Shown here in pieces: positions 1 to 64,000 of a DNA stretch of 64,000 bases; within the stretch, counting starts at the first letter, position 1, and every line of letters starts with the position of its first letter. The notes under the pieces are model-generated. The model did not search any database and had not been told where the DNA came from. It saw only the letters and a program-made list of their open reading frames with translations. The position numbers and the translations under genes are program-made. Source of the stretch: an uncultured Dehalococcoidia bacterium (lineage in GTDB: Bacteria > Chloroflexota > Dehalococcoidia > Lucifugimonadales > UBA3495). Where the stretch lies: contig OY282565.1 of assembly GCA_958296445.1 (NCBI GenBank), forward strand, positions 1,501,570-1,565,569, in the 5' to 3' direction.

Positions 1-177
1 AGTTATTTGCGGGCCACGCGCATTGCGGCCCGGTGCGGGCAAGGCATGGGGCTGCTGATGATAGTGGGCGGCGTCGTGTTCGCGCTGCGGGGCAGCCTGG
101 TGGACGGCGTGTGGGCGGCGATTATCGGGGCTTTCCTGCTGTCGGTCGCCACTAGCAGCTATCCTAAGCAGTCGTAG
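1..177 (+). CDS. C-terminal end of an M50 site-2-protease-like membrane metalloprotease (partial)
   Basis: The gene enters from the left edge and ends at TAG 175-177, so only the last 58 residues are visible. They read as a short basic stretch (ATRIAARCGQG), one hydrophobic segment, a GG turn and a second hydrophobic segment ending in SSYPKQS. This pattern of A-T-R-x-A, G-Q and a terminal Sx(S)Y is what I know from the end of the membrane domain of M50 proteases, often of the CBS-domain type. The zinc site (HExxH, DG) would lie outside the window, so the assignment rests on the tail alone and is tentative. Confidence 0.4.
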   Translation, partial: SYLRATRIAARCGQGMGLLMIVGGVVFALRGSLVDGVWAAIIGAFLLSVATSSYPKQS

Positions 178-189
178 CGCGGCCGGGGG

Positions 190-235
190 GTTTTAACGCA
201 GAGGGCGCAGAGTTTGGCGCAGAGGGCGCGGAGAT
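190..235. repeat. AACGCAGAGGGCGCAGAG-type dispersed repeat
   Basis: Short direct repeats of GCAGAGGGCGC(A/G)GAG follow the protease stop codon. The same unit recurs near 3399, 36666, 45106 and 57010, usually at the end of genes. In several copies it is paired with an inverted CTCTGCGTT and could act as a terminator. Here only the forward half is clear. Confidence 0.6.
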
Positions 236-327
236 TATTTTGGCGCACTCCGGGTTAAAAGCTGTGCTAGAATAGGGGTGGAATCTACAATAAACGGCCG
301 GGGTAAGCGGCTGGCGGTAGAAGAAGA

Positions 328-1533
328 ATGGCGCAGAACCGGGACACGGGCGGCATCGTTTATATGGATCACGCAGGCACTACTCCGCTGGCGGCGGAAG
401 TGCTGCGAGCGATGACGCCGTATTTCACCGAGCTTTTTGGCAATCCATCCAGCATCCACGCTGTGGGGCAGGAGGCGCGGTACGCTCTGGACGAGGCTCG
501 CGAGCGGGTGGCGCGAGTGCTTAACTGCCGTCCGCGCGAGGTGGTGTTCACCGGGGGCGGCACCGAGTCGGACAACGCCGCTATCGTTGGCGTCGCAAGC
601 GCTTTGCAGGAAACCGGCAACCACATTATCACTTCCAGCGTGGAGCATCACGCTGTCCTGCACACGTGCCAGCACTTGGAGTCGCAAGGCTACGAGGCCA
701 CTTATGTGCCGGTGGATTCCGACGGGATAGTTCAGCCGGAGGCGGTGTACCGGGCGATTACCGGGCGGACGACGCTGGTGTCGGTGATGTACGCCAACAA
801 CGAGATTGGGGTCATCAACCCGTTGCCGGAAATCGCGGCGGCGGTGAAGCAGCGGGCCGCCGAGCTGTCCCGCACTATTCTGTTGCATACCGACGCGGTG
901 CAGGCGGCGGGATACTTGGATCTGGACGTGAAAAAGCTGGGCGTGGATTTGCTCAGTCTTTCCGGTCACAAGTTCCACGGCCCCAAGGGAACCGGGGTGT
1001 TGTATATCCGCCGCGGCGCGGCTTTCCTGCCCTTTATCTTGGGCGGCGGGCAGGAACGGGAACGGCGGTCGGGCACGGAAAACATCCCCGGCATCGTTGG
1101 GCTGTCGGTTGCGCTGGAGGCGGCCAACGCGCGGCGGGAGGAAAACGGCCGGCACTGCGCGGCGTTGCGCGACCGCATCGTTGAGCAGGTGCTGGAGCGG
1201 GTGCCGGGCTGCCGTCTGAACGGCCATCCTACGCAGCGGCTGCCCAACAACGCCAACTTTTCCTTTTCGGGGATAGAAGGGGAACCGATACTGCTGGGGC
1301 TGGATATGGCCGGCATCGCGGCGTCCAGCGGGAGCGCGTGCAGTTCCGGCTCTCTGGAACCATCTCATGTTCTGCTGGCTTTGGGGCAGTCGGCGGAAGT
1401 GGCGCGGGGTAGCCTGCGCCTTACCCTGGGCAAGGACAACACTGAAGAACAAGTGGATTATCTGCTGGAAGTGCTGCCCGACCTCGTTGAGCGTCTGCGG
1501 AAACTGCCCAGCCTGACCACTGCCCGGCCTTGA
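328..1533 (+). CDS. cysteine desulfurase, NifS/IscS family
   Basis: PLP-dependent enzyme that takes sulfur from L-cysteine, forming an enzyme persulfide used for Fe-S cluster, tRNA thiolation or cofactor synthesis. The 401-residue protein has the family's usual length. It shows the N-terminal [15 protein letters not shown] and the SSVEHHAV His motif, [10 protein letters not shown] with the Schiff-base lysine (K215), and the loop [10 protein letters not shown] with the catalytic cysteine (C338). I take ATG 328 with GAAGAAGA just upstream; ATG 364, directly before the conserved DHAGTTP, is an alternative. It overlaps the next gene by three bases, so the two may be cotranscribed. Because this genome carries selC, a role in supplying selenium cannot be excluded, but nothing in the sequence singles it out from ordinary desulfurases. 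Confidence 0.95.
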
Positions 1534-2384
1534 TTTTCGCAAGCAGGGAAAGGGGCGGTAATACTGCCCGCGTAGGGGCTTTGCCGTTGTTGGCCGTGTT
1601 GTTGCTGGCTATGACGTTGCTGGCTTGTTCGTCGGAGCCGTCCACTTTCGGCCAGTATTATCAGGGGCGGACGCTGCACGTCAGCGTGGTCGGCCTGGAG
1701 CGTATGCCGGAGCTTCGCTACGCTACGATAGACCCCAACGGCGTAATCCGGCGCTGGAGTCTTTCGCCCTCGGCGCCGGGAATGGAGCTGGTGATGGCGC
1801 GGCTGAAGGTGGAGAACCATACCGCAGTCAGTGCTTTCGTGAATGTTGACCGCTCCGCCGCCGAGCTGCGCGACTTTTCCAACGCTACTTACCGGCCGCT
1901 GATGGTCGCCGAGACGGCCTGGCAGGATTTTCGCGGGGAACCGGAGGCGCTGGTGCGGGTTGATTTGGGACAGTGTTTCGACGGCAACCGCGCCTTGATT
2001 GACCCGGGAACATCGGTTCAGTGGCGGAGCGAGGGCGAGGCGGATCAGTACGTGGCTTTCGAGGATGGGGCGGTCGGCGTGGGGACGGACGGGCGGGGCG
2101 AGCTTGCTCCGGGCGCGTCGCTTTCCTATACTTTCAGCCAGTCGGGAACCTATCCATACGTCTGCGGCGGCGCGGAAACCGCCGAGTGGCCCGCCGAGGT
2201 TCGGGTGATGTCCGGCGACGGGCAGGGCGATGTGGCGGAACGCTCGGTGCTGTTCTTGGAAGGCTCTTTTGAGTTGCAAAGGAACCATGGGCTGGACGGG
2301 TATCTGGTCTTTGAGGCCCCGGTGGGGACGGAGTTCCGGGATTTGCGCTGGCGGGCCGCCGACTCCATTACTATTCGCTTCTGA
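1530..2384 (+). CDS. lipoprotein with a DUF4352-like domain and an inserted cupredoxin-like segment
   Basis: A 284-residue exported lipoprotein: a hydrophobic signal segment ends in LLAC, with the lipobox cysteine at residue 33. The start is TTG 1530, overlapping the desulfurase stop. Residues about 45-105 (a beta-rich stretch with [10 protein letters not shown]) and 235-284 ([16 protein letters not shown]) look like the two halves of a DUF4352-type immunoglobulin-like fold. Between them lies a plastocyanin-like stretch: [22 protein letters not shown] and EVRVM. The usual type-1 copper ligands are not complete: I see the cysteine but not the two histidines. The segment may therefore keep the fold without the metal. 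Function unknown; probably cell-surface binding. Confidence 0.75.
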
Positions 2385-2725
2385 TTTCGGGCCGTTTTTG
2401 ATTTCGGGCCGTTTTTGATTTCGGGGTTTTCTCCGCACACTAACCGGGGGAATTGCGAAATTCCCCTTGGTTGTCCTGAGCGCCCCCTTTGTCACCCTGA
2501 GCGAAGGGAAGGGTCTCACTGGCCAAGGCGGGATTCTTCGCTTTGCTCAGAATGACAGGGCATTGCTCAGAGTGACAGAAATTTGCTCAGATGCCACCCT
2601 GAGCGGAGGGAAGGGTCTCACTGGCCAAGGCGAGATTCTTCGCTTTGCTCAGAATGACAGGACTTTGCTCAGAGTGACAGGCATTTCTTCAGAGTGGCGA
2701 CAGCGTCGGAATGACAGGGGATTGC
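2383..2725. repeat. tandem TTGATTTCGGGCCGTTT repeat followed by FAQND-type dispersed repeats
   Basis: Directly after the lipoprotein stop, a 17-base unit (TGATTTCGGGCCGTTTT) is repeated in tandem up to about 2420. Then come two copies of the dispersed element that begins CCTGAGCGAAGGGAAGGGTCT and ends GATTCTTCGCTTTGCTCAGAATGACAG. The element recurs throughout the window only between genes and contains no convincing gene. Its CTGAGC...GCTCAG halves are complementary, so each copy can fold. Confidence 0.85.
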
Positions 2726-3400
2726 TCAGGGGGAGTTTGGGCGCGAGGGTTTTGGTTGTTGCAGCGATTGGCCGGGTTGGTGGTTTTTGGGGGGGAGCGG
2801 CGGCAGGGGGCGGTTGAGCCGCCGAAGGTGTGGCGTCGGCTGTTTCATATCTGCGCCGGTTCGACTATACCCGTTGCCGGGATTTTTGCGCCGGAACGGG
2901 ATTTCCTGATTGTGCTGGGGGTTCTGGCCGTAGGGGGGCTGCTGCTGGACTTGGCCCGATTTGGGGTTGGGCCGCTCAACCGGGTTTATCTGCGCTGGAT
3001 GGCGCCGATACTGAAAAGCGATGAGGCGTCGCATATCACCGGCGCGACCTATATGCTGATGGCCGCGGCACTGATTTTCTGGCTTTACGGCAAGAATGTG
3101 GGGGTTCCGGTGATGTTTTTTCTGTCGCTGGGCGACCCGGCGGCGGCGATTGTGGGGCAGCGGATGCGGGGGCCGCGACTGCTGGGGAAGTCGCCCGGCG
3201 GGACGGCGGCTTTTATTGCTGTGGGGTGCGCCGCAGCGGGTGTGCTGGTTGCCGCGGGGGCCGTCGAATACCATTGGGCGCTGTGGGTTGGGGCCGCCAT
3301 CGCCGCTTTGGTGGAGCTGGCCGGGATTCCGCCGGATGATAACCTTACCATTCCCTTGATTGCGGGGACGGCGATGTGGGCGATGATGACGGTTTTTTAA
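2711..3400 (+). CDS. polyprenol/diacylglycerol kinase-like or CTP:phosphatidate family integral membrane protein
   Basis: About 200 residues of multi-pass membrane protein of the SEC59/DGK1/SdpC-like superfamily, whose members use CTP to phosphorylate lipid alcohols. Motifs in order: WRRLFHICAG, a run of hydrophobic helices, ITGATYML, FLSLGDPAAAIVGQR, LLGKSPGGTAAF, and VELAGIPPDDNLTIPLIAG near the C-terminus. The GDPAAA and GKS-GT motifs define the family. The start is uncertain: ATG 2711 lies inside a dispersed repeat, so translation more likely begins at one of the GTG/TTG codons between about 2756 and 2831, closer to the conserved WRRLFH. It converges on the M20 hydrolase genes with a hairpin between them. 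Substrate cannot be read from the sequence. Confidence 0.8.
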   Translation: MTGDCSGGVWARGFWLLQRLAGLVVFGGERRQGAVEPPKVWRRLFHICAGSTIPVAGIFAPERDFLIVLGVLAVGGLLLDLARFGVGPLNRVYLRWMAPILKSDEASHITGATYMLMAAALIFWLYGKNVGVPVMFFLSLGDPAAAIVGQRMRGPRLLGKSPGGTAAFIAVGCAAAGVLVAAGAVEYHWALWVGAAIAALVELAGIPPDDNLTIPLIAGTAMWAMMTVF

Positions 3401-3443
3401 CGCAGAGGGCGCGGATGACGGGGGGTTGTGCGCTCTCTGCGTT
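3399..3443. terminator. convergent terminator-like hairpin made of the AACGCAGAG repeat
   Basis: AACGCAGAG at 3399-3407 is matched by its exact complement CTCTGCGTT at 3435-3443. The hairpin lies between two convergent genes, with T and A runs outside the stem (TTTTTT before, GAAAATT after), so it could stop transcription from both sides. Confidence 0.6.
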
Positions 3444-3452
3444 GAAAATTCT

Positions 3453-4817
3453 CTAATGGGCGGCGCCGTCGAAACGGATGGACTCGGCCCGCTCGCGCTG
3501 GAACCGGAGGTAGGCGGAGCGGGACATTGCGGCTTTGTGGGCCGATTTTACTTCCTTGGCCTGTTTGGCGCCGTCGGCCAGCAGGTCTATTACTACCATT
3601 GCCATAATTTTGGCCGGGTTGATAACCGCCGTTTCGTAGTCGTTGATGACGTAGCTCTTGCTGTGGCCGGGGCCGGTGGCGCCGCCGGTGTAGGGATGGA
3701 TGGCGGGGAGCAGGTGGGAGAGGTCGCCCATATCGGTGGAGCCGCCCCGGTTGCGTCCGGCGGGCATTACCATGGTGCCTTTTTCGCCGACCACTTCGAT
3801 GGCGTTGTTGCGGAACAGTTCTTGGAGGCGGTTGTCGTTTCGCATAGGCAGGTAGCCGGGGATGGTGGTGATTTCGACTTCCGCTCCGACGGCTAATGCG
3901 CCCGACTTGAAGCAGCGGTCTACTGCCTGGGAGTTCTTGACCACTACCTGGGGGGTGGCTGAGCGAACCCGCCACTCTAGGCGCACGTCGGCGGGGACGG
4001 CGTTCACGGCTTCGCCGCCTTTGGTCATAATGCCGTGAATCCGCACGGTGTCCTCGGCGCGGTGGGTTTCGCGGGTGGAGTTGATGGCCTGCAAGGCGAA
4101 GGAGGCGGCGTTGAGGGCGTTTACGCCCCGGTGGGGCGAACTCCCGGCGTGGGCGCCGCGTCCGATGTATCGGACATATTTGACCACGTGGCCGTTGCTG
4201 GTGCCGCCGACGGCGAACTTGCGCTCGCCCATATCGCTGGCGGTGTGGCACATCATAGCGATGTCCACGTCGTCGAACCGGCCTAGGCGGATGAGCTCCT
4301 GCTTGCCGCCCAAGAATTCCAGCTTTTTCTGGGCCCGGAGTTCCAGGCGCTGCTCGACTTCGATGAACTCCTCGGCAGGGACGGCGAAGGGGACAATCTC
4401 ACCGCTCAGGCGTTCCAGCACTTCCGGGGTGAGCAGCCCCATAGTGGCGCCCAGCATCATACCGATCTGGCAGTGGTGGCCGCAGGCGTGGGCGGCGCCG
4501 GTCTGCGGGTCGGCGTGGGGATGCTCGGTGACTACCAGGGAGTCGAGCTCGCCGATGAGGGCCACGCGCGGGCCGCCGTTTCTGTCGGGCGCGGGGGCGC
4601 CGCCGGGGATGCGCCCCTTGAGGCCGGTGAGGGCCAAGCCGCTTTCGTGGGGAATCCGCAGCTCGTTAAATTTTTGGGCCACCAGCCCGGCCGTGCGGTA
4701 CTCGCGGAAGCCGGCTTCGGGGTGGGAAAGCACCTGCTGGGCGATGCCGACGATTTCTTTTTTCCGCTTTTCGATGGTTTCGCAGGCTCGCCGTTTCAGC
4801 TCTTGAACAGTCAACAT
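3453..4817 (-). CDS. M20-family amidohydrolase (AbgB/peptidase D-like), paralogue 2
   Basis: A 454-residue cytoplasmic zinc hydrolase that would cleave an amide or dipeptide-like substrate. Metal-site motifs are present: GELDSLVV, HACGHHCQIG (with the ligating and catalytic His region), PAEEFIEVE and, near the C-terminus, a GGSTDMGD-HLLPAIHPY block. The dimerisation domain is inserted around residues 210-330 (GRGAHAGSSPHRGVNALNAA). It follows a paralogue with only two bases between the upstream TAG and this ATG, so the pair is cotranscribed. In AbgA/AbgB two such proteins form one heteromeric enzyme, and this tandem pair could do the same; that is inference. Substrate unknown. Confidence 0.9.
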   Translation of the reverse strand: MLTVQELKRRACETIEKRKKEIVGIAQQVLSHPEAGFREYRTAGLVAQKFNELRIPHESGLALTGLKGRIPGGAPAPDRNGGPRVALIGELDSLVVTEHPHADPQTGAAHACGHHCQIGMMLGATMGLLTPEVLERLSGEIVPFAVPAEEFIEVEQRLELRAQKKLEFLGGKQELIRLGRFDDVDIAMMCHTASDMGERKFAVGGTSNGHVVKYVRYIGRGAHAGSSPHRGVNALNAASFALQAINSTRETHRAEDTVRIHGIMTKGGEAVNAVPADVRLEWRVRSATPQVVVKNSQAVDRCFKSGALAVGAEVEITTIPGYLPMRNDNRLQELFRNNAIEVVGEKGTMVMPAGRNRGGSTDMGDLSHLLPAIHPYTGGATGPGHSKSYVINDYETAVINPAKIMAMVVIDLLADGAKQAKEVKSAHKAAMSRSAYLRFQRERAESIRFDGAAH

Positions 4818-4819
4818 AA

Positions 4820-6172
4820 CTAAGCGCTCTTGAAGGTTTCTTCCTTGGCTAGGCTCCGCATAAACTTGAGGTATTCGGCGCGGGTCATCTCCGGCCGGTG
4901 TCGGGAAATGATGCCGGCGCCCACTTCTGCGCCGTCAGCCAGCAGGTCTATGGCTGTGGCGGCTAGGGATTTGGCCGCGGTGACCACGGCCAGGGCGTAG
5001 TCTTGCACCACGTAGTCCGCGCCGTGGCCGATGCCGGTGGCGCCGCCTACGTAGGGGTGGATGGCGGGCATCAGGTGGCTGATGTCGCCCATATCGGTGG
5101 AGCCGCCCCGGTGCCGGACGTAGCCGACGTTTTCCTCGCCGACCAGTTGCATTGCGTTGGCCTTGAACACGTCGGACATTGCCCCGTTCTGGCGCAGGGG
5201 CAGATAGCCGGGGATGGTCTGAATCATTACTTCGCCGCCCACGGCCATAGCCCCGGCCTTGAGGGCGCGGTCAACTTTGGCGTTGGCGTCCATTATGGCC
5301 TCGAGGGTGCGGCCGCGGACGAAGGTTTCCATCCGCACGTCGGCCGGCACGGCGCTCACGGCCTCGCCGCCTTTGGTGATGATGGGATGCACGCGGATGC
5401 TGTCCTCGTCGCGGAAGGTTTCGCGGTTGTAATGGATGGCGCTAAGGGCCATAGAAGCGGCGTTGAGGGCGTTGATGCCGAGGTGGGGGGCGCCGCCGGC
5501 GTGGGCGCCGCGCCCGATGAACTGTATCTTTTTTGCTAGGGTGCCGTTGTTGGCTTCGCTGATGCACAACTGTTTTTCATCGGGGTTGGAGGTGGTGTGC
5601 AGCATCATAGCAAGGTCGACGTCGTCGAACTCGCCCAGCCGCACCAACTCCGGCTTGCCGCCCAAGAATTCCAGCTTGCCTTGGCGCCGCAGGGAATCGC
5701 GGTATTCAATTTCGATGTATTCTTCGGCGGGAACGGCCATAAAAGCCAGCCGTCCGCTGAGGGACTCCAGCACGTCGGGTTGCATCAGGGCCATAGCCGC
5801 GCCCATTATCATACCGATCTGGCAGTGGTGGCCGCAGGCGTGGGCGGCGCCGGTGTCGGCGTCGGCGTGGGGATGCTCGTTGACGATGAGCGAGTCCAGC
5901 TCGCCAATGACGGCCAAGGCCGGGCCGGGGCTGCCGCCTACTAGGTCGGCGCGAACTCCGGTGAGGGCCAGGCCGACGCGGGCGGGCATTCCCATTTCGG
6001 CGAACTTGCCGGCCACCAGCCGGGCGGTTTTGGTTTCCCGGAATCCCGGTTCCGGGTTTTCCAGAATCGTCCTGGACAGGCTGACCAGCTCATCGGCTCT
6101 GGAGTCGATGACGTCGGCTGCCCTGCGTTTCAGTTCTTCCTTTGACGGCCTGGCGGCCCCGGCTGAAGACAT
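4820..6172 (-). CDS. M20-family amidohydrolase (AbgB/peptidase D-like), paralogue 1
   Basis: First gene of the two-gene operon; 450 residues and closely similar to its downstream neighbour along the whole length. It has GELDSLIVNEHPHAD, AHACGHHCQIGMI, the metal-ligand region AVPAEEYIEIEY, the lid/dimerisation motif GRGAHAGGAPHLGINALNAA and the C-terminal RGGSTDMGDISHLMPAIHPY. A GAGGTAG sequence lies just before ATG 6172. The stretch of differences (residues about 175-200 and 290-340) may set different substrate preference or may mark two subunits of one complex. No signal peptide, so it acts in the cytoplasm. Confidence 0.9.
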   Translation of the reverse strand: MSSAGAARPSKEELKRRAADVIDSRADELVSLSRTILENPEPGFRETKTARLVAGKFAEMGMPARVGLALTGVRADLVGGSPGPALAVIGELDSLIVNEHPHADADTGAAHACGHHCQIGMIMGAAMALMQPDVLESLSGRLAFMAVPAEEYIEIEYRDSLRRQGKLEFLGGKPELVRLGEFDDVDLAMMLHTTSNPDEKQLCISEANNGTLAKKIQFIGRGAHAGGAPHLGINALNAASMALSAIHYNRETFRDEDSIRVHPIITKGGEAVSAVPADVRMETFVRGRTLEAIMDANAKVDRALKAGAMAVGGEVMIQTIPGYLPLRQNGAMSDVFKANAMQLVGEENVGYVRHRGGSTDMGDISHLMPAIHPYVGGATGIGHGADYVVQDYALAVVTAAKSLAATAIDLLADGAEVGAGIISRHRPEMTRAEYLKFMRSLAKEETFKSA

Positions 6173-6184
6173 CGAAGCTACCTC

Positions 6185-6600
6185 TTAATCAGATATGGGG
6201 TTTGGGATACCAGGGGGCGGTGTACTGACCGGATGTTTCTTGCGCCCAAAATTTTTGTGATTGTAGCACGTAGTTCCGCCCGGCGTACCATACCTATGGG
6301 GCGGCGGGGTCTTTCTGCTTTGGGGGTGGTTGTCTGAATCAGGATTTTCAGGATTTGGGGATTTTCGGGATTGCTCCAGGCTAAACGAAGGGTCTTGTCG
6401 GTGTGGGGTGAGATTCTTCGCTGCGCTCAGAATGACAGGCGTTTGCTGGGAATGACAGACGGGGGCGGCGTGATGGGTATGCAAGCGCAGGGTCTCATCG
6501 GCATGGGGTGAGATTCTTCGCTGCGCTCGGAATGACAGGTATTTGCTCGGAATGACAGGCGTTTGTTCGGAATGACAGGCGGGGGCGGTGTGGTGGGGAT
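6185..6600. repeat. intergenic block of dispersed repeats
   Basis: About 400 bases without a gene between divergent genes. It holds the TTGTCTGAATCAGGATTTTCAG unit (near 6330-6355) and several FAQND-type elements (6385-6575), each ending in TTCGCTGCGCTC(A/G)GAATGACAGG. Apart from the promoter for the next gene I see no other signal. Confidence 0.8.
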
Positions 6601-6606
6601 AGGGTG

Positions 6607-6612
6607 TATAAT
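6607..6612 (+). promoter_or_regulatory. TATAAT -10 element placed for leaderless transcription
   Basis: A perfect TATAAT ends eight bases before ATG 6621. With the usual 6-8 base spacing the transcript would begin at or next to the start codon, and no ribosome binding site is visible, so the kinase mRNA is probably leaderless. No clear -35 is present. Confidence 0.55.
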
Positions 6613-6620
6613 CGGCCATT

Positions 6621-7778
6621 ATGAAGATAGTTATTGCTCCGCAAGGATTCAAGGCTGGTATTTCGGGGCTGGAGGCGGCGCAGGCTATTGCGCGGGGCGT
6701 TTCCGCGGCTGTTCCGGGGGCAGAGACGGTGCTGGCGCCGGTGGCGGACGGGGGCGACGGGACGCTGAACGCTTTGGTGGATGCGACGGGCGGACGGGTT
6801 TTTACCAGCAGCGTGACCGGGCCGCTGGGTCAGCCGCTGGAGGCCCGCTGGGGCGTTATGGGCGACGGGCGGACGGCGGTTATCGAGATGGCCCTGGCTT
6901 CCGGGCTGGCCTTGGTGCCGCAGCGCCGCCGCAACCCCCGAATCACTACCACCGCCGGAACCGGCGAGATAATGAAAGAGGCTCTGGAGCGGGGCTATAC
7001 CCGTATCGTTGTCGGTTTGGGAGGCAGCGCCACCAACGACGGCGGAACGGGGTTCGCGGCGGCTCTGGGTGTGCGGTTCCTGGATTCGGGGGGGCGTCCG
7101 TTGCCGCCGGGCGGCAGCGCACTGGCCCGCCTTGACCGCATTGAACATTCCGGCCTGCATCCGGGGCTGGCGGGGGCGACGGTCATCGCCGCCACCGACG
7201 TCACTAATCCGCTGTGCGGGCCCAATGGCGCGTCTGCCGTGTTCGGGCCGCAGAAGGGCGCGAGTCAGGAAATGGTGCAGGAGCTGGACGCCGCGCTGGG
7301 CAACTACGCCCGCGTGGTGGCCCGGGACTTGGGGCGCGAGGTTTCGGAGCAGCCCGGCGCGGGCGCGGCCGGGGGGCTGGGGGCGGGACTGATGGCCTTC
7401 GCGGGGGCGACGCTACAGTCGGGCATAGATATGGTTTGCGAAGTGCTGAACTTCGACGCCCTGTTGCAGGACGCCGACTTGGTAATCACGGGAGAGGGAC
7501 GGGCCGACCGTTCTACTATCTTTAACAAGGCGCCCGCTGGCGTGGCCCGCCGCGCTCAAGCCCATGGCGTCCCTACCGTGCTGCTGGCCGGGAGTCTGGG
7601 GCCGGGCTACGAAGAACTGTATGATCACTCTCTGGCCGCGGTGGCCTGTATCGGCGACCGCCCTATGAGCTTTGAGCTGTCGCTGTCCCGCAGCGCCGAA
7701 CTGCTGGAAAGCGCCGCTGAACGGACTATGCGCTTTATCCTTACCGGCACTAGGATGGCCGGGCGGCGCGGCGCGTAG
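6621..7778 (+). CDS. glxK: glycerate 2-kinase (GlxK/GarK family)
   Basis: Phosphorylates D-glycerate with ATP to 2-phosphoglycerate, feeding photorespiratory-type or glyoxylate-derived carbon into glycolysis. The 385-residue length is that of the family. Diagnostic motifs: MKIVIAPQGFKAGISGLEAA at the start, PVADGGDGT, the GLGGSATNDGG-G-AAALG glycine-rich loop near residue 135, LCGPNGASAVFGPQKGA, and a C-terminal DLVITGEGRADRST. A hydrolase pair lies divergently upstream and a Uma2 gene follows 53 bases downstream; neither clarifies its pathway. The position of the -10 element suggests a leaderless message. Confidence 0.93.
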   Translation: MKIVIAPQGFKAGISGLEAAQAIARGVSAAVPGAETVLAPVADGGDGTLNALVDATGGRVFTSSVTGPLGQPLEARWGVMGDGRTAVIEMALASGLALVPQRRRNPRITTTAGTGEIMKEALERGYTRIVVGLGGSATNDGGTGFAAALGVRFLDSGGRPLPPGGSALARLDRIEHSGLHPGLAGATVIAATDVTNPLCGPNGASAVFGPQKGASQEMVQELDAALGNYARVVARDLGREVSEQPGAGAAGGLGAGLMAFAGATLQSGIDMVCEVLNFDALLQDADLVITGEGRADRSTIFNKAPAGVARRAQAHGVPTVLLAGSLGPGYEELYDHSLAAVACIGDRPMSFELSLSRSAELLESAAERTMRFILTGTRMAGRRGA

Positions 7779-7831
7779 AACCTCTTTGGCCGGATTATCG
7801 GAAAAAACAGACGCCGCTGGCGAGGGTTACT

Positions 7832-8563
7832 ATGTCCACGAGCTCCAAATTTCGTGTCTGGGCGGAAAAGTACGCGCATATCAAGCCGTTGCCGGACCCG
7901 CCCAAGGAACCGGACGCTATGCAGCAACTACCCGACATAATCCGGGCGGTTTCGATACTGCGTGACTTTTTGAGCAGCCAGCCCGATGTGCTGGTCAGCG
8001 GCGAAGGGTATCTATGTTTTGAGTACCGGCAGGGTTATGCCCGGCTGGTTCCCGACTGCCTAGTGTCCTTTGGGGTGGATCCCGATGCTATCGAAATGCG
8101 CAATGGATATGTGATTAACGAGGTGGGCAAGCCGCCGGAATTCGTGCTGGAGGTGGCGTCGTCCAGCACCGGGGAGCGGGATGTAGAGGTCAAGCGGGGA
8201 ATCTACGCCGATTTCGGGGTGGCGGAATACTGGCGCTTTGACCGCAGCAACGGAGAGTACCACGGGGCGCCGCTGGGGGGCGACTTGCTGGTGGACGGCG
8301 TGTATCAGCCGGTTGAAATGCATACTGCGGACGGGGTGACTTGGGGCCGCAGCCCGGTGCTGGGGCTGGACTTGTGCTGGTATGAGAGGCGGCTGCGCTT
8401 CTATGACCCGGTGGCGCAAGAGTATTTGCTCGAACTGAGCGAATCCAATGCCCGGGTTCGGGCCGAGGCAGAGGCCCGGGCCGGGGCGGAAGCCCGCGCC
8501 GCCGAGGCCGAGGCCGAGGCGCGGCGGCTTCGGGAGGAACTGCGGCGGTTGGGGGCGGAGTAG
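7832..8563 (+). CDS. Uma2 (DUF820) family PD-(D/E)XK nuclease-fold protein with coiled-coil tail
   Basis: 243 residues. The core (about 30-195) is a Uma2 domain, a restriction-endonuclease-like fold abundant in cyanobacteria and Chloroflexota. It keeps the acidic/lysine set: D75 in LVPDCLVSF, E107 in FVLEVASSST and K121 in DVEVKRGIYADFGV, followed by the family signature AEYWRFD. The last 40 residues are an Ala/Glu/Arg-rich helix (repeats of EARAGAEARAAEAEAEA), a predicted coiled coil. The biological role of Uma2 proteins is unsettled; association with mobile or defence regions is common. Here a HEPN/MNT pair lies immediately downstream on the other strand. Confidence 0.88.
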   Translation: MSTSSKFRVWAEKYAHIKPLPDPPKEPDAMQQLPDIIRAVSILRDFLSSQPDVLVSGEGYLCFEYRQGYARLVPDCLVSFGVDPDAIEMRNGYVINEVGKPPEFVLEVASSSTGERDVEVKRGIYADFGVAEYWRFDRSNGEYHGAPLGGDLLVDGVYQPVEMHTADGVTWGRSPVLGLDLCWYERRLRFYDPVAQEYLLELSESNARVRAEAEARAGAEARAAEAEAEARRLREELRRLGAE

Positions 8564-8581
8564 CCGGGCCCGGGCGCGCGG

Positions 8582-8983
8582 TTAGCTGATGCGCTCTTTG
8601 ACGAACTCCAGCACTAGGTTGGACAGGTCTATGGCGCGGTCGGCGTCCACTTCGTCGAATGCCTCGAAGGAGGTTCCGCTGGGCAGGAACTCGGGGTAGC
8701 GGGTGATGTAGTGGTACTTGTCGAGTTGGCGGGCTTCGCTCTTCACGGTGTCGAACATCATATCGAAGAGCTTGGCGTCTTCGCACAAGTCCAGCAGGGA
8801 ATGGCCCCAGACGTCTTCCACCCGCTTGTGGTAGAGGTAAGCCTTGATGGCCTTTTCGGCGGCCTGCTGGCCTTGAAAGCAGGCTAGATTGTGCCTTCCG
8901 TGGTCGCGCAGAAACCGCGCGTCTTCTAGGTCTTGCTGGGCTTGCCGCAGCCAGCGGGCGCCTTCCGACAGGTAATCAGGCAT
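8582..8983 (-). CDS. HEPN domain protein, probable ribonuclease toxin of a HEPN-MNT pair
   Basis: 133 residues, all helical in appearance. It carries the HEPN RNase signature R-x6-H as RVEDVWGH (residues about 64-71), followed by SLLDL as in MNT-partnered HEPN proteins, plus [13 protein letters not shown], the conserved helix before it. HEPN proteins of this type act as RNA-cleaving toxins that a nucleotidyltransferase partner silences. The partner gene lies directly upstream and overlaps by eight bases, so the two are translationally coupled. The RxxxxxxH motif is intact, so activity is plausible. Confidence 0.85.
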
Positions 8984-9326
8984 TGAAAATCTCCCTTCCT
9001 TCGGCGCAGGCCCGGCGCAGCGCCGGCAGCGTTTCCTTTAGCGTCTCGAACTCTTGCGGGGTGTATACCTGGGTGTCTATTTCCACCGAGCTGCCCAAGT
9101 GGTAGGAAAAGAAATCGGCCCGCCGCCCGAAAGGCCGGTCGGTGTCATGCACCACGATAAGCTCGATACGGCTGTTCGGAGTGAAATCGCCCGCGGCTAC
9201 AGCGCCGGTGAGGATGACCTTTTCCACCCCTAGATAGGGCAAAACTTCTTGGATGTTTTCCAGTTCCCGCTCCAGCATCTGCTTGCGAAATTGGGCAAAA
9301 CCCACGCGCATCGGCATTTCTGCCAC
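8976..9326 (-). CDS. MNT-type nucleotidyltransferase-fold protein with a degenerate active site (HEPN partner)
   Basis: 116 residues. Residues about 35-58 ([26 protein letters not shown]) align with the minimal nucleotidyltransferase strand-turn GS-x-ARG-----SDIDL-VV, but G-A replaces G-S and the two catalytic aspartates of SDID are S-R-I-E. It should thus be unable to transfer nucleotides, although the fold seems retained. First gene of the pair, with ATG 9326 and the HEPN gene overlapping its 3' end. In known MntA/HepT pairs the MNT protein AMPylates the HEPN toxin; here neutralisation would have to be by binding only, or the protein has another role. That is inference. Confidence 0.7.
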
Positions 9327-9357
9327 CCCTTTAAGGCTTTCTCTTTATGGAGATACT

Positions 9358-10161
9358 TTACTCGATAAGCACTAGGTGAACGGTTTTGGGGCCGTGCACT
9401 CCCTGCACGATGGTCATTTCGATGTCGGCGGTGCGGCTGGGGCCGGTGATGAAATTCAGGTAGCTGCCCATCTCGCCGCCGCGCCGGTGATATTCTAGGC
9501 GGCGCAGCAGGAACAGGTCGTGCAGGCTTTCCAGGACTTCCTCGGGCCGAACCAGGGCCACGTGAACCGGAGGCACCAGCGACACCAGACGGGAGAGGCC
9601 GCGCCGGGGCATAATGACCAGCGAGCCGGTTTCGGCTAGGGCGTAGTCGGTGCCGGTCAGCCCTACGTCGGCGCGGCGGATCTCTTGCCGTAGCTGCGCC
9701 CGCTCCGCTCTTTCGCCTTGGACGATGGCGGTGACCTGGATGCCGCGTCCTTCCAGCGCGTTGTCTACCGGGGCGTCGTCGAACACCGGCTGGCCGGAGC
9801 GGACGATGCGGGCGGCGCCCAGTTCGCTCATCAGCGAGTCAACGCGGCCGATGGCGGCTTCCACGCCGGAAACGCGATGGACGTTCCAGCCGCCCCGCGC
9901 GGCCATTTCGGCGAAACTATCCAGTAGCAGGGGGCGGTTTTCGCGGAGCCGGGCCTCAAGTTCGACGGCCTGCGCTTCCAAGTGGGGCAGCGTTTCCTCT
10001 AGCCGGTGATACGGTTGGGCGGGCGGGACGGCCCGGCCCGAGCCGGACGGGGGGCGGCCTAGTGCTTCCCGCACTGAGCGCAGGAACTCGGCTTTGGGAC
10101 GGCCGGGCAGGTTTTCGTTGCCGTCATTCGCGGCCTTGCCGTCGGGCCGGGAATCAGCCAC
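9358..10161 (-). CDS. lutC: LutC/YkgG family LUD-domain subunit of L-lactate oxidation complex
   Basis: Third gene of the lut operon; 267 residues. The LUD domain (about 90-267) shows GLTGTDYALAETGSLVI, SLVPPVHVALVRPEEV and the terminal MTIVQGVHGPKTVHLVLIE, all typical of LutC. With LutA and LutB it forms the iron-sulfur, flavin-free L-lactate dehydrogenase that oxidises lactate to pyruvate. Its ATG overlaps the lutB stop by eight bases, which implies translational coupling. The N-terminal 60 residues are variable, as in the family. Confidence 0.9.
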   Translation of the reverse strand: MADSRPDGKAANDGNENLPGRPKAEFLRSVREALGRPPSGSGRAVPPAQPYHRLEETLPHLEAQAVELEARLRENRPLLLDSFAEMAARGGWNVHRVSGVEAAIGRVDSLMSELGAARIVRSGQPVFDDAPVDNALEGRGIQVTAIVQGERAERAQLRQEIRRADVGLTGTDYALAETGSLVIMPRRGLSRLVSLVPPVHVALVRPEEVLESLHDLFLLRRLEYHRRGGEMGSYLNFITGPSRTADIEMTIVQGVHGPKTVHLVLIE

Positions 10162-11629
10162 GGGTGTCCTCGCTCAGTTCATCCTGCCAGACTTGGCGAA
10201 AGGACTTGGAGGGCAAGGGCGGCAAATCCCGCGCCCGTGTCCACCGCGACAGCAGGGGCAGCGGAACGCGGCTAATCCAGCTCCGGTTTTTGCTGGAGCT
10301 GGGCTTGGGCATACCGGGCAGTAACCGCTGGGCGATGCGGCCTATTCGGGCGGCTAGGGCCATCCGCCCGGGGGTGCGCATCAGCCGGGCGTAGGCTCCG
10401 GCCAGGAACCGCTCGGAGCGGGACGACGCCCGTTCCTGCGGGTTTTCGCTTTCGGCGGTGCGGTGGCGCAGTTCCAGCAGCATCCGCGGGATGTTTATCT
10501 TCACCGGGCAGGCTTCCCGGCAGGCCCCGCAAAGGCTGGAGGCTTGGGGCAGGGACTTGGATTCTTTCAGTCCGGTGAGCATCGGCGACACTACTGCCCC
10601 GATGGGGCCGGGGTAGACCCAGCCGTAGGCGTGGCCGCCCACCCGCTGGTAGACCGGGCAGATGTTCAGGCAGGCCCCGCAACGGATGCAGTACAACGCT
10701 TCCCGCAGCTTGGGGTCGCGCAGCATCCGGGAGCGCCCGTTGTCTACCAGTATCAGGTGAAACTCTTCCGGGCCGTCTTCGTCGTCCTCGCGGCGCGGGC
10801 CGGTCACCATACTGACGTAGCTGGATATGCGCTGGCCGGTGGCGGAGCGGGGCAGCAGCCGCAGAAAGATAGCCAAGTCCTGCATTGATGGAATCACTTT
10901 CTCCATCCCGGTGATTCCGATGTGCATTCTGGGGGCTGAGGTGCAGAGCCGCCCGTTGCCCTCGTTGGTGACGATGACTAGGGTTCCGGTTTCCGCCACC
11001 ACAAAATTGGCCCCGCTGATGCCCAAGTCGGCCTGCATAAACTTGTCGCGCAGGGCTGTCCGCGCCGCCGCCGCCATCCTTTCGATGTCTTCGTCGTAGG
11101 GTAGGCCCAGCTTGGCGGCAAAAAGCTCGGCTACGTCTTCTTTGGACTTGTGCAGTGCCGGGGCGACTAGGTGGGACGGGGTTTCGCCGGCTAGTTGGAT
11201 GATGTATTCGCCCAAGTCGGTTTCGTAGACTTCGATGCCCAGCGACTCCAGCACCGGATTAAGCTCCAGTTCTTCCGACACCATGCTCTTGCTCTTGGTG
11301 GCGACTTTGACGCCGCGGTTTTGGGCCAAGTGGCTGACGATGGCGTTGGCCTCGGCGGCGTCGGCGGCGAAGTGAACCTGCCCCCCGGCGGCGGTGACGT
11401 TGTCGTGGAGCAACTCTAGGTAGTAATCCAGATGGTCGAGGGTGTGAATTTTGATACTGCGGGCTTCTTCCCGCCACTCTTCCCACGCCTCTTCCGTGAC
11501 CTCGCTGATGGCGCTGCGGCGGGCTACGTCGAACCCTACGCCTACCCGGTCGAGGGCGCGGCGTAGCTTCGGGTCCAGCATGGCCGCGGCGGATGCGGTT
11601 ACGAATTGGCTTGTCTTTACTTCCGGCAT
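10154..11629 (-). CDS. lutB: LutB/YkgF family iron-sulfur subunit of L-lactate oxidation complex
   Basis: 491 residues. An N-terminal LUD domain (VATKSKSMVSEELELN, GISGANFVVAETGTLVIVTN) is followed by a ferredoxin-type segment with two 4Fe-4S clusters: CIRCGACLNICPVYQ and, about 50 residues on, SLCGACREACPVKINIP. LutB passes electrons between lactate oxidation and the LutA subunit. The typical PGPIGAVVSPMLTGL block lies between the clusters. Six bases separate it from the upstream lutA stop and it overlaps lutC, so all three are one operon. Confidence 0.95.
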   Translation of the reverse strand: MPEVKTSQFVTASAAAMLDPKLRRALDRVGVGFDVARRSAISEVTEEAWEEWREEARSIKIHTLDHLDYYLELLHDNVTAAGGQVHFAADAAEANAIVSHLAQNRGVKVATKSKSMVSEELELNPVLESLGIEVYETDLGEYIIQLAGETPSHLVAPALHKSKEDVAELFAAKLGLPYDEDIERMAAAARTALRDKFMQADLGISGANFVVAETGTLVIVTNEGNGRLCTSAPRMHIGITGMEKVIPSMQDLAIFLRLLPRSATGQRISSYVSMVTGPRREDDEDGPEEFHLILVDNGRSRMLRDPKLREALYCIRCGACLNICPVYQRVGGHAYGWVYPGPIGAVVSPMLTGLKESKSLPQASSLCGACREACPVKINIPRMLLELRHRTAESENPQERASSRSERFLAGAYARLMRTPGRMALAARIGRIAQRLLPGMPKPSSSKNRSWISRVPLPLLSRWTRARDLPPLPSKSFRQVWQDELSEDTRG

Positions 11630-11635
11630 ATTGCT

Positions 11636-12397
11636 TTACCGCCGTGCTTGGGCTTGGCGCGATTCCGGGTCAAGAATTTCGGCTATGTGGCGGATTTGGA
11701 TGTCCGGGGCCTGCCTTCGTAGCGCCCCGCCTATGTGCATCAGGCAACTCATGTCACAGGAAACCAGCGTATTGGCCCCGGAGTTCCGCGCGGCGGCGAC
11801 TTTGTCGGCCAGCATCCCCTCGGATATGTGGGGCAGCTTTACCGAAAAGCTGCCGCCAAAGCCGCAGCAGGTTTCCGCGTTGGGCAGTTCTTTCAAGTCC
11901 AGCCCCGGCACCGCCCGCAGCAGGGTATAGGGGGCTTCCCGCACTTCCATTTCCCGCAGCAGGTGGCAGCCGGGATGGAAGGCGGCCGGGCCGGAGCCGG
12001 TAACGCCCGGTTCCTCGACGCCCAGCACGTTGACCAGAAACTCGGAAAATTCGTAGACCCGCCGGGACAGCGACTCTGCCTTTGCCAGCATCGCCGGGTC
12101 GTCCTCGAACAAGTCTAGGTAGAAAACGCGCATCATCGCCGAACAGGAACCCGAAGGCACTACTACGTAATCGCTGTTCTGGAATTCGTCCAGCGTCCGC
12201 GCCGCCAGCTCCCGCGCCTCGCGGGTGAAGCCGGAATTGTACACCGCTTGGCCGCAGCAGGTCTGTCCGGCCGGAAAGCCCACCGCCACGCCCAGCCGCC
12301 GCAGCACGCGCACCACGCTGACGCCAACCTCGGGAAAGAGCTGGTCAATGATGCAGGTTACGAACAGGTCTGCCTTTATTGATGCCGTTCCGGTCAA
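11636..12397 (-). CDS. lutA: LutA/YkgE family CCG-domain subunit of L-lactate oxidation complex
   Basis: First gene of lutABC. Two cysteine-rich CCG domains are visible: FPAGQTCCGQAVYNSGF in the first half and NAETCCGFGGSFSVKLPHIS in the second, with HPGCHLLREM between. I place the start at TTG 12397 (LTGTASIKADLFVTC), which gives 253 residues, close to the usual LutA length, with a GGCGGTGG sequence just upstream. A longer reading to 12703 would run through the region that holds the divergent gene's promoter and signal peptide and is unlikely. CCG domains bind a non-cubane Fe-S cluster and act in electron transfer. Confidence 0.9.
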   Translation of the reverse strand: MTGTASIKADLFVTCIIDQLFPEVGVSVVRVLRRLGVAVGFPAGQTCCGQAVYNSGFTREARELAARTLDEFQNSDYVVVPSGSCSAMMRVFYLDLFEDDPAMLAKAESLSRRVYEFSEFLVNVLGVEEPGVTGSGPAAFHPGCHLLREMEVREAPYTLLRAVPGLDLKELPNAETCCGFGGSFSVKLPHISEGMLADKVAAARNSGANTLVSCDMSCLMHIGGALRRQAPDIQIRHIAEILDPESRQAQARR

Positions 12398-12570
12398 TAC
12401 GCCACCGCCTTTCGGGGCAAGCCTAACAGACGGCAACGGCGCTGGCAACGATGATGGCCCTGTTTGTACCCGGAATCGCAATTTCCGTAACCATAATTTC
12501 CGTCTTGCCCCGGTCTGGTACACTAATGGGCAGCCTGTCCCGGGATGGTTCCTTGCGGGATGGTTCCTTG

Positions 12571-13164
12571 ATGGTCTCCAACCTCGGTTCCATAACTGTC
12601 CGCGTGGCTCTGATTGTTCTACTAATCGGGTTCCTGCTTCTAATGCGCCCGGAGCAGAGTTACGCCTGTACGTGCATTCCTCCCGGTTCACCTTCCGAAG
12701 CATTGGCGGGGTCAGCCGTGGTCTTTATGGGTGAAGTGGTCTCGGTGCGCGAATACGAGGGGGGCCGCAACACCTTGCGTCCTGATACGGTCGAGTTCGA
12801 TGTCAAGACTGTCTGGAAGGGGCCCGATGACCGGAGGAGGAGCCTCAAGACCAATGGAGACAGCGCAAGCTGCGGGTTTCCTTTCGTTGAGGGCAACACA
12901 TATATCGTCTACTCCCGATTCCGGTCGAAAGTCAGCCTTTGCAGCCGGACGCGCAGAGTGTCGGATGCCGCTTATGACTTGGCCGAGCTGGGTAAGGGAC
13001 GAGGGCTTGATCCGGTTGCAATCACTCCCGCGCCGGGAGTGTCCGAATCTCAGACAGGCGGCGGCTGTGGGGTATCGCCCCACGCAACCGATTTATCGGT
13101 TATGGGACTGGTGGTTGGAGTCGCCTTGCTCGGCCTGCGAAGGCAACGATCCGGTGGGCGGTGA
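12571..13164 (+). CDS. secreted TIMP/netrin (NTR)-like domain protein with C-terminal membrane anchor
   Basis: 197 residues from ATG 12571, chosen because the signal peptide starts there (hydrophobic core ALIVLLIGFLLLM); longer readings add an odd GSL-rich leader. After cleavage the mature chain starts near ACTCIPPGSP, as in TIMP-like domains where an N-terminal C-x-C is diagnostic. SALVGSAVVFMGEV-type text, VEFDVKTVWKG, ASCGFPFVEGNTYIVYS and LCSRTR complete the fold, with cysteines placed for disulfides. The end is a Gly/Ser linker with GGGCG, a hydrophobic helix (VMGLVVGVALLGL) and an Arg-rich tail, like MYXO-CTERM-type sorting signals. Divergent from lutABC. Function unknown. Confidence 0.75.
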   Translation: MVSNLGSITVRVALIVLLIGFLLLMRPEQSYACTCIPPGSPSEALAGSAVVFMGEVVSVREYEGGRNTLRPDTVEFDVKTVWKGPDDRRRSLKTNGDSASCGFPFVEGNTYIVYSRFRSKVSLCSRTRRVSDAAYDLAELGKGRGLDPVAITPAPGVSESQTGGGCGVSPHATDLSVMGLVVGVALLGLRRQRSGGR

Positions 13165-13260
13165 TTGGCAACTGTCCGTAAACGGAATCCCGCAACCCCG
13201 AATGACGCATTTGTTTGGCGCTGCCAGCACGGTTTGACAATACGCCCCTATTTCCTTTCG

Positions 13261-13290
13261 TTGACAGTCCGGGCGGGGCGAAATTACACT
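13261..13290 (+). promoter_or_regulatory. sigma70-type promoter for the FAD oxidoreductase gene
   Basis: TTGACA at 13261-13266 and TACACT at 13285-13290 are separated by 18 bases. They end 28 bases before ATG 13319, which is preceded by the ribosome binding site GGAGGGCGG. A second TTGACA lies at about 13234. Confidence 0.65.
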
Positions 13291-13318
13291 CGGGCCAATT
13301 TCTGGCGGAGGGCGGTTG

Positions 13319-14440
13319 ATGCCGGAAGCAGTGGACGTTGCCATTATTGGGGGTGGAGTGGTGGGCTGCGCCATTGCCTGGCAGTTGGCGAAAGGGGGCG
13401 CTTCCTGCGCGGTGGTGGAGCGGGGGGCCTTTGGCGGCGGGGCTTCCGGGGCGACGGCGGGAATCGTGGCCCCCTTGTGGCACTTGGACCCCGATGACCC
13501 GGCGATGTTCCGGCTGGGGCTTCGCAGTCTGGAGCTGTTTCCGCTGTGGTCGGCGGAACTGGCCGAGGCGGGCGTCAACCCGGAGTTTCAGCCGACCGGG
13601 GTGTTGCGGATGGCATTTTCCGATGCCGATGCGGAGGAACTGCGCCGGGCTTTCCGCTGGCAATCGCAGCTTGGGTTGGGCGTGGATTGGCTGGAAAGGG
13701 ACGACCTGTTGCGGCGCGAGCCGCAGGCCAACCCGGAAGCGCGGGCCGCCGTGTTTTCGCCGCAGGAGGGATGTGTTCGCGGGCAGCGGTTGGTGGACGC
13801 GCTGGCCCACGCCGCGGGACGGCTGGGCGCGGCGCTGTATCAGGGGGTGGAAGTTACCGGACTTCGCTATGACGGAGACCGGATAACCGGCGTTGAAACC
13901 ACCACCGGCGGCATTGCGGCAGGGCAGGTGGTTCTGGCGGCCGGGCCGTGGAGCGGCTTGGGCGGGCGATGGGCCGCGCCCGGCGGGCCGCTGGATTTGC
14001 CGGTGCGGGGCGTCAAGGGGCAACGCATATTGTTGCGGCAGCCCGGCTTTCTGCCCCGGTCGGCAACGCATAATTTCGTTGGCTATGTGGCGCCGCGGCT
14101 AGACGGAAATGTGCTGGTGGCTTCGACGCGGGAGGAAGGGTGCTTCGACGAAAGGGTGACCGCCGAGGGCATCGCGGCATTGGTGTCGGTGGCTGTCCGC
14201 TCTTTCCCGTCGCTGGCCGGGGCCGCCTTCGTTGGCGGGCGGGCGGGAGTGCGCCCGGCAACCCCCGATGGGCGGCCCATCATTGGCCCGGCGCCGGGCG
14301 TGGAGGGGCTGACCGTTGCCACGGGCCACGACGCCGTTGGCATTATGCTCAGCCCCGGGACTGCCGAGCTGGTGGCGCAATACCTGCTGGATGGGAATGG
14401 GACTCCGCTGGAGCCGTTTGGGGTTGGGCGGTTTGGTTAG
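13319..14440 (+). CDS. FAD-dependent oxidoreductase, DAO family (glycine oxidase/D-amino acid dehydrogenase-like)
   Basis: 373 residues. The N-terminal Rossmann motif VAIIGGGVVGCAIAWQLAKGG binds the ADP part of FAD and is followed by GASGATAGIVAP, the flavin-contacting loop of glycine/sarcosine oxidase-type enzymes. The C-terminal GVRPATPDGRPIIGPAPG and TGHDAVGIMLSPGTAEL close the FAD fold. It probably oxidises a secondary or D-amino acid. The ATG at 13319 sits after GGCGGAGGGCGG and its own promoter, so it is likely monocistronic. Substrate not readable. Confidence 0.9.
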   Translation: MPEAVDVAIIGGGVVGCAIAWQLAKGGASCAVVERGAFGGGASGATAGIVAPLWHLDPDDPAMFRLGLRSLELFPLWSAELAEAGVNPEFQPTGVLRMAFSDADAEELRRAFRWQSQLGLGVDWLERDDLLRREPQANPEARAAVFSPQEGCVRGQRLVDALAHAAGRLGAALYQGVEVTGLRYDGDRITGVETTTGGIAAGQVVLAAGPWSGLGGRWAAPGGPLDLPVRGVKGQRILLRQPGFLPRSATHNFVGYVAPRLDGNVLVASTREEGCFDERVTAEGIAALVSVAVRSFPSLAGAAFVGGRAGVRPATPDGRPIIGPAPGVEGLTVATGHDAVGIMLSPGTAELVAQYLLDGNGTPLEPFGVGRFG

Positions 14441-14471
14441 GCAATGCTGGCCTTGACGGCTTGGTAACTGG

Positions 14472-14684
14472 TTAGGAACCTTGCGTCTTGCCGTCTTTTT
14501 CTGAGACTGGCTCGGATTGCTTGTTTTCCGAGGGGAGTTTGACGCCCGGGGGGGTTTTGGAGGGAGTGAAGTCTCTGAGATCATTTCGAGGGGCAGAGCT
14601 ATGGTGAAATGTCCATATCTCTGTCTTTTCCTTCGGCGTTTTATCATTTTCCGGGACGTCTTGCTGCGAATTTTTGTCTGGCAT
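14472..14684 (-). CDS. small hydrophilic protein translationally coupled to the membrane protein gene
   Basis: 70 residues (MPDKNSQQDVPENDKT...), very rich in Lys, Glu, Ser and Pro, without hydrophobic segments and probably disordered. I accept it because the ATG overlaps the upstream stop in TAATG and is preceded by an almost perfect ribosome binding site GGAGGAGGTG. No family recognised. It could be a cytoplasmic partner of the membrane protein encoded just before it. Confidence 0.55.
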   Translation of the reverse strand: MPDKNSQQDVPENDKTPKEKTEIWTFHHSSAPRNDLRDFTPSKTPPGVKLPSENKQSEPVSEKDGKTQGS

Positions 14685-15361
14685 TACACCTCCTCCAGGT
14701 CCCCTGTGTTTGCTAGGTTATCAACCATTATATCATACGCCTTAGCTAACCCCCATCCTTGCGGGTTTCGAGATAGGCTATGGTATTCTGGATTGTAGAA
14801 GTAGGTATAAACAAGAACCGATTTTGGATCTTTGGAGACGATGAAATCGACAATTTCCTGATGGGATTCACCAGGCTCGATGACTGTTTCGTTCACAGCC
14901 CTGGCAAATCTAAAATCGTAGAGCTTGGGCCATTGAATTTCATCTGCATCATGGTCTACGAATACTTGGGCATACAGTTGCTCTACCTCTTCGTCCGAAA
15001 GGGGAGCTATCTGGTACAGGCGATATATGCCCTCGCGAATATCCACTTTCACCCTCGATCTGTTATGCAGGGTTGCTGATACCGAAATATGCACGTAGCT
15101 TTCGCTAATCACCCGATGCGAAATTTCGTGAGTGATGGTCAGGTGGGGGGCGAAATCCCGGAATACCTCCAGCTTATAGGCGGCAAAGAATCCTCCTGCT
15201 AGGATGGCTAAGGCGGTTACGGACGATTGGGCTATGGCGGCTAGGTCTTTGGTTTTGCCGGAATCAGTCAGAATCAGGGCCAACGCAGGCAGCGATACTG
15301 CTGCCAGCAGCAGTATTGCTGCGGGTAGTAGCAGGGCGGGGCGAATCCGGCGTTGGCGCAC
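14684..15361 (-). CDS. hypothetical membrane protein with two N-terminal helices and a beta-rich domain
   Basis: 225 residues. Two hydrophobic helices (about 8-30 and 45-65) with a short polar link are followed by a soluble domain of about 150 residues that starts EVFRDFAPHLTITHEISHR. I do not recognise the family; the pattern of a helical hairpin with a beta-sandwich-like domain resembles several uncharacterised membrane-anchored proteins. Base composition is a little more A+T-rich than its neighbours. Downstream lies a coupled 70-residue gene; upstream, 15 bases away, is the ThDP enzyme stop. Confidence 0.65.
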   Translation of the reverse strand: MRQRRIRPALLLPAAILLLAAVSLPALALILTDSGKTKDLAAIAQSSVTALAILAGGFFAAYKLEVFRDFAPHLTITHEISHRVISESYVHISVSATLHNRSRVKVDIREGIYRLYQIAPLSDEEVEQLYAQVFVDHDADEIQWPKLYDFRFARAVNETVIEPGESHQEIVDFIVSKDPKSVLVYTYFYNPEYHSLSRNPQGWGLAKAYDIMVDNLANTGDLEEV

Positions 15362-15376
15362 AGAATCAGTCCGGGT

Positions 15377-17053
15377 CTAGGCCGATAGGGCTACGTCCAC
15401 GATGGCGACGCGGCCCCCGGCTACGGCGGCCTGGGCTTCTTCGATGGCTGCCCGCAGGCGGTTGGGGTCTTCCACCCGCTCGCCGTGTCCGCCGAAGGGT
15501 TGGGCCAGTTGGGAGTAGTCGGGGCCAGGGATGTCTACGCCGTGGAATATGCCCGACTGCGCCGCCGTTCCTTCGGGGTAGAAGGACAGATGGAGGCTTT
15601 TCATTGCGGCGTAGCTGGCGTTGTTGAATACCACTATCAGGATGGGCAGGTTGCTTTCCCGCGCTACGCCTAGGCTTTGGGTGATGGGGTTGTAGAGGAA
15701 CGAGCCGTCGCCAATCAGCGCCGCCACCGGACGCTCCGGGGCCGCCAGCTTGGCGCCTAGGGCGATGCCCAGCCCTTGCCCTAAGCCGCCGGCCGGACGC
15801 AGGTAGGACAGCGGGTTGTCCCAAGGGATGCGGCGCAGAATCTGGGCGCGGTGGAGAATGGTTTCGTCCACAAAAACCGTGTTGGAGGGCAGGGCTTCGC
15901 TCAAGGTGTTGCAGAGGAAGCCCGGAGCGATGGGCGAGGCGGAACCAGCGGCGGCGTCTAGGGCGCGGTAACGCTCCCACACCGGGTTGGGGCCTGCGGG
16001 CATAACGGGCGGCGGGCCGTCGGCGCGTTCCCGCACTGCGGCGTCCAGAGCGGCGAGGGTTACGGGCAGCGCCCCCTCTAGGTAGCAGTCGGCCTGCAAG
16101 TCTTGGTGAACCATGTATTCCTTTACCGGGTATTCGTCTATGACCACCACCGGGGCCGCTGGCCCGGCACTGGGCGGATACCACGGGGCGCGGTTGCCGA
16201 TGACTAGGAACAGGTCGAAACGCTCCATTTCCCGCCGCAGGTCGTAGCCGTGATGCAGGGGATGGCTCTTGGGGAAGTTGTTGTAGGTTGGCCCTTCGCC
16301 CTCGAATACCGGAATGGCTCTGGCCTCGGCCAGGGATACTAGGGCGCGGAACCCGGCGGGGGCGCGGCCGGCGGAGTCGGCCACAATCACCGGATTGGCG
16401 GCCCGGCAGATCATATCGGCCACGCGGCCAACGGCGGCGGGGTCGGGATGGCTGATTGGCGCGGCCGGGCGGGTTTTCAACCGGGTCTGCGGCGTCCATT
16501 CTTCCAGCATTGTTTCTATGGGGACGTTCAGGAAGGCCGGGCCTTTGGGGGTGCGCTGGGCCAGTTCTCCGGCCCGTGCCACTGTTTCGTACAGGGTTTG
16601 CGGGCTGGTCACCCGGCTGCTCCATTTGGTGAAGGGTTCCACCAGCCGGTTGGGGCCGCCGACGATGCTGAGGTTGCGGAGCCACTGGGGGCCGGGGTCG
16701 AACTCCGGGGCTTCGCCGTAGGTGGCGGACTCGCCGGAGCAGACCAGCATCGGCACTTCGGATTGATAAGCCCCGTGGATGCCCATAGAGCCTTGTAGCA
16801 CGCCAACGCCGGCGTGGAGCAGCACCGCCTGCATCCGCCCGGTCATACGGGTGTACCCGGAGGCCATCGCCACGGCCAGGGTTTCATGCCAGCAGTTGAT
16901 GTAGGTCGGGCCGGGCCGCTCTTCCAGCTTCTGCCGGGCTAGGGCTTCCCACACCGAGGGCCACTCGGAACCGGGCGAGGATATGATGTAGTCCACGTCC
17001 AGATTCCGCAGGGCTTCTAAAATGGCGTCCCCGCCGTCCATCCGTTCCGTCAT
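15377..17053 (-). CDS. thiamine-diphosphate-dependent enzyme (acetolactate synthase/benzoylformate decarboxylase family)
   Basis: 558 residues from ATG 17053, which has AGGAG eight bases upstream; ATG 17086 is possible but overlaps the preceding gene. Domains in order: N-terminal pyrimidine-binding domain with NCWHETLAVAMASGYTRMTG (E in the activating position), central Rossmann-like domain, and C-terminal pyrophosphate domain with ALIGDGSFLYN and a downstream VFNNASY, which binds Mg-ThDP. The fold carries out 2-oxoacid decarboxylation or ligation. Two tiny coupled genes precede it, an arrangement that suggests they are accessory subunits. Exact substrate unknown. Confidence 0.88.
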   Translation of the reverse strand: MTERMDGGDAILEALRNLDVDYIISSPGSEWPSVWEALARQKLEERPGPTYINCWHETLAVAMASGYTRMTGRMQAVLLHAGVGVLQGSMGIHGAYQSEVPMLVCSGESATYGEAPEFDPGPQWLRNLSIVGGPNRLVEPFTKWSSRVTSPQTLYETVARAGELAQRTPKGPAFLNVPIETMLEEWTPQTRLKTRPAAPISHPDPAAVGRVADMICRAANPVIVADSAGRAPAGFRALVSLAEARAIPVFEGEGPTYNNFPKSHPLHHGYDLRREMERFDLFLVIGNRAPWYPPSAGPAAPVVVIDEYPVKEYMVHQDLQADCYLEGALPVTLAALDAAVRERADGPPPVMPAGPNPVWERYRALDAAAGSASPIAPGFLCNTLSEALPSNTVFVDETILHRAQILRRIPWDNPLSYLRPAGGLGQGLGIALGAKLAAPERPVAALIGDGSFLYNPITQSLGVARESNLPILIVVFNNASYAAMKSLHLSFYPEGTAAQSGIFHGVDIPGPDYSQLAQPFGGHGERVEDPNRLRAAIEEAQAAVAGGRVAIVDVALSA

Positions 17054-17064
17054 AGCAGACGCTC

Positions 17065-17280
17065 CTATGTCCGCACCCAGCGGCATTCGGGCTGGTGGCC
17101 GTGGGCGCCGCGGTCAACGCAGGTGCAGGGTATATCTTCGCGCAGGCTGTATCCGTGATATTGCAGCCAGGCGTGAAAGCCGGGATAGAAACCCTCGCCG
17201 TCGTCAATGGAATCGAAGCCGGCTTGAAAGGCGTCCCGCAGTTCTTCGTGGGTAGGCTGGTTTATAGCGCCCGTTGCCAT
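17065..17280 (-). CDS. small Cys/His-containing protein coupled to the ThDP enzyme
   Basis: 71 residues: MATGAINQPTHEELRDAF, then GFYPGFHAWLQYHGYSLRED and a C-terminal CTCVDRGAHGHQPECRW that could bind metal through three cysteines and two histidines. The start overlaps the previous stop in TAATG and the gene ends 11 bases before the ThDP enzyme start. No family recognised. The tight operon argues that it is real and works with the enzyme, perhaps as a stability or electron-transfer factor (inference). Confidence 0.65.
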   Translation of the reverse strand: MATGAINQPTHEELRDAFQAGFDSIDDGEGFYPGFHAWLQYHGYSLREDIPCTCVDRGAHGHQPECRWVRT

Positions 17281-17480
17281 TAGGTCAGCACCTCTGCGAT
17301 GTCTTGGGCGAAAATCATATCTTCCGACCCTACTAGGTCGGGGTCTTCGGGCGAGGTCAGATACTTGGCGAACACCCAGACGCCGTCTTTGGGGTTGTTT
17401 ACCACCTCGGCGGTGGCGCCGTTGATGGTGGAGATTCTGGCGCCTTCCGCGATGGTGATGAGGTTTATCACTTCCGCCAT
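17280..17480 (-). CDS. small beta-rich protein, first gene of the ThDP-enzyme operon
   Basis: 66 residues (MAEVINLITIAEGARIST...), with alternating hydrophobic residues that suggest a small SH3-like barrel; it ends in IFAQDIAEVLT. It is followed at once by the 71-residue gene (TAATG overlap) and then the ThDP enzyme, so the three form an operon read leftwards. GGGAGACAGG precedes ATG 17480. A second orphan of similar size and look lies at 36418. No known family. Confidence 0.6.
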   Translation of the reverse strand: MAEVINLITIAEGARISTINGATAEVVNNPKDGVWVFAKYLTSPEDPDLVGSEDMIFAQDIAEVLT

Positions 17481-17509
17481 TTGCCTGTCTCCCTTTGCGT
17501 TTTGAGAAA

Positions 17510-17740
17510 TTCCCCGTTGTCGCCCTGAGTGAAGGGAAGGGTTTTACCGCCCAAGACGGGATTCTTCGCTTTGCTCAGAATGACAGATAGCTTGCTCAGA
17601 ATGACATACTGCTTGCTTAGAATGGCATACTGCTTGCTTAGAATGGCAAACAGGGGAAATAATTTCGCAATTTTCTCTAATCCTTCCCCGTAAGGCGGGG
17701 GACGCCCCCACCCTAGCCCTCCCCCGGAGGGGGAGGGGAT
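17510..17740. repeat. FAQND-type repeats and a GC-rich palindromic repeat
   Basis: The spacer between the dioxygenase beta subunit and the ThDP operon holds one FAQND element (CCTGAGTGAAGGGAAGGGTTTT ... GCTTTGCTCAGAATGACAG), with its last 20-base end copied three more times (CTTGCTTAGAATGGCATACTG), and at 17701-17738 the element GACGCCCCCACCCTAGCCCT with the palindrome CCCTCCCCCGGAGGGGGAGGG. No gene seen. Confidence 0.8.
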
Positions 17741-17776
17741 GTTGGCACGCCATGCCCTATTCGGCAGGCAGGGGCG

Positions 17777-18325
17777 CTAGAAAAAGAAGGTTAGGTTTTT
17801 TGCCAGCAGGACGTTCTGGTCGAGGATGATTTTGCGCTGGGCGATTTTCCAGCCGCCGTTTTCCTTGCGCAACGTGTCTTCGCGCTTGCCGATTAGGTGG
17901 TCGGTTTCGGTTTCCACGCGGTTGCGGTAGATGTAGAAGCGGCATTTCAGGGCGACTTCGGCGGCTTCCTCGGCCGATGGCGAGGCTTCCAGCAGTTGGA
18001 CGTTGGAAACCATGTGGCAGATGCGCGACAGGGGTTCCTCGGCCCAGTGAACGCCGGTGAGGATCTGGCTGACGCGCCGCTCTAGGGTGGCCTTGCCTTC
18101 GTCGAACCAGTTGATGTCTTGGCCTTCGCGGGTGAATTCCCGCTCCAGTTCGCCGAACTTGACGTTGCGGCGCATCGGCATCCAGTAGCGGATGTCGTCG
18201 GTGAGCAGCTCCAGCCACTCGGCGAAGCGGCGTTCATCCAGCAGCTCCGCCTCGTGGTACAAAAACTCTTCGATTTCGTGCTTCAGCAGCACTTGGGCGA
18301 CGTTTCGGGTTCCTGCGGTGGTCAT
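17777..18325 (-). CDS. aromatic-ring-hydroxylating dioxygenase, small (beta) subunit
   Basis: 182 residues of the BphA2/NdoC-like SnoaL/NTF2 fold: EIEEFLYHEAELLDERRFAEWL at the start, DDIRYWMPMRRN, SRICHMVSNV and CRFYIYRNRVETETDHLIGKRED. Beta subunits assemble with the Rieske alpha subunit as an alpha3beta3 hexamer and stabilise it. Its ATG overlaps the alpha subunit's stop by four bases (ATGA), so both are made together. A second alpha subunit at 22862-24175 has no beta gene of its own here and may share this one. Confidence 0.92.
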   Translation of the reverse strand: MTTAGTRNVAQVLLKHEIEEFLYHEAELLDERRFAEWLELLTDDIRYWMPMRRNVKFGELEREFTREGQDINWFDEGKATLERRVSQILTGVHWAEEPLSRICHMVSNVQLLEASPSAEEAAEVALKCRFYIYRNRVETETDHLIGKREDTLRKENGGWKIAQRKIILDQNVLLAKNLTFFF

Positions 18326-19761
18326 AGGGCGCTCCCGGCGCGGGCCGCCGCGCCATTATGGAATTTGGCGCCGTTGCTGTGGCCGTTGCGCCAGGAAGCG
18401 AGTTCGTCCCAATTGGACGCGCGGAGGAAGTCGGCCCAGCGGGAATAGAAGCCGCGCTGGTTCTGCTCGGCGGCCTTGGCTACGGTGACGTTTCGCACCA
18501 GTCCGGGCAGCTCCAGCCCGTCGGCGTCGAAGGACGGGGCGTCGTGGCCCATACCCATCTGGTAGTTGTAGGGGTAGCGGCGGGCGATGGCGCCCCGGCT
18601 GGCGTTGTGGGCGTAGTTCCAGTTCTCCATATCGTCCTGCTCGGTGAGGCCGGCGGGGCCGGAATAGCTGATGTAATACTTGCGCAGAAATTCTTTGACT
18701 TCGGCGGGGGCGTTCTTGTCAACTAGGAACCAGCGCCAAGCCTCGTGGCTTTCCGGGCTGCGCGGGTGCCAGACGGCGATGGTGCGGGGCTGGCGGGGCA
18801 GGTAGGAAAAGTTGGGAAAGACGGTGCCGGGCCCGGGAATGAACCGCGACCATTTGCCGTAGTTTTTGCGCCGCTCGTTTTCGCAGTGGGCGAAGTAGTC
18901 CGACACTATCTTGGAGTGCTGGTAGGACGGGATAGGCCCATCGTTGGGCCGCAGGAAGCTGATGGTGCCGTGGCCGCGCTCGGGGAAGGAGAAATCTAGG
19001 GCGGTGGCCCCTACCCGCTCTTGGGTGTCGCGCCGCCCGCTGCCGGAGGGGCCGGCGCCAACCAGGTCAACGGAGCGGTGGCTGATGTTGTGGTATCGGT
19101 CGCCGACGAAGTTCTCCGAGGGGAATTTCCAGTTGCAGGGGATGACCCATTTCTCGATGCCGCCGAAAACCTCGGTTTCGCCGCCGGCGCCGTCCCAGGT
19201 GTCCAGCAGGAAGTCCAGATAGGTGCGGTAGCCGCCCAAGTATTCCTCAAAGGATGGGGCGTCCTTGTCCCAAGTGGCCCAGACGGTGCCTTTGTAGTTG
19301 CGGAGCTGCGGCACTTCGATGAGGCCCCACTGCGACTTGTCCAGTTCGCCCTTGTAGGCGTCCTTGAAGTAGGGGACGCCGGCCAGCTTGCCGTCGGTGG
19401 CGAAACTCCAGCCGTGGTAGGGGCAACTGAAGACCGGGGTGTTGCCCTCGTCGTAGCGGCAGACTTTCATTCCGCGGTGGGTGCAGGAGTTGAGGAAGAC
19501 GTGGATTTGGCTTTCGCGGTCGCGGCAGAGGATGACGGATTCCTCGCCCATACAGGAAACGAAGAAGTCGCCGGGTTTGGGGATTTGGGATTCGTGGCCG
19601 ACGAAGAGCCAGGCGCGGGCGAAAAGCTGTTCCTGCTCTTGGGCGTAGATGTCCTCGTTGACGAAAATCTCGCGGCTGACCGTGCCGGAGGCCAAGTCCA
19701 CCATATCGGCTATGGAGTGGCCGTTAGCCCGATGGCTGCCGTTGGCGTGGCTGTTGCTCAT
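18322..19761 (-). CDS. Rieske aromatic-ring-hydroxylating dioxygenase, large (alpha) subunit
   Basis: 479 residues. The Rieske 2Fe-2S site is C93-x-H95 ... C113-x2-H116 in SCTHRGMKVC and FSCPYHGW. The catalytic domain has NFVGDRYHNISHRSVDL, where D-x2-H-x3-H supplies the bridging aspartate and iron-binding histidines. With a reductase/ferredoxin it adds O2 across an aromatic ring; the donor proteins are not in the window. It is followed by its beta subunit (4-base overlap). The first third is nearly identical in DNA to the other alpha gene at 22862-24175, whereas the rest differs, suggesting local gene conversion. Confidence 0.95.
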   Translation of the reverse strand: MSNSHANGSHRANGHSIADMVDLASGTVSREIFVNEDIYAQEQEQLFARAWLFVGHESQIPKPGDFFVSCMGEESVILCRDRESQIHVFLNSCTHRGMKVCRYDEGNTPVFSCPYHGWSFATDGKLAGVPYFKDAYKGELDKSQWGLIEVPQLRNYKGTVWATWDKDAPSFEEYLGGYRTYLDFLLDTWDGAGGETEVFGGIEKWVIPCNWKFPSENFVGDRYHNISHRSVDLVGAGPSGSGRRDTQERVGATALDFSFPERGHGTISFLRPNDGPIPSYQHSKIVSDYFAHCENERRKNYGKWSRFIPGPGTVFPNFSYLPRQPRTIAVWHPRSPESHEAWRWFLVDKNAPAEVKEFLRKYYISYSGPAGLTEQDDMENWNYAHNASRGAIARRYPYNYQMGMGHDAPSFDADGLELPGLVRNVTVAKAAEQNQRGFYSRWADFLRASNWDELASWRNGHSNGAKFHNGAAARAGSAL

Positions 19762-19867
19762 TTGCGTCCCCCTGTGGGTTCACGAGTTGGTTTAATATCA
19801 TTCGACTGTATTCGCGCGACTGTATCCGCGCCCGGGGTGTTTGCCCTGAGCTTGCCGGAAGGATGGG

Positions 19868-20752
19868 TTAATCTCGGCCTTTCCCTCGCAGTTCGGCGCC
19901 GGCCAACTGCTCTAGGATGCGGGCTACCGAGGGGAAGCCGTCTTGCCCCATTCCTTGGGTTTGGGCCCGTTGGAACATATCGTCGGCTATGGCGCCGATG
20001 GAGGCGGGGGCCTGGGCTTCGCGGGCCAGTTCGCAGGCTAGGTGGATGTCTTTCGCCACGATGTCTAGGGTGCCGTTGGAGGCGAAGCTGCGGTCGAGGA
20101 TGGCGTCGGCGGCGCGGTTCAGCACGCTGCTGGAACCGGCACTGACCGGGATGATTTTCGCCAGTATGTCCAGGTCTATGCCTGCCTTGGCGCCGATGAG
20201 CATACCCTCAAGCCCGGCGATAAAGGCGCAGTAGCCCAGATATTGCGTTACCAGCTTGGCGATGCAGCCCGAGGCGGTTTCGCCGACGTAGAACACGTCG
20301 CGGCCCATACACTCCAGTAGCGGGCGGTGTTTCTCGAAAACCGCCGGGTCGCCGCCAACCATCATAGTCATTGCGGGCGGGCGTCCGCTTACCGGGGAGT
20401 CCAGCATTTCCACGCCGCGCTGCTGGCAGACTTGGGCCAGCCGCCGGATTAGCGACGGGGCGTTGGTGGTGGTGTCGATCCAGGCGCCGCCGGGGGGCAG
20501 CCCGGCTAGGATGCCGGTTTCGGGGCCGGTGACTACCTGCTCGGCTTCGGCCGGGCCGGGCAGCGAGGTGAACACCACGCCGGCCGCCTCGGCAACCGCC
20601 CGCGGGCTGTCGGCCCAGTGGGCGCCCAGCTCGCACAGGTTGGTGGTTGCCTCACGGCGCACGTCGTACACGGTCACATCGTGGCCCGCGTCCAGCAGGC
20701 ACCGGGCCATGGGGTTGCCCATTGTGCCGGTGCCGATGTATCCGACTTTCAT
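19868..20752 (-). CDS. NAD(P)-dependent 3-hydroxyisobutyrate/tartronate semialdehyde reductase-type dehydrogenase
   Basis: 294 residues of the beta-hydroxyacid dehydrogenase family. The N-terminus MKVGYIGTGTMGNPMARCL is the nucleotide-binding GxGxMG; FTSLPGPAEAEQV and WIDTTTNAPSLIRRL follow; the substrate loop DSPVSGRPPA and the catalytic-lysine region SGCIAKLVTQYLGY are present. Family members reduce or oxidise 3-hydroxyacids of valine, glyoxylate or aromatic catabolism. It sits between the Rieske operon and the PaREP1 genes, three bases after the latter's stop codon, all on the same strand. Substrate uncertain. Confidence 0.9.
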   Translation of the reverse strand: MKVGYIGTGTMGNPMARCLLDAGHDVTVYDVRREATTNLCELGAHWADSPRAVAEAAGVVFTSLPGPAEAEQVVTGPETGILAGLPPGGAWIDTTTNAPSLIRRLAQVCQQRGVEMLDSPVSGRPPAMTMMVGGDPAVFEKHRPLLECMGRDVFYVGETASGCIAKLVTQYLGYCAFIAGLEGMLIGAKAGIDLDILAKIIPVSAGSSSVLNRAADAILDRSFASNGTLDIVAKDIHLACELAREAQAPASIGAIADDMFQRAQTQGMGQDGFPSVARILEQLAGAELRGKGRD

Positions 20753-20755
20753 TTG

Positions 20756-21307
20756 CTACTCCGCAGGGGTGGCGTCGTTGCGGGGGTTGCCCGCAGTGTG
20801 TTTCAGGGAGAATCCTACCGGGGAAGTGTCACCGATTTGCAATTCGCGGTTGCCGGTGAGGGCCGTCAGGCGGCGGAGTTGCCGGTTGGATGTGATGGTA
20901 TACGGGCGCGGGGATGTCTGCTGCAAATTTTCCAGCGACGCCAAGGCTTCCTCGGCGAATGCTATAGTCTCGCTCATTTCGTCGAAGGTTCTCTGGTTTT
21001 CGTAGAAGTTCCGGTGTCCGTTGTGTACCACGTCGGATATGGCATCGCCGAGTTCGGTATCTTGGAGCTCGGATACAATTTGGCGGCCTATATGCTCGAT
21101 TAGTTGGTGATTTCCGTGATTCCAGCCCCTTTGTTCGCCGATGGCTTTCAGGTTTTGGGCGATGGCGCCCCAAGCCTTTTCGCCGGCTTGGAGGCGATCG
21201 CCCTTTTGCAGGTAGCAGCGGGCTTGCCGGATGAACCGTTGACCTATGGCGTGGCGATCATCGGGGCTTTGGAGTCCGGGTTCGGGCAACGGCGGGAGTG
21301 TGGTCAT
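20756..21307 (-). CDS. PaREP1-like (HEPN-related) helical protein, copy 2
   Basis: 183 residues. The core RQARCYLQKGDRLQAGEKAWGAIAQNLKAIGEQRGW has the length and A/K pattern of the PaREP1 domain, a HEPN-like helical fold of unknown role first seen in archaeal repeats. The C-terminal half is conserved with its neighbour: PYTITSNRQLRRLTALTGNRELQIGDTSPVGFSL. It is a tandem duplicate of the adjoining gene at 21308-21871 with no gap between stop and start. Whether it acts as an RNase, toxin or metal/nucleotide sensor is unknown. Confidence 0.7.
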   Translation of the reverse strand: MTTLPPLPEPGLQSPDDRHAIGQRFIRQARCYLQKGDRLQAGEKAWGAIAQNLKAIGEQRGWNHGNHQLIEHIGRQIVSELQDTELGDAISDVVHNGHRNFYENQRTFDEMSETIAFAEEALASLENLQQTSPRPYTITSNRQLRRLTALTGNRELQIGDTSPVGFSLKHTAGNPRNDATPAE

Positions 21308-21871
21308 CTATGACTCCGTAGCGGTATCGGCGTTGCCGGGGTTGCCCTCGCCGCCCGCAGTGTGTTTCAGGGAGAATCCTACCGGGGAAGTGTCGCCGAT
21401 TTGCAATTCGCGGTTGCCGGTGAGCGCCGTCAGGCGGCGGAGTTGCCGGTTGGATGTGATGGTGAACGGGCGCGGGGGCGTTTGCTGTAAGGTTTCCAGC
21501 CCTTCAAGCGCTTCCTCAGCTAATTCTATGGTTTCCCGCATCTCGTCAATGCTGCGATAGTTTTCGTAGAAATTCCGGTGTCCGTTATGGAATACATCGG
21601 AAAGTGCGTTGCTGAGTTCCCCGTCTCCGAATTCGGACACGATTTGGCGGCCTATGTGTTCGATTTGTTGATGGCTGCCGTGATCCCAGCCGCGCAGTTC
21701 GCCGATGGCTTTCAGGTTGTGGGCGATGGCGCCCCAAGCCTTTTCGCCGGCTTGGAGGCGATCGCCCTGTTCCAGGTAGCCGCGGGCTTGTTGGATGAAC
21801 CGCCGGGCTATGGCGCGGCGGTCATCGGGGCTTTGGAGTCCGGGTTCTGGCAGCGGCGGGAGTGCGGTCAT
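21308..21871 (-). CDS. PaREP1-like (HEPN-related) helical protein, copy 1
   Basis: 187 residues, most positions identical to the following gene: same first 15 residues apart from one, GDRLQAGEKAWGAIAHNLKAIGELRGW, and the same C-terminal block ending GDTSPVGFSLKHTAG. Differences concentrate in residues about 95-130. The stop codon (21308-21310) abuts the ATG of copy 2. Recent duplication is evident. Neither copy shows the R-x4-6-H of catalytic HEPN proteins in the usual place, though several Arg/His pairs (RGWDHGSHQ) exist. Confidence 0.7.
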   Translation of the reverse strand: MTALPPLPEPGLQSPDDRRAIARRFIQQARGYLEQGDRLQAGEKAWGAIAHNLKAIGELRGWDHGSHQQIEHIGRQIVSEFGDGELSNALSDVFHNGHRNFYENYRSIDEMRETIELAEEALEGLETLQQTPPRPFTITSNRQLRRLTALTGNRELQIGDTSPVGFSLKHTAGGEGNPGNADTATES

Positions 21872-21903
21872 CTATCGACTCCGTGCTGTTTCGGGCTTTG
21901 GCC

Positions 21904-22776
21904 CTAGCTGGCGGCGGCGGGCTGGGGGACGGGGCGATGGCCCCAGATGCTGCCCTTTTCGTGGCGCACTACCTGCCAGGTGGCGTCGTCCACGGTGCGG
22001 GCGCCCCAGCCGTATTCCACGTCGAAGCCCGAGGGGGTTTTCATATAGAAGGACGTCATGTGGTCGTTGGTGTGGCGGCCTAGACCGCGGGTGACCCGCC
22101 GCTCCGAGTCCAGAACCAGGTCGTAGGTGGAGCCTACGTCGTTCATATTCTGGGTTTGGAGCATAAAGTGGTTGAGCTTTTTGGGGGCTTTGCCCTCGAT
22201 GAGCGCTAGGGTGTGGTGGCGGGGGTTGCAGTGGAAGAAAACTAGGTTGCGGATGTAGTCGCTGATTTTCATTCCCAGCACGTCGCGGTAGAAGGCTACG
22301 GCGCGGTCCAGGTTTTCGACGTGATAGACCACGTGGCCTAGGCCCTGCTCGCCGGTGACGAAGCCGGTGATGGGGCGGGGGGAGTTGAAGGGGTTGTCGA
22401 AGCTGACGGGGGGGCCGTAGTAGACCTCGGTGGGGGTGCCTTCGGGATCCTCGAACTTTATCAGGCCCTCGACCTTGCGCTCTTTGGCCTCGGCGGGGGT
22501 GCCGTCGGAAACTTCGATGCCGGCTTGGCGGAGCTGCTCGGCCATTGCTTTCAGGGCGGCCTGGTCGGTGACCTGGAAGCCGACGAACTCCACGTCGTCC
22601 TTGCCGGTGGGGCTGACGATGAAGCGGTGGGCGTATTCGTCCATCCGCATAGTTAGGGTTCCGTCGGAGGCGACGCCGTTGGATTGCAGGCCCAGCACTT
22701 CGGTGCCGAAGTGTTCCCATTCCTCGATGTTGCTGACGCTGATGCCGATGTAGCCCAATTGGGTGACGCTGGACAT
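21904..22776 (-). CDS. extradiol ring-cleavage dioxygenase, VOC (type I, BphC-like)
   Basis: 290 residues made of two VOC modules. The C-terminal module keeps the full iron triad: H148 in GLGHVVYHV, H203 in LNHFMLQ and E254 in FDVEYGWG, with H235/H239 and Y244 near the second-shell positions of BphC. The enzyme opens catechol-type rings next to the hydroxyls using Fe(II) and O2. Its position between the two Rieske alpha subunits fits the next step of aromatic degradation after ring dihydroxylation. A dihydrodiol dehydrogenase is not obvious nearby; the downstream hydroxyacid dehydrogenase belongs to another family. Confidence 0.93.
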   Translation of the reverse strand: MSSVTQLGYIGISVSNIEEWEHFGTEVLGLQSNGVASDGTLTMRMDEYAHRFIVSPTGKDDVEFVGFQVTDQAALKAMAEQLRQAGIEVSDGTPAEAKERKVEGLIKFEDPEGTPTEVYYGPPVSFDNPFNSPRPITGFVTGEQGLGHVVYHVENLDRAVAFYRDVLGMKISDYIRNLVFFHCNPRHHTLALIEGKAPKKLNHFMLQTQNMNDVGSTYDLVLDSERRVTRGLGRHTNDHMTSFYMKTPSGFDVEYGWGARTVDDATWQVVRHEKGSIWGHRPVPQPAAAS

Positions 22777-22820
22777 AATGCTTACTCCTGCATGGGTGTT
22801 TGGTTGTTTTGGTTGGGGGG

Positions 22821-22860
22821 GACGCCCCCACCCCAGCCCTCCCCCGGAGGGGGAGGGGGT
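22821..22860. repeat. GC-rich palindromic repeat (GACGCCCCCACCC-CCTCCCCCGGAGGGGGAGGG)
   Basis: One of at least five copies in the window (also 17701, 27476, 39491, 55354). The CTCCCCCGGAGGGGGAG centre is self-complementary and the element sits between genes of the same operon direction, ending just at the stop codon of the second Rieske gene. Confidence 0.75.
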
Positions 22861-22861
22861 T

Positions 22862-24175
22862 TTATTTGGCGTCCATCATTGATAGCCAGCCGGCGTAGAA
22901 GCCGCGGGCGTTTTGTTCGCTGATGCGCTCGGTGATTACGCCGGGGAGGCCGGTGTCGTTTACTAGGTGGCCTAGGCCCATTTGGTAGTTGTAGGGTTTG
23001 CGGCGGGCGATGGTTCCGCGGCTGGCCTTGTGGGCGTAGTTCCAGTTTTCCATATCGTCCTGCTCGGTCATACCGCCGGGGCCGGAGTAGCGGATATAGT
23101 AGTGGCGCAGCACGTCCTTGACTTCCTCGGGGGTGTCCTTGTCAATGAGGAACCAGCGCCAGGCCTCGGTCATACCGGGGCCGCGGGGGTGCCAGACGGC
23201 GATGGAGCGGGGCTGGCGGGCTAGGTAGGACATATTGGGAAAGACGGTGCCTACCACGCCCAGAATGTTGGTTTTGCCGTCCAGTTTGCGGCGGCGCTCG
23301 GATTCCATATAGCGGAAATACTGCTCGACGTCGGCGGTGTTCTGGTAGGTGGCTATTTGGGGGGTGTCGGGGGGCATCAGTTCGACGACGGCGGCGTGGC
23401 CCCGGTTGGGGAAGCAGGCGTTGATGCGGCGGCCGGCGCGGTATTCGGCGTCGTCGCGGCGGCCTTGCCCGCTGGGGCCGATGCCGACCATATCCACGGA
23501 GCGGTGGCTGATGTTGTGGTAGCCGTCGCCGGCGAAATTTTCGGCGGCGAATTTCCAGTTGTTGGGCATAGTCCACTTCTGGACGCCGCCCAAGATTTCC
23601 GAGCCGCCCGGGCTGCCGTCGCGCCCGTCCATCAGCAGGTCGAGGTAGAGGGTCATATCGCCTAGGTAGTCTAGGAAAGACGGGCCGCTTTTGTCCCATG
23701 TGGCCCAGATGCCGTCCTTGTAGTTGTGCATTCGCGGCACTTCGATTAGGCCCCACTGGGACTTGTCGAGTTCGCCCTTGTAGGCGTCCTTGAAGTAGGG
23801 GACGCCGGCCAGCTTGCCGTCGGTGGCGAAGCTCCAGCCGTGGTAGGGGCAACTGAAGACCGGGGTGTTGCCTTCGTCGTAGCGGCAGACTTTCATTCCG
23901 CGGTGGGTGCAGGAGTTGAGGAAGACGTGGATTTGGCTTTCGCGGTCGCGGCAGAGGATGACGGATTCCTCGCCCATACTGGAGACGAAGTAGTCGCCGG
24001 GTTTGGGGATTTGGGATTCGTGGCCGACGAAGAGCCAGGCGCGGGCGAAGACTTGTTCCTGCTCTTGGGCGTAGATGTCTTGGTTGACGAAGATTTCGCG
24101 GCTGATGGCGCCGCGGTCTAGGTCAACGATGTTTCCTATGGGGCTGGCGATGGTTCGTTCAGTGCCGGTTGCCAT
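22862..24175 (-). CDS. Rieske aromatic-ring-hydroxylating dioxygenase alpha subunit, second copy
   Basis: 437 residues from ATG 24175, preceded by GGGAG; a longer reading to 24448 would overlap the divergent restriction gene and adds no conserved sequence. Rieske ligands C89-x-H91 and C109-x2-H112; catalytic iron motif NFAGDGYHNISHRSVDM. Residues about 28-140 are almost the same as in the alpha subunit at 18322-19761, but the catalytic half differs clearly, so substrates probably differ. No beta subunit is adjacent. Divergent from the type IIG gene, with about 150 bases between. Confidence 0.93.
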   Translation of the reverse strand: MATGTERTIASPIGNIVDLDRGAISREIFVNQDIYAQEQEQVFARAWLFVGHESQIPKPGDYFVSSMGEESVILCRDRESQIHVFLNSCTHRGMKVCRYDEGNTPVFSCPYHGWSFATDGKLAGVPYFKDAYKGELDKSQWGLIEVPRMHNYKDGIWATWDKSGPSFLDYLGDMTLYLDLLMDGRDGSPGGSEILGGVQKWTMPNNWKFAAENFAGDGYHNISHRSVDMVGIGPSGQGRRDDAEYRAGRRINACFPNRGHAAVVELMPPDTPQIATYQNTADVEQYFRYMESERRRKLDGKTNILGVVGTVFPNMSYLARQPRSIAVWHPRGPGMTEAWRWFLIDKDTPEEVKDVLRHYYIRYSGPGGMTEQDDMENWNYAHKASRGTIARRKPYNYQMGLGHLVNDTGLPGVITERISEQNARGFYAGWLSMMDAK

Positions 24176-24326
24176 AAAGACACGCTCCCGGGTGCGGCTG
24201 CGGTTGGGGGACATTATACACGAGGGGGCGGCGGGTTTCGACTGCGCGGCCCAAGCCGCCGGTTGCGCGGCTGCCCGATTTTGCGCTAGTATCCCGCACA
24301 ATCCATAGCTGTGGCAGGCGGCAATT

Positions 24327-27300
24327 ATGCAGAGGTTCGATGTTACCGGAGAGCCGCATTGGGATTTAGCCCGGGAAGGCATTGCGCGGTTGAGGATGCT
24401 GCCGGATTCCGTTGCCGAATCGGAAGTTGAATCGCATTTGCGCTCCATCCTGTCTCACCTGTTCCCCGGCCTGCGATACCCGGACATAGCGACGCAATAC
24501 CCCTCCGGGGACGGGCCGATAGACGTTTACTGCCGCAACGTAGTTTTTGAAACCAAGCGTCAGGGCAAGAAGGACGATGCCCGAATCAAGCCTGACGGCT
24601 CTACCGAAACCCCGGAAGAGCAGGCCGTTCGATACCTTGACGCCTTGACCAGACAACGGGCTTTGTTTGACTCCGGCGGCATCATCTGGCGGGCTTGTGT
24701 CACCGACGGCAAGGAATGGAGCTTCTATAATTATAACCCCGACTTCGATTCGCCATCGGCCCAGCGTCTCACTTCGGATAAAGAACTTCGGCTTGACGCT
24801 CCTGAAAGGGACGAAGAGCTTTTAGGGTATTTGTATCAGTTTGTTGATCGCACTACGAAACTGGCCCCGCCCACTGACAACGAGATATGGGTGGAAAATC
24901 TGGCCGGGCAGTATATCGCTCTGGCTGCCGGTTGCGATCAGTCTGCGGCCTATGACGTGAAAAGGGCGCTATGGCGCGACGTGTTGCGAGGGGCTTACCT
25001 TACCCCGCCCGGCGACAGCGCCGCCGAGCGTGACCTGTTCGCTCGCCACACTATGCTGGTAGTCGTTGCCCGCGCGGTGGCGGAAACCATTCGCCCGGCG
25101 GAGCAGCAACCCGGCGGCCGGGAAATTCGTCAAATCGTGCTCACCGAAGGCTTTGCCGCTTGGGTACTGGATGCCGCAGACGCGGACGGGGAAGCCCTGC
25201 TGAACGACACGGTTACGGAAATTGACCGCTATGAATGGCGGGCACAAAACCGGGATGCGCTGAAAGACCTGTATCACGCCGTCATTCCCCGCAACATCCG
25301 CCACGATTTCGGCGAATACTACACCCCCGACTGGCTGGCCCGCGCCGTGTGTGAAGAAGTGATGGATGCGGAATGGCGGCGGGAAGTTATCGAGATGGCC
25401 GTAGCCGGCCAATCGCAAGGCCCGGCAGTGCTGGATCCTTCCTGCGGCTCCGGCACCTTTTTGTATCACGCTACCCAACTGTTGCTGGAGGACGCCCGAA
25501 AGCACCCGGAGCTGGCAAACAGCCCGCAAGCCCAAGTCGAAATCGTCAACGCTTTGGTTGCCGGGATTGATTTGCACCCGGTAGCCGTTGAATTGGCGAA
25601 AACCACAAAAATTTTGGCGTTTTCGGACTTGGCGGTTTATGCCAGCTCCCAAGACACAGCCGAAGTATATCTTGGCGACAGCCTTCAATGGGAGACTCGC
25701 CGCAACCGCGCGTTGTTTGAACTCGGCGATTTGGTGGCCGTCCCCACCGACGACCCGGATGCCCCTTTGCGGCTGCCTCGAAATTTTCTGCTGTCAGACC
25801 ATTTCCTGCCCCGTCTGCGGCAGATATTTGACTATGCTGGGCGTCCCGAGTATCCAAGTATTGAGGATGACCTGGCAGCGGTGCTTGGCCTCAATACAGG
25901 CGCCGAGAGGACGGCTATCGTTGAAACTTACCGCCGGTTTCGCCAGTACATATCGGGAGGACGCAACCACGTATGGCAATGGTATATCTCAAATTTGGTT
26001 CAGCCATACCGATTAACGCAACAGCCAGCGTCCCGGATGGTGGGCAATCCGCCTTGGGTGGTCTACAACGCGATGACCGTTGAGCGGCAGGACGCCTTCC
26101 GGCAGCAGGCACAGGACCGTAAGCTATGGGCATCCGCCAATTTGGCGACGCAGAACGACATAGCGGCCACTTTTGCCGCTACCTGCGTTGATTATTACCT
26201 AAAGCCTGATGGCAAGTTTGGCTTTGTCCTGCCTTATGCCGCTCTAGAGGCCAGGCATTGGGAGGCTTTTCGCAGTGGGGTCTGGAGTTTACCGGAAACC
26301 TCGGGCCGCCAGCCAACGCTGATAGACCTCAGCAAAGGGGGTTGGGACTTGATGGGTCTCAATTCACCTCCCTTCCCCCAAGCGAATTCGTCGGTGATTT
26401 TTGGAACGAAGCTAGGCGCTGGCCGTCGCCGCCTCCAGCTACAGGCAGTTCCATTGTCCGGTATTCAGGAAATTTCCAACAGCGAAAGGGTCAATCCTAA
26501 AATGCCATGGGATGAGGTTAGCCCCAAATTAACATTCACTCCCCGGCTGGCCCATCTCACTAAGTCCAGCGAAGCCTACGTCAATGCGTTTCGCAACGGA
26601 GCGACCCTTTTCCCTCAGCCGTTGGTGGTTTTCGAGCAGCCCCTCTCCAGAGCTTTGGGGAAAGTATACTTCAGAACCAATACCGGCAGAGAGACATGGG
26701 CAGGTTCGTCGCGGAACGGCCAGGTTGAAGAAAGATTTGTAAAACCGGCGTTGTTTTCCCGTCTGTTGTTGCCTTTTGGCGCCACAGGCCAATCCCACAT
26801 CATCGCGCCTTTCACACAAGATGGCCGCAGATTGGAAACCGGGCTTCCGCAAGGGGATGATGCGGCCGATTTCCGTTTGTATTGGGATAATGCCGACCGG
26901 GACTGGCGCAGGTTGAGCGGCCCTCGTCCGCCACATACATTGCTTGACCGAGTTGACTATCAGGGAAACTTGTCGTCGCAACTCGGCAAGCCGGAGCCCG
27001 GCAAAGTAGTTTATCAGCGTTCCGGCTCTTGGCTTACTTCCAGCGTGGTTCCGGCGCAGATTATTGCGGACGGGACGCTGAACTGGTACGCATCCGACGA
27101 TGAAAACGAACTTCATTACTTGGCGGCAATTTTCAACGCCCCCGGCTTGGCAGAGTTCTTTAAGGAGTATTGCCGCGCCTCAGACCGCCACTTTCAGATG
27201 GGGCCGGTTGAGAATCTGCCCATTCCAAGGTTCGACCCCAAAAACGAACACCACGCCAACTTGGCGGCGCAGTCGGCGCTGGCCCATCAGCGGGTGACGG

Positions 27301-27449
27301 CGATGGTGGCGGAGCGGCAGGCAGGCAGACGGCGAATCAACCGCAACGATGTATTGCGCGACCGGGATATGCAGCCCATCCTTGATAGCATTGACCAGTC
27401 GGCGCGAGCAATTCTGCCGGATTATTGTTCTGCGGCCGCCAACCTGTGA
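24327..27449 (+). CDS. type IIG-like restriction endonuclease-methyltransferase fusion
   Basis: 1040 residues in one chain. N-terminal nuclease: PIDVYC (D66) followed by VFETKRQG (E75-x-K77), a PD-(D/E)xK site. Middle: adenine-specific DNA methylase with HDFGEYYTPDWLAR, the AdoMet loop VLDPSCGSGTFLYHA near 368-382 and catalytic NPPW at about 574-577. The C-terminal third (NLPIPRFDPKNEHH and helical parts) is the target-recognition region. Such Eco57I/MmeI-like enzymes cut and protect the same sites. All motifs are intact. No separate methylase, specificity or transposase gene lies next to it; as a stand-alone unit it would be an acquired defence gene in the aromatic cluster. Confidence 0.92.
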   Translation: MQRFDVTGEPHWDLAREGIARLRMLPDSVAESEVESHLRSILSHLFPGLRYPDIATQYPSGDGPIDVYCRNVVFETKRQGKKDDARIKPDGSTETPEEQAVRYLDALTRQRALFDSGGIIWRACVTDGKEWSFYNYNPDFDSPSAQRLTSDKELRLDAPERDEELLGYLYQFVDRTTKLAPPTDNEIWVENLAGQYIALAAGCDQSAAYDVKRALWRDVLRGAYLTPPGDSAAERDLFARHTMLVVVARAVAETIRPAEQQPGGREIRQIVLTEGFAAWVLDAADADGEALLNDTVTEIDRYEWRAQNRDALKDLYHAVIPRNIRHDFGEYYTPDWLARAVCEEVMDAEWRREVIEMAVAGQSQGPAVLDPSCGSGTFLYHATQLLLEDARKHPELANSPQAQVEIVNALVAGIDLHPVAVELAKTTKILAFSDLAVYASSQDTAEVYLGDSLQWETRRNRALFELGDLVAVPTDDPDAPLRLPRNFLLSDHFLPRLRQIFDYAGRPEYPSIEDDLAAVLGLNTGAERTAIVETYRRFRQYISGGRNHVWQWYISNLVQPYRLTQQPASRMVGNPPWVVYNAMTVERQDAFRQQAQDRKLWASANLATQNDIAATFAATCVDYYLKPDGKFGFVLPYAALEARHWEAFRSGVWSLPETSGRQPTLIDLSKGGWDLMGLNSPPFPQANSSVIFGTKLGAGRRRLQLQAVPLSGIQEISNSERVNPKMPWDEVSPKLTFTPRLAHLTKSSEAYVNAFRNGATLFPQPLVVFEQPLSRALGKVYFRTNTGRETWAGSSRNGQVEERFVKPALFSRLLLPFGATGQSHIIAPFTQDGRRLETGLPQGDDAADFRLYWDNADRDWRRLSGPRPPHTLLDRVDYQGNLSSQLGKPEPGKVVYQRSGSWLTSSVVPAQIIADGTLNWYASDDENELHYLAAIFNAPGLAEFFKEYCRASDRHFQMGPVENLPIPRFDPKNEHHANLAAQSALAHQRVTAMVAERQAGRRRINRNDVLRDRDMQPILDSIDQSARAILPDYCSAAANL

Positions 27450-27450
27450 G

Positions 27451-27513
27451 AGCGCACGGCTGTGCGGCCCTACGGGACGCCCCCACCCTAGCCCTCCCCC
27501 GGAGGGGGAGGGA
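27451..27513. repeat. two adjoining palindromic repeats
   Basis: AGCGCACGGCTGTGCGGCCCTACGGG (27451-27476; its GCGCACGGCTGTGCG core is self-complementary) runs directly into the GACGCCCCCACCC...GGAGGGGGAGGG element (27476-27513). Together they separate convergent genes and could help terminate both. Confidence 0.75.
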
Positions 27514-27551
27514 AATCAGGGCCGGGCGTTTACCGGAAGGGAAGGGGAACG

Positions 27552-28625
27552 CTAGGGCTTGGCGATGGCTAGGCATTTGCTGGAGTTGAATACGTAGGTT
27601 TGGAGGAACTCTACGATTTCCGGGGGGCGCTGGAGTTCGGACATTGCGCCGGCTAGGCACATCCAGTTGAGCATTTCCTGTTGGCCGGCGTCCTCGATTT
27701 GGGCGGTGGTCAGGGTGCGCCAGGCTTCGTAGTCGCCGGCCTGGAACTCCTCGAACCTTTGGCGGTCGGAGTCTACGTCGCAGTAGAGCAGGCTGTTTTT
27801 TTCGGTTAGGAAGGCGTGGGACCAGCTTGAGGAGGCGATGAGGGCGATGCGCCAGGGGCTTTGTTGCAGGGCGCGGGCGGCGGCGGCGCCCAGCTCCATA
27901 CAGCGGCGGGGGGAGGGGCCGGGGGGGTCGGCGGGCATTTCCCGCTGGATGCCGCCGGGGCCGGTGACGGTCTGGGGGGTGGCGCCGCCCCGGTTGCGGA
28001 TGATGCGGCTGCCGTAGCAGTTGACGGCGAAGGGGATGATAGGGTAGTCGAAGCCTTGGCGGTCGTAATCCAGATAGAGCAGGGTGTTGAGGAAGGCGTG
28101 GCCCAGGCCCGGTTCGTGGAGGGGCTTGTAGGCGTAGGCTACGTCGAAGCCGTCGCCAATGAGGGCCCCGGCTAGGTAGCGGGCCGAGGGGTGGCCTTGG
28201 TAGCGGAAGGTTTTTTCGGGGGGTTCGCCCCAGACGTTGGGCCGGGCGGCGCCGTCTTTGGCGGCGAAGGGGCGGCATTCATATTCGTCGTAGGCCATAA
28301 CGCAGAAGGCCGGGATGATGTCCTCGCGGAAGTTTTCGTACTGGTCGTCGCCCCAGACCAGCACTGCGTCGGGGTTGAAGGCGTCCAGTTCGGCGCGGAT
28401 TTTGCGGAAGCCGTCCACCAGCTTTTGGCGGTGATGCAGGGCCGAGGCGTAGCCTTGGTCGTCGCCCCATTCCTGGCGCATAGGGGCGGGCCAGTTTTCG
28501 GGGTTCTTGCGCTCGGCGGGGATGCGCTCGTTGCGGAGGGCGCGGGTGAGGGAGTAGTTTTTGAGTTCGTCGGGGGTGATGAGGGAGGGGGAATGGGTGA
28601 CGCCGACGCCGAGGATTTCTGCCAT
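27552..28625 (-). CDS. LigB-type (class III) extradiol dioxygenase
   Basis: 357 residues from ATG 28625 with GGAGG five bases upstream. The start MAEILGVGVTHSPSLITPD carries the conserved iron-binding His of the LigB family; VLVWGDDQYENF, FLNTLLYLDYDRQGFDYPIIPF and the second-half ASSSWSHAFLTEK supply the other conserved positions. The family cleaves protocatechuate, gallate or related rings. It adds a second, unrelated ring-cleavage enzyme to this neighbourhood. Fragments of another copy of its 5' end lie at 29833-29946 and 30940-31029, so the gene has been locally duplicated and broken. Confidence 0.9.
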   Translation of the reverse strand: MAEILGVGVTHSPSLITPDELKNYSLTRALRNERIPAERKNPENWPAPMRQEWGDDQGYASALHHRQKLVDGFRKIRAELDAFNPDAVLVWGDDQYENFREDIIPAFCVMAYDEYECRPFAAKDGAARPNVWGEPPEKTFRYQGHPSARYLAGALIGDGFDVAYAYKPLHEPGLGHAFLNTLLYLDYDRQGFDYPIIPFAVNCYGSRIIRNRGGATPQTVTGPGGIQREMPADPPGPSPRRCMELGAAAARALQQSPWRIALIASSSWSHAFLTEKNSLLYCDVDSDRQRFEEFQAGDYEAWRTLTTAQIEDAGQQEMLNWMCLAGAMSELQRPPEIVEFLQTYVFNSSKCLAIAKP

Positions 28626-28756
28626 AGGGGGCCTCCGTCCGTGGTGGTTTGCGCCTAGCTTTGATAAAGCGGCGGGATTTGTCAAGGGGGCAGGCCAGAA
28701 GTAAGGCTATATTAAACTAATCGAAGTGCCAATATATGTTAATATTATTCTGCTAC

Positions 28757-28785
28757 TTGACAATCGGTATAATAACTGTTACACT
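28757..28785 (+). promoter_or_regulatory. strong sigma70-type promoter for the A+T-rich orphan gene
   Basis: TTGACA (28757-28762), 17 bases, TACACT (28780-28785), within an A+T-rich spacer unlike the surrounding DNA. A TATAAT also lies inside the spacer. The transcript would have a leader of about 70 bases before ATG 28864, which has AGGAGATAACC upstream. Confidence 0.7.
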
Positions 28786-28863
28786 CGCTTTGAAGCATTG
28801 AGTAATGAAGTGGTGTTTATAGTCCCACAAAAAACCCTAGCCACAATTAGGAGATAACCTAAA

Positions 28864-29826
28864 ATGGAAGGCAACGTAGATCATGGAAAATACTCTAGGG
28901 AACTGGCGCTTGTGTATTCCTTGCAAGATCTCAGCGAATTCAAACGGAAACTAGAGCTTAGAAGGACATCTTCTTCGGTATTGGCTCTTTTTGATCTCAG
29001 AACTTCTCAGCTCCAAGAAATTCACGGGCTACTACGAGCAGTACAGACTGGTCATTGCGATGTATTTTGGAGGTGGTTCCACGAAGAAAGCAACAAAGAA
29101 GGCAACAAATCCAAAATTTTCGAAGAAGCCGTAGTTCAAGGAATGTCGTTTCTGTACGAATTTGATATCGCTCGCTTCCTCGAAAAACACGGGATTAGCT
29201 ATGGCGGCTACTTTCGAGGAGATGTAGAAACCATGATCCTTGGTAAGAAAGGATGGAATGAAAATGACGTCATGCAGCAATTAGACCTCCGAACCGGCAA
29301 GAGCGTCAAAGTCTACTCTGAAGAGATGCTTCTGGCCTTTCTAGGATGCGGCAAGGACCCGTTTAGCGGTGGGGAAGCACTGCTGCGGTACTTTAGCCGC
29401 AATCACTCTGGCTTGGAATTTCTCCGGGAGATAGGTTTTCGCTGGCCATCCACCGATGTGTTCCCCGGCACTGAACATTTGCCAAAGCCAGACTGGCCTG
29501 AACTTGGGATCCTAAAATATATGGGCTATTCAGTAGGGGAGTATGGAAAGCCCCTACAGTGTCGGCGCGAAATTCTTAAGAGAGTCTTTGAGACTGAGGA
29601 GTTGCCGTTAGTCGAATCTTGGGGATACAGAGAGCAATGGGGGCCGGCTCGGTCGAGAACTCGGTTGAGCAAAATGGCTGAATCAATAGCGAGTTTCGCA
29701 AAATTAAGGAAGCGTGCAGTAGGGTTTGATAAGGCAATTGAAGATTGGGAAACCGATCTTGATTGGCTGAAGGATACTTTCTACACTGGTCGCTTCCGTT
29801 TTCAGTGGCCCAATATCTGGGCATGA
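28864..29826 (+). CDS. orphan protein of unknown function on an A+T-rich insert (possible defence gene)
   Basis: 320 residues. No signal peptide or membrane segment. The N-terminal two-thirds are mixed alpha/beta with several W and F positions (FWRWFHEES). The C-terminal part, from about 210 on, reads LGILKYMGYSVGEYGKP, then REILKRVFE, WGYREQWGPARSRTRLSKMAESI and a helical end with EDWETDLDWLK; this pattern of a GYxVG strand, RRxxL helix and WG-P-S-RL helix recalls an uncharacterised C-terminal domain I have seen in defence-type proteins, but I cannot name it. Base composition is visibly more A+T-rich than neighbours and the spacers are too, so it is probably a recent acquisition. Own promoter and ribosome binding site. 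Confidence 0.7.
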   Translation: MEGNVDHGKYSRELALVYSLQDLSEFKRKLELRRTSSSVLALFDLRTSQLQEIHGLLRAVQTGHCDVFWRWFHEESNKEGNKSKIFEEAVVQGMSFLYEFDIARFLEKHGISYGGYFRGDVETMILGKKGWNENDVMQQLDLRTGKSVKVYSEEMLLAFLGCGKDPFSGGEALLRYFSRNHSGLEFLREIGFRWPSTDVFPGTEHLPKPDWPELGILKYMGYSVGEYGKPLQCRREILKRVFETEELPLVESWGYREQWGPARSRTRLSKMAESIASFAKLRKRAVGFDKAIEDWETDLDWLKDTFYTGRFRFQWPNIWA

Positions 29827-29832
29827 TTCTGT

Positions 29833-29946
29833 GTCGCCCCATTCCTCGCGCATAGGGGCGGGCCAGTTTTCCGTGTTCTTGCGCTCGGCGCTGGGATGCG
29901 CTCGTTGCGCAGGGCGCGGGTGAGGGAGTAGTTTTTCAGTTCGTCC
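29833..29946 (-). pseudogene. fragment A of a second ligB copy (about codons 19-55)
   Basis: GTCGCCCCATTCCT onward matches the native gene at 28461-28573 with few changes. An extra two bases (CGGCGCTGGGATG against CGGCGGGGATG) break the frame, and both ends are missing. It cannot encode an enzyme. Both this fragment and fragment B have TTTTTCA where native ligB has TTTTTGA, so they descend from the same extra copy. Confidence 0.85.
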
Positions 29947-29952
29947 AGGGTG
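29922..29952. repeat. left direct repeat flanking NYN module 1
   Basis: GAGGGAGTAGTTTTTCA (29922-29938) is repeated exactly at 30939-30955; with imperfect extension the match is about 30 bases (GTTCGTCCAGGGTG against ATTGTCGGGGGTG). The two copies flank the roughly 1-kb NYN module 1 like a target-site duplication or a recombination scar. Confidence 0.75.
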
Positions 29953-29987
29953 GGTTGCGGGGGATTATAGCGCGGAATGGGCGGTGG

Positions 29988-30536
29988 CTAGAGGCGGACG
30001 GAGTTTACTAGGGGCTGGTCTATTCGGAAGTGTTCGTCCACTTCCTCCATCAGGTCGCGGTGGGGGTTTCTGCCGTGGTACAGCTTTATGATAACGCCCC
30101 GGTTCTTGGCGGTGGCAATGGCAGGGATGAAATCGCTGTCGCCCGCGATTATGATTGCTTGCTGGATAAGGCTGTCGGCGGCCAGCAGGAGCAGGTCTAC
30201 CGCCAGCAGGATGTCCACTCGCTTTTGTTCGTAAATGGGCGAACCATCCGCTGCAAAGCCGCGCTGTTCAACCCTCCCCAGACGGACAGTATATCTTGGC
30301 ATTAACCTCAAGGCGGAAAAGAACTGCCGTTGTCTGGCATACAGGGCGCTCTCCTGCGCCGTAGGGGGATTGCTCTGGTAAGGGAGTGAGGAGTAAAAGT
30401 ATGTTCTGAGCAGATTTGTGTTTTCAGACAGCTTTTGCGGCAACAATTCGTAATCGATGCGGACGCCTCCGAACTCGTCTCGTAAGAGATAGAAAAGATA
30501 TGCTCCGTCGATAAAAATCGCGCATCGCTCCTGCAT
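29988..30536 (-). CDS. NYN-domain (PIN-like) ribonuclease of module 1
   Basis: 182 residues. Start at ATG 30536, chosen for GAGGAG seven bases upstream. NYN domain acidic residues are all present: D10 in FIDGAYL, D108 and D114 in KRVDILLAVDLL, and D133/D135 in IIAGDSDFIPAI, the set that binds metal in LabA/DUF88-like NYN RNases. The chain ends with helix KNRGVIIKLYHGRNPHRDLMEEVDEHF. Upstream on the same strand are a terminator-like hairpin, five stem-loop repeats and a promoter-bearing 82-base repeat. That order (promoter - repeat RNA - terminator - nuclease) is the layout of type III toxin-antitoxin loci, though known toxins there are ToxN-fold proteins. I infer an RNA-neutralised RNase; not proven. 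Confidence 0.85.
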   Translation of the reverse strand: MQERCAIFIDGAYLFYLLRDEFGGVRIDYELLPQKLSENTNLLRTYFYSSLPYQSNPPTAQESALYARQRQFFSALRLMPRYTVRLGRVEQRGFAADGSPIYEQKRVDILLAVDLLLLAADSLIQQAIIIAGDSDFIPAIATAKNRGVIIKLYHGRNPHRDLMEEVDEHFRIDQPLVNSVRL

Positions 30537-30556
30537 ACAGCGGCTCCTCAATCAAT

Positions 30557-30590
30557 GAAAATGGGGCCGTAACATCACGACCCCATTCTC
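30557..30590 (-). terminator. terminator-like hairpin between the stem-loop array and NYN gene 1
   Basis: On the minus strand GAGAATGGGG and CCCCATTTTC form a 10-base-pair stem (one G-U pair) around a 14-base loop; the 3' arm is followed by ATT. It lies 20 bases before the NYN ATG. It would let most transcripts stop after the repeat RNA and some run into the gene, as in type III toxin-antitoxin loci. Confidence 0.65.
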
Positions 30591-30596
30591 GGTTCG

Positions 30597-30845
30597 CCTG
30601 ACGTGAGCCATAGCCGACGTCAGGAGGTAAAACAGCCTGACGTGGGCCGCGGCCGACGCCAGGGAGATAAACAGCCTGACGTGAGTATCCGCGCAGCGCA
30701 GGGGCTGGCGGGCCGACGCCAGGGGGATAAAACAGCCTGACGTGAGTATCCGCGCAGCGCAGGGGCTGGCGGGCCGACGCCAGGGGGATAAAACAGCCCG
30801 ACGTGAGTATCCGCGCAGCGCAGGGGCTGGCGGGCCGACGCCAGG
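30597..30845 (-). ncRNA. array of five stem-loops (candidate antitoxin/guide RNA) upstream of NYN gene 1
   Basis: Each unit has the arms CCTGACGT and AC(G)(T/C)CAGG. Plus-strand positions of the arms: 30597-30604/30617-30624, 30636-30643/30656-30663, 30675-30682/30716-30723, 30736-30743/30777-30784 and 30797-30804/30838-30845. The first two have 12-base loops; the last three share an identical 33-base loop and 61-base period. Spacers are 11-12 bases ((G)GGATAAAACAG type). Arm changes give G-U pairs only if the RNA is read from the minus strand, the strand of the NYN gene, which argues for a structured minus-strand RNA. No open frame is conserved between units. Confidence 0.75.
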
Positions 30846-30857
30846 AAAATGAACAAC

Positions 30858-30939
30858 TCAAGGGTAGCAGCTTCGGGCTATGGCCGTCAACCGGGGCTTT
30901 GGCCTTGAGGCAGCCGGTTTCCTTGCCTTGCCCGGCCCG
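30858..30939 (-). promoter_or_regulatory. 82-base promoter repeat of NYN module 1
   Basis: An 82-base block present again at 31607-31688 with two differences. On the minus strand it contains TTGACG (30885-30890) and TACCCT (30861-30866) 18 bases apart, so transcription would begin about 10 bases before the first stem-loop. The block's far end is the junction with ligB fragment B. Confidence 0.65.
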
Positions 30940-31472
30940 AGGGAGTAGTTTTTCAATTGTCGGGGGTGATGAGGGAGGGGGAATGGGTGACGCCGCCGCC
31001 GAGGATTTCTGCCATAGCGGGCCTCCGTTACGCCCTCGTTTTTGGCTACGGCAATCGCTGGCACAAAGTCGCTGTCCCCGGCGATTATGACTGCCTTGCT
31101 GATGTGGCCCTTAGTCGAATGCTGCACCAAGTCAACAGTTAAGAGGATATCCACCCGCTTTTGCTGGAATCTGGGCGAGCCGTCACTGTGTGCGCCGCGA
31201 ATTTCCAGTCGGCCCAAACGGAAAGAAACCCGCGGCAGGGTACTAACCCGGTGATAGTACCGCAACCAGTCGGCGTACCGGGCGCGTTCCGTTTCCGTAG
31301 GCGGGTCGCTTTGGTAGGGGGCGCAGTGATAGTAGTAAGTCCGAAGCAGATCAGAACCTGCCGATAACTTTTCTGACAGCTTTTCCAGGGCGATGGAAGC
31401 CCGCGAAAATTCAGAGTTAGCAACCACTTCCAAATAGGCGCCGTCAATAAATAATGCCACCCGGTCTTGCAT
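30858..31472 (-). CDS. NYN-domain ribonuclease of module 2, C-terminus replaced (probably damaged)
   Basis: From ATG 31472 (GAGAGG six bases upstream) the first 148 residues parallel NYN 1: FIDGAYL, KRVDILLTVDLV, IIAGDSDFVPAI and AVAKNEGV. After about position 31030 the reading frame leaves the family and runs through ligB fragment B and the promoter repeat, adding about 56 basic, low-complexity residues before the stop at 30858. The acidic core is intact but the last helix of the family is lost, so the protein may be inactive or altered. The 5' side has its own hairpins, terminator and promoter repeat. Confidence 0.65.
   Translation of the reverse strand: MQDRVALFIDGAYLEVVANSEFSRASIALEKLSEKLSAGSDLLRTYYYHCAPYQSDPPTETERARYADWLRYYHRVSTLPRVSFRLGRLEIRGAHSDGSPRFQQKRVDILLTVDLVQHSTKGHISKAVIIAGDSDFVPAIAVAKNEGVTEARYGRNPRRRRHPFPLPHHPRQLKNYSLGPGKARKPAASRPKPRLTAIARSCYP
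30939..30955. repeat. right direct repeat flanking NYN module 1
   Basis: Exact copy of 29922-29938 (GAGGGAGTAGTTTTTCA). Here it belongs to ligB fragment B; on the other side it belongs to fragment A. This shows module 1 lies inside what was one continuous extra ligB copy. Confidence 0.75.
30940..31029 (-). pseudogene. fragment B of a second ligB copy (start codon and about 26 codons)
   Basis: Matches native ligB 28546-28637, including GGAGGCC before the ATG and MAEILG, THSPSLITPD, but reaches a stop after about 20 codons and is cut off by the promoter repeat. Its 5' side is fused to the truncated end of NYN gene 2. Confidence 0.85.
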
Positions 31473-31492
31473 ACACGGCCTCTCAAAAGAAA

Positions 31493-31514
31493 GGGGCCGC
31501 GTCTCCACGGCCCC
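31493..31514 (-). terminator. terminator-like hairpin between the stem-loops and NYN gene 2
   Basis: GGGGCCG (31493-31499) and CGGCCCC (31508-31514) form a perfect 7-base-pair stem with an 8-base loop; read on the minus strand it is followed by TTTCTTTT, so it looks like an intrinsic terminator. It lies 20 bases before the NYN 2 start codon, in the same place as in module 1. Confidence 0.75.
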
Positions 31515-31524
31515 ATCTGGCTTG

Positions 31525-31592
31525 CCTGACGTACCCCGATAGTGAACGCCAGGAAATATATTTGCCTGACGTACCCCGAGGCGAACGTCAGG
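31525..31592 (-). ncRNA. two stem-loops (candidate antitoxin/guide RNA) upstream of NYN gene 2
   Basis: Arms CCTGACGT/ACGCCAGG (31525-31532/31546-31553) and CCTGACGT/ACGTCAGG (31565-31572/31585-31592), loops of 13 and 12 bases sharing ACCCCGA...(T)GA, spacer AAATATATTTG. Stems are the same as in module 1 but loops are different, and again the one non-canonical pair is G-U only in minus-strand RNA. Confidence 0.7.
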
Positions 31593-31606
31593 GAATATGA
31601 ACAATA

Positions 31607-31688
31607 TCAAGGGTAGCAGCTTCGGGCTATGGCCGTCAACCGGAGCTTTGGCCTTGATGCAGCCGGTTTCCTTGCCTTGCCCGGCCCG
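31607..31688 (-). promoter_or_regulatory. 82-base promoter repeat of NYN module 2
   Basis: Second copy of the block at 30858-30939. Minus-strand TTGACG (31634-31639) and TACCCT (31610-31615) again 18 bases apart. Conserved bases continue a little into the leader (TTGA..TTGTTCAT), then the stem-loops begin. Confidence 0.65.
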
Positions 31689-31750
31689 CCGGTAGGGGCG
31701 ATAATGGCGGCAACAACCTTGAGTGCGCTTGGGGGCGCGGGAGGCAGAGT

Positions 31751-32569
31751 ATGGATTGGGGAATGGCTAACCGTATGGGGCAACTGATTCAGTCGGATGG
31801 GCGGTGTATGTTTCTGCCCGTTGACCACGGGTATTTTCAGGGGCCGACGCGCAATCTGGAGCGGCCCGGCGAAACTATCGAACCCTTGATGCCCTATGCC
31901 GATGCTCTGTTCGCCACCCGGGGGGTGGTGCGGGCCGTCGTTGACCCGGCCGAGGCGAAGCCGCTGATTCTGCGGGTGTCGGGCGGCACCAGTATGACCG
32001 CCGGCGACTTGGCCGACGAGGGGCTGACTACTTCGATGGAGGACGCCGTGCGGCTCAATGTGGCCGCCGTCGGCATATCGGTGTTCATCGGCTCCGAATA
32101 CCAGAAGCAGTCGATCCTGAATCTGGGCAAGCTGGTGGACGAGGGCGAGCGGTACGGCATTCCGGTGATGGCGGTGACTGCCGTGGGCCGGGAGCTGGAC
32201 CAGCGGGATTCCCGCTATCTGGCGATGGCCTGCCGCATCTGCGCCGAAATGGGGGCCAAGGTGGTCAAGACGTACTGGTGCGCCGACGGTTTCGACCGGG
32301 TGGTGGACGGCTGCCCGGTGCCGGTGGTGATGGCCGGCGGCCCTAGGGCCGATACCGAGCTGGAGGTGCTGGAGTTCGTCCACGACGGGATGCAGAACGG
32401 CGCCATTGGCATCAACCTGGGGCGCAACATCTGGCAAAGCCCCCACCCCGTCCCTATGATTCGCGCCTTGCGCCACGTCGTCCACGGCAACGGCACGGTG
32501 GCGGAGGCGAAGGAAATCTTTGATTCGGCCCGCGCCGGGGCCGCCGAGCTGGTGGGCGTTTCGGATTAG
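31751..32569 (+). CDS. LsrF/DhnA-family class I aldolase (3-hydroxy-5-phosphonooxypentane-2,4-dione thiolase-like)
   Basis: 272 residues of the DhnA-type fructose-bisphosphate aldolase family. MFLPVDHGYFQGPT is the conserved N-terminal active-site loop and AKVVKTYWCADGF carries the Schiff-base lysine (K173). VPVVMAGGPRADTELEVL and GAIGINLGRNIWQSPHP complete the phosphate-binding end. Closest match in my reading is LsrF, the last enzyme of AI-2 degradation, but there are no other lsr genes here, so it may serve another phosphorylated substrate. Preceded by GGGAGGCAGAG and by the NYN module's promoter repeat pointing the other way. Confidence 0.85.
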   Translation: MDWGMANRMGQLIQSDGRCMFLPVDHGYFQGPTRNLERPGETIEPLMPYADALFATRGVVRAVVDPAEAKPLILRVSGGTSMTAGDLADEGLTTSMEDAVRLNVAAVGISVFIGSEYQKQSILNLGKLVDEGERYGIPVMAVTAVGRELDQRDSRYLAMACRICAEMGAKVVKTYWCADGFDRVVDGCPVPVVMAGGPRADTELEVLEFVHDGMQNGAIGINLGRNIWQSPHPVPMIRALRHVVHGNGTVAEAKEIFDSARAGAAELVGVSD

Positions 32570-32625
32570 GGCCGGGGTTTTAACGCAAAGCAGACAGAGA
32601 GCGGGGTTTTTCGATTCTTGGGATT

Positions 32626-32691
32626 TTTGTCTGAATCAGGATTTTCCCATCCGGTGAATCCTTTAATCCTGAAAATCCTGATTCAGACAAA
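32626..32691. terminator. perfect 21-base inverted repeat between aldolase and alcohol dehydrogenase genes
   Basis: TTTGTCTGAATCAGGATTTTC (32626-32646) is the exact complement of 32671-32691, with a 24-base loop. Related single arms occur at about 6335, 46308 and 51458. It could terminate the aldolase transcript or be a mobile palindrome remnant. It ends 15 bases before ATG 32707. Confidence 0.6.
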
Positions 32692-32706
32692 GTAAGGCAG
32701 GCGGTT

Positions 32707-33741
32707 ATGCGGGTAGCGATGTATTACAGCAACAATGATGTGCGGGTCGAGGAGGCACCGGAGCCGCAAATCGGGCCGGGCGAGTTGTTGCTCAGGATTG
32801 AGGCCAGCGGCATTTGCGGCAGCGACGTTATGGAGTGGTATCGGGTTCAGAGGGCGCCGCTGGTGCTGGGCCACGAAGTGGCCGGGACGGTGGCGCAGGC
32901 CGGGCCGGGGGTGGCGCAGTTCCGCGAGGGCGACCGCTTGGTGGTGACCCATCACGTGCCTTGCAACGCCTGCCGCTACTGCCTGAACGGACGCCACACG
33001 GTTTGCGACACGCTGCGGGCCACTAACTACGATCCCGGCGGTTTCTGCGAATATGTCCGTCTGCCGGCGATTAACGTTGACCGCGGGGTTTTTCCCATAC
33101 CGGAGGGGGTGCCTTTCGACGAAGCCTCGGTAGCCGAGCCGCTGGCCTGCGTCTACCGGGGCCAGCGGCGGGCCAATATCCGGCCGGGGCAGTCGGTGCT
33201 GGTGCTGGGCAGCGGGTTGGCCGGGCTGTTGCACATCAATCTGGCCCGGGCTTTGGGGGCCGGGCGCGTCGTGTCTACCGACCTGTCGGACTTCCGGCTG
33301 GCGGCGGCCCGGCGGCTGGGCGCCGACGCTACGCTGCGGGCCGATGAGTATTCCCCGGAGCGGCTGCGCGAGGTGAACCGCGGCCTTTTGGCCGACTTGG
33401 TTATTGTGGCAACCGGAGCCCGGCCCGCCCTGCTCCAGGCCCTGGAGTCGGTGGAGCGCGGCGGGACGGTGCTGTTCTACGCCCCCACCGAGCCGGGCGT
33501 TGAGGTGCCGGTAGCGGTCAACGACGTCTTTTTCCGCAACGACGCCACCCTTACCACCACCTACGCCGCGGCGCCGGGCGACCTTGCCACTGCGCTGGAG
33601 CTAATCGCCTCGGGCCGGGTTCAGGTGGGCGATATGATTTCCCATCGCCTGCCCCTGGAGCAGACGGACTTGGGCTTCCGCCTCACCGCCGGGGCGTCCG
33701 ACTCGCTTAAGGTGGTGATACAGCCGCATCAGCAGGGATAA
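32707..33741 (+). CDS. zinc-dependent alcohol dehydrogenase, MDR family (threonine/sorbitol dehydrogenase-like)
   Basis: 344 residues. Catalytic zinc ligands: C37 in GICGSD and H56-E57 in LGHEVAG. Structural zinc: C86, C89, C92 and C100 in PCNACRYCLNGRHTVC. Rossmann motif VLVLGSGLAGLLHI near 160-175. It oxidises an alcohol or polyol with NAD(P). The downstream half has FFRNDATLTTTYAA, typical of the sorbitol/threonine branch. Substrate not defined. The preceding gene is an aldolase and the next are flavin oxidoreductases. Confidence 0.9.
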   Translation: MRVAMYYSNNDVRVEEAPEPQIGPGELLLRIEASGICGSDVMEWYRVQRAPLVLGHEVAGTVAQAGPGVAQFREGDRLVVTHHVPCNACRYCLNGRHTVCDTLRATNYDPGGFCEYVRLPAINVDRGVFPIPEGVPFDEASVAEPLACVYRGQRRANIRPGQSVLVLGSGLAGLLHINLARALGAGRVVSTDLSDFRLAAARRLGADATLRADEYSPERLREVNRGLLADLVIVATGARPALLQALESVERGGTVLFYAPTEPGVEVPVAVNDVFFRNDATLTTTYAAAPGDLATALELIASGRVQVGDMISHRLPLEQTDLGFRLTAGASDSLKVVIQPHQQG

Positions 33742-33909
33742 GCAAGGCGGATACTCGAGTCATCTTCTCCGGTATAGTATCTACTCATTCCCATTCACTT
33801 CTTCTTTCCCACAACTTCATACAGGCCGGACTTAACGCGGGGGGCGGGCCGGCCAAATTATATTGCCGCCGGTGATTGGGGTTGAGATAAAACTAGGAGG
33901 GTCGGCGAA

Positions 33910-34956
33910 ATGAAGTTTGGATTGTTTCACGAATTCCCTTGCCACGGCGACTTTAGCCAGAGGGAGGTGTTTGCCGAGTCTTTTGAGCTGGTGGACGAGG
34001 CGGAGCGGCTGGGCGCCGATGGCGTGTGGCTGGCCGAGTATCACTTTTTGCCCCAACGCTCGGTGCTGTCTTCGCCGGTGACTGTGGCGACGGCCATCGC
34101 CGCCCGCACCCGCCGGATGCGCATCGGCTTGGCGGTGCAGGTGCTGCCCCTTGCCAACCCGGTGCGGATGGCCGAGGAAATCGCCACCCTCGACCATATC
34201 AGTCAAGGCCGGCTGGACTTCGGCATTGGCCGCTCCACTTTCGCCTTTATCTACGAGGGCTTTGGCCTGGACTTCAGCGAAAGCCGGGGCCGGTTCGACG
34301 AATGTCTGGAGATTATTCTCAAGGGCTGGACCGAGGAGCAGTTTTCCTACGAGGGCGACTTCTACAAGTTCGAGAATTCCTGCGTCGTTCCCAAGCCCTA
34401 CCAGCAGCCGCACCCGCCCATCAGCGTGGGCGTGACTTCCGCCGAGACCTTTCCTATGGTGGGGCGGATGGGCTACCCCATCCTGATAAACCCGTCCCGC
34501 GTGTTTTCTTTGGCCGAGCTGAAAGATTACATTGCCGAGTATCGCCGGGCTCGCCGGGACGCCGGGCATCCCGGCGAGGGGCGGGTCGGGCTGCGCGTCC
34601 CGGTGTATCTGGCGGAAACCGCCGCGGCCGCCTACGAAGAGCCGCGGGCCAGCACCGAGGAGGCTATGGGGCGGCTGGGCGAAATCATCGCCAGCACGGC
34701 CAGCGGCGTCGGCGTCACCGATGACCGCCTGGCCCAAGCCGACCGCATCCGCGCGATGGATTACGACGACTGGCTGCGCGACAAGGTGGTATACGGCACC
34801 CCGGAGGCCGCCGTGGAGCGGTTCCAAGAACTGCGGGAAGACTTGGGCTTGACCGAAATTATCTACGAAGTCAACTTCGGCTGCCAGATTCCCCATAACC
34901 GGCAGGTCAATACCATCCGCCTGCTGTCGGAACGGGTGGCCCCGCTCCTGAATTAG
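33910..34956 (+). CDS. LLM-class (luciferase-like) flavin-dependent oxidoreductase, copy 1
   Basis: 348 residues. F420/FMN-type TIM barrel with GVWLAEYHFLPQRSVLSSP, GLAVQVLPLANPVRMAEEIATLDHIS, GRLDFGIGRS and the C-terminal-side QPHPPISVGVTSAETFPMVGRMGY. Such proteins use reduced flavin and O2, or F420, to oxidise diverse substrates and are much expanded in SAR202-type Chloroflexota. AGGAGGGTCGGCGAA precedes the ATG. The next gene is a full-length paralogue. Substrate unknown. Confidence 0.92.
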   Translation: MKFGLFHEFPCHGDFSQREVFAESFELVDEAERLGADGVWLAEYHFLPQRSVLSSPVTVATAIAARTRRMRIGLAVQVLPLANPVRMAEEIATLDHISQGRLDFGIGRSTFAFIYEGFGLDFSESRGRFDECLEIILKGWTEEQFSYEGDFYKFENSCVVPKPYQQPHPPISVGVTSAETFPMVGRMGYPILINPSRVFSLAELKDYIAEYRRARRDAGHPGEGRVGLRVPVYLAETAAAAYEEPRASTEEAMGRLGEIIASTASGVGVTDDRLAQADRIRAMDYDDWLRDKVVYGTPEAAVERFQELREDLGLTEIIYEVNFGCQIPHNRQVNTIRLLSERVAPLLN

Positions 34957-34993
34957 CGGGAGCGCGTCGGGAATGACCGGCGGGCTGGCCTGC

Positions 34994-35021
34994 TTGACGC
35001 CCGTTGCTTACTCTGTACAAT
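34994..35021 (+). promoter_or_regulatory. promoter for the second LLM oxidoreductase gene
   Basis: TTGACG (34994-34999), 16 bases, TACAAT (35016-35021). The leader before ATG 35075 is about 45 bases and contains AGCGGAGG, a ribosome binding site. Confidence 0.6.
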
Positions 35022-35074
35022 CAAGCGCAGTAGTCCGGCAAGGGCGCTAATCCGGCTTTCCAGCGGAGGTTGCC

Positions 35075-36118
35075 ATGGAGCTTGGCTTGTTCCTGGAGTT
35101 CCCGGTGAGGGAAGGTTCCACCGAGAACGAGGCGTTCAAGGAGTCATTTGCGCTGGTTGACCAGGCCGAGGCGCTGGGCGTGCCTTCGGTGTGGCTGGCG
35201 GAGTATCACTTCAACCCCGGGCGGGTGCTTTCCAGCCCGATAACCATTTCCAGCGCCATCGCCGCCCGCACTCAGCGCATCCGGCTGGGTACGGCGGTGC
35301 TGTTGCTGCCGCTGGCGAACCCGGTGCGCGTCGCCGAGGAAATCGCCACCCTGGACCAAATCAGCGACGGGCGCGTGGAGTTCGGCATCGGGCGCGGCAC
35401 CTTTCCCAATGTCCACGAGGGTTTTGGAGTGCCTTTCGCGGAAAGCCGGGGACGGTTCGAGGAAAGCATCGAAATCATCCTAAAGGCTTGGACTACGGAG
35501 AGCTTTTCCTTTGAGGGCGAGCATTTCACCATTAACGAGCTGTCGGTGAACCCCAAGCCTTGCCAGCAGCCGCACCCGCCGATCCGGGTGGGCGTCACCT
35601 CCGCCGAGAGCTTCCCCATCATCGGACGGATGGGCTACAACATTCTGATTAACCCCTCGCGGGTTTTCACGCTGGCCGAACTCAAGCCTTCCATTCAGGC
35701 ATACCGCAAGGCGTGGAAGGACGCCGGACACGAGGGCGACGGCAAGGTTGGCCTGCGGATACCCATATACCTGTCGGAAGACGCTCAGAAGGCCCACGAT
35801 GAGCCTATGGAAAGTGCCCTGTTTTCTATGGGGCGGCTTTCCGACCGCGTAGCCAGCTACGCCGGACACGCCGGCACTCTGGGCGACTGGGGTGCGCAGG
35901 CCGAGCGGGTGCGCAGTATGACTTACGACGACTGGCTGCGCGAAAAGGTGGCCTACGGCACGCCGGAGGCGGTGGCCGAGAAGCTGGATGGGCTGGCCGA
36001 AGAGCTGGGCCTCGACCAAGTGATGTTCGAGGTGAATTTCGGCAACCTGATTCCTTTGGAAAACCAGTCCAACAGCCTCCGCCTGATGATGGAGGAAGTG
36101 GCCCCCAATTTGGCCTGA
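35075..36118 (+). CDS. LLM-class (luciferase-like) flavin-dependent oxidoreductase, copy 2
   Basis: 347 residues, paralogous to the previous gene over its whole length: SVWLAEYHFNPGRVLSSP, LGTAVLLLPLANPVRVAEEIATLDQI, GRVEFGIGRGTF, RVGVTSAESFPIIGRMGYNI. The middle (residues about 160-270) differs most, consistent with different substrates. It has its own promoter, so the two can be regulated separately. Read as a cytoplasmic flavin monooxygenase or dehydrogenase; the actual reaction cannot be inferred. Confidence 0.92.
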   Translation: MELGLFLEFPVREGSTENEAFKESFALVDQAEALGVPSVWLAEYHFNPGRVLSSPITISSAIAARTQRIRLGTAVLLLPLANPVRVAEEIATLDQISDGRVEFGIGRGTFPNVHEGFGVPFAESRGRFEESIEIILKAWTTESFSFEGEHFTINELSVNPKPCQQPHPPIRVGVTSAESFPIIGRMGYNILINPSRVFTLAELKPSIQAYRKAWKDAGHEGDGKVGLRIPIYLSEDAQKAHDEPMESALFSMGRLSDRVASYAGHAGTLGDWGAQAERVRSMTYDDWLREKVAYGTPEAVAEKLDGLAEELGLDQVMFEVNFGNLIPLENQSNSLRLMMEEVAPNLA

Positions 36119-36169
36119 TTCCCGGGGCGGCCCGGTTATTCCGAGTGCTTGATTGTCATACCGCCGTAC

Positions 36170-36270
36170 CCTGTCATTCCCGCTTTCGTGGGAATCCACA
36201 ATGCCTTGCTGATGCGACGTTGACCTATGCATAAACCCTCTGGATTCCCGCTTTCGCGGGAATGACGGGT
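36170..36270. repeat. REP-like elements (ATTCCCGCTTTCGCGGGAATGAC)
   Basis: CATTCCCGCTTTCGTGGGAATCC (about 36176) and TGGATTCCCGCTTTCGCGGGAATGACGGG (about 36240) lie in a 300-base spacer. The core is self-complementary. The unit recurs at 54079, 54336, 54839 and, inside a gene, at 48008. Confidence 0.8.
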
Positions 36271-36417
36271 AAGGGCGGGAATACGGACAAGGGCGGCAAT
36301 GGTGGTTAAGCACGGGATGCCCGGAGTGACGGGGTGGGGTAATGGCGGGTGAGCGGCGGGAATGGCGAATGGGCGACGATATTTCCAGCCCCTAATGGCT
36401 GTGTGGAGGGAAACGCT

Positions 36418-36663
36418 ATGAGTTGCGACGCATTTGAAGCCGGGGCCAAGGTGGAGGCCGTTGCTGAAATTCCGGTGCGGGTGAATATGGGCGCGCCGGT
36501 GGACAGCACCCCCCACGTGATTCTGGTGGGCGACAGCGGCGAAATCACCATTGTTCGCCGCACCGGGGCCGGCCTGCACTGGCTGGTTATCAAGTGGGAT
36601 CGCTTGGGCCGCACTTTCAACCTCAACGCCGACCAGTTCGATATGGTTAAGGTGGTTAGTTAA
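36418..36663 (+). CDS. small protein of unknown function, predicted beta-rich
   Basis: 81 residues from ATG 36418, with GGAGGG seven bases upstream; starts further upstream lie in repeat sequence. No membrane segments. Runs of alternating hydrophobic residues (HVILVGDSGEITIVRR, HWLVIKWDRLGRTF) suggest a small barrel such as an SH3-like fold. Single gene, with a hairpin after it. It looks similar in size and style to the small protein at 17280-17480, but I cannot show homology. Confidence 0.6.
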   Translation: MSCDAFEAGAKVEAVAEIPVRVNMGAPVDSTPHVILVGDSGEITIVRRTGAGLHWLVIKWDRLGRTFNLNADQFDMVKVVS

Positions 36664-36665
36664 AG

Positions 36666-36711
36666 GCAGAGGGCGCGGAGATTCTTTGTATTTTCTCTGG
36701 GCGGACTCTGC
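36666..36711. terminator. terminator-like copy of the GCAGAG repeat between convergent genes
   Basis: GCAGAG (36666-36671) and CTCTGC (36706-36711) flank a T-rich centre, with GTTGAAAATCC after. Third example of this repeat between convergent genes. Confidence 0.5.
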
Positions 36712-36724
36712 GTTGAAAATCCGG

Positions 36725-37165
36725 TCACCAGCGCATTCCGGCCTCACGCTCTTGCAGGACTTCGCCGAACAGGGTTAGCACCTGGTCTATTTGCAGGATG
36801 ACGATGGCCCCGCCTAGGCCGGGGTCGGTTATCAGGCCGGACTCGGCTAGGCGGCGGGTCATATCGTCGTATAGCTCGCCTTGCCGGACTACGCTGGTAG
36901 TGCAGCGGAACTTCCATCCGGCGCCGTTGTCGGCCGCGGCGTTGCGGAATAGCACGATGACCTTGGGGTTTTCCTCGATATGCTCCAGCGGGTCGCGCAT
37001 AGTGCGGTCGCGGTAGACGAAGGTGGCTTCGTCCACTGCCAGCACTGTGCCGATGTAGCCCGCGTTGGGGACGCCGCCGGGGGACGCGGTGGCTACGATA
37101 CAGGGGAACCCGTCGTCGCGGGCGCGGTTAATCAGCCGGGTCATTTCGTCGGTTAGCCGTATCAT
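36725..37165 (-). CDS. pyridoxamine 5'-phosphate oxidase-like FMN/F420 split-barrel protein
   Basis: 146 residues: DGFPCIVATASPGGVPNAGYIG, FVYRDRTMRDPLEHIEENPKVIVLFRN and a C-terminal ILQIDQVLTLFGEVLQ. The split-barrel fold binds flavin-type cofactors and reduces or oxidises small molecules. It starts nine bases after the stop of the AhpD-like selenoprotein, so the two may be cotranscribed on the minus strand. Activity unknown. Confidence 0.85.
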   Translation of the reverse strand: MIRLTDEMTRLINRARDDGFPCIVATASPGGVPNAGYIGTVLAVDEATFVYRDRTMRDPLEHIEENPKVIVLFRNAAADNGAGWKFRCTTSVVRQGELYDDMTRRLAESGLITDPGLGGAIVILQIDQVLTLFGEVLQEREAGMRW

Positions 37166-37174
37166 CTCCGTCTC

Positions 37175-37813
37175 CTATGCCCTTGCCGCCTGCTCCGTGG
37201 GGCGCCGCAGCGCGATTCCGGTTTCCGAAGCCGCGATGGTTCGCTGGTCCAGTTGCAGGCCAAACCCGTCGGCCAGACGGGTCAGATAGTTGAATATGCC
37301 GACGATGTGGCCGACTTCCAGCAGGGCCAGGTCGTCAAAGCCCATATCCCGGAGCGGCTGCCAGTCGGCTTCCACCATACGGGTTGGGGTGGCGCTCAGC
37401 TTTTCGGCCACGATGCATAGGGCGCGTTGCCGGGGGGTGAGGGTGGGAAGTTCCCGCCAGCGCCGGTGGGTCACTGCCTCGACAAGGGCCGGGTCGCCGT
37501 CCTCGGAACGCAGAAACTCTGCGTGGGAGACGGTTCAATAGCGGCAGTCTTGGGCGGTGGCGGCCACGGCGGCCACCATTTCCCGTTCCTGCCGGTCGAG
37601 GGCGCCGGGGCCGAACATAACCTGCCGGTACAAGGCACCGAACAGGGGGGCGATGGCTTTGTGCTTGGCCTGAAGTCGCCCCATAGCCGGGAGGTATCCG
37701 AAATCATAGTTGCCGCCCGGGGCGCCGGGGGGCAACTGGGCCCGGTGTTCCGCCTCGGTGGGGATGGAAACCCACGCCTCCGGTAAGTTGTGTTGATTGT
37801 TTTGATGGGACAT
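37175..37813 (-). CDS. AhpD-like/carboxymuconolactone decarboxylase-family selenoprotein read through an in-frame UGA
   Basis: I read one 212-residue protein across TGA 37535-37537. Upstream part ends EMVAAVAATAQDCRY; downstream, in the same frame, continues TVSHAEFLR and then VTHRRWRELPTLTPRQRALC. The pattern around the UGA is E78-x11-C90-x2-U93-x3-H97, the AhpD peroxidase signature E-x11-C-x2-C-x3-H with the UGA in place of the second, resolving cysteine. Both sides match the family: LYRQVMFGPGALDRQE before and WQPLRDMGFDDLALLEVGHIVGIFNYLTRLADGFG after. A hairpin with G in its loop follows the UGA at the bacterial SECIS distance and selC is at 44995. CxxU AhpD-like selenoproteins are known. 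The cytoplasmic protein would reduce peroxides. It sits with a flavin split-barrel gene. Confidence 0.85.
37508..37524 (-). promoter_or_regulatory. SECIS-like hairpin downstream of the UGA
   Basis: On the minus strand ACGCAG and CTGCGT form a 6-base-pair stem with loop AGTTT. The loop starts 17 bases after the UGA and has G as its second base, matching the bacterial SECIS rule (a loop with an early G, 16-37 bases past the UGA). Confidence 0.7.
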
Positions 37814-37850
37814 TCTTGTCCTCCTGTGGCGATGCCGTTATTCTAATCCA

Positions 37851-38807
37851 ATGAAACGGATACTGGTCACCGGCGCAGCCGGACAGCTTGGCTCCGAACT
37901 GGTGCCTGCCCTGCGGGGGCGGTACGGCAATGAGAACGTGGTCGCCGCTTGGCGCAGCAGCCCCCTTACCGGCGAAGTGGCGGATACCGGCCCGGCGACG
38001 CAGGTTGACGTAACCGAACCGGGGTCGGTAGACCGGGCCATCCGGGACTACGGGATAGACTCGCTGTATCATCTGGGTTCGTTGCTTTCGGTGGCGGCGG
38101 AGGCCAACCGCTCCCTGTCCCACCTGGTCAACATAAACGGCCTGCTGAATGTGCTGGAGGCGGCCAGCGGCGCCGGGCTGGAGCGGGTGGTAATCCCCAG
38201 CTCCATCGCCGCTTTCGGGTTGGATACCCCCCACGACAACACCCCCAACGAAACCCTGCAACGACCTACATCCCTGTACGGCATTGCCAAGGTGTTTGGC
38301 GAGCTGATGGGCAACTACTTTTTCGAGCGAACCGGGCTGGACGTCCGGGGCGTCCGGCTGCCCGGCGTGGTCAGTTGGAAAGTGGAGCCCGGGGGCGGCA
38401 CTACCGATTACGCCGTGGACGCTTTTTATGGCGCCATCCGGGAAGGGCGATATACCTGCTACCTGCGCCCCGGAACCTATCTGCCGATGATGTATGTTCC
38501 CGACGCCATCAAGGCATTGATAGAGATAGCCGAGGCGGACATCGCCAATCTGAAGCGGCACGCCGACTACAACGTCAATTCCATGAGCTTCGAGCCGGAG
38601 GAGCTGGCGGCGGCCATCCGAAGGCGCGTGCCGGGGTTCGCTATGGACTACGATATTGACCCGCTCCGCCAGTACATCGCCGATTCTTGGCCCAACTCTC
38701 TGGACGACACCGTAGCCCGCCAAGAATGGGGCTGGCGCCCCGATTACGGCTTGGCGGATATGGTGGACGATATGTACGAAAACCTGTCCCGCAAGCTGGC
38801 GCAGTAG
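37851..38807 (+). CDS. NAD-dependent L-threonine 3-dehydrogenase, epimerase (extended SDR) type
   Basis: 318 residues. NAD-binding GAAGQLG at 8-14, catalytic Ser in PSSIAAFG, Y143-x3-K147 in YGIAK. The blocks RRPTSLYGIAK, RLPGVVSWKVEPGGGTTDYAVD, YLPMMYVPDAIKAL and DIDPLRQYIADSWPNSLDDTVARQEWGWR are those of the epimerase-like threonine dehydrogenases, not of UDP-sugar epimerases. It oxidises threonine to 2-amino-3-oxobutyrate. No 2-amino-3-oxobutyrate CoA ligase lies nearby. It is divergent from the AhpD-like gene, 37 bases apart. Confidence 0.92.
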   Translation: MKRILVTGAAGQLGSELVPALRGRYGNENVVAAWRSSPLTGEVADTGPATQVDVTEPGSVDRAIRDYGIDSLYHLGSLLSVAAEANRSLSHLVNINGLLNVLEAASGAGLERVVIPSSIAAFGLDTPHDNTPNETLQRPTSLYGIAKVFGELMGNYFFERTGLDVRGVRLPGVVSWKVEPGGGTTDYAVDAFYGAIREGRYTCYLRPGTYLPMMYVPDAIKALIEIAEADIANLKRHADYNVNSMSFEPEELAAAIRRRVPGFAMDYDIDPLRQYIADSWPNSLDDTVARQEWGWRPDYGLADMVDDMYENLSRKLAQ

Positions 38808-38814
38808 GCGCGGT

Positions 38815-39402
38815 TTAGTAGGGTAGCGTCCACGACTCCGAAAAGGCTAGGGCGCAAGTGCTGTGGGCGCGGGCGTCGCGTTGCCGGGGGAAGGGGCGGC
38901 CCGCGGCTTGGCGGCCATTGATTACCAGCCGCGCCCCGTTGGCCGGAATGAGCACCGTGGACACGCCGTGGGGCCGCTCCGGGTTGGCGCCGGGGAAGCT
39001 GTGGCTCAGGAACGGCTCGCCCAAGTCATACCAGGTCAAGGCGATTTCCTCGCCGTGGGCTTCTACCCACTCCGTCCAGAAAGAGCGCAGGTCGCCCGAA
39101 CTTCGGAAGCCCGCTTCCGTGGCGGGAATGGTTAGGTCGCCAAAGGTGGGGTTGATTCTGCCTTGAATCTCGCCTTGCAGCCAGCGGGTCATCTGGATGT
39201 TGTCGGTGTAGACCCGCGGTTGGTTGTTGGTTAGCTCGCTTTGCAAAAACAGCACGTGGCCCGGGCCGCCCGGCGAAAACAGGATGCGCCAGAAACTGGC
39301 GTCGCTGGTGACGTCCCCGCCGTCGGTTTCGCTGAGGCGGATATAGGGGTTCTCGCCGGTAAGCAGCAGGCGATTGGGGTCAATGGGGCTGGCCGTAGTC
39401 AT
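38815..39402 (-). CDS. conserved hypothetical protein, about 195 residues
   Basis: Cytoplasmic, no signal. The text has FWRILFSPGGPGHVLFLQSELTNNQPRVYTDNIQ and a C-terminal SHSFPGANPERPHGVSTVLIPANGARLVINGRQA, rich in beta-strand patterns. I do not recognise the family. It converges with the threonine dehydrogenase, eight bases apart, and precedes the SDR gene on the same strand. Confidence 0.65.
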   Translation of the reverse strand: MTTASPIDPNRLLLTGENPYIRLSETDGGDVTSDASFWRILFSPGGPGHVLFLQSELTNNQPRVYTDNIQMTRWLQGEIQGRINPTFGDLTIPATEAGFRSSGDLRSFWTEWVEAHGEEIALTWYDLGEPFLSHSFPGANPERPHGVSTVLIPANGARLVINGRQAAGRPFPRQRDARAHSTCALAFSESWTLPY

Positions 39403-39490
39403 CGCAAAGACTCCTTATGGGCGGTATGGTGGGATGTTGCCGGTTATATTGCCCCGGTTATTTTCCGGGGTTTATTTCTTGGCGGGGGGT

Positions 39491-39526
39491 GCCCTCACCC
39501 TAGCCCTCTCCCGGAGGGAGAGGGGA
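39491..39526. repeat. GC-rich palindromic repeat
   Basis: GCCCTCACCCTAGCCCTCTCCCGGAGGGAGAGGG, a variant of the GACGCCCCCACCC family, right before the SDR stop codon. Confidence 0.7.
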
Positions 39527-39534
39527 TGTAGGGG

Positions 39535-40284
39535 TTATTGGGCTGTCAGCCCGCCGTCAATTACCAGTTCGCTGCCGGTCATAAAGGAAGCCTCGTCCGA
39601 GGCCAAGAACAGGACGCCGTAGGCGATGTCCTCGGGCTGGCCGATGCGTCCTATGGGGTGGCGGGCGACCGACTCCTCGCGCCCGGCCTCGGTGTCCAGC
39701 ATTATGGGCAGGGTCATAGGGGATTCGATGACGCCGGGATGCACCGAATTGCAGCGTATGCCGTCGCGGGCGTACTGGATGGCGGTGGACTTGGTGAGCA
39801 GCCGCACCGCGCCCTTGCTGGCGGAGTAGGCGGAAGTGCGCCCGCCGACTATCCCGGCGATGGATGATATGTTGACGATGGAGCCGCCGCCGGCCTCACG
39901 CATGGCGGGGATGGCGGCTTTGGTGCCGAGGAAAACGCCCTTGGCGTTAATGTCCATCACCAAGTCCCACTCGTCGGCGCTGGTGTTCTCTACGTTGCTG
40001 ATGCGGGCGATGCCGGCGTTGTTGACTAGGATATCCAGCTTGCCGAACCGTTCTACCGCCGCGCCGACGGCCTGTTGCCATGATGATTCGTCGGTAACGT
40101 CCAGAGGCACGAACACGCACTGGCCGCCGCTTTCGTTAATCGCCGCTTCCGTTTGCCGCCCTTCATCCTCAAGCACGTCGCCGATAACCACCATCGCGCC
40201 CTCGGCGGCGAACATCCGGGCTTCCGTCGCGCCCATTCCTCTGGCGCCGCCGCTGATTAGGGCAACCTTTCCCTCAAGTCGCAT
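39535..40284 (-). CDS. short-chain dehydrogenase/reductase (glucose 1-dehydrogenase/hydroxysteroid dehydrogenase-like)
   Basis: 249 residues, classical SDR. ALISGGARGMGATEARMFAAEGA is the TGxxxGxG cofactor site, D65 in PLDVTD, NNAG at 88-91, catalytic S140, Y153-x3-K157 (SAYSASKGAV). The acidic residue after the second strand (GDVLED) predicts NAD use. The end YGVLFLASDEASFMTGSELVIDGGL is typical. Substrate unknown; FabG-like sequence is common in secondary-alcohol oxidation. Confidence 0.92.
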   Translation of the reverse strand: MRLEGKVALISGGARGMGATEARMFAAEGAMVVIGDVLEDEGRQTEAAINESGGQCVFVPLDVTDESSWQQAVGAAVERFGKLDILVNNAGIARISNVENTSADEWDLVMDINAKGVFLGTKAAIPAMREAGGGSIVNISSIAGIVGGRTSAYSASKGAVRLLTKSTAIQYARDGIRCNSVHPGVIESPMTLPIMLDTEAGREESVARHPIGRIGQPEDIAYGVLFLASDEASFMTGSELVIDGGLTAQ

Positions 40285-40509
40285 TGCGCTCTCCTGCCGT
40301 TGTGATTCTTGGGCCGGTTGGGGCGTATTCTAACGCTTTTCCGCCCAGCCTGCGGTCGGCGCCCGGTTTTTCTGGTCTATTTGTACCGGACATAGTATAT
40401 TCCAATGGCGGAACCGTATCATCCTTTGGCGGATTCAGGGCGGGGGCAAGCTCGGGGTGGGATGGACGGTTGGCGCCTGGCTCCTATGCTAACTGCTGGA
40501 GGCGCGGCT

Positions 40510-41130
40510 ATGACTGCTAACGGTAATCGCTGGCGGCTCAAGGGTGAGTACTTTGAGAGCTGCAACTGCGAAATCCTGTGTCCTTGTATCGTGCGCGGGG
40601 CTAATGTGGAGCCTACCGAGGGGCATTGCGATGTGGCCCTGGCTTTTCATATCGAGGAGGGCGACCTGGACGGCGTGGCCCTGGACGGGCTGAACTTCAT
40701 CGCCGTCAACTACACCCCCGGGCCTATGGCCGACGGGGGCTGGACTTCGGCCTTGTATCTGGACCAGCGGGCCGACGCGGCCCAGCGGGAGGCGCTGGAG
40801 CGAATCCTGTCGGGCAGTATGGGCGGCCCGGCGGAACGCTGGCAGGCGATGACGGCCAACTATATGGGCGTCAGCTACGTCGCCATAGACTTCCGGGTTG
40901 AGGGCAAGGTTCACTCGGTCGCGGTGCCGGGGGTGATGGACTTCAGCGTTGAGCCGGTTCAGATTCCGGGCCGCGATGACGCCATGCTCCTCGCCAACAC
41001 CGGCCATCCGGTCAACCGCGACTTGTACTTGGCGCGGGGCGTCCGGGGCGAGTATACCGGCCACGGGATGGAGTGGGACAACACCGGCAAGAACGGGCAT
41101 TACGCCGCCTTTGAGTGGAACTGGCCCTGA
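40510..41130 (+). CDS. DUF1326 domain protein with a four-cysteine N-terminal motif
   Basis: 206 residues from ATG 40510, supported by GGAGG seven bases upstream. The start GEYFESCNCEILCPC carries C18, C20, C24 and C26, the hallmark of DUF1326, probably a metal or thiol site. The rest is beta-rich and soluble, ending HGMEWDNTGKNGHYAAFEWNWP. Function of the family is unknown. Divergent from the SDR gene; a strong terminator follows it. Confidence 0.85.
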   Translation: MTANGNRWRLKGEYFESCNCEILCPCIVRGANVEPTEGHCDVALAFHIEEGDLDGVALDGLNFIAVNYTPGPMADGGWTSALYLDQRADAAQREALERILSGSMGGPAERWQAMTANYMGVSYVAIDFRVEGKVHSVAVPGVMDFSVEPVQIPGRDDAMLLANTGHPVNRDLYLARGVRGEYTGHGMEWDNTGKNGHYAAFEWNWP

Positions 41131-41169
41131 AATTTGTTTGCCATAGGCACGGGGCATAGGGAACACGGG

Positions 41170-41210
41170 GGCCACAGAGAAAGGGCGGAATGAATCTCTG
41201 TGGCCTTTTT
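41170..41210 (+). terminator. intrinsic terminator after the DUF1326 gene
   Basis: GGCCACAGAGA (41170-41180) and TCTCTGTGGCC (41195-41205) form a perfect 11-base-pair stem with a 14-base loop, followed by TTTTT. Confidence 0.9.
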
Positions 41211-41234
41211 GCGCTCTGGGGTTATTGCGAAATT

Positions 41235-41510
41235 CCCCTTTGTCACCTTGAGCGAAGGGAAGGGCCTCGCTGCCCAAGTCGAGATTCTTCGCTTTGCTCA
41301 GAATGACAAACAGCTTTGCCACCCTGAGCAACCCTTTGACACCCTGAGCGAAGGGAAGGGTCTCAGCGTCAGGGGCGGGATTCTTCGCTTTGCTCAGAAT
41401 GACAGACAGCTTTGCCACCCTGAGCAACCCTTTGGCACCCTGAGCGAAGGGAAGGGTCTCGCTGCCCAAGTCGGGATTCTTCGCTTTGCTCAGAATGACA
41501 GACAGCATTT
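41235..41510. repeat. three FAQND-type dispersed repeats in a row
   Basis: Three copies of CCTGAGCGAAGGGAAGGG(C/T)CTC ... GCTTTGCTCAGAATGACA with differing middles (GCTGCCCAAGTCG, AGCGTCAGGGGCG) and a linker CAGCTTTGCCACCCTGAGCAACCCTTTG. They fill the spacer before the TRAP receptor promoter. Confidence 0.85.
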
Positions 41511-41530
41511 TCTCTTATTCCGTACCGGCG

Positions 41531-41560
41531 TTGACATTGGCGGGTTGCCGTTCCTATAAT
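41531..41560 (+). promoter_or_regulatory. strong sigma70-type promoter for the TRAP receptor gene
   Basis: TTGACA (41531-41536), 18 bases, TATAAT (41555-41560): both hexamers match the consensus exactly. Leader of about 54 bases with GGGAGGAG before ATG 41621. Confidence 0.85.
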
Positions 41561-41620
41561 CGCGCCTTGATTGCGGTTATGCCGCAACGGAAAGCGGTTT
41601 TCATTGGGAGGAGCGTCGAA

Positions 41621-43045
41621 ATGCGGAAATTTCTTTTTATGGGTCTATTGGGAATCGTAAGCCTGTTCATTGTTGCCTGCGGCGGCGCGGCGACGGCGGT
41701 TCCGCCGACCAGCACGCCCGCGCCTACGGCGGTTCCGGCTACTGCGGCGCCTACGGCGACAATGGCGCCTACTGCAACGATGGCCCCGGATGCGACCGAA
41801 GCGCCCGCCAGAATGGAAGGCGACTATAGCCCGGAACTGCTGGCAATCGCCGCCGAGCGGGCCGGCGGCCCCGGCGCATTCTACGTCGGCGACCTGAATG
41901 ACTTGGTTGGCCCGGCGCCTACGCCGGAGGAAGGCGACGCCGATGGCAATGTGCCTTTGGACGCGCTGGAAAAGCTCAAATTCGTTTATGAGTCCGACTA
42001 TTACCGGAGCGTTATCGAGCGGGCTAAGTTCACCAACCCGACGGAGATGACCTACGACGGAGACCCCATTCTCATTCAGAACGCTTGTGTGAACCGGGCG
42101 CTGGTTTTCTGCAAAATCATGGAAACCTTCTGGTCGCCCAATTTGGAAGAACGCACCAATGGAAAGCTGATTCTTGAGGCTACGTCGTTCCCGGAGCTGG
42201 GTATTGCCGGGCCTGACTCCCTGGGGCTGGTGGGCGACGGAACGCTGGATATGGTCAACATCATCGGCCCCTATGTGGCTGGGGAGTTGCCCGAGTTGGA
42301 GATTCAGTATCTTTTCGGCCTGTACACCGCGCGGTCGCAGCAGTACGAGGCCACTGTGGATATGCTGCCGGACATCGAACAGTTGCTGATTGACGAAACC
42401 GGCGGCTACCCGATCAACGTCAACTGGCACAACGGCGACGACATTTTCCTGTTCACCAAGAAGCCGCTGAACCTGCCGGAAGACGTTGCGGAAATGAAGA
42501 CCCGCGCCTTTGGCACATCGATTTCCGACTGGATTAACGGGATGGGCGGGGCCGCGCAGTTCTTGGCCTTTACCGAGGTTTATACCGCTCTGGAGCGGGG
42601 GATTCTGGAGGCCGGGGTGACCGGCGGCGATGCGGGCTACGGCCAGCGCTGGTACGAAGTCACCGGCTATATCAATGGCCCGCTGACTTCGTGGCCTTCG
42701 AGCCACAATGTCATTAACGCTGATGTCTGGGCCGCCATTCCTGCCGACTTGCAGGAAATAATGAAGGAAGAAGCGGCCAAGCTGGAGTTGGAGGCTTTGC
42801 GCCTGGGTTCGATTCAGAACGAGCTGGGGTTGCAAAAGAACATTGACGCCGGAATGACATACGTGGAGTTCGGGCCGGAAATGCGGGCCCATAGCGATAA
42901 CGCGGTGTCTACCTCGGTGGTTCCGAACTGGGTGGATCGCGTTGGCGGGCCGTCGTCGGAGTTCGTGGCGGTGTTCAACCGGGCTATTGGGCCGGTGGTT
43001 GGGCTTAAGATTGAACCGGACGGGACGATTACTCGGACTCAGTAG
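41621..43045 (+). CDS. TRAP transporter solute-binding lipoprotein, DctP family
   Basis: 474 residues from ATG 41621. Signal segment FLFMGLLGIVSLFIVAC with the lipobox cysteine, then an Ala/Thr/Pro-rich tether (repeats of PTATMAPTATM). The mature domain starts near residue 65 and shows DctP features: ERTNGKLILEA, LGLVGDGTLDMVNI, KTRAFGTSISDWINGMGG, AFTEVYTALERGILEAGVTGG. The insert before the main fold is longer than usual. It would capture an organic acid or similar solute and deliver it to a TRAP permease; no DctQ/DctM genes are in the window. Own promoter. Confidence 0.9.
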   Translation: MRKFLFMGLLGIVSLFIVACGGAATAVPPTSTPAPTAVPATAAPTATMAPTATMAPDATEAPARMEGDYSPELLAIAAERAGGPGAFYVGDLNDLVGPAPTPEEGDADGNVPLDALEKLKFVYESDYYRSVIERAKFTNPTEMTYDGDPILIQNACVNRALVFCKIMETFWSPNLEERTNGKLILEATSFPELGIAGPDSLGLVGDGTLDMVNIIGPYVAGELPELEIQYLFGLYTARSQQYEATVDMLPDIEQLLIDETGGYPINVNWHNGDDIFLFTKKPLNLPEDVAEMKTRAFGTSISDWINGMGGAAQFLAFTEVYTALERGILEAGVTGGDAGYGQRWYEVTGYINGPLTSWPSSHNVINADVWAAIPADLQEIMKEEAAKLELEALRLGSIQNELGLQKNIDAGMTYVEFGPEMRAHSDNAVSTSVVPNWVDRVGGPSSEFVAVFNRAIGPVVGLKIEPDGTITRTQ

Positions 43046-43129
43046 CCTGCGGTTGGGCTGGTTGACGCCGATGGGGGACGCCCTTGGGCCGGTGACGGCT
43101 TGGGGGCGTTTTCCCGTATAATGGCGCTT

Positions 43130-43774
43130 ATGATACGGATGATGCCGGTTTTGCTGGTTGCTGTTGCCTTGCTTTTGGGATGCGCCGGGTCGTCGGCTAC
43201 GGATGCCCCGGCTACGGCGGGGCCTGTTGTTGCGCCGTCGGCTGCTGTGGCGGATGCCGCTACTGCCGCTGCTACGGCTGCGGTGGCGGATGCCGCGACT
43301 GTTGTTGCTACGGCTGCGGCGTTGGGTGGGGCGGCGGCCCCGGATTTCAGCTTTACCCTGTTTCATGGGGAGGGGGAGTTGGGCGGGGGGACGCTTAGTT
43401 TGGCGGAGTTGCGGGGGAGGCCGGTGGTTCTGAATTTCTGGGCGCGGCTTTGTACTCCTTGTTGGTCGGAGATGCCGGAGTTGCAGGATTTCTATGAGGA
43501 ACGGGGCGGGCAGGTTCAGCTTTTGGGCATTGATGTGGGGCAGTTTACTGGCTTGGGTTCGCATAAGGATGCGGGCAGGTTGCTGGATTCTTTGGGTATC
43601 ACGTATCCCGCCGGATATACGGATGATGCCGGAGTTGTCGCCGGATACGGTATCCGGGCGATGCCCACTACGGTTTTTATCACTGCCGAGGGCCGTATCC
43701 ACCGGCACTGGAGCGGCTCGATAAACCGGGAGCAGTTGGAGGGGATAGTGGCGGAACTGCTGGAAGGAGATTAA
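43130..43774 (+). CDS. membrane-anchored TlpA-like thioredoxin/peroxiredoxin-fold protein
   Basis: 214 residues from ATG 43130. A perfect TATAAT at 43117-43122 ends seven bases before this codon, so it is probably a leaderless message; ATG 43121 is the alternative. Lipobox LLLGC (C18), then a tether of Ala/Thr/Val repeats (DAATAAATAAVADAAT) of about 45 residues. Thioredoxin domain: FWARLCTPCWSEMPELQDF with CxxC, DVGQFTGLG, and the cis-proline-containing GIRAMPTTVFIT. It should act outside the membrane in thiol-disulfide exchange. Confidence 0.88.
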   Translation: MIRMMPVLLVAVALLLGCAGSSATDAPATAGPVVAPSAAVADAATAAATAAVADAATVVATAAALGGAAAPDFSFTLFHGEGELGGGTLSLAELRGRPVVLNFWARLCTPCWSEMPELQDFYEERGGQVQLLGIDVGQFTGLGSHKDAGRLLDSLGITYPAGYTDDAGVVAGYGIRAMPTTVFITAEGRIHRHWSGSINREQLEGIVAELLEGD

Positions 43775-43804
43775 GCAATCGCAGCCTCAACAACAGATTT
43801 GGGT

Positions 43805-44980
43805 ATGCCTGGGGTAAACAAGCCGCTGTTCCTGATAGTGGTTTCGATTTCCTTTATATCGGCTCAAAACGCGGTGGTGATGCTTCCGCCGTTGCTGAAT
43901 GACATAGGCAAGGAGTTTGGGGTTTCCGATTCGGTGGTCGGGCAGCTTGCCACGGCGACTTTCGCGGGATGGGCGATTGCCGCGATTATGGTCGGGCCGC
44001 TGTCCGATTCTTTTGGGCGGCGGCCGGTGGCGGTGAGCAGTTTGTTTCTGATGGCGGTTGGGGTGTTCGCTGCGGCCTTCGCGCCCAATCTGGCGGTTCT
44101 GATGGTGCTGCGGGCGCTTACCGGGCTGTCGGGCGGGGGGATTCCGCCCAACAGCATGGCGGCGGTGGTTGATGTTATATCGCCGGAGCGTCGGAGCCAG
44201 ACGGTAGGGGCTTTGATGGCGATTGTGATGCTGGCGGGGGCGGTGAGCGTGCCGTTGCTGACCTTGCTGGCGGACTGGCTGAACTGGCGGTATGCGTTGG
44301 CGGCGTGGGGGATGGTCCTGACGTCGGGCTTTTTGTTGAACTGGCTGTGGTTTCCGGCGGGCAACAGGGAGCGAATCCGCAACTTCTCCTTTTTCTCCCG
44401 GTACCGGGTGCTTCTGGCTATGCGGTTTTTCCAGGCGGCGATTACCGCTAATGTGAGCCACCGCATCGCCTTTTGGGCTATGTTTACCTATATGGTGATT
44501 TATTTGAAGGATGCCTATGGGGTTAGCACCGGGGCGGCGGCGGCGCCGGTGCTGATTGCGGCGGTTTGGCAGGGCATCGGGAGCTATGCCGGGGGCTCCA
44601 TAGCTAGGATGCGGAATCGGGGGATTGTGCTGGCGGTTCTGATGTTGGCCGGGGGGCTTTGCGGGCTGGCGTTTTTCGCTTTTGCCGTGGGGTTCTGGGC
44701 GTCGGTGGCGCTGGCGTCGGTTGGGTCGGGGCTGTTGAGCGTGATGTTTCCGGCGATGATTGCGATGAGTACCGAGGTGTCGGGGGAGTCTAGGGCTACC
44801 GGCGTGGGGCTGATGGGACTTACCAACCAGTTGGGCGGGATGGGCGGGGCGGCGCTGGGCGGGATTCTGCTGGCTAAGGTGGGGTATGAGGCCGTGGGGT
44901 TTATGTGCCTGGGGATGACGGTGGTAAGCGCGTTGGCGGTGGGGCTGTTTATCCGGCGGCCGGTGCGGTATGACGGCTGA
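43805..44980 (+). CDS. major facilitator superfamily transporter
   Basis: 391 residues, about 12 membrane helices. The loop between helices 2 and 3 has GPLSDSFGRRPVAV, the MFS signature D-x-x-GRR. The second signature region after helix 8 (GGSIARMRNRGIVLAVL) is weaker. Similar to drug or small-solute exporters. ATG 43805 is preferred over TTG 43799. It follows the TlpA gene by 30 bases. Its stop lies 14 bases before selC on the other strand. Substrate unknown. Confidence 0.9.
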   Translation: MPGVNKPLFLIVVSISFISAQNAVVMLPPLLNDIGKEFGVSDSVVGQLATATFAGWAIAAIMVGPLSDSFGRRPVAVSSLFLMAVGVFAAAFAPNLAVLMVLRALTGLSGGGIPPNSMAAVVDVISPERRSQTVGALMAIVMLAGAVSVPLLTLLADWLNWRYALAAWGMVLTSGFLLNWLWFPAGNRERIRNFSFFSRYRVLLAMRFFQAAITANVSHRIAFWAMFTYMVIYLKDAYGVSTGAAAAPVLIAAVWQGIGSYAGGSIARMRNRGIVLAVLMLAGGLCGLAFFAFAVGFWASVALASVGSGLLSVMFPAMIAMSTEVSGESRATGVGLMGLTNQLGGMGGAALGGILLAKVGYEAVGFMCLGMTVVSALAVGLFIRRPVRYDG

Positions 44981-44994
44981 GCCGCTGGGGATGC

Positions 44995-45091
44995 TGGCGG
45001 GAGTGCGAGGGAGTCGAACCCACCTACCCCGCTGCTAACGAGGCATAACGGATTTGAAGTCCGCAAGAGCCACCGGGCCCCATCCACTCCC
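44995..45091 (-). tRNA. selC: selenocysteine tRNA, anticodon UCA
   Basis: Read on the minus strand: 5' end at 45091, CCA encoded at 44997-44995; 97 bases. GGGAGTG pairs with CACTCCC in the acceptor. The D arm is GGGGCC-CGGT-GGCTCT, a 6-base-pair stem with a 4-base loop, typical of bacterial tRNA-Sec. Anticodon loop CTTCAAA with the stem GCGGA/TCCGT gives anticodon TCA, which reads UGA. A long variable arm CCTCG...CGGGG and the T loop GGGTTCGACTCCC follow. A mismatch lies at the last acceptor pair and in the T stem, but all tRNA-Sec features are there. It supports UGA decoding in the AhpD-like gene. Confidence 0.93.
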
Positions 45092-45105
45092 TTAATGGCC
45101 GGGGG

Positions 45106-45184
45106 TTTTAACGCAGAGTTCGCAGAGGGGGCGCAGAGGGCGCGGAGTTTTTTCTTGGATAGCTTTGCGTTTTTTGCGTTAAAA
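45106..45184. repeat. AACGCAGAG repeat with long inverted ends
   Basis: TTTTAACGCA (45106-45115) and TGCGTTAAAA (45175-45184) are exact complements, with several GCAGAG units inside. Between selC and trxA; may terminate trxA. Confidence 0.65.
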
Positions 45185-45196
45185 CCCTTGGTTGGG

Positions 45197-45526
45197 TTAG
45201 CTGCCTAGGACGGAGTCTATTTTTTTCTTTAGGGCTCCTTTGGGGACAGCGCCGATGATTTGGTCTACGGGCTGGCCGTTCTTGAAGAAGATGAGGGCGG
45301 GGATGCTGCGGACGCCGTACTGCATGGCGACGTTGGGGCTGCTGTCGACGTCGAGCTTGCCGACGGTTAGCTTGCCGTCGTATTCCATCGCCATATCGTG
45401 TACCGATGGGGCGATCATTTTGCAGGGGCCGCACCACTCGGCCCAGAAGTCTACCAGGACGGGCAGTTCGGACTTTAGCACCTCGGAATCCCAGTTCTGA
45501 TCGGTCACCTCGATGGGTTCTGGCAT
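45197..45526 (-). CDS. trxA: thioredoxin
   Basis: 109 residues: classic thioredoxin with FWAEWCGPCKMIAPS (CGPC active site), DVDSSPNVAMQYGVRSIPALIFF (cis-proline) and GAVPKGAL. Reduces protein disulfides in the cytoplasm and could serve as reductant for the AhpD-like selenoprotein or TlpA pathway (inference). ATG 45526 has GGGAGGACACT upstream. Single gene. Confidence 0.95.
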   Translation of the reverse strand: MPEPIEVTDQNWDSEVLKSELPVLVDFWAEWCGPCKMIAPSVHDMAMEYDGKLTVGKLDVDSSPNVAMQYGVRSIPALIFFKNGQPVDQIIGAVPKGALKKKIDSVLGS

Positions 45527-45653
45527 AGTGTCCTCCCGGAAATGTATTGGGCTGCCCTGATTTCGGGCCCCGTCGGTAGAGGGGCGGCCGGGGCTCGTGG
45601 GCGGCGAATGGGGTCAAGTATCGGAACCAGTTTAATTCGGCTGTTGCGGTAGG

Positions 45654-46172
45654 TCAACCGGCGGCTGTCATTGGTGGGGTTCCCGCCTTTGCGGGGAGGG
45701 CGGGGGTTTGGCGGGGGTTGCGGAGGGTTTCGCGTAGTTGGCGGGTGATGGCGCGGGTGTAGGGGTCTATTTCGCGGGTGCGTTGGGGGCGGTTGCGGGG
45801 GATGATGCCGAAAGGGGGCGCGGGTTTGGGTTTGGGGGTTAGTTCTCCGGCGAATAGATGGGTGAATAGGAGGCTGTTGGCGTGGTTGGGGAACAGGGTT
45901 ACGGCGATGGCCCGGGGTTCGGGGGTGGTTTTGTTGTCGCGGTGACGGTTTAGGTAGTGGTGGAGGGACATAAAGGTGTTCAGGGGCATTACCTCTTTGG
46001 CGATTTTCAGGATGAAGGGGTGGGATTCGGGGAGGGGTTTGTTGTCGGTTAGGGCGGTGTGCCAGTCGTGGCAGTATTCCTCGGAGATGCGGCGCAGGCG
46101 GAGGATGGCTAGGGGGAAGGCGAATTTTCGGCGTAGGGCGTTGATTTGGTTGCGGATGGATTTTAGGCTCAT
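45654..46172 (-). CDS. conserved hypothetical basic protein
   Basis: 172 residues: MSLKSIRNQINALRRKFAFP, LRLRRISEEYCHDWHTAL, LPESHPFILKIAKEV, a linking part, and a Pro/Arg-rich C-terminus. ATG 46172 follows AGAGGAGACCCCCA. No signal or membrane helix; function unknown to me. The high content of Lys, Arg and Thr-Pro after residue 115 suggests a disordered tail. Its neighbours do not help. Confidence 0.6.
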   Translation of the reverse strand: MSLKSIRNQINALRRKFAFPLAILRLRRISEEYCHDWHTALTDNKPLPESHPFILKIAKEVMPLNTFMSLHHYLNRHRDNKTTPEPRAIAVTLFPNHANSLLFTHLFAGELTPKPKPAPPFGIIPRNRPQRTREIDPYTRAITRQLRETLRNPRQTPALPAKAGTPPMTAAG

Positions 46173-47160
46173 TGGGGGTCTCCTCTTGGGGGGTTGGGGA
46201 TTTTTTTGATTTTCCGGCCATTTCCCGCCATTTCCTGCCGTTTTGGGGTTGGCGCGGGATTTTTTTTGATTTTCCTGTCATTTTCCCCCATTTTCTCCCA
46301 TTTCGTTGTCTGAATCAGGATTTTCGGGATTGGGGGATTGGCGGGATGGTTTTGGCAGTTTGGGGGTTCGGGTTTTTTGTTTTGCCGGACATTTTTGGAC
46401 ATTTTTGGACATTTGGGCGGGATTCTTCGCTTCGCTCAGAATGACAGGGGCTTGCTCGGAATGACGAGCGGGCTAGGATTACGGGCGATGGTGAAGGGTC
46501 TGGCGGTTTAGGGTGGGATTCTTCGCTTTGCTCAGAATGACAGGGGCTTGCTCGGAATGACAGGCGGGCCGGGATTACGGGCGGGTTGTTTGGGTTATGG
46601 CACGTTATTATTATGGTAGGGAGTGGTTATCGGGGTTGGCAAGGGGTTGGTGTCATCAAATTGCCGGGGGGTGGGGGCGGTTTTTTTCGAGGTTTGGTCG
46701 TGGTTGCGGGGGTGACGGGCGCACGGCTGTGCGCCCCTACGGGGGGTGGGGGGACGGGAAGGGTCTGGCGGCCCAAGGTGGGATTCTTCGCTTTGCTCAG
46801 AATGACAGGGGGGTTGCTCGGGATGACAGGGGGCGGGTGGGATGCCGGGCGGTTGGTATGGGATGACGGGGGGCGGGGGTGGGGTTTTGTTGTTGGGGTT
46901 CGGGCCGTGGTTGCGGAGGGTGTGGGCGCACGTCAGTGCGCCCCTACGGGGTGCGGGGGTTGGGGTGATGTGGGGGCGTGTTGGGGATGGCGGCGTTCCT
47001 TTGCTGTGATGGGCGGCGGGACGGGAAGGGTCTGGCGGCCCAAGGTGAGATTCTTCGCTTTGCTCAGAATGACAGGGGGTTGCTCAGAATGACAGGGGCG
47101 GGCGGGGTGCTGGACGGTTGTATGGTATGACGGGGGGTGGGGTGGGTTGGAATCATTGGG
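46173..47160. repeat. repeat-filled spacer of about 1 kb
   Basis: Holds, in order: direct TTTTTTGATTTTCC(G/T)GCCATTT units (46200-46300), the TGTCTGAATCAGGATTTTCGGGATT element (46308), three TTGGACATT copies (about 46390), two FAQND elements (46410-46580), GGGCGCACGGCTGTGCGCCCCTACGGGG (46717-46746), another FAQND (46750-46825), GGGCGCACGTCAGTGCGCCCCTACGGG (about 46924) and a final FAQND (47025-47095). No gene seen except the promoter-like TATAGT at 47171-47176. Confidence 0.8.
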
Positions 47161-47186
47161 GGGTTGGCTGTATAGTGTTGGGCGAT

Positions 47187-50003
47187 ATGAGTTCTGTTGA
47201 GCGAATTGGGCAGGGGGCCGGGGGGCTGCGGGCTGGCGACCGTGTGGAGCTGGCCCTGGAGTCGTGGGGGCGGCTGGGGGAGGCTATGGCGCGGCATGAG
47301 GGTGTGCCTGTGTTCGTTTTTGGGGGTATTCCCGGGGAGCGGGTGGTTGGGGAGGTGGTGCGGGTTCACCGGAAATATGTTTCGGCGGCGGTGGTGGAGG
47401 TGCTGGAGGCTGTTTCGGGTCGGGTGGAGCCGCCTTGCCGGTATTTTGGGGAGTGTACCGGGTGCCAGTGGCAGCATTTGGATTATGAGGCGCAATTGGT
47501 TGCCAAGCGGGAAAAGGTGGTTGATGCGCTGGTTCGGGTTGGGGGGTTGTTTTCGGGGGCGGGGGATGTGGGGGTGGCTGATGGTGTTGCTGCGGCGGCT
47601 GGTACTGCTGCGGCGGATGATGGCCTTGGCTTGGGGGGTTCCGGGTCGGTGGGGGCTAGTGCTGCGGCGGGGGATGGCGCGGCGGATGCGGTGGGGGCTG
47701 GTGGTGTTGCGGCGGGCGATGGGCCGGGGTTGGGGGGTTCCGGGTTGGCGGATGCGGCGGTGGCCGGTGCTGATGCGGTGGTGGGGGATACTTTGCCGTC
47801 GGATAGGCGGTATGGATACCGGAATCATGCTCGGTTTACGGTTAATCGTGGGGGGGAGTTGGGGTTTGTTAACCGGGAAACTCGGCGGTTTGTGCGGGTT
47901 GATTATTGTATGTTGATGCGGGACGGCGTTAATGCCGTTTTGGAGCAATTGCAAGATAGGTGCCAGGAGACTACGCAGTTGTCGGTTCGCGGCGGGGCGG
48001 GGGCCGTGGATTCCCGCTTTCGCGGGAATGACGGGGGGCTATTGGTTGGCGGCGGGGCTGGTGGTTCGGTTGGCGGCGGGGTTGGTGGTTCGGTTGGTGC
48101 TGGGATTGGCGATTCGGTTGGTGTTGGTGTTGGTGGTTCGGTTGGCGGCGGGGTGGGCGAGTCGGTTGGTGCCGGGGCGGGTGATTCGGTTGGTGCCGGG
48201 ACGGGTGATTCGGTTGGTGCCGGGGCGGGCGAGTCGGTTGGTGCCGGGGTGGGCGATTCTGCTGGTGCCGGGGCTGGTGGTTTGGCTGGTGCCGGGGCTG
48301 GTGATTCTGCTGGTGCCGGGGCTGGCGATTTGGCTGGCGCCGGGGCGGGCGATTCGGTTCGCGGCTGGGCTGGTGGTTCCGCTGGTGGCGGGGTGGGCGA
48401 TTCTGCTGGTGCCGGGGTTGGTGGTTCGGTTGGCGGTGGGGTGGGCGAGTCGGTTGGCGCCGGTGGGGATGGGGGGTATTTGGTGCAGCCTCGGTTGTTT
48501 AGTCCGGGGGTTGGTGTTGTTACGGGGCAGAGGCGGTATGTTGAGTCGGTGCCGTTTCCTGAGGGTGGGGAGAGCCGGTTTTTTGTGTCGTCGCCGTCTT
48601 TTTTTCAGGTGAATGTGGAGCAGGCGGCGCGGGCGGCGGCGGTGGTGCGCGATGGGCTGGATTTGGGGCCGGAGGATGTGTTGCTGGACGCATATACGGG
48701 GGTGGGGACGTTTGCGGTTTTGCTGGCGCCTTATGTGGGGAGGGTGGTTGCGGTGGAGGAGTCGGCGGCGGCGGTGGCGGATGCTCGGGAGAATGTGAGG
48801 CAGAACGCCGGGGTGGTTGCGGTGGAGGAGTCGGCGGCGGCGGTGGCGGATGCTCGGGAGAATGTGGGGCAGAACGCCGGGGCGGGGGCGGTGGAGGAGT
48901 CGGCGGCGGTGGCGGATGCTCGGGAGAATGTGGGGCAGAACGCCGGGGCGGGCGTGGTGGAGGAGTCGGCGGCGGCGGTGGCGGATGCTCGGGAGAATGT
49001 GGGGCGGAACGCGGCGGGGGGGGCGGTGGAGTTTGTGTTGGGACGGACGGAGAAGGTTTTGGGGGAGCTGGCGGTGCGCCCGGATGCGGTGGTGCTGGAT
49101 CCGCCCCGGTCGGGGTGTCAGCCGCAGGCTTTGGAGAAGCTGCTGGAGCTGGCGCCGGGGCGGGTGGCGTATGTTTCTTGTGACCCGGAAACGCTGGCTC
49201 GGGATCTTAAGGTGCTTTGCAGGGGCGGGTATGCTTTGCGGCGGGTTGTGCCGATAGATATGTTTCCGCAGACGCATCATGTTGAGTGTGTGGCTCTGTT
49301 GCGGTGGGTTGGGGCGTCGTCGGCGGCTGGGTCGGCTGGGCTGGTGTTGGCGTCGGCGTCGCCGCGGCGGCGGGAGCTTATGGACGGGCTGGGGCTGGGG
49401 TTTGAGGTTGCGCCGGCGGATGTGCCGGAGGATGCTTTGCCGGGCGAGGGGCCGCAGGATATGGTGGAGCGGCTGTCGCGGGATAAGGCGCTGAAGGTGG
49501 CGGCTAGGATGGGGGAGGGGTTTGTTGTCGGGGCGGATAGCACGGTGGTTCATTTGGGGGAGGCTTTGGGGAAGCCGCGGGACGATGACGAGGCCCGGGC
49601 GATGCTGCGGCGGCTGCGGGGGACGGTGCATCACGTTTGTACCGGGCTTACTGTGGTTGACGCGGCTACGGGGCGTTTGATGACGGTTAGTATGACGTCG
49701 CAAATTACGCTGCGGGATTTTTCCGATGGGGAGATAGAGGCTAGTATTGCGGCGGGGACGCCGCGGGATAAGGCGGGGGCTTATGCGGTGCAGGATACTG
49801 CGCTGCGGCCGGCGGCGGGCTGGGACGGGTGTTATTACAACATTGTCGGGTTGCCTATTTGTCGTCTGTTGGAGTTGCTGGGGGAATTGGGGTGGAGGGC
49901 GCCGTTGGGGTGGAGTCTGCCGGAGGGGGCGGCCTGCGGCGCGGGATGCCCTAGTTTTTCGGCGGCTGCATCTCTTTCCGGGGAAGGGCTGGGGCTTTCC
50001 TGA
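47187..50003 (+). CDS. fusion of 23S rRNA (uracil-5-)-methyltransferase (RlmD/RumA) and Maf-type nucleotide pyrophosphatase
   Basis: 938 residues. Part 1: TRAM domain (residues about 1-75, with GEMARHEGVPVFVFGG-type text), an Fe-S site C-x5-C-x2-C (PPCRYFGECTGC), later YCMLM, AdoMet loop DAYTGVGTFAVLLAP and catalytic VSCDPETLARDL; this methylates U in 23S rRNA. Part 2: from about residue 717, LVLASASPRRRELMDGLGL, the GADSTVVHLGEALGKP and SDGEIEASIAAGTPRDKAGAYAVQ motifs of Maf, which hydrolyses non-canonical NTPs. It is one frame with no stop. Three low-complexity inserts interrupt part 1: Gly/Ala runs, 24-base repeats and 69-base repeats. The start overlaps no RBS but a TATAGT sits 10 bases before. 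Confidence 0.9.
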   Translation: MSSVERIGQGAGGLRAGDRVELALESWGRLGEAMARHEGVPVFVFGGIPGERVVGEVVRVHRKYVSAAVVEVLEAVSGRVEPPCRYFGECTGCQWQHLDYEAQLVAKREKVVDALVRVGGLFSGAGDVGVADGVAAAAGTAAADDGLGLGGSGSVGASAAAGDGAADAVGAGGVAAGDGPGLGGSGLADAAVAGADAVVGDTLPSDRRYGYRNHARFTVNRGGELGFVNRETRRFVRVDYCMLMRDGVNAVLEQLQDRCQETTQLSVRGGAGAVDSRFRGNDGGLLVGGGAGGSVGGGVGGSVGAGIGDSVGVGVGGSVGGGVGESVGAGAGDSVGAGTGDSVGAGAGESVGAGVGDSAGAGAGGLAGAGAGDSAGAGAGDLAGAGAGDSVRGWAGGSAGGGVGDSAGAGVGGSVGGGVGESVGAGGDGGYLVQPRLFSPGVGVVTGQRRYVESVPFPEGGESRFFVSSPSFFQVNVEQAARAAAVVRDGLDLGPEDVLLDAYTGVGTFAVLLAPYVGRVVAVEESAAAVADARENVRQNAGVVAVEESAAAVADARENVGQNAGAGAVEESAAVADARENVGQNAGAGVVEESAAAVADARENVGRNAAGGAVEFVLGRTEKVLGELAVRPDAVVLDPPRSGCQPQALEKLLELAPGRVAYVSCDPETLARDLKVLCRGGYALRRVVPIDMFPQTHHVECVALLRWVGASSAAGSAGLVLASASPRRRELMDGLGLGFEVAPADVPEDALPGEGPQDMVERLSRDKALKVAARMGEGFVVGADSTVVHLGEALGKPRDDDEARAMLRRLRGTVHHVCTGLTVVDAATGRLMTVSMTSQITLRDFSDGEIEASIAAGTPRDKAGAYAVQDTALRPAAGWDGCYYNIVGLPICRLLELLGELGWRAPLGWSLPEGAACGAGCPSFSAAASLSGEGLGLS
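48008..48470 (+). repeat. in-frame 24-base minisatellite and a REP-like unit inside the RlmD-Maf gene
   Basis: A REP element (GATTCCCGCTTTCGCGGGAATGACGGG, 48008-48036) is read in frame as DSRFRGNDGG. It is followed by about 17 tandem 24-base units encoding G(A/G)G(x)(S/L)(V/A)G, such as GAGDSVGAG, up to about 48460. The repeat has no role known in RlmD and splits the protein between the Fe-S and AdoMet domains. Confidence 0.85.
48744..49016 (+). repeat. four tandem 66-69-base repeats inside the AdoMet domain of RlmD
   Basis: Units begin at about 48744 and 48813 and then at two further places, each encoding (V/A)(V/G)(A/V)VEESAAAVADARENV(R/G)(Q/R)NA. The first unit is part of the normal AdoMet-binding strand-helix; the extra copies are in-frame duplications. 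The third lacks one alanine codon. Confidence 0.9.
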
Positions 50004-50332
50004 TGAACATAATGGGAATGGGAATGATGGAGCTGGCGGTGGTGCTGCTGGTGGCCTTTCTGGTGCTGGGGCCGGGGCGGACTATTGATGTGGCGCGGCG
50101 GGCGGGTCGGACTTTGGGGGATCTGCGGCGGACTTTCAGCGAGGTGACGGACGCTATATCCGCCGAGGAGCGGGGGCGGGGTCAGGGGCCGCCGTCGTCG
50201 CAGTCGCCGCCGCCGGGGGTGCCTTCGCGTCCTGATCTGCCGGATTCCGACGACGGGGCGGGGGATGATGGGGGGACGGATGATGGCGGGCGGGCGTCGG
50301 CACCGGGACGTTCCGGGGATGGGCGGGGCTGA
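50003..50332 (+). CDS. Sec-independent protein translocase TatA/TatB-like subunit
   Basis: 109 residues: one short N-terminal membrane helix (ELAVVLLVAFLVLGPGRTIDVA), an amphipathic helix and a disordered Ser/Pro/Gly tail. The position directly before tatC and the length suit TatB. The ATG overlaps the stop of the fusion gene (TGATG) and its own stop overlaps the tatC start. With TatC it recognises twin-arginine signal peptides. Confidence 0.85.
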   Translation: MNIMGMGMMELAVVLLVAFLVLGPGRTIDVARRAGRTLGDLRRTFSEVTDAISAEERGRGQGPPSSQSPPPGVPSRPDLPDSDDGAGDDGGTDDGGRASAPGRSGDGRG

Positions 50333-51081
50333 TGGCCCGGGAGTTGAGCTTTACGGAGCATTTGGGGGAGCTGCGGCGGCGGCTGCTGGTGTGCGCGTTG
50401 GCTTTGGTGGTGGGTACGGGCGTTTCGCTGGTGTTTTACCGGCAAATTATTGAGTTTCTGGTGCGTCCGTCGGGGCTGGCTACCGGGGCGGGCGGGCAAC
50501 TGATTTATACCGAGGTTACGGAGTTTCTGACTACGGCGTTCAAGGTGTCGGTTCTGGCGGGGTTCGTGCTGGCGCTGCCGATAGTGATTTACCAGGTGAT
50601 AATGTTTGTGGCGCCGGGGCTTACGCCGCGGGAGCGCCGGGCGCTGTTCGGGTTTCTGCCGCTGGTGCTGGTGGCGTTTTTGGCGGGGATGTCATTCGGG
50701 TATTTCGTGCTTACGCCCCCGGCGCTTAATTTTTTGCTTACTTTTGGGGAGGATGTGGCTACGCCGCTTATCCGGGTGAGCAACATTGTCAATTTGATGG
50801 TGCGGTTGCTTTTCTGGATGGGGGTGTCTTTTGAGACGCCGCTGATAATGTTTATGCTGGCGCAACTGGGGATTGTGTCGTCGCGGCGGCTGGCGCGGTT
50901 TCGGCGGGTGTGGGTGGTGGTGGCGTTTGTGCTGGGGGCGCTGATTACGCCTACTTTTGACCCGGTGAACCAGACGCTGGTGGCGCTGCCGTTGCTGGCG
51001 CTGTATGAGTTTGGGGTGCTGCTGGCCAGGCTGGCGGAGCGGGGCCGGCGCAAGGCGGAGGCGGCTATCGCGCAGCAGTAG
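50332..51081 (+). CDS. tatC: Sec-independent protein translocase TatC
   Basis: 249 residues, six membrane helices. MARELSFTEHLGELRRRLLVCALAL holds the conserved N-terminal E-x-L-R-x-R. FVAPGLTPRERRALFGF, FGYFVLTPPALNFLLTF and FRRVWVVVAFVLGALITPTFDP follow in the usual order. It is the receptor for folded, twin-arginine-tagged proteins. The start overlaps the TatB stop. Confidence 0.95.
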   Translation: MARELSFTEHLGELRRRLLVCALALVVGTGVSLVFYRQIIEFLVRPSGLATGAGGQLIYTEVTEFLTTAFKVSVLAGFVLALPIVIYQVIMFVAPGLTPRERRALFGFLPLVLVAFLAGMSFGYFVLTPPALNFLLTFGEDVATPLIRVSNIVNLMVRLLFWMGVSFETPLIMFMLAQLGIVSSRRLARFRRVWVVVAFVLGALITPTFDPVNQTLVALPLLALYEFGVLLARLAERGRRKAEAAIAQQ

Positions 51082-51110
51082 GTTTTTTGGGGCGGGCCTG
51101 CGGTATAGGA

Positions 51111-51138
51111 AAAGAACCGGCGGGTGGGCCGGTTCTTT
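51111..51138. terminator. bidirectional intrinsic terminator between tatC and tatA
   Basis: AAAGAACCGGC (51111-51121) and GCCGGTTCTTT (51128-51138) form a perfect 11-base-pair stem with a 6-base loop. The two genes converge here. Confidence 0.9.
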
Positions 51139-51144
51139 GCGTTC

Positions 51145-51360
51145 TTAGTAGGGGTTGCGCTCGTCGTTGCTTTTGGCGGTGGGGGGGTCTTGCTTGTTTT
51201 TGTCGTCGTCGCCTAGTAGGGCGCTCTTGAAGGTGCGGATGCCTTTGCCCATAGAGCTGCCGATTTCGGGCATCCGGCGCCAGCCGAAGATCAGCAGTAT
51301 CAGGGCTAGAATGATGATAATTTCCAGAGGGCCGATACCTCGCAGGAATCCCATTGGCAT
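51145..51360 (-). CDS. tatA: Sec-independent protein translocase TatA
   Basis: 71 residues: short membrane helix (GPLEIIIILALILLIFG), the FG hinge and an amphipathic helix (MPEIGSSMGKGIRTFKSAL), then a charged tail. It is the pore-forming subunit. Separate from tatBC and in the opposite direction, sharing their terminator. Confidence 0.93.
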   Translation of the reverse strand: MPMGFLRGIGPLEIIIILALILLIFGWRRMPEIGSSMGKGIRTFKSALLGDDDKNKQDPPTAKSNDERNPY

Positions 51361-51439
51361 CCTCGCGTTTTAGAGTGCGGGTTGGAACGGGTTTTATAGT
51401 AACAGAAATGCGGGGGTGTAACAATCGGGGGTTGGCAAG

Positions 51440-51735
51440 GGGCGGGGGGATCTTGGGTTTTGTCTGAGTCGGGATTTTCGGGATTTTGCTTGGGTGGTGA
51501 ATTTTTTAATCCTGATTCAGAGAATTGCGTTGCTTGCACTCCATATTTGGCAGACTAGGCAAGGGGAGGGTCTGGCGGCCCGTGGTGGGATTCTTCGCTT
51601 TGCTCAGAATGACAGAAAGTTGCTCAGAATGACGGGCGGCCAGTGGTGGGAGGGCAATGACGGACGGCCAGTGGTGGGAGGGCAATGACGGGTGGGCGGT
51701 GGTGGGCTGGCAATGACGGGCGGGCAGTGGTGGGG
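51440..51735. repeat. repeat-filled spacer
   Basis: Contains the TTGTCTGAGTCGGGATTTTCGGGATT and AATCCTGATTCAGAG pair (51460-51525), one FAQND element (51550-51640) and direct copies of GGGCGGCCAGTGGTGGGAGGGCAATGACGG (51645-51735). No gene. Confidence 0.75.
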
Positions 51736-51738
51736 GGG

Positions 51739-53946
51739 TTAGGTGAAGGCGGCTTGGATTATTTGGTGGAGGCGGGTTGCGGCTTGGGGGGGTTGGGTGT
51801 TGGCGGCGGCTTGTAGGGTTTGGCGGTAGTTGGGGAGGAAGTTGGGGGGGGCTTCTGCGGCGTTGGTTCGCTGGCGGTATAGGGTTACTGCGTTGGTTAG
51901 GCGGGTGGTTAGCCATTTTGGGCCTTGTTGTTCTAGTAGGGAGTTGAGGAATTTTCCGTCTTGGGTTAGGGATATGGGGAGGTGGGGGTATTGGGCTGAT
52001 CGGGTTTTGTCGTAGGCTAGGTAGGCTAGGGATTCGGTGGCTAGGCGGGTTTTTCCTTGCTGGTCTAGGGTGATTAGGAGGTTGGCGGCTAGGGTTGGGT
52101 CGGCGATTATGAGGCGGTAGATTAGGCGGGGCGGGGGGGCGATGGTTGGGTCGGAGGTTTCTATGAGGGTTGCGGCTAGGTTGGGGTCGGCGGACAGGGC
52201 GGCGGATGCGGCGGCGGGCTGTTGCAGTATCATTGCTTCTAGGGGGAAGGGGGTTGCGGCTATGGTTTGGGCTACTTGGGCGGGGGATGTTTGGGCGCGT
52301 TGCGCCATTATGGAGTAGAGACGTTCTAGGAAGGGCCGGTCTATGCGGTAGTTGCCGGATGGCTCGTTGATTAGCAGGGTGATGCCGCGTTGCAGGTCGG
52401 GTTCCGGGGCGGTGGGGGTGATGTCGAGCTTGTCCAGCAGTGTTTGGGGCGGGAGGATGTTTCGTAGCTGGGTTGGTACTGGGGGCATCAGGGCTTGTAT
52501 GGTGGTTTTGTCTGCCGCTGTCATTATTTGGCGGGCGGAGTCTGGGTTGGCGTCGTGGAACAGGTCGAAAAAGAGTTTTAGGTCTTGCTCTTGGTCAAGG
52601 CCGGTGTCGGTTAGGAAATTTTCTAGGGCTGTGGCGCCTTGGGCGGGTGATTCTTGGCCTTCGGTTAGGACGCGGTCTACGATGGTTGAGAAACGCTGTA
52701 GCCGCTGTACGAAGCTGGCGGTTGCCTGTAGGGTTGCGCCTTGGGGCAGGTTGGGGTTGTTGGCGAACAGGGTTAGGAGGGTGGGGTTGTCTAGGGCGGG
52801 CAGGAAGTTGACTAGGAAGGGCTGGACGGGTATCTGCGCGGCCAGTTGCCGGGCTTTTTCCGATGGGCTGCCTTGTAGGGCGGCCAGGAATTTCAGGGCG
52901 TCGGACAGGTCGCGGGCCACGGGGAGGGGCAGGGATTCTAGGTGGTTGGGGCGCCATCGGTATAGGGATAGCTTGTCTTGGAGGTAGCCGCGCCAGAACT
53001 GGAAATTTTCGTCGAGTTGGGGGTCGCCGATTAGGAGGTCGAACTGCTCGGCTAGGTCGGTTAGCCGTTGGCGCTCTTCTTGGGCCAGGGTTTGGGCGGC
53101 GGCGGAAAGGGGGGCGTTGGGGGGGGAGTAGGGGGGCAGGTTGGGGTATTGGCGCAGGTCTAGATGCTCGAAGCCTAGGTATTTGTTGGCGGTGGCCCGT
53201 TCTTGGGGGGACAGGTTCTGAAACCAGCCCGCGGCCTGTTGCCAGGTTTGGAAGGGGCCGTTGGCTAGGAACAGGCCCCAATACTTGCGGAGGATGGGCG
53301 GAACCAGTGCTAGGTCGCCGCCGGTGGTGTAGGGGAGGTCGGCTTCTAGGGAGTGGAACAGCGGGCCGGGGTTTTCGGCGGAAAGTTGGGGGAGGTTGCG
53401 GAGGCGCTGGCGCAGGATTTCGTAGTCGTCGGGCGGTTGGGACATAAAGGTTAGGATGTCTTGGTGGTAGGCGGCTAGGGCGGGGGCGATTTCTTGGCCG
53501 TCTTGTTTTTGCCAGCGGAGTTCGGGACGCCCGATTACGGGGAAGCCGCCCCAGTAGGAGTGCATTAGCTCGTGCATGACGCCGATGGGTTTGGCTTCGC
53601 CTACGCCGGCCCATAGGTCGAATCCGTAGCTGCCGAAAAAGCCCGGTTCGCCGGTCATTTGCCGGAGGTCTAGGCTGCGGAGCAGGGCCTCGCCGGCCGG
53701 GGTGGGTTGGTAGAGGGCGGTTACTGCGTCGGTTCGCTGTTTGGCCCAGGGGGAGTTGTTGGGGTGGGGGGTGGGGGGCGGGGGTGTCGGCGTTGGGGTT
53801 GGGGCTGCTGGAGTTGGTTGGGGGACGGGGATTGTTGGCGAGAGGGTTGGGATGTTGCAGGCGGCTAGGAGGGCGGCTAGGAGGATTGCGGCGGCGATGG
53901 CGGCCGGGCGGGTGGCGGGGCGGCGGGGGTTGGTTGGGTTGGTCAT
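51739..53946 (-). CDS. large lipoprotein with an HExxH motif, possible metallopeptidase
   Basis: 735 residues. Signal segment AAAIAAAILLAALLAAC with lipobox cysteine C30, then a Pro/Thr-rich tether. At 125-129 GVMHELMHSYWGGFP contains H125-E126-x2-H129, and more glutamates follow (E142, E152), but I cannot identify the third ligand with confidence. The rest is helical, with many Pro/Gln-rich linkers. No known family recognised; a surface metalloprotease or an adhesion protein are the options. Confidence 0.65.
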   Translation of the reverse strand: MTNPTNPRRPATRPAAIAAAILLAALLAACNIPTLSPTIPVPQPTPAAPTPTPTPPPPTPHPNNSPWAKQRTDAVTALYQPTPAGEALLRSLDLRQMTGEPGFFGSYGFDLWAGVGEAKPIGVMHELMHSYWGGFPVIGRPELRWQKQDGQEIAPALAAYHQDILTFMSQPPDDYEILRQRLRNLPQLSAENPGPLFHSLEADLPYTTGGDLALVPPILRKYWGLFLANGPFQTWQQAAGWFQNLSPQERATANKYLGFEHLDLRQYPNLPPYSPPNAPLSAAAQTLAQEERQRLTDLAEQFDLLIGDPQLDENFQFWRGYLQDKLSLYRWRPNHLESLPLPVARDLSDALKFLAALQGSPSEKARQLAAQIPVQPFLVNFLPALDNPTLLTLFANNPNLPQGATLQATASFVQRLQRFSTIVDRVLTEGQESPAQGATALENFLTDTGLDQEQDLKLFFDLFHDANPDSARQIMTAADKTTIQALMPPVPTQLRNILPPQTLLDKLDITPTAPEPDLQRGITLLINEPSGNYRIDRPFLERLYSIMAQRAQTSPAQVAQTIAATPFPLEAMILQQPAAASAALSADPNLAATLIETSDPTIAPPPRLIYRLIIADPTLAANLLITLDQQGKTRLATESLAYLAYDKTRSAQYPHLPISLTQDGKFLNSLLEQQGPKWLTTRLTNAVTLYRQRTNAAEAPPNFLPNYRQTLQAAANTQPPQAATRLHQIIQAAFT

Positions 53947-55487
53947 TTTTGCTGTTCCTGGTTTGGCGTATCGGTGTGTGTTGGGGTTGTATTGTAGCTT
54001 TAGATTTGTTGCTCTGGGTTATAGGGGAGGGTTTTGGCTTTTTGCTTGGCGGCGGCGCTTGGTTTCGTGCGGGTCTCTGGATTCCCGCTTTCGCGGGAAT
54101 GACGGGGGTTGCGGGAATGGTGGGGGTTGGGGTTGTATTGTGGCTTTAGGGGATTGTGAGATTTCCTTTTGTTGCCCTGGGGGAAGGGAAGGGTCTTGCG
54201 GCCCAAGGTGGGGTTCTTCGCTTTGCTCAGAATGACGGACGGCTTGCTTAGGGTGATGGGCGGCGGGAGGGGTTTCGCAGTTTTCTCTGGCGTGCCTTTT
54301 GGCTGGCGGTGGTGCTTGCTTTCGGGTGGGCCTCTGGATTCCCGCGAAAGCGGGAATGGCGGGGGTTACGGGGATGATGGGAATGATGGGGGTTTGGCGT
54401 TCCGGCGTGGGTTGGGGGTGCTTTTGGTTTGGCTGGTTGGGGTTGTATTGTGGCTTTAGGTGATGGCGCAATTCGCTCGTCTGGCGGGGGATGGCCGGGG
54501 TGGGGGTGGGATTTTGAGAGCGGCTTTCCCTTGATGGGTATAGATTTTTGGGGGGAATGTCCGCTGTGGCGGGCTGATGCGAAAATTGCGGGATTCCCTA
54601 TTTGTCGCCTTGGGATAAGGGAAAGGTCTTGCGGCCCAAGGTGGGATTCTTCGCTTTGCTCAGAATGACAGGTAGCTTGCTTAGGATGGTAGACGGCTTG
54701 CTTGGGATGACGGACGGCGGAAGTGATTTTGCGGTTTTCTCTGGCGTTTCTGATGGACTTGGTGTTTCCGGCGTTCCCGGGAAGGGGGGATGCCGGGCTT
54801 TTTGCTTGGCGGCGGGGCTTGCTTTCGGGTGGGCCTCTGGATTCCCGCTTTCGCGGGAATGACGGGGGTGGGCGGGAATGGCGGGAGTTACGGGAGTGGT
54901 GGGGGGTTGGTGTGCTGGCGCGTGTTGGGGATGCTTTTGGTTTAGTTGGGTTGGGGTTGTATTGTGGCTTTAGGGGGTTGCGAGATTCGCCTTTGTCGCC
55001 TTGAGTTGAGGGAGGGGTCTTGTTGGCCGAGGTGGGATTCTTCGCTTTGCTCAGAATGACAGACGTTTGCTCAGGATGGCAGGCAGCTTGCTCAGGGTCT
55101 GCTGGCCGAGGTGGGATTCTTCGCTTTGCTCAGAATGACAGGTGGCTTGCTCAGGATGACGGACGGTTTGCTTAGGATGATAGGCTTTTGCTTGGGATGA
55201 TGGGCTTTTGCTTGGAATGATGGGCAGTTTTCTCGGAGTGACGGACGTTTGCTTGGGGTGACGGATAGTTTTCTTGGAGTGACGGACGGTGGAAGTGGTT
55301 TATGGCGGATGGAGGGAGGGGTTTCGCAGTTTTCTTGCTAGTCTGTTGGTTGGGACGCCCCCACCCTGGCCCTTACCCGGAGGGGGAGGGGATTTTGCCG
55401 GGGTGTTGCTTTTTGCGTTGGGTTGACGGGGGGGTTTTTGGGGGTGGGGGTGGGTTGGTTGTATTGTGTCGGTTGGCGGGGGGCGGC
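53947..55487. repeat. 1.5-kb spacer made of dispersed repeats
   Basis: Three similar blocks, each with TTGTATTGTGGCTTTAGG and a REP core ATTCCCGCTTTCGCGGGAATGACGG (54079, 54336, 54839), separate FAQND elements at 54165-54260, 54595-54720 and 54985-55290. It ends with a GC-rich palindrome (55354-55393). Several 18-20-base GCTT(G/A)CTTAGGATGA units occur between 55060 and 55285. No gene. Confidence 0.8.
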
Positions 55488-55493
55488 TATAAT
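55488..55493 (+). promoter_or_regulatory. TATAAT -10 element upstream of lpd
   Basis: A perfect TATAAT after GGCGGC, with no clear -35. The leader would be about 55 bases. Confidence 0.5.
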
Positions 55494-55554
55494 CGGGCTT
55501 GGGAGTTGGGGGTGGGGATTTTTTGGGCGCGGGGTGCGCTGTTTGAGGATGGGG

Positions 55555-57000
55555 ATGGAATCCAGTTATGATTTGGTGGTTATCGGGTCGGGGCCGGGGG
55601 GGTATGTGGCGGCGATTCGGGCGGGGCAGCTTGGGTTGAAGACGGCGATTGTTGAGCGGGAGGCTTTGGGGGGGGCTTGCCTTAATTGGGGGTGTATTCC
55701 GACTAAGGCGCTGCTGAAGAATGCGGAGATTGTTTCGTATGTCCGGCGGGCCGAGGAGTTTGGGTTGTCTTTTGACGGGTTTCGGGCCGATTATTCGGTG
55801 GCGATGGCCCGTAGCCGCCGGGTGGTGGAGCGGAATACGCGGGGCGTGCGCTTTTTGTTGCGGAAGAATAATGTTGAGCATATTCAGGGGACGGGGCGGC
55901 TGGTAGGGTCTAACCGGGTGGCGGTGGAGCCTAGCCAAAGCGAATTGGGGCGGGGCAGCCTGGCCGGGCCTAACCGGGTGGCGGTGGAGCCGGAGGGGGC
56001 GGTTGTGGAGGCGAAGAATGTTATTATCGCCACGGGGGCGCGGCCCCGGGCGGTTCCGGCTTTGCCGGTGGACGGGAACCGGATTATTTCCAGTCGGGAG
56101 TCTATCGTCCTTACCGATTTGCCGTCGTCTATGGTGATTGTGGGGGGCGGGGCTATCGGGGTGGAGTTCGCTTACATCTATGCGATGTACGGGGTTGAGG
56201 TCACTATCGTGGAGCTTTTGCCGCGGCTGGTGCCTAACGAGGATGAAGACATTAGTACCCAACTGGAGCGGTCTTTCCGTGGGTTGGGGATGAAGGTTCT
56301 TACCGGGGCGGCGGTTACGGGCGTCCGCAACCGGCCGGACGGGGTTACGGTGTCGGTGGAGCAGGGGGGGGCGGCGCAGTCCATAGACGCGGGGATGGTT
56401 TTGGTGGCGGTGGGCGTGCAGCCTAATGTGGAGGATCTGGGGCTGGAAGGGGTTGGGGTTGCCGTTGACCGGGCGGGGATCGCGGTTGATGAGTTTCTGG
56501 CTACCAGCGTGCCGGGGGTGTATGCCATTGGCGACGTTACGGGCAAGATGCCGCTGGCGCACGTGGCGTCGGCGCAGGCGGTGACGGCGGTGGAGCATAT
56601 TATGGGGATGGAGCCGCAGCCGATGGAGTACGTTAATATGCCGCGGACTACGTATTGCAATCCGCAGATTGCCAGTTTCGGGCTGACCGAGGCGCAGGCG
56701 CGGGAGCAGGGGTACGATGTGAATGTGGGGGTTTTTAACGCTATGGCAAACGGGAAGGCGCTGGCGATGGGGGAGACGGAGGGGATGGTCAAGCTGGTGG
56801 TGGATTCGCGCTATGGGGAGCTGCTGGGGGGGCACATGATCGGGCCGGAGGTTACGGAGCTGCTGGGGGAGCTTTCGATGACCCGGATGCTGGAAGGGAC
56901 TACGCTGGAGCTGGGGTGGACGGTGCATCCGCATCCGTCGCTGTCGGAGATGTTGAAGGAGGCGGCGTTGTCGGCGCAGGGGCGGGCGGTGCATAGTTAG
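55555..57000 (+). CDS. lpd: dihydrolipoyl dehydrogenase
   Basis: 481 residues. FAD site VVIGSGPGGYVAAIRAGQLG, redox pair C42/C47 in GGACLNWGCIPTKALL, NAD site IVGGGAIGVEFAYI, FAD tail YAIGDVTGKMPLAHVASAQ and the catalytic HPHPSLSEM with conserved His-Pro-x-x-Ser. I choose ATG 55555 with GAGG six bases before; ATG 55549 is equivalent. A block VGSNRVAVEPSQSELGRGSL duplicates the next AGPNRVAVEP near residue 120, a small in-frame expansion. It reoxidises dihydrolipoamide of 2-oxoacid dehydrogenase or glycine cleavage; the E2 gene is 4 kb on. Confidence 0.93.
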   Translation: MESSYDLVVIGSGPGGYVAAIRAGQLGLKTAIVEREALGGACLNWGCIPTKALLKNAEIVSYVRRAEEFGLSFDGFRADYSVAMARSRRVVERNTRGVRFLLRKNNVEHIQGTGRLVGSNRVAVEPSQSELGRGSLAGPNRVAVEPEGAVVEAKNVIIATGARPRAVPALPVDGNRIISSRESIVLTDLPSSMVIVGGGAIGVEFAYIYAMYGVEVTIVELLPRLVPNEDEDISTQLERSFRGLGMKVLTGAAVTGVRNRPDGVTVSVEQGGAAQSIDAGMVLVAVGVQPNVEDLGLEGVGVAVDRAGIAVDEFLATSVPGVYAIGDVTGKMPLAHVASAQAVTAVEHIMGMEPQPMEYVNMPRTTYCNPQIASFGLTEAQAREQGYDVNVGVFNAMANGKALAMGETEGMVKLVVDSRYGELLGGHMIGPEVTELLGELSMTRMLEGTTLELGWTVHPHPSLSEMLKEAALSAQGRAVHS

Positions 57001-57120
57001 GGGGGAACGGGAAACGCAGAGGGCGCAGAGTACGCGCAGAGGGCGCAGAGGGGACATAAAGGGGGTGTGGGTGGTGGGGAAGGGCGCACGGCTGTGCGCC
57101 CCTACGGGGATCGGGGGGTG
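57001..57120. repeat. GCAGAG repeats and a palindromic repeat
   Basis: AACGCAGAGGGCGCAGAG units (57014-57052), then GGGCGCACGGCTGTGCGCCCCTACGGGG (57082-57110), whose core GGCGCACGGCTGTGCGCC is self-complementary. Confidence 0.75.
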
Positions 57121-57148
57121 CGGGTTTTGACGTTATTGGGCAAATGGT

Positions 57149-57177
57149 TTGTCTAGGGCGCGGGGTGGCGGTATACT
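57149..57177 (+). promoter_or_regulatory. promoter for the 2-oxoacid oxidoreductase genes
   Basis: TTGTCT (57149-57154), 17 bases, TATACT (57172-57177). About 80 bases before ATG 57265, which has GGAGGAG just upstream. Confidence 0.6.
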
Positions 57178-57264
57178 TACGGCGTCTTAGGCACAGAGTG
57201 GGTTTAACCGGAAGTTCCGCCTGCGCGAATTGGCAGTCGCGGCAGGGATTGGAGGAGCGTTTAG

Positions 57265-59040
57265 ATGGCATTGGGCAAGTTTGATTTCGCAATGGGCATC
57301 GGGGGCGAGGCCGGGCAGGGGATCGCTACTCCGGGCGATATATTCGCTCGGATTATCGTCCGGCGCGGGTTGCATCTCAGCACTTATAACGCATACCAGT
57401 CCATTATCCGCGGCGGGCATATATTCCTGACGCTGCGCATCTGCGACCGGGAGATTTTCAGTCATGGGGACAAGCTGGACTTGTTGCTGTGCCTGAATCA
57501 GGACACTATGAACCGGCACCAGCGGCTTATCGGGCCGGGGGGGCGGGTGCTGTATAACAGCGACACGGTGAAGCCGGGGGAGTCGAGCGGGGGGGATCTC
57601 TGCCCGATTCCGGTGGGGGAGTTGACGCAGAGCCGGAACCGGCTGATACAGAACACAGTGGCGATGGGCGCGGTGATGTCGCTGACGGGGCTGGATTTCG
57701 AGGTGCTGGAGGAAAGCCTGCAACTGCGTTTTGCGCGGCAGGGGCAGCAGGTGGTTGAGGAAAACGTGAAAGTGGCCCGGGCGGGGTTTGATTACGCGCA
57801 GGCCAATTTCCGGGCCTTCGGGCAGCCTATGCCGCAAGGGGGGAAGCCGCTGGCGGTTTGGTCGGGGAACGAAGCCATCGCTATGGGCGGGGCGGCGGCG
57901 GGGGTGAAGTTCTACGCCGCTTATCCGATGAGTCCGGCGTCGGGGATACTGCACTGGATGGCCTCGAATGCGCGGAATTTGGGGATTATGGTGCGGCAGG
58001 TGGAGGACGAGATTAGCGTGTCCAATATGGTGATTGGGGCGGCGCATACCGGGGTGCGGTCAATGTGCGCTACTTCCGGCGGCGGGTTTGCGCTGATGTC
58101 GGAGGCGGTGGGGAGCGCGGGAATGATGGAGATTCCGGTGGTGTTCATTGATGTGCAGCGGGCGGGGCCGTCCACCGGGGTTCCGACCAAGACGGAGCAG
58201 GGGGACTTGTGGCAGGCGTTAGGGGCGAGTCAGGGGGACTTTGAGCGGCTGATAGTGGCGCCGCACAATGCGCTGGACGCTTTCAACACGATGCCGGAGT
58301 TGTTCAACCTTACCGACAAGTTGCAATGTCCGGCGATTTTGCTTTCCGATTTGCTCATATCGGAGGGGCGCTACAGCGTTGACCCCGGCGACATAGATAT
58401 GCATCCGAGCATTGAACGGGGGCAGCTTATCACTGAGCCGGTTTCGCCCAATGGGTATCTGCGCTATCAGGATACCGAAAGCGGGGTTTCGCCGCGGGCC
58501 ATTCCGGGGATCGAGGGCTATGTTCACGTGGTGGCGACCGACGAACATGACGAAGATTCGACTCTGATCAGCGATGAGTTCACCAATCCGCATAAGCGCC
58601 GGATGATGGTGGAAAAACGGGGGAGGAAGTTTTTGGATTTGCAGTCGCTGATCGCGCCGCCGCAACTGGAGGGGCCGGAAGGGGCCGAGGTGACGTTGGT
58701 GGGGTGGGGTTCCACGCACGGAACGATTAAAGAGGCGATTCAACTGCTGGCCGATAGGGGCGTGACGGCCAATCAGCTTGCGATAAAGTGGATTGTGCCG
58801 TTCCACGGCGACCACGTAAACCGGCTGCTGACGCAGGCGCGGCGGGTGATTGTGGTTGAGAACAGCTATTCGGGGCAGTTCGCCCGGTATTTGCGGAGCG
58901 AAACGGGGTTTGCGGCGCATGGGCATATCCGCAAGTATGACGGGGAGCCGTTTATGCCGCACCATATCGCGGACGGCGTTATGGAGCAGGTGGCGGATAG
59001 GACGGGGCACTATGTTCCTTATCAGGAGGTGGTGGTGTAG
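57265..59040 (+). CDS. korA: 2-oxoacid:ferredoxin oxidoreductase, fused gamma-alpha subunit (KorA type)
   Basis: 591 residues. N-terminal gamma domain (1-190) with MGIGGEAGQGIATPGDIF and NAYQSIIRGGHIF; alpha domain from about 200 with AIAMGGAAAGVKFYAAYPMSPASGILHWM, VEDEISVSNMVIGA, GVRSMCATSGGGFALMSEAVG and RAGPSTGVPTKTEQGDL. It binds the ThDP-linked 2-oxoacid site and passes electrons to ferredoxin. The beta subunit is 680 bases downstream with another gene in between. The product is probably succinyl-CoA from 2-oxoglutarate or a related acyl-CoA, but the substrate cannot be proven. Confidence 0.93.
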   Translation: MALGKFDFAMGIGGEAGQGIATPGDIFARIIVRRGLHLSTYNAYQSIIRGGHIFLTLRICDREIFSHGDKLDLLLCLNQDTMNRHQRLIGPGGRVLYNSDTVKPGESSGGDLCPIPVGELTQSRNRLIQNTVAMGAVMSLTGLDFEVLEESLQLRFARQGQQVVEENVKVARAGFDYAQANFRAFGQPMPQGGKPLAVWSGNEAIAMGGAAAGVKFYAAYPMSPASGILHWMASNARNLGIMVRQVEDEISVSNMVIGAAHTGVRSMCATSGGGFALMSEAVGSAGMMEIPVVFIDVQRAGPSTGVPTKTEQGDLWQALGASQGDFERLIVAPHNALDAFNTMPELFNLTDKLQCPAILLSDLLISEGRYSVDPGDIDMHPSIERGQLITEPVSPNGYLRYQDTESGVSPRAIPGIEGYVHVVATDEHDEDSTLISDEFTNPHKRRMMVEKRGRKFLDLQSLIAPPQLEGPEGAEVTLVGWGSTHGTIKEAIQLLADRGVTANQLAIKWIVPFHGDHVNRLLTQARRVIVVENSYSGQFARYLRSETGFAAHGHIRKYDGEPFMPHHIADGVMEQVADRTGHYVPYQEVVV

Positions 59041-59088
59041 CCCGGGTGGCCCAAATTCCTGCTCCAGATCAACCGGGAGGTCTATTCA

Positions 59089-59526
59089 GTGCCGATAAAT
59101 CAGGAACACGATCTTTGGACTGACTGGATCTGCTCAATTCCCAGCATAATCCAAGGCGATGTATCGGAACCCCGGTATGCGCTACGGTATGTTTACTGGA
59201 AAGATGGGGGCAGGGTCAAGCAGGTTTTATACTATGAAGACGGCGATGGCTGGCGCCTCCACTGGTGGGACACCAAAGGCGAAGGCCCGGAAGATGGCCC
59301 CGATTGGCACACGTGGGAGCTATGTATGAGTACACCTATGGAGTTTGAGGCAGCTTGGAACGACATAGAGGGCGCCGTCGCAGAGTTTAAGGACAAGACC
59401 GAGCCGGGGAGAAATTTCCCATTGTTTCCCCCACGGATTTCCCGAGGGAAGGAGGGTTACAGGAGAATTTTGGTGGGGGATGGGGTGAATAGGCTGAAAG
59501 GCCCGCCACTCGAAGCCCTCCGATAG
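59089..59526 (+). CDS. orphan protein between korA and korB
   Basis: 145 residues, GTG start at 59089. Trp- and acidic-rich: LWTDWICSIPSIIQGDV, RYVYWKDGGRVKQVLYYEDGDGWRLHWWD, WHTWELCMSTPMEFEAAW. Ends with a basic tail. The region 59041-59719 is somewhat more A+T-rich and lies between two genes that are usually adjacent, so it looks like an insertion. No family recognised. About 190 bases with no feature follow. Confidence 0.55.
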   Translation: MPINQEHDLWTDWICSIPSIIQGDVSEPRYALRYVYWKDGGRVKQVLYYEDGDGWRLHWWDTKGEGPEDGPDWHTWELCMSTPMEFEAAWNDIEGAVAEFKDKTEPGRNFPLFPPRISRGKEGYRRILVGDGVNRLKGPPLEALR

Positions 59527-59719
59527 GAATCAATCCAGACCCGGCGTATTTTGATGGGCAGGCAAGGAACTAAGCTATTTCGTCATTCCTGCGGATGTGG
59601 GAATCAAAGAAGGTATGGGCGTCGGCACTCCTAAAGACTAAGGACGTCTGGGTACAGTGAGAGTCAATCGGGGAACCGGCGGCGCGATAGGCCGCAAGTC
59701 TTGGTAATGAGGTGATTCA

Positions 59720-60625
59720 ATGGTAACGGCAGGTGTGGTCAACGGCAAGACGGAGATTCAGCTAACCCCCAGGGATTTCAAGGGGTTGGTAGACCCCGAC
59801 TGGTGCCCGGGTTGCGGCGACTTCGGGGTGTTGAACGCCCTGCAACGCACCTGCGCCGAGCTGGGCTTGCGGCCTCACGAGATATTGACGGTCAGCGGCA
59901 TTGGTTGTTCGTCCAACCTGCCGGGGTATTTCAATTCCTACGGGATGCACACTTTGCACGGGCGGTCTCTGGCCGTAGCCACCGGTGCGAAATTGGCTAA
60001 CCATGATCTGACCGTATTCGTTACCGGCGGCGACGGGGACGGGTATGGCATCGGCGGCAACCACTTTGCCCATTCGGCCCGGCGCAACATAGACCTGACG
60101 TATGTGGTGATGAACAACCAGATTTACGGTCTCACCACGGGGCAGATTTCGCCGACCAGCAGCTTGGGGATGAGCACCAAGAGCACCCCCCACGGCAGCG
60201 TTGAGGCTCCGGTGAATCCGATTACCACGGCCATAATGAACGGGGCGACCTATGTGGCGCGGGGCTATAGCGGGGACGTCCGCCACCTTACCGAGCTGAT
60301 TAAGCAGGGGGTGCGGCACAATGGGTTTTCCCTGATTGACGTTTTCAGTCCCTGCGTCACCTTTAACCTCGACAACACCCACCCGTTTTTTAAGGACAGG
60401 GTGAAGAAGCTGGAAGACGAGGAGCATGACCCGTCGGACTGGAAGACGGCCTGCGAGAAGGCGATGATGTGGGGCGATACCATCTACACCGGCCTGTTTT
60501 TCCAGAAGGAGTCGGTTTCGCTGGTGGAGGCCGAGCCGGTGCTGGCGAAGGACGGCCCGCTGGCTCACCGGCCCTTGGGGCTGTCGGAGGAGCAGGCGCA
60601 GCGCATTATCCAGCGGATGATGTAG
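59720..60625 (+). CDS. korB: 2-oxoacid:ferredoxin oxidoreductase beta subunit (KorB type)
   Basis: 301 residues. WCPGCGDFGVLNALQ, SGIGCSSNLPGYFNSYGMHTLHGR, the ThDP-Mg motif FVTGGDGDGYGIGGNHF and VVMNNQIYGLTTGQISPTS are the standard landmarks. It binds ThDP and one 4Fe-4S cluster (first Cys pair). ATG 59720 follows TGAGGTG. Works with KorA. Confidence 0.95.
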   Translation: MVTAGVVNGKTEIQLTPRDFKGLVDPDWCPGCGDFGVLNALQRTCAELGLRPHEILTVSGIGCSSNLPGYFNSYGMHTLHGRSLAVATGAKLANHDLTVFVTGGDGDGYGIGGNHFAHSARRNIDLTYVVMNNQIYGLTTGQISPTSSLGMSTKSTPHGSVEAPVNPITTAIMNGATYVARGYSGDVRHLTELIKQGVRHNGFSLIDVFSPCVTFNLDNTHPFFKDRVKKLEDEEHDPSDWKTACEKAMMWGDTIYTGLFFQKESVSLVEAEPVLAKDGPLAHRPLGLSEEQAQRIIQRMM

Positions 60626-60675
60626 CTTGTCGGGAATGGGCGGGCCAAGCGTTTTGGCCCGTCTTGGGGTGAGAA

Positions 60676-61149
60676 ATGAGCATAGAGGCCATTGCGGGGT
60701 TTACTGCCGCGGGGGTTACTCTTTTGGGGTTGGCGTTTGGCGCGTTTTTGTGGTTGCTGGCGCTAATCCGGTCGGAAATCCGCGGCTTGCGGACGGAAAT
60801 GCGGACGGAGAACCGTGAGTTGCGGGAGGAGATGCAGACGCAAAATCGTGAGTTGCGGGAGGAGATGCAGACGCAAAATCGTGAGTTGCGAGAGGAGGTG
60901 CTGAGGGCGAACCGCGAGTTGCGGGAGGAGATGCAGACGCAAAATCGTGAGTTGCGGGAGGAGATGCTGAGGGGAAACCGTGAGTTGCGGGGGGAAATGC
61001 GGGAGGAGATGCGGGATATGAAGGCGGAGCTGCTTGAGGAAATCCGTGACGGGAACCAGCGGATATTGGATGCGCTCTATAACCACCGGCATGACCCCGC
61101 TACCGGAACGGCGGTGTTTTATCCGCCGCAGGCGCAGGCGGCGGACTGA
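60676..61149 (+). CDS. single-pass membrane protein with 11-residue repeat coiled coil
   Basis: 157 residues: one hydrophobic helix (about 6-32), then tandem repeats of RELREEMQTQN and its variants (seven to eight copies, 33 bases each), which form a long charged coiled coil, and a short soluble end. No known family. Its DNA repeats GTGAGTTGCGGGAGGAGATGC are prone to length change. Perhaps an anchoring protein of the 2-oxoacid enzyme cluster; this is a guess. Confidence 0.7.
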   Translation: MSIEAIAGFTAAGVTLLGLAFGAFLWLLALIRSEIRGLRTEMRTENRELREEMQTQNRELREEMQTQNRELREEVLRANRELREEMQTQNRELREEMLRGNRELRGEMREEMRDMKAELLEEIRDGNQRILDALYNHRHDPATGTAVFYPPQAQAAD

Positions 61150-61302
61150 TTTGGCGCGAGGGGGCGAACTTGTTGGTTTTAGGGGGGCGTCCGGGGGGAT
61201 GCTCCCTTTCTTTATGGTTGCCCCTGATGGCGGCTTGCTTTAATATCTAGTCTGGAACATCGGGTTTCAATATCGGGTTTATGGGCGGGACAGGAGGCAG
61301 CG

Positions 61303-62679
61303 TTGGCTACGTCTGTTGTGATGCCGCAGTTGGGCTATGATATGCGGGAAGGCACTGTGGTGCGGTGGGTTAAGCAGGAAGGCGATGAGGTGGCGGCGAA
61401 TGAGGTCATCGCCGAGATAGAAACCGACAAGGCGGTGGTGGAGTTCAAGCCGACTACCGGCGGCGTGTTGCGTCGTATCGTCGCCGGCGAGGGCGAGGCC
61501 GTGCCGGTGGGGAATCTCATCGCGGTTATCGGGGACGCTGATGAAGCCTTGCCCGATGATTTGGCCGGGGCGGGCGGCGTTGCGTCGGAGCCGGAAGCGG
61601 CGGCGGTGGCGGTTGTTGCAGATGTTGCTCCTGTTGCTGCGGCCCCGGCTGCGGCGGGTGAAGTTCGCGCTTCGCCCATTGCCCGGCGGTTGGCCCGGGA
61701 GCGCGGCGTTGACTTGGCGGCGTTGACCGGCAGCGGGCCGGGCGGGCGCGTCGTTGAGGCCGATGTGCTGGCGGCTGAAGAAGCGGCGACGGCGGCGGCT
61801 ATCGCGGGCCGTATTCTTGCCTCGCCTTTGGCCCGCCGTTTGGCTAGGGAGCAGGGCATAGATTTGGCGACGGTGACGGGCAGCGGGCCGGGGGGGCGCA
61901 TCGTTGAAGCCGACATAACTGCGGCTGTTGCGTTGCCTGCCCCGGCGGCGGAACCTGCGGTTGTGGCTGCGCCTGTTGCAGCCCCGGTTGTGGGGGATGT
62001 TGGCCGCGCTGAGCTTTCCCGGATGCGGCAGGCCATTGCCAGCGTTACCGCCGGGAGCAAGCGGGAGGCGCCCCATTTCTATGTGGCGGCCGATATTGAT
62101 ATGACGGCGGCTATGGCCCTGCGGCGGGAGATTAACGATGAGCTGCCCGCTTCAGGGCGGGTGAGCGTCAACGATCTTATCGTCAAGGCGTCGGCTTTGG
62201 CTATTGGGAAGCATCCCAAGTTCAACGCCTTTTTCCGCGGCGACTACCTGCAAATAAACCCGTCGGTCAATGTGGGCATCGCCATCGCTTTGGAGTCGGG
62301 GTTGATTGTGCCGGGCATACCGCAATGCGAAAGCAAGAGTCTGGCGCAGATTGCGGCGGCCAGCCGTGACCTGATTGACCGGGCCAACAACGGCACGCTG
62401 CAAGCCGAGGAATACGTTGGCACGACATACAGCGTCAGCAACTTGGGGATGTTCGATGTTGACAGCTTTACCGCCATTATTTTCCCGCCCCATGCGGCTA
62501 TCTTGGCGGTGGGGGCGGTGAAGGAGCAGCCGGTGGCCCGCGGGGGGCAGCTTGCCATCGCGGAGATTATGAAGGCCACTCTTTCCGTAGACCACCGCGT
62601 TGCCGACGGCGCGGAGGCCGCCCAATTCCTGATGGAGATTAAGCGCCTGCTGGAGCGTCCCATCACTCTGTTGCTTTAG
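61303..62679 (+). CDS. dihydrolipoyl acyltransferase (E2) of a 2-oxoacid dehydrogenase complex, with two subunit-binding domains
   Basis: 458 residues from TTG 61303 (GGAGG five bases before). Lipoyl domain with K43 in AEIETDKAVVEF; linker rich in Ala/Pro; peripheral subunit-binding domain 1 at about 121-157 (ASPIARRLARERGVDL ... GSGPGGRVVEADV) and a near copy at 169-206 (ASPLARRLAREQGIDL ... GSGPGGRIVEADI); catalytic acyltransferase domain with H431 and D435 in VDHRVADGAEAAQF. It transfers acyl groups from E1 to CoA. E1 genes are not seen here; the window ends soon after. Confidence 0.93.
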   Translation: MATSVVMPQLGYDMREGTVVRWVKQEGDEVAANEVIAEIETDKAVVEFKPTTGGVLRRIVAGEGEAVPVGNLIAVIGDADEALPDDLAGAGGVASEPEAAAVAVVADVAPVAAAPAAAGEVRASPIARRLARERGVDLAALTGSGPGGRVVEADVLAAEEAATAAAIAGRILASPLARRLAREQGIDLATVTGSGPGGRIVEADITAAVALPAPAAEPAVVAAPVAAPVVGDVGRAELSRMRQAIASVTAGSKREAPHFYVAADIDMTAAMALRREINDELPASGRVSVNDLIVKASALAIGKHPKFNAFFRGDYLQINPSVNVGIAIALESGLIVPGIPQCESKSLAQIAAASRDLIDRANNGTLQAEEYVGTTYSVSNLGMFDVDSFTAIIFPPHAAILAVGAVKEQPVARGGQLAIAEIMKATLSVDHRVADGAEAAQFLMEIKRLLERPITLLL

Positions 62680-62739
62680 CCCCCGGAGCCGGGCGCTCCG
62701 CAACGTTACTCCCGCAACGTCACGTCAAGGAGAATTGCC

Positions 62740-64000
62740 GTGCCTAACCTGACCGGCGGCCAGGCCGTTGCCGAATCCCTGAAAGCGCAAGGCGTGGATA
62801 CGGTGTTCGGCATCATCAGCGTACATAATCTGGACTTGTTCGACGCCTTGTTTGAGCGGCAGGATAGCCTGCGGTTTGTCGGGGGGCGGCTGGAGCTGGG
62901 GTGCGGCTTTATGGCCGATGGGTACGCCCGGGCCACCGGCAAGCCGGGGGTGCTTATCACCAGCACCGGGCCGGGCGCCGCTGACTCGGTGGGGGCGATG
63001 GGCGAAGCCTATTTTTCCGGCTCGCCATTGTTGCAGGTGACTACCAATGTGGAAAGCGACTTTATCGGGCAGGGGCGGAACACTACGCACGAGACCAAAG
63101 ACCAACTGCGGATGTTTGAGGCGGTGACCGACTGGAACGCTATGATTGGCGAGGTTGAGGCCATTCCCGACCATCTGCTGGAGGCGTTCCGGCGGTTCGG
63201 GAACCGGCGGCCCCGGCCTATCGAGCTGGAGCTGCCCACCGACCTTTTGGGGGCCAGCGCGGATGTGGAGATTCTTGGCCCCCGGGACCCGGGGACGCCT
63301 CAAGGCGACCCGGCACTGGTGGAGCAGGCGTTGCAGTTGTTGCTGAAGGCCAAACGGCCGGCGATTCTGGTGGGCGAGGAAGTGCAGATGCTGGGCGGAA
63401 CCGCCGAAATCGTGCAACTGGCTGAAACGCTGGGCGTGCCGGTGGTCACTTCCGACGGGGCCAAGGGGGCGTTCCCTGAAGACCATCCTCTTTCGCTGGG
63501 GCAGGTATTGGGCCGCCGCATTTGGGGCGAAAACCCGGTTCAGGAATGGCTGTCAACCTGCGATGCGGTGGTCATTCTGGGTTCCATAATGCCCCATCGC
63601 TCTACTTCCGGGGTGCAGCTCAAGTTGCCGGAAAGGGTGGTTCACGTGTTGCTGGACGGCGACGCCATCGGCAAGAATTATGACGCTACAGTGGCAATCG
63701 TTGCCAACTCGCAGGCGGTGGCGCGGCAGTGGCTTGAGGCCATCGGCGATAGCGATGTGGGCAAGGGGCAGTCGTACTTGGACGAGGTGGTGTCGGTGCG
63801 GGGGGACATTCGCCGGAATTTGCAGGAAACTTGGGGCAATGAGTTGCGGGTTTTTGAGGCGATCCGCGAAGTTGCGCCGCGCGACACTATTTTTTCGCTG
63901 GATCCAACGGTTCCTACCAGCCGGGCCAGCCGCTGCCTGCCCATTTACCAGCCGCGCACTTTTATGCACCCGCACGGCTGGGCGGGGCTAGGGTTCGCTT
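62740..64000 (+). CDS. ThDP-dependent enzyme (acetolactate synthase/benzoylformate decarboxylase family), truncated by the window end
   Basis: GTG start at 62740 after AAGGAG. 420 residues are visible. The first domain has LTGGQAVAESLKAQGVDTVFGI and GGRLELGCGFMADGYARATGKPG, where L-E-L-G holds the activating Glu. The middle domain (ILVGEEVQMLGGTAEIVQLAETLG) and the start of the third are there. Same family as the gene at 15377 but only distantly alike. It follows E2 with no E1 between; it may not be part of that complex. Confidence 0.88.
   Translation, partial: MPNLTGGQAVAESLKAQGVDTVFGIISVHNLDLFDALFERQDSLRFVGGRLELGCGFMADGYARATGKPGVLITSTGPGAADSVGAMGEAYFSGSPLLQVTTNVESDFIGQGRNTTHETKDQLRMFEAVTDWNAMIGEVEAIPDHLLEAFRRFGNRRPRPIELELPTDLLGASADVEILGPRDPGTPQGDPALVEQALQLLLKAKRPAILVGEEVQMLGGTAEIVQLAETLGVPVVTSDGAKGAFPEDHPLSLGQVLGRRIWGENPVQEWLSTCDAVVILGSIMPHRSTSGVQLKLPERVVHVLLDGDAIGKNYDATVAIVANSQAVARQWLEAIGDSDVGKGQSYLDEVVSVRGDIRRNLQETWGNELRVFEAIREVAPRDTIFSLDPTVPTSRASRCLPIYQPRTFMHPHGWAGLGFA

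What the first reader, a model, noticed from the sequence alone, without database searches (positions are those of the whole stretch)
29953..31688. Two NYN-nuclease modules with type III toxin-antitoxin architecture
Seen: each module has, on the minus strand, an 82-base repeat with TTGACG-18-TACCCT, then 5 or 2 stem-loops with CCTGACGT/ACG(T/C)CAGG arms, then a terminator-like hairpin, then GAGGAG/GAGAGG and an NYN gene. Known: ToxIN-type type III systems have promoter, tandem RNA repeats, a terminator and an endoribonuclease gene, in which the repeat RNA neutralises the toxin. Inference: here an NYN (PIN-like) RNase replaces the ToxN-fold toxin and each stem-loop is a processed antitoxin or substrate. 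I know no described type III family with an NYN toxin.
Basis: partly seen in the sequence, partly recalled or inferred. Interest (0 to 1): 0.95.

Follow-up and report, generated by a model that had tools for sequence, protein, structure and literature searches.

The report
NYN nuclease genes behind RNA hairpins
In scattered bacteria and archaea a gene for a predicted RNA-cutting (NYN) enzyme sits behind the same kind of small RNA hairpin, usually with a terminator-like signal in between, a layout that likely makes the enzyme a toxin held in check by an RNA antidote, for which I found no earlier report.

Summary
Module 1 (minus strand) has a weak promoter, five hairpins, a terminator-like hairpin and an intact 182-aa NYN gene. 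Module 2 has two hairpins and a NYN gene that lost about its last 34 residues, so it is a relic. The stronger result lies outside the window. The same leader precedes a clade of NYN genes in Chloroflexota, Planctomycetota, Bacillota, a Bdellovibrio and three archaeal groups: promoter, AUAYUC box, hairpin with a 7-bp stem and G-N-Y-C core, usually a terminator. The hairpin covaries strongly, begins 15-18 nt after the -10 box in 21 of 22 well-scoring promoters, and is mostly single. The genes are patchy (about 1-10% of genomes per group), share no neighbour in a small sample, and are absent from this site in a same-genus genome. In Methanomicrobia, 11 of 28 genomes with the motif have no NYN gene at E<=1e-25, so the RNA can outlive its gene. 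Best reading: a type-III-like RNA-antitoxin module with an NYN toxin. It is not a ToxIN, CptIN or TenpIN member, because the toxin fold differs. Toxicity, neutralisation and RNA processing are untested. The main rival is an autoregulatory mRNA leader.

The parts
29988..30536 (-). NYN-1: 182-aa NYN/PIN-like ribonuclease, ATG at 30536; the predicted toxin
   Evidence: Pfam NYN E 1.1e-16; AF2 pLDDT 94.2, pTM 0.90; Asp10, 108, 133 and 135 invariant in an alignment of 32
30544..30549 (-). GAGGAG Shine-Dalgarno-like site of NYN-1
   Evidence: sequence
30557..30590 (-). terminator-like hairpin with U tract between array and NYN-1
   Evidence: scored; folded
30597..30624 (-). module 1 hairpin 5 (short form), preceded by UUACCU, a partial match to the box
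   Evidence: R1 38.5 bits; R3 27.8 bits with box
30636..30663 (-). module 1 hairpin 4 (short form)
   Evidence: R1 37.4 bits
30675..30723 (-). module 1 hairpin 3 (49 nt, long upper part)
   Evidence: R1 31.2 bits; 61-nt direct repeat
30736..30784 (-). module 1 hairpin 2 (49 nt)
   Evidence: R1 31.2 bits; 61-nt direct repeat
30797..30845 (-). module 1 hairpin 1 (49 nt), first after the promoter
   Evidence: R1 27.1 bits
30861..30890 (-). module 1 promoter-like site: -35 TTGACG (30885-30890), 18 nt, -10 TACCCT (30861-30866)
   Evidence: 8 of 12 consensus matches; 15 nt before the first hairpin, as in relatives
30858..30939 (-). 82-nt repeat, copy 1 (promoter region)
   Evidence: 98% identical to copy 2
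31029..31472 (-). NYN-2: truncated NYN gene, 53% identical to NYN-1, lacks the C-terminal ~34 residues; probably a relic
   Evidence: the break lies at a duplicated LigB fragment 30959-31028
31479..31484 (-). GAGAGG Shine-Dalgarno-like site of NYN-2
   Evidence: sequence
31482..31514 (-). module 2 terminator-like hairpin (stem 31493-31514) and U-rich tail
   Evidence: sequence; folded
31525..31559 (-). module 2 hairpin 2 (31525-31553) with box AUAUUU
   Evidence: R1 32.2 bits; R3 30.8 bits
31565..31598 (-). module 2 hairpin 1 (31565-31592) with box AUAUUC
   Evidence: R1 33.2 bits; R3 36.8 bits; this window's hairpins were among the seeds of all three models
31607..31688 (-). 82-nt repeat, copy 2, with promoter-like site TTGACG (31634-31639) - 18 - TACCCT (31610-31615)
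28626..31675 (.). about 3-kb accessory stretch holding both modules and a 320-aa ORF; not present at the same place in same-genus genome G001
   Evidence: the sequences on either side align to G001 and are 151 nt apart there

Best explanation
This is a two-part module in which a short RNA hairpin, predicted from the sequence, lies ahead of a predicted NYN ribonuclease gene, usually with a terminator-like signal between them, and it likely works as a type-III-like toxin-antitoxin pair: the RNA would bind the nuclease and keep it inactive. Shown from sequence: a promoter-like site; an AUAYUC box; a hairpin with a 7-bp covarying stem and a G-N-Y-C core; usually a terminator-like element; then the NYN gene. 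If initiation is standard the transcript starts about 8-11 nt before the hairpin. Inferred: most transcripts stop at the terminator, so the hairpin RNA is made in excess over nuclease mRNA; the NYN protein recognises box plus hairpin, perhaps trimming tandem arrays into units; when RNA supply falls, for example when a phage shuts off host transcription, freed NYN cuts cellular RNA and stops growth. In the window module 1 is predicted to be active, with five RNA units per transcript, while module 2 keeps two RNA units but has a truncated nuclease.
For: Covariation: 38 hairpins from several phyla give 93.7% standard pairs (shuffled 76.1) and 72 cells with changes on both sides (shuffled 22.9 +/- 4.9, 0 of 500; slid registers 2-12). 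A flank that played no part in choosing the hairpins is conserved in 47 loci: A 39, U 41, A 33, Y 32, U 29, C 42 of 47. Fixed geometry: hairpin base 15-18 nt after the -10 in 21 of 22 well-scoring bacterial promoters; 22 of 33 loci score >=9 of 12 against 7.9% of base shuffles. Terminator-like element before the gene in 40 of 54 loci against 13.6% of shuffles. Held-out test: of 36 distinct loci not among the seeds of R2, 13 hit at E<=0.2 at the NYN leader (16 at E<=2); 0 hits in 45 loci of distant NYN homologues. Hairpin tracks the tree: 10 changes against 28.4 shuffled, 0 of 500. Patchy: 11 of 393, 20 of 199, 4 of 294 and 5 of 299 genomes, query genome included, each at its own threshold. The stretch is missing in G001. 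RNA kept without NYN: 11 of 28 motif-bearing Methanomicrobia genomes. Active-site Asp conserved. NYN/MARF1 fold; a B. fragilis NYN is a proven ssRNA endonuclease (PMC11346440, abstract and passages).
Against: No transcript, binding, toxicity or rescue data. Most relatives have one hairpin, not an array. No homologue in the plasmid or phage collections searched, whereas type III systems are found on plasmids too (PMC5086642). 14 of 54 loci failed the terminator scan, several because their loop exceeds its 13-nt limit. Hairpins were picked by eye as hairpins, so part of the pairing score is built in. Clade members without a matching hairpin by model or eye: L048, L050, L052, L055, L056, L067, L071, L095, L112, L149; in L049, L051, L058, L109 and L110 the hairpin is by eye only, and R2 (and R3 for L049, L109, L110) missed it. 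Two off-site hits of R2/R3 lie in L067 (E 0.21, 0.074; same place). R1 at E<=1 missed 3 of 10 NYN genomes. Solitary hairpins could instead mean that the RNA has a role unrelated to NYN, and in 8 of them the flanks are about as conserved as the hairpin.
Confidence: 0.6

Rival explanations
1. Autoregulatory leader: the hairpin is a cis element of the NYN mRNA. The nuclease likely binds or cuts its own 5' leader, or controls read-through of the terminator, so that its level stays constant; there is no toxin-antitoxin relation.
For: The hairpin lies at the predicted 5' end of the NYN transcript, is mostly single, and in the Chloroflexota scan no copy was found away from NYN at E<=0.02. A nuclease acting on its own leader is a familiar design (recalled: RNase E, RNase III).
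Against: In 11 of 28 motif-bearing Methanomicrobia genomes box, hairpin and a TATA-like stretch are present without an NYN gene at E<=1e-25, and the truncated module 2 keeps its RNA units. A terminator-like signal would make the hairpin a separate RNA in 40 of 54 loci. Tandem arrays with repeated boxes (module 2, L096) are not needed for autoregulation. The gene is accessory.
Confidence: 0.2
2. Ribonucleoprotein effector: the hairpin RNA is likely a required cofactor, scaffold or sensor that activates or targets the NYN nuclease (a single-operon defence RNP), not an inhibitor.
For: RNA and protein co-occur in the hairpin clade, with a conserved single-stranded box beside the hairpin; weak matches to the PADLOC defence candidate HEC-09 in 10 of 10 scanned proteins, truncated NYN-2 included; a type IIG restriction-enzyme-like gene is the next insertion in the window.
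Against: The related B. fragilis NYN cuts RNA without an RNA partner (PMC11346440). I see no guide-like sequence: two of the 49-nt units of module 1 are identical and the third nearly so. An activating RNA would not be expected to persist after loss of the nuclease.
Confidence: 0.12
3. The hairpins are a chance or structural repeat (REP-like element or plain terminator) with no tie to the NYN gene.
For: REP-like palindromes are common in bacteria (recalled); in some loci the hairpin itself doubles as the terminator.
Against: The pattern is confined to this locus in 4 Mb, is found at NYN leaders in several phyla with the same register, core and box, and R1 finds no Chloroflexota copy elsewhere among 393 genomes at E<=0.02, under stricter filters.
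Confidence: 0.03

Closest known systems
Type III toxin-antitoxin systems (ToxIN, CptIN, TenpIN); PMC5086642 read in part (abstract, sections 2, 4.3, 5, 7)
   Same: One promoter; short RNA units ahead of the toxin gene, tandem in the window; Rho-independent terminator between; ribonuclease gene last; RNA predicted to neutralise the protein; scattered distribution
   Different: The toxin is NYN/PIN-like with catalytic Asp residues, not the MazF/Kid-like ToxN fold; the RNA is a hairpin with an AUAYUC box, no pseudoknot shown or tested; mostly one unit; found in Chloroflexota, Planctomycetota and several archaea; no plasmid copy found
Bacterial NYN ribonucleases: CRISPR-associated NYN of Bacteroides fragilis (PMC11346440), VPA0982 (PDB 2qip), Rae1/YacP (named in PMC11346440)
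   Different: The CRISPR NYN belongs to a type III-B CRISPR locus and is proposed as a crRNA trimmer; the passages of PMC11346440 that I read describe no hairpin leader for it
MARF1 NYN domain (PDB 5yaa, 6fdl)
   Different: Eukaryotic multidomain protein; no RNA partner gene (recalled)
PADLOC candidate HEC-09 (PDLC04163)
   Same: All 10 NYN proteins scanned, truncated NYN-2 included, match it (E 2.9e-13 to 4.5e-6)
   Different: A protein model with no RNA part; several matches are local; one paper named it in my search (listing only) and I found no functional description
VapC and other type II PIN-domain toxins (recalled)
   Same: PIN-like RNase toxin idea
   Different: Their antitoxin is a protein; here only an RNA element is seen ahead of the gene

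Membership tests
Type III toxin-antitoxin (ToxIN/CptIN/TenpIN) | single promoter ahead of RNA units and toxin gene | tested here: met
   22 of 33 bacterial leaders score >=9 of 12 (7.9% of base shuffles); the window itself only 8 of 12
Type III toxin-antitoxin (ToxIN/CptIN/TenpIN) | tandem repeats encode the RNA antitoxin | tested here: inconclusive
   Met in the window (5 and 2 units) and seen in L045, L096 and L148; the other relatives read show one unit
Type III toxin-antitoxin (ToxIN/CptIN/TenpIN) | Rho-independent terminator between RNA and toxin gene | tested here: met
   40 of 54 loci against 13.6% of shuffles; in some loci the hairpin itself is the terminator stem
Type III toxin-antitoxin (ToxIN/CptIN/TenpIN) | toxin of the MazF/Kid-like ToxN fold | tested here: not met
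   The protein is positively assigned to another fold: Pfam NYN E 1.1e-16; nearest structures VPA0982 and MARF1 NYN. Not based on absence of ToxN from a list
Type III toxin-antitoxin (ToxIN/CptIN/TenpIN) | pseudoknotted antitoxin RNA | not tested
   Only the hairpin was modelled
Type III toxin-antitoxin (ToxIN/CptIN/TenpIN) | RNA neutralises a toxic RNase, which processes the RNA | not testable with these tools
   Needs expression, rescue and RNA assays
NYN-domain ribonucleases | NYN domain by profile and fold | tested here: met
NYN-domain ribonucleases | conserved catalytic aspartates | tested here: met
   Asp10, Asp108, Asp133, Asp135 invariant in 32; 98-100% in 53 hairpin-labelled proteins
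NYN-domain ribonucleases | RNase activity | not testable with these tools
   Shown in print for a relative (PMC11346440), not for this clade
Anti-phage defence (PADLOC HEC-09) | match to the HEC-09 protein model | tested here: inconclusive
   E 2.9e-13 for NYN-1 and 2.2e-8 for NYN-2, 4.7e-10 to 4.5e-6 in 8 of 8 relatives; the library gives no curated cut-off
Known Rfam RNA family | covariance-model match at the leader | tested here: not met
   No leader match at E<=1 in window 28000-33000 nor at E<=0.5 in 12 relative loci

The most novel reading that the evidence does not exclude
A new class of RNA-antitoxin systems, spanning Bacteria and Archaea: an NYN/PIN-like RNase toxin held by a shared AUAYUC-hairpin RNA, evolved independently of the ToxN-fold type III systems, with solitary RNA genes left behind as antidotes in genomes that have lost the toxin.
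Probability: 0.5. Interest if true: 0.93.

Novelty: new variant of a known kind. Interest (0 to 1): 0.87.

Why it matters
The type III toxins solved so far share one MazF-like fold (PMC5086642). A second, unrelated nuclease fold under an RNA antitoxin would show that RNA-antitoxin control arose more than once. The clade reaches Chloroflexota, Planctomycetota, Bacillota, Methanomicrobia, Pacearchaeota and Aenigmatarchaeota, and two genera that hold it (Alicyclobacillus, Methanoculleus) have cultured members (recalled), so it can be tested. A conserved box and core at fixed positions across two domains give a concrete RNA-protein recognition code to mutate, and a possible role for a widespread group of 'uncharacterized LabA/DUF88' proteins (name).

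Tried and rejected
REP-like or genome-wide repeat: rejected, because the array pattern is confined to this locus in 4 Mb and R1 finds only NYN leaders in 393 class genomes at E<=0.02 (4 genomes, 5 hits; all four genomes had supplied seeds for R1, and the tool's stricter filters lose weak matches). At E<=1 in 10 NYN genomes one weak hit lay elsewhere (G027, E 0.14), and 3 of the 10 (G092, G184, G242) gave no hit although their leaders carry a hairpin.

Known RNA family: no Rfam match at the leaders.

DNA operator: disfavoured, because the distance between the arms varies from a few nt to about 70 nt while the stem covaries.

Plasmid or phage carriage: no tblastn match in 72,556 plasmid or 50,697 phage records. 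IMG/VR gave none with the single protein and two remote hits with the alignment (25% identity). Three hairpin-pattern scans of viral contigs gave 1, 0 and 2 hits, none with an NYN reading frame in the 900 nt downstream. By my own rough estimate, not from a call, a few chance hits are expected. One of them, L165, is listed under Noticed in passing.

Conserved operon partner: 20 flanking proteins from 11 loci gave 12 with a Pfam family, all different, and 8 with none.

First automatic hairpin finders were poor: they often chose the terminator, and the per-locus shuffle test is not used as evidence.

Sequence search of PDB with A1 found no NYN relative at E<=1, so the fold search was needed.

Rows dropped or double. 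One search was given 43 loci; five (L104, L107, L108, L130, L134) are the same contigs as seeds of R2 (L046, L044, L047, L064, L068), L137 is the same locus as L070 and L151 the same as L058, so 36 are distinct and unseeded. Raw hits at E<=0.2 were 19 of 43; 13 of 36 after this. Of the 13, L014, L040, L135 and L142 are close to seeds; the others are L015, L070, L138, L139, L140, L146, L147, L148 and L152. (tree, 89 rows) left out L066, L069, L070, L097 and L151 (failed or duplicate extraction) and many near-copies or distant homologues already fetched; its hairpin labels are by eye and count L049, L051, L058, L109 and L110 as positive. L088 was labelled 'no hairpin'; R3 later gave a weak hit at its leader (E 0.3). 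One search used 47 loci and left out near-copies such as L014, L051, L058, L063, L065, L133 and L135. One search used 54 loci, all already judged to have a hairpin. One search used base shuffles, dinucleotide shuffles. In one search, two of 16 hits not beside NYN (G639:C21, G599:C57) were not read.
Full report
What is in the window. The window is positions 1501570-1565569 of a 4.0-Mb single-contig genome. On the minus strand, module 1 runs from a promoter-like site (TTGACG-18-TACCCT, 30861-30890) through five hairpins (30797-30845, 30736-30784, 30675-30723, 30636-30663, 30597-30624), a terminator-like hairpin (30557-30590) and GAGGAG to NYN-1 (30536-29988, 182 aa). Module 2 has the same promoter region (82-nt repeat, 98% identical), two hairpins (31565-31592, 31525-31553), a terminator-like hairpin and a NYN gene (start 31472) that breaks off near 31029, where a duplicated piece of the neighbouring LigB-type gene begins. 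NYN-2 is 53% identical to NYN-1 and lacks about 34 C-terminal residues, among them several that NYN-1 relatives conserve. It is best seen as a relic that still has its RNA units. In the genome the array pattern occurs only here (8 hits over both strands, at 6 sites; control 0).

The leader is conserved in relatives. Upstream regions of relatives repeatedly show promoter, hairpin, terminator, ribosome site and NYN gene. The hairpin has a 7-bp lower stem, then two weak or mismatched positions (U-A plus C.C in most Chloroflexota; U-A plus U.G in Planctomycetota and Bacillota and in part of the Methanomicrobia; A.A plus U-A in two of three Pacearchaeota and in Methanocorpusculum), then C-G and a variable upper part. 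Twenty Chloroflexota and Planctomycetota hairpins gave model R1. On 96 loci (609 kb) all 39 R1 hits at E<=10 were NYN-leader hairpins or their reverse complements. A wider set of 38 hairpins, including Bacillota, Bdellovibrio and archaea, has 93.7% standard pairs (76.1% shuffled) and 72 cells changed on both sides (22.9 +/- 4.9 shuffled, 0 of 500; 2-12 in slid registers). Because the hairpins were chosen as hairpins, some pairing is built in. The tests below do not share that bias, or share less of it.

Independent checks. (a) The 6 nt before the hairpin were not used to choose it, yet in 47 loci they read A 39, U 41, A 33, Y 32, U 29, C 42 of 47: an AUAYUC box in bacteria and archaea alike. 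(b) In 33 bacterial loci, 22 have a promoter scoring >=9 of 12 (7.9% of base shuffles), and in 21 of those 22 the hairpin begins 15-18 nt after the -10; the window's own promoter scores 8. (c) A terminator-like element lies between hairpin base and start codon in 40 of 54 loci (13.6% of shuffles); in some the hairpin itself is the stem. (d) Model R2 was run on 43 loci; after removing five that are the same contigs as seeds and two doubles, 13 of 36 hit at E<=0.2 at the NYN leader (16 at E<=2). Four of the 13 are close to seeds; L015, L070, L138, L139, L140, L146, L147, L148 and L152 are the more distant ones. The one off-site hit that was not a reverse complement was in L067 (E 0.21). R2 gave no hit in 45 loci (242 kb) of distant NYN homologues. 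The remaining loci either lack the hairpin (L048, L050, L052, L055, L056, L067, L071, L095, L112, L149) or show one by eye that the models miss (L049, L051, L058, L109, L110), or end at a contig edge. (e) On a tree of 89 NYN proteins, 53 labelled by eye as hairpin-bearing need 10 changes (28.4 shuffled, 0 of 500). The 14 'IFIDGSNLYHSL'-type Chloroflexota NYNs and the 11-row Spirochaetota/Pseudomonadota/Oligoflexales clade have none.

Accessory behaviour. Close NYN homologues occur in 11 of 393 genomes of the class, 20 of 199 Methanomicrobia, 4 of 294 Planctomycetota and 5 of 299 genomes of the class of Alicyclobacillus, each at its own threshold and with the query genome counted. Two Methanomicrobia copies (L139, L140) carry an in-frame stop and keep the hairpin. 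Flanking genes share no family (20 proteins from 11 loci). In same-genus genome G001 the sequences that flank the modules (ending at 28625 and beginning at 31676) are 151 nt apart, so the 3-kb stretch is missing there; the type IIG restriction-enzyme-like gene next to it (24327-27449) is missing too, with 23 nt between its aligned flanks. No homologue was found in plasmids or phages.

RNA without nuclease. R3, a model of box plus hairpin, was run motif-first on 199 Methanomicrobia genomes, the group searched for NYN. It gave 32 hits in 28 genomes at E<=0.2. Seventeen of the 28 have NYN, and in 16 of these the hit lies just upstream of it. In the seventeenth, G599, hairpin and NYN are on different contigs whose ends look to me like the two ends of an insertion sequence. 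Three NYN genomes (G548, G562, G585) gave no R3 hit; the leaders of G548 and G585 do carry the hairpin (L139, L130) and in G562 the gene lies at a contig edge. Eleven genomes have the motif but no NYN at E<=1e-25. Of the 16 hits not beside NYN, 13 have E<=0.005, where about one would be expected by chance in 199 genomes; model E-values are rough. Fourteen were read by eye: most keep a TATA-like stretch upstream and a T-rich tail. Two (L179, L182) keep a 13-15-residue remnant of the NYN start; in the others tblastn found no credible remnant. Among eight related solitary loci the lower stem still pairs, with one compensatory pair change (L184), but flanks of 62-99% identity bracket the hairpin's 86%, so selection is not proven. 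An RNA that outlives its gene, as in the window's module 2, fits an antitoxin better than a cis leader. It could also mean an NYN-independent role.

How it most likely works. Shown: order, conservation, geometry, co-occurrence, accessory distribution. Inferred: the terminator makes the hairpin RNA outnumber NYN mRNA; NYN binds box+hairpin and is held inactive, perhaps trimming arrays; loss of RNA supply frees the RNase. I put this at 0.6, an autoregulatory leader at 0.2 and an RNA-activated effector at 0.12.

Against the known. Type III systems are described by one promoter, RNA repeats, a Rho-independent terminator and a MazF-like RNase, with pseudoknot RNAs (PMC5086642, sections read). Promoter and terminator are met, repeats only in some loci, and the toxin fold is not met. 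It is therefore filed as type-III-like, not as a member. My ten searches of open-access PMC text found no report of an NYN nuclease with an RNA antitoxin. Preprints and most subscription papers were not searched.

Noticed in passing
24327-27449 (+): A 1040-aa type IIG restriction-methyltransferase-like gene; missing from the same place in same-genus genome G001 (23 nt between the aligned flanks), so two separate insertions flank the LigB gene.
   Followed up: partly
28864-29826 (+): A 320-aa ORF inside the same 3-kb stretch with no Pfam, NCBIfam, PADLOC or PHROGs match and only 9 other homologues (E<=1e-5) in the large protein set.
   Followed up: partly
28461-28638, 29833-29952, 30939-31028: Three partial copies of the 5' part of the LigB gene. 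The 82-nt promoter repeats are 98% identical although NYN-1 and NYN-2 are only 53% identical, and their far end resembles native sequence upstream of the aldolase, which suggests duplication or recombination in place. The history is unresolved.
   Followed up: partly
L165 4854-4885 (-), viral contig IMGVR_UViG_3300035688_000544: A phage-like contig (portal- and terminase-like ORFs, my reading) carries a box-like AUACGC plus hairpin with all core pairs (R3 29.3 bits, E 0.0014 in the 253 kb searched) and no NYN gene beside it. It could be a phage-borne decoy of the RNA, but it came from a pattern scan in which I would expect chance hits.
   Followed up: partly
L178 and L128 (genome G599): Hairpin and NYN gene lie on different contigs whose ends look like the two ends of an insertion sequence, as if an IS had split the module.
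   Followed up: partly
L050, L055, L056 (Gemmatimonadota): NYN genes of the clade with a TTGACA-type promoter and strong but different leader hairpins; possibly a diverged RNA type.
   Followed up: no
32626-32691 (+): A 21-nt perfect inverted repeat (24-nt spacer) between the aldolase and alcohol-dehydrogenase-like genes, probably a terminator or small repeat element.
   Followed up: no
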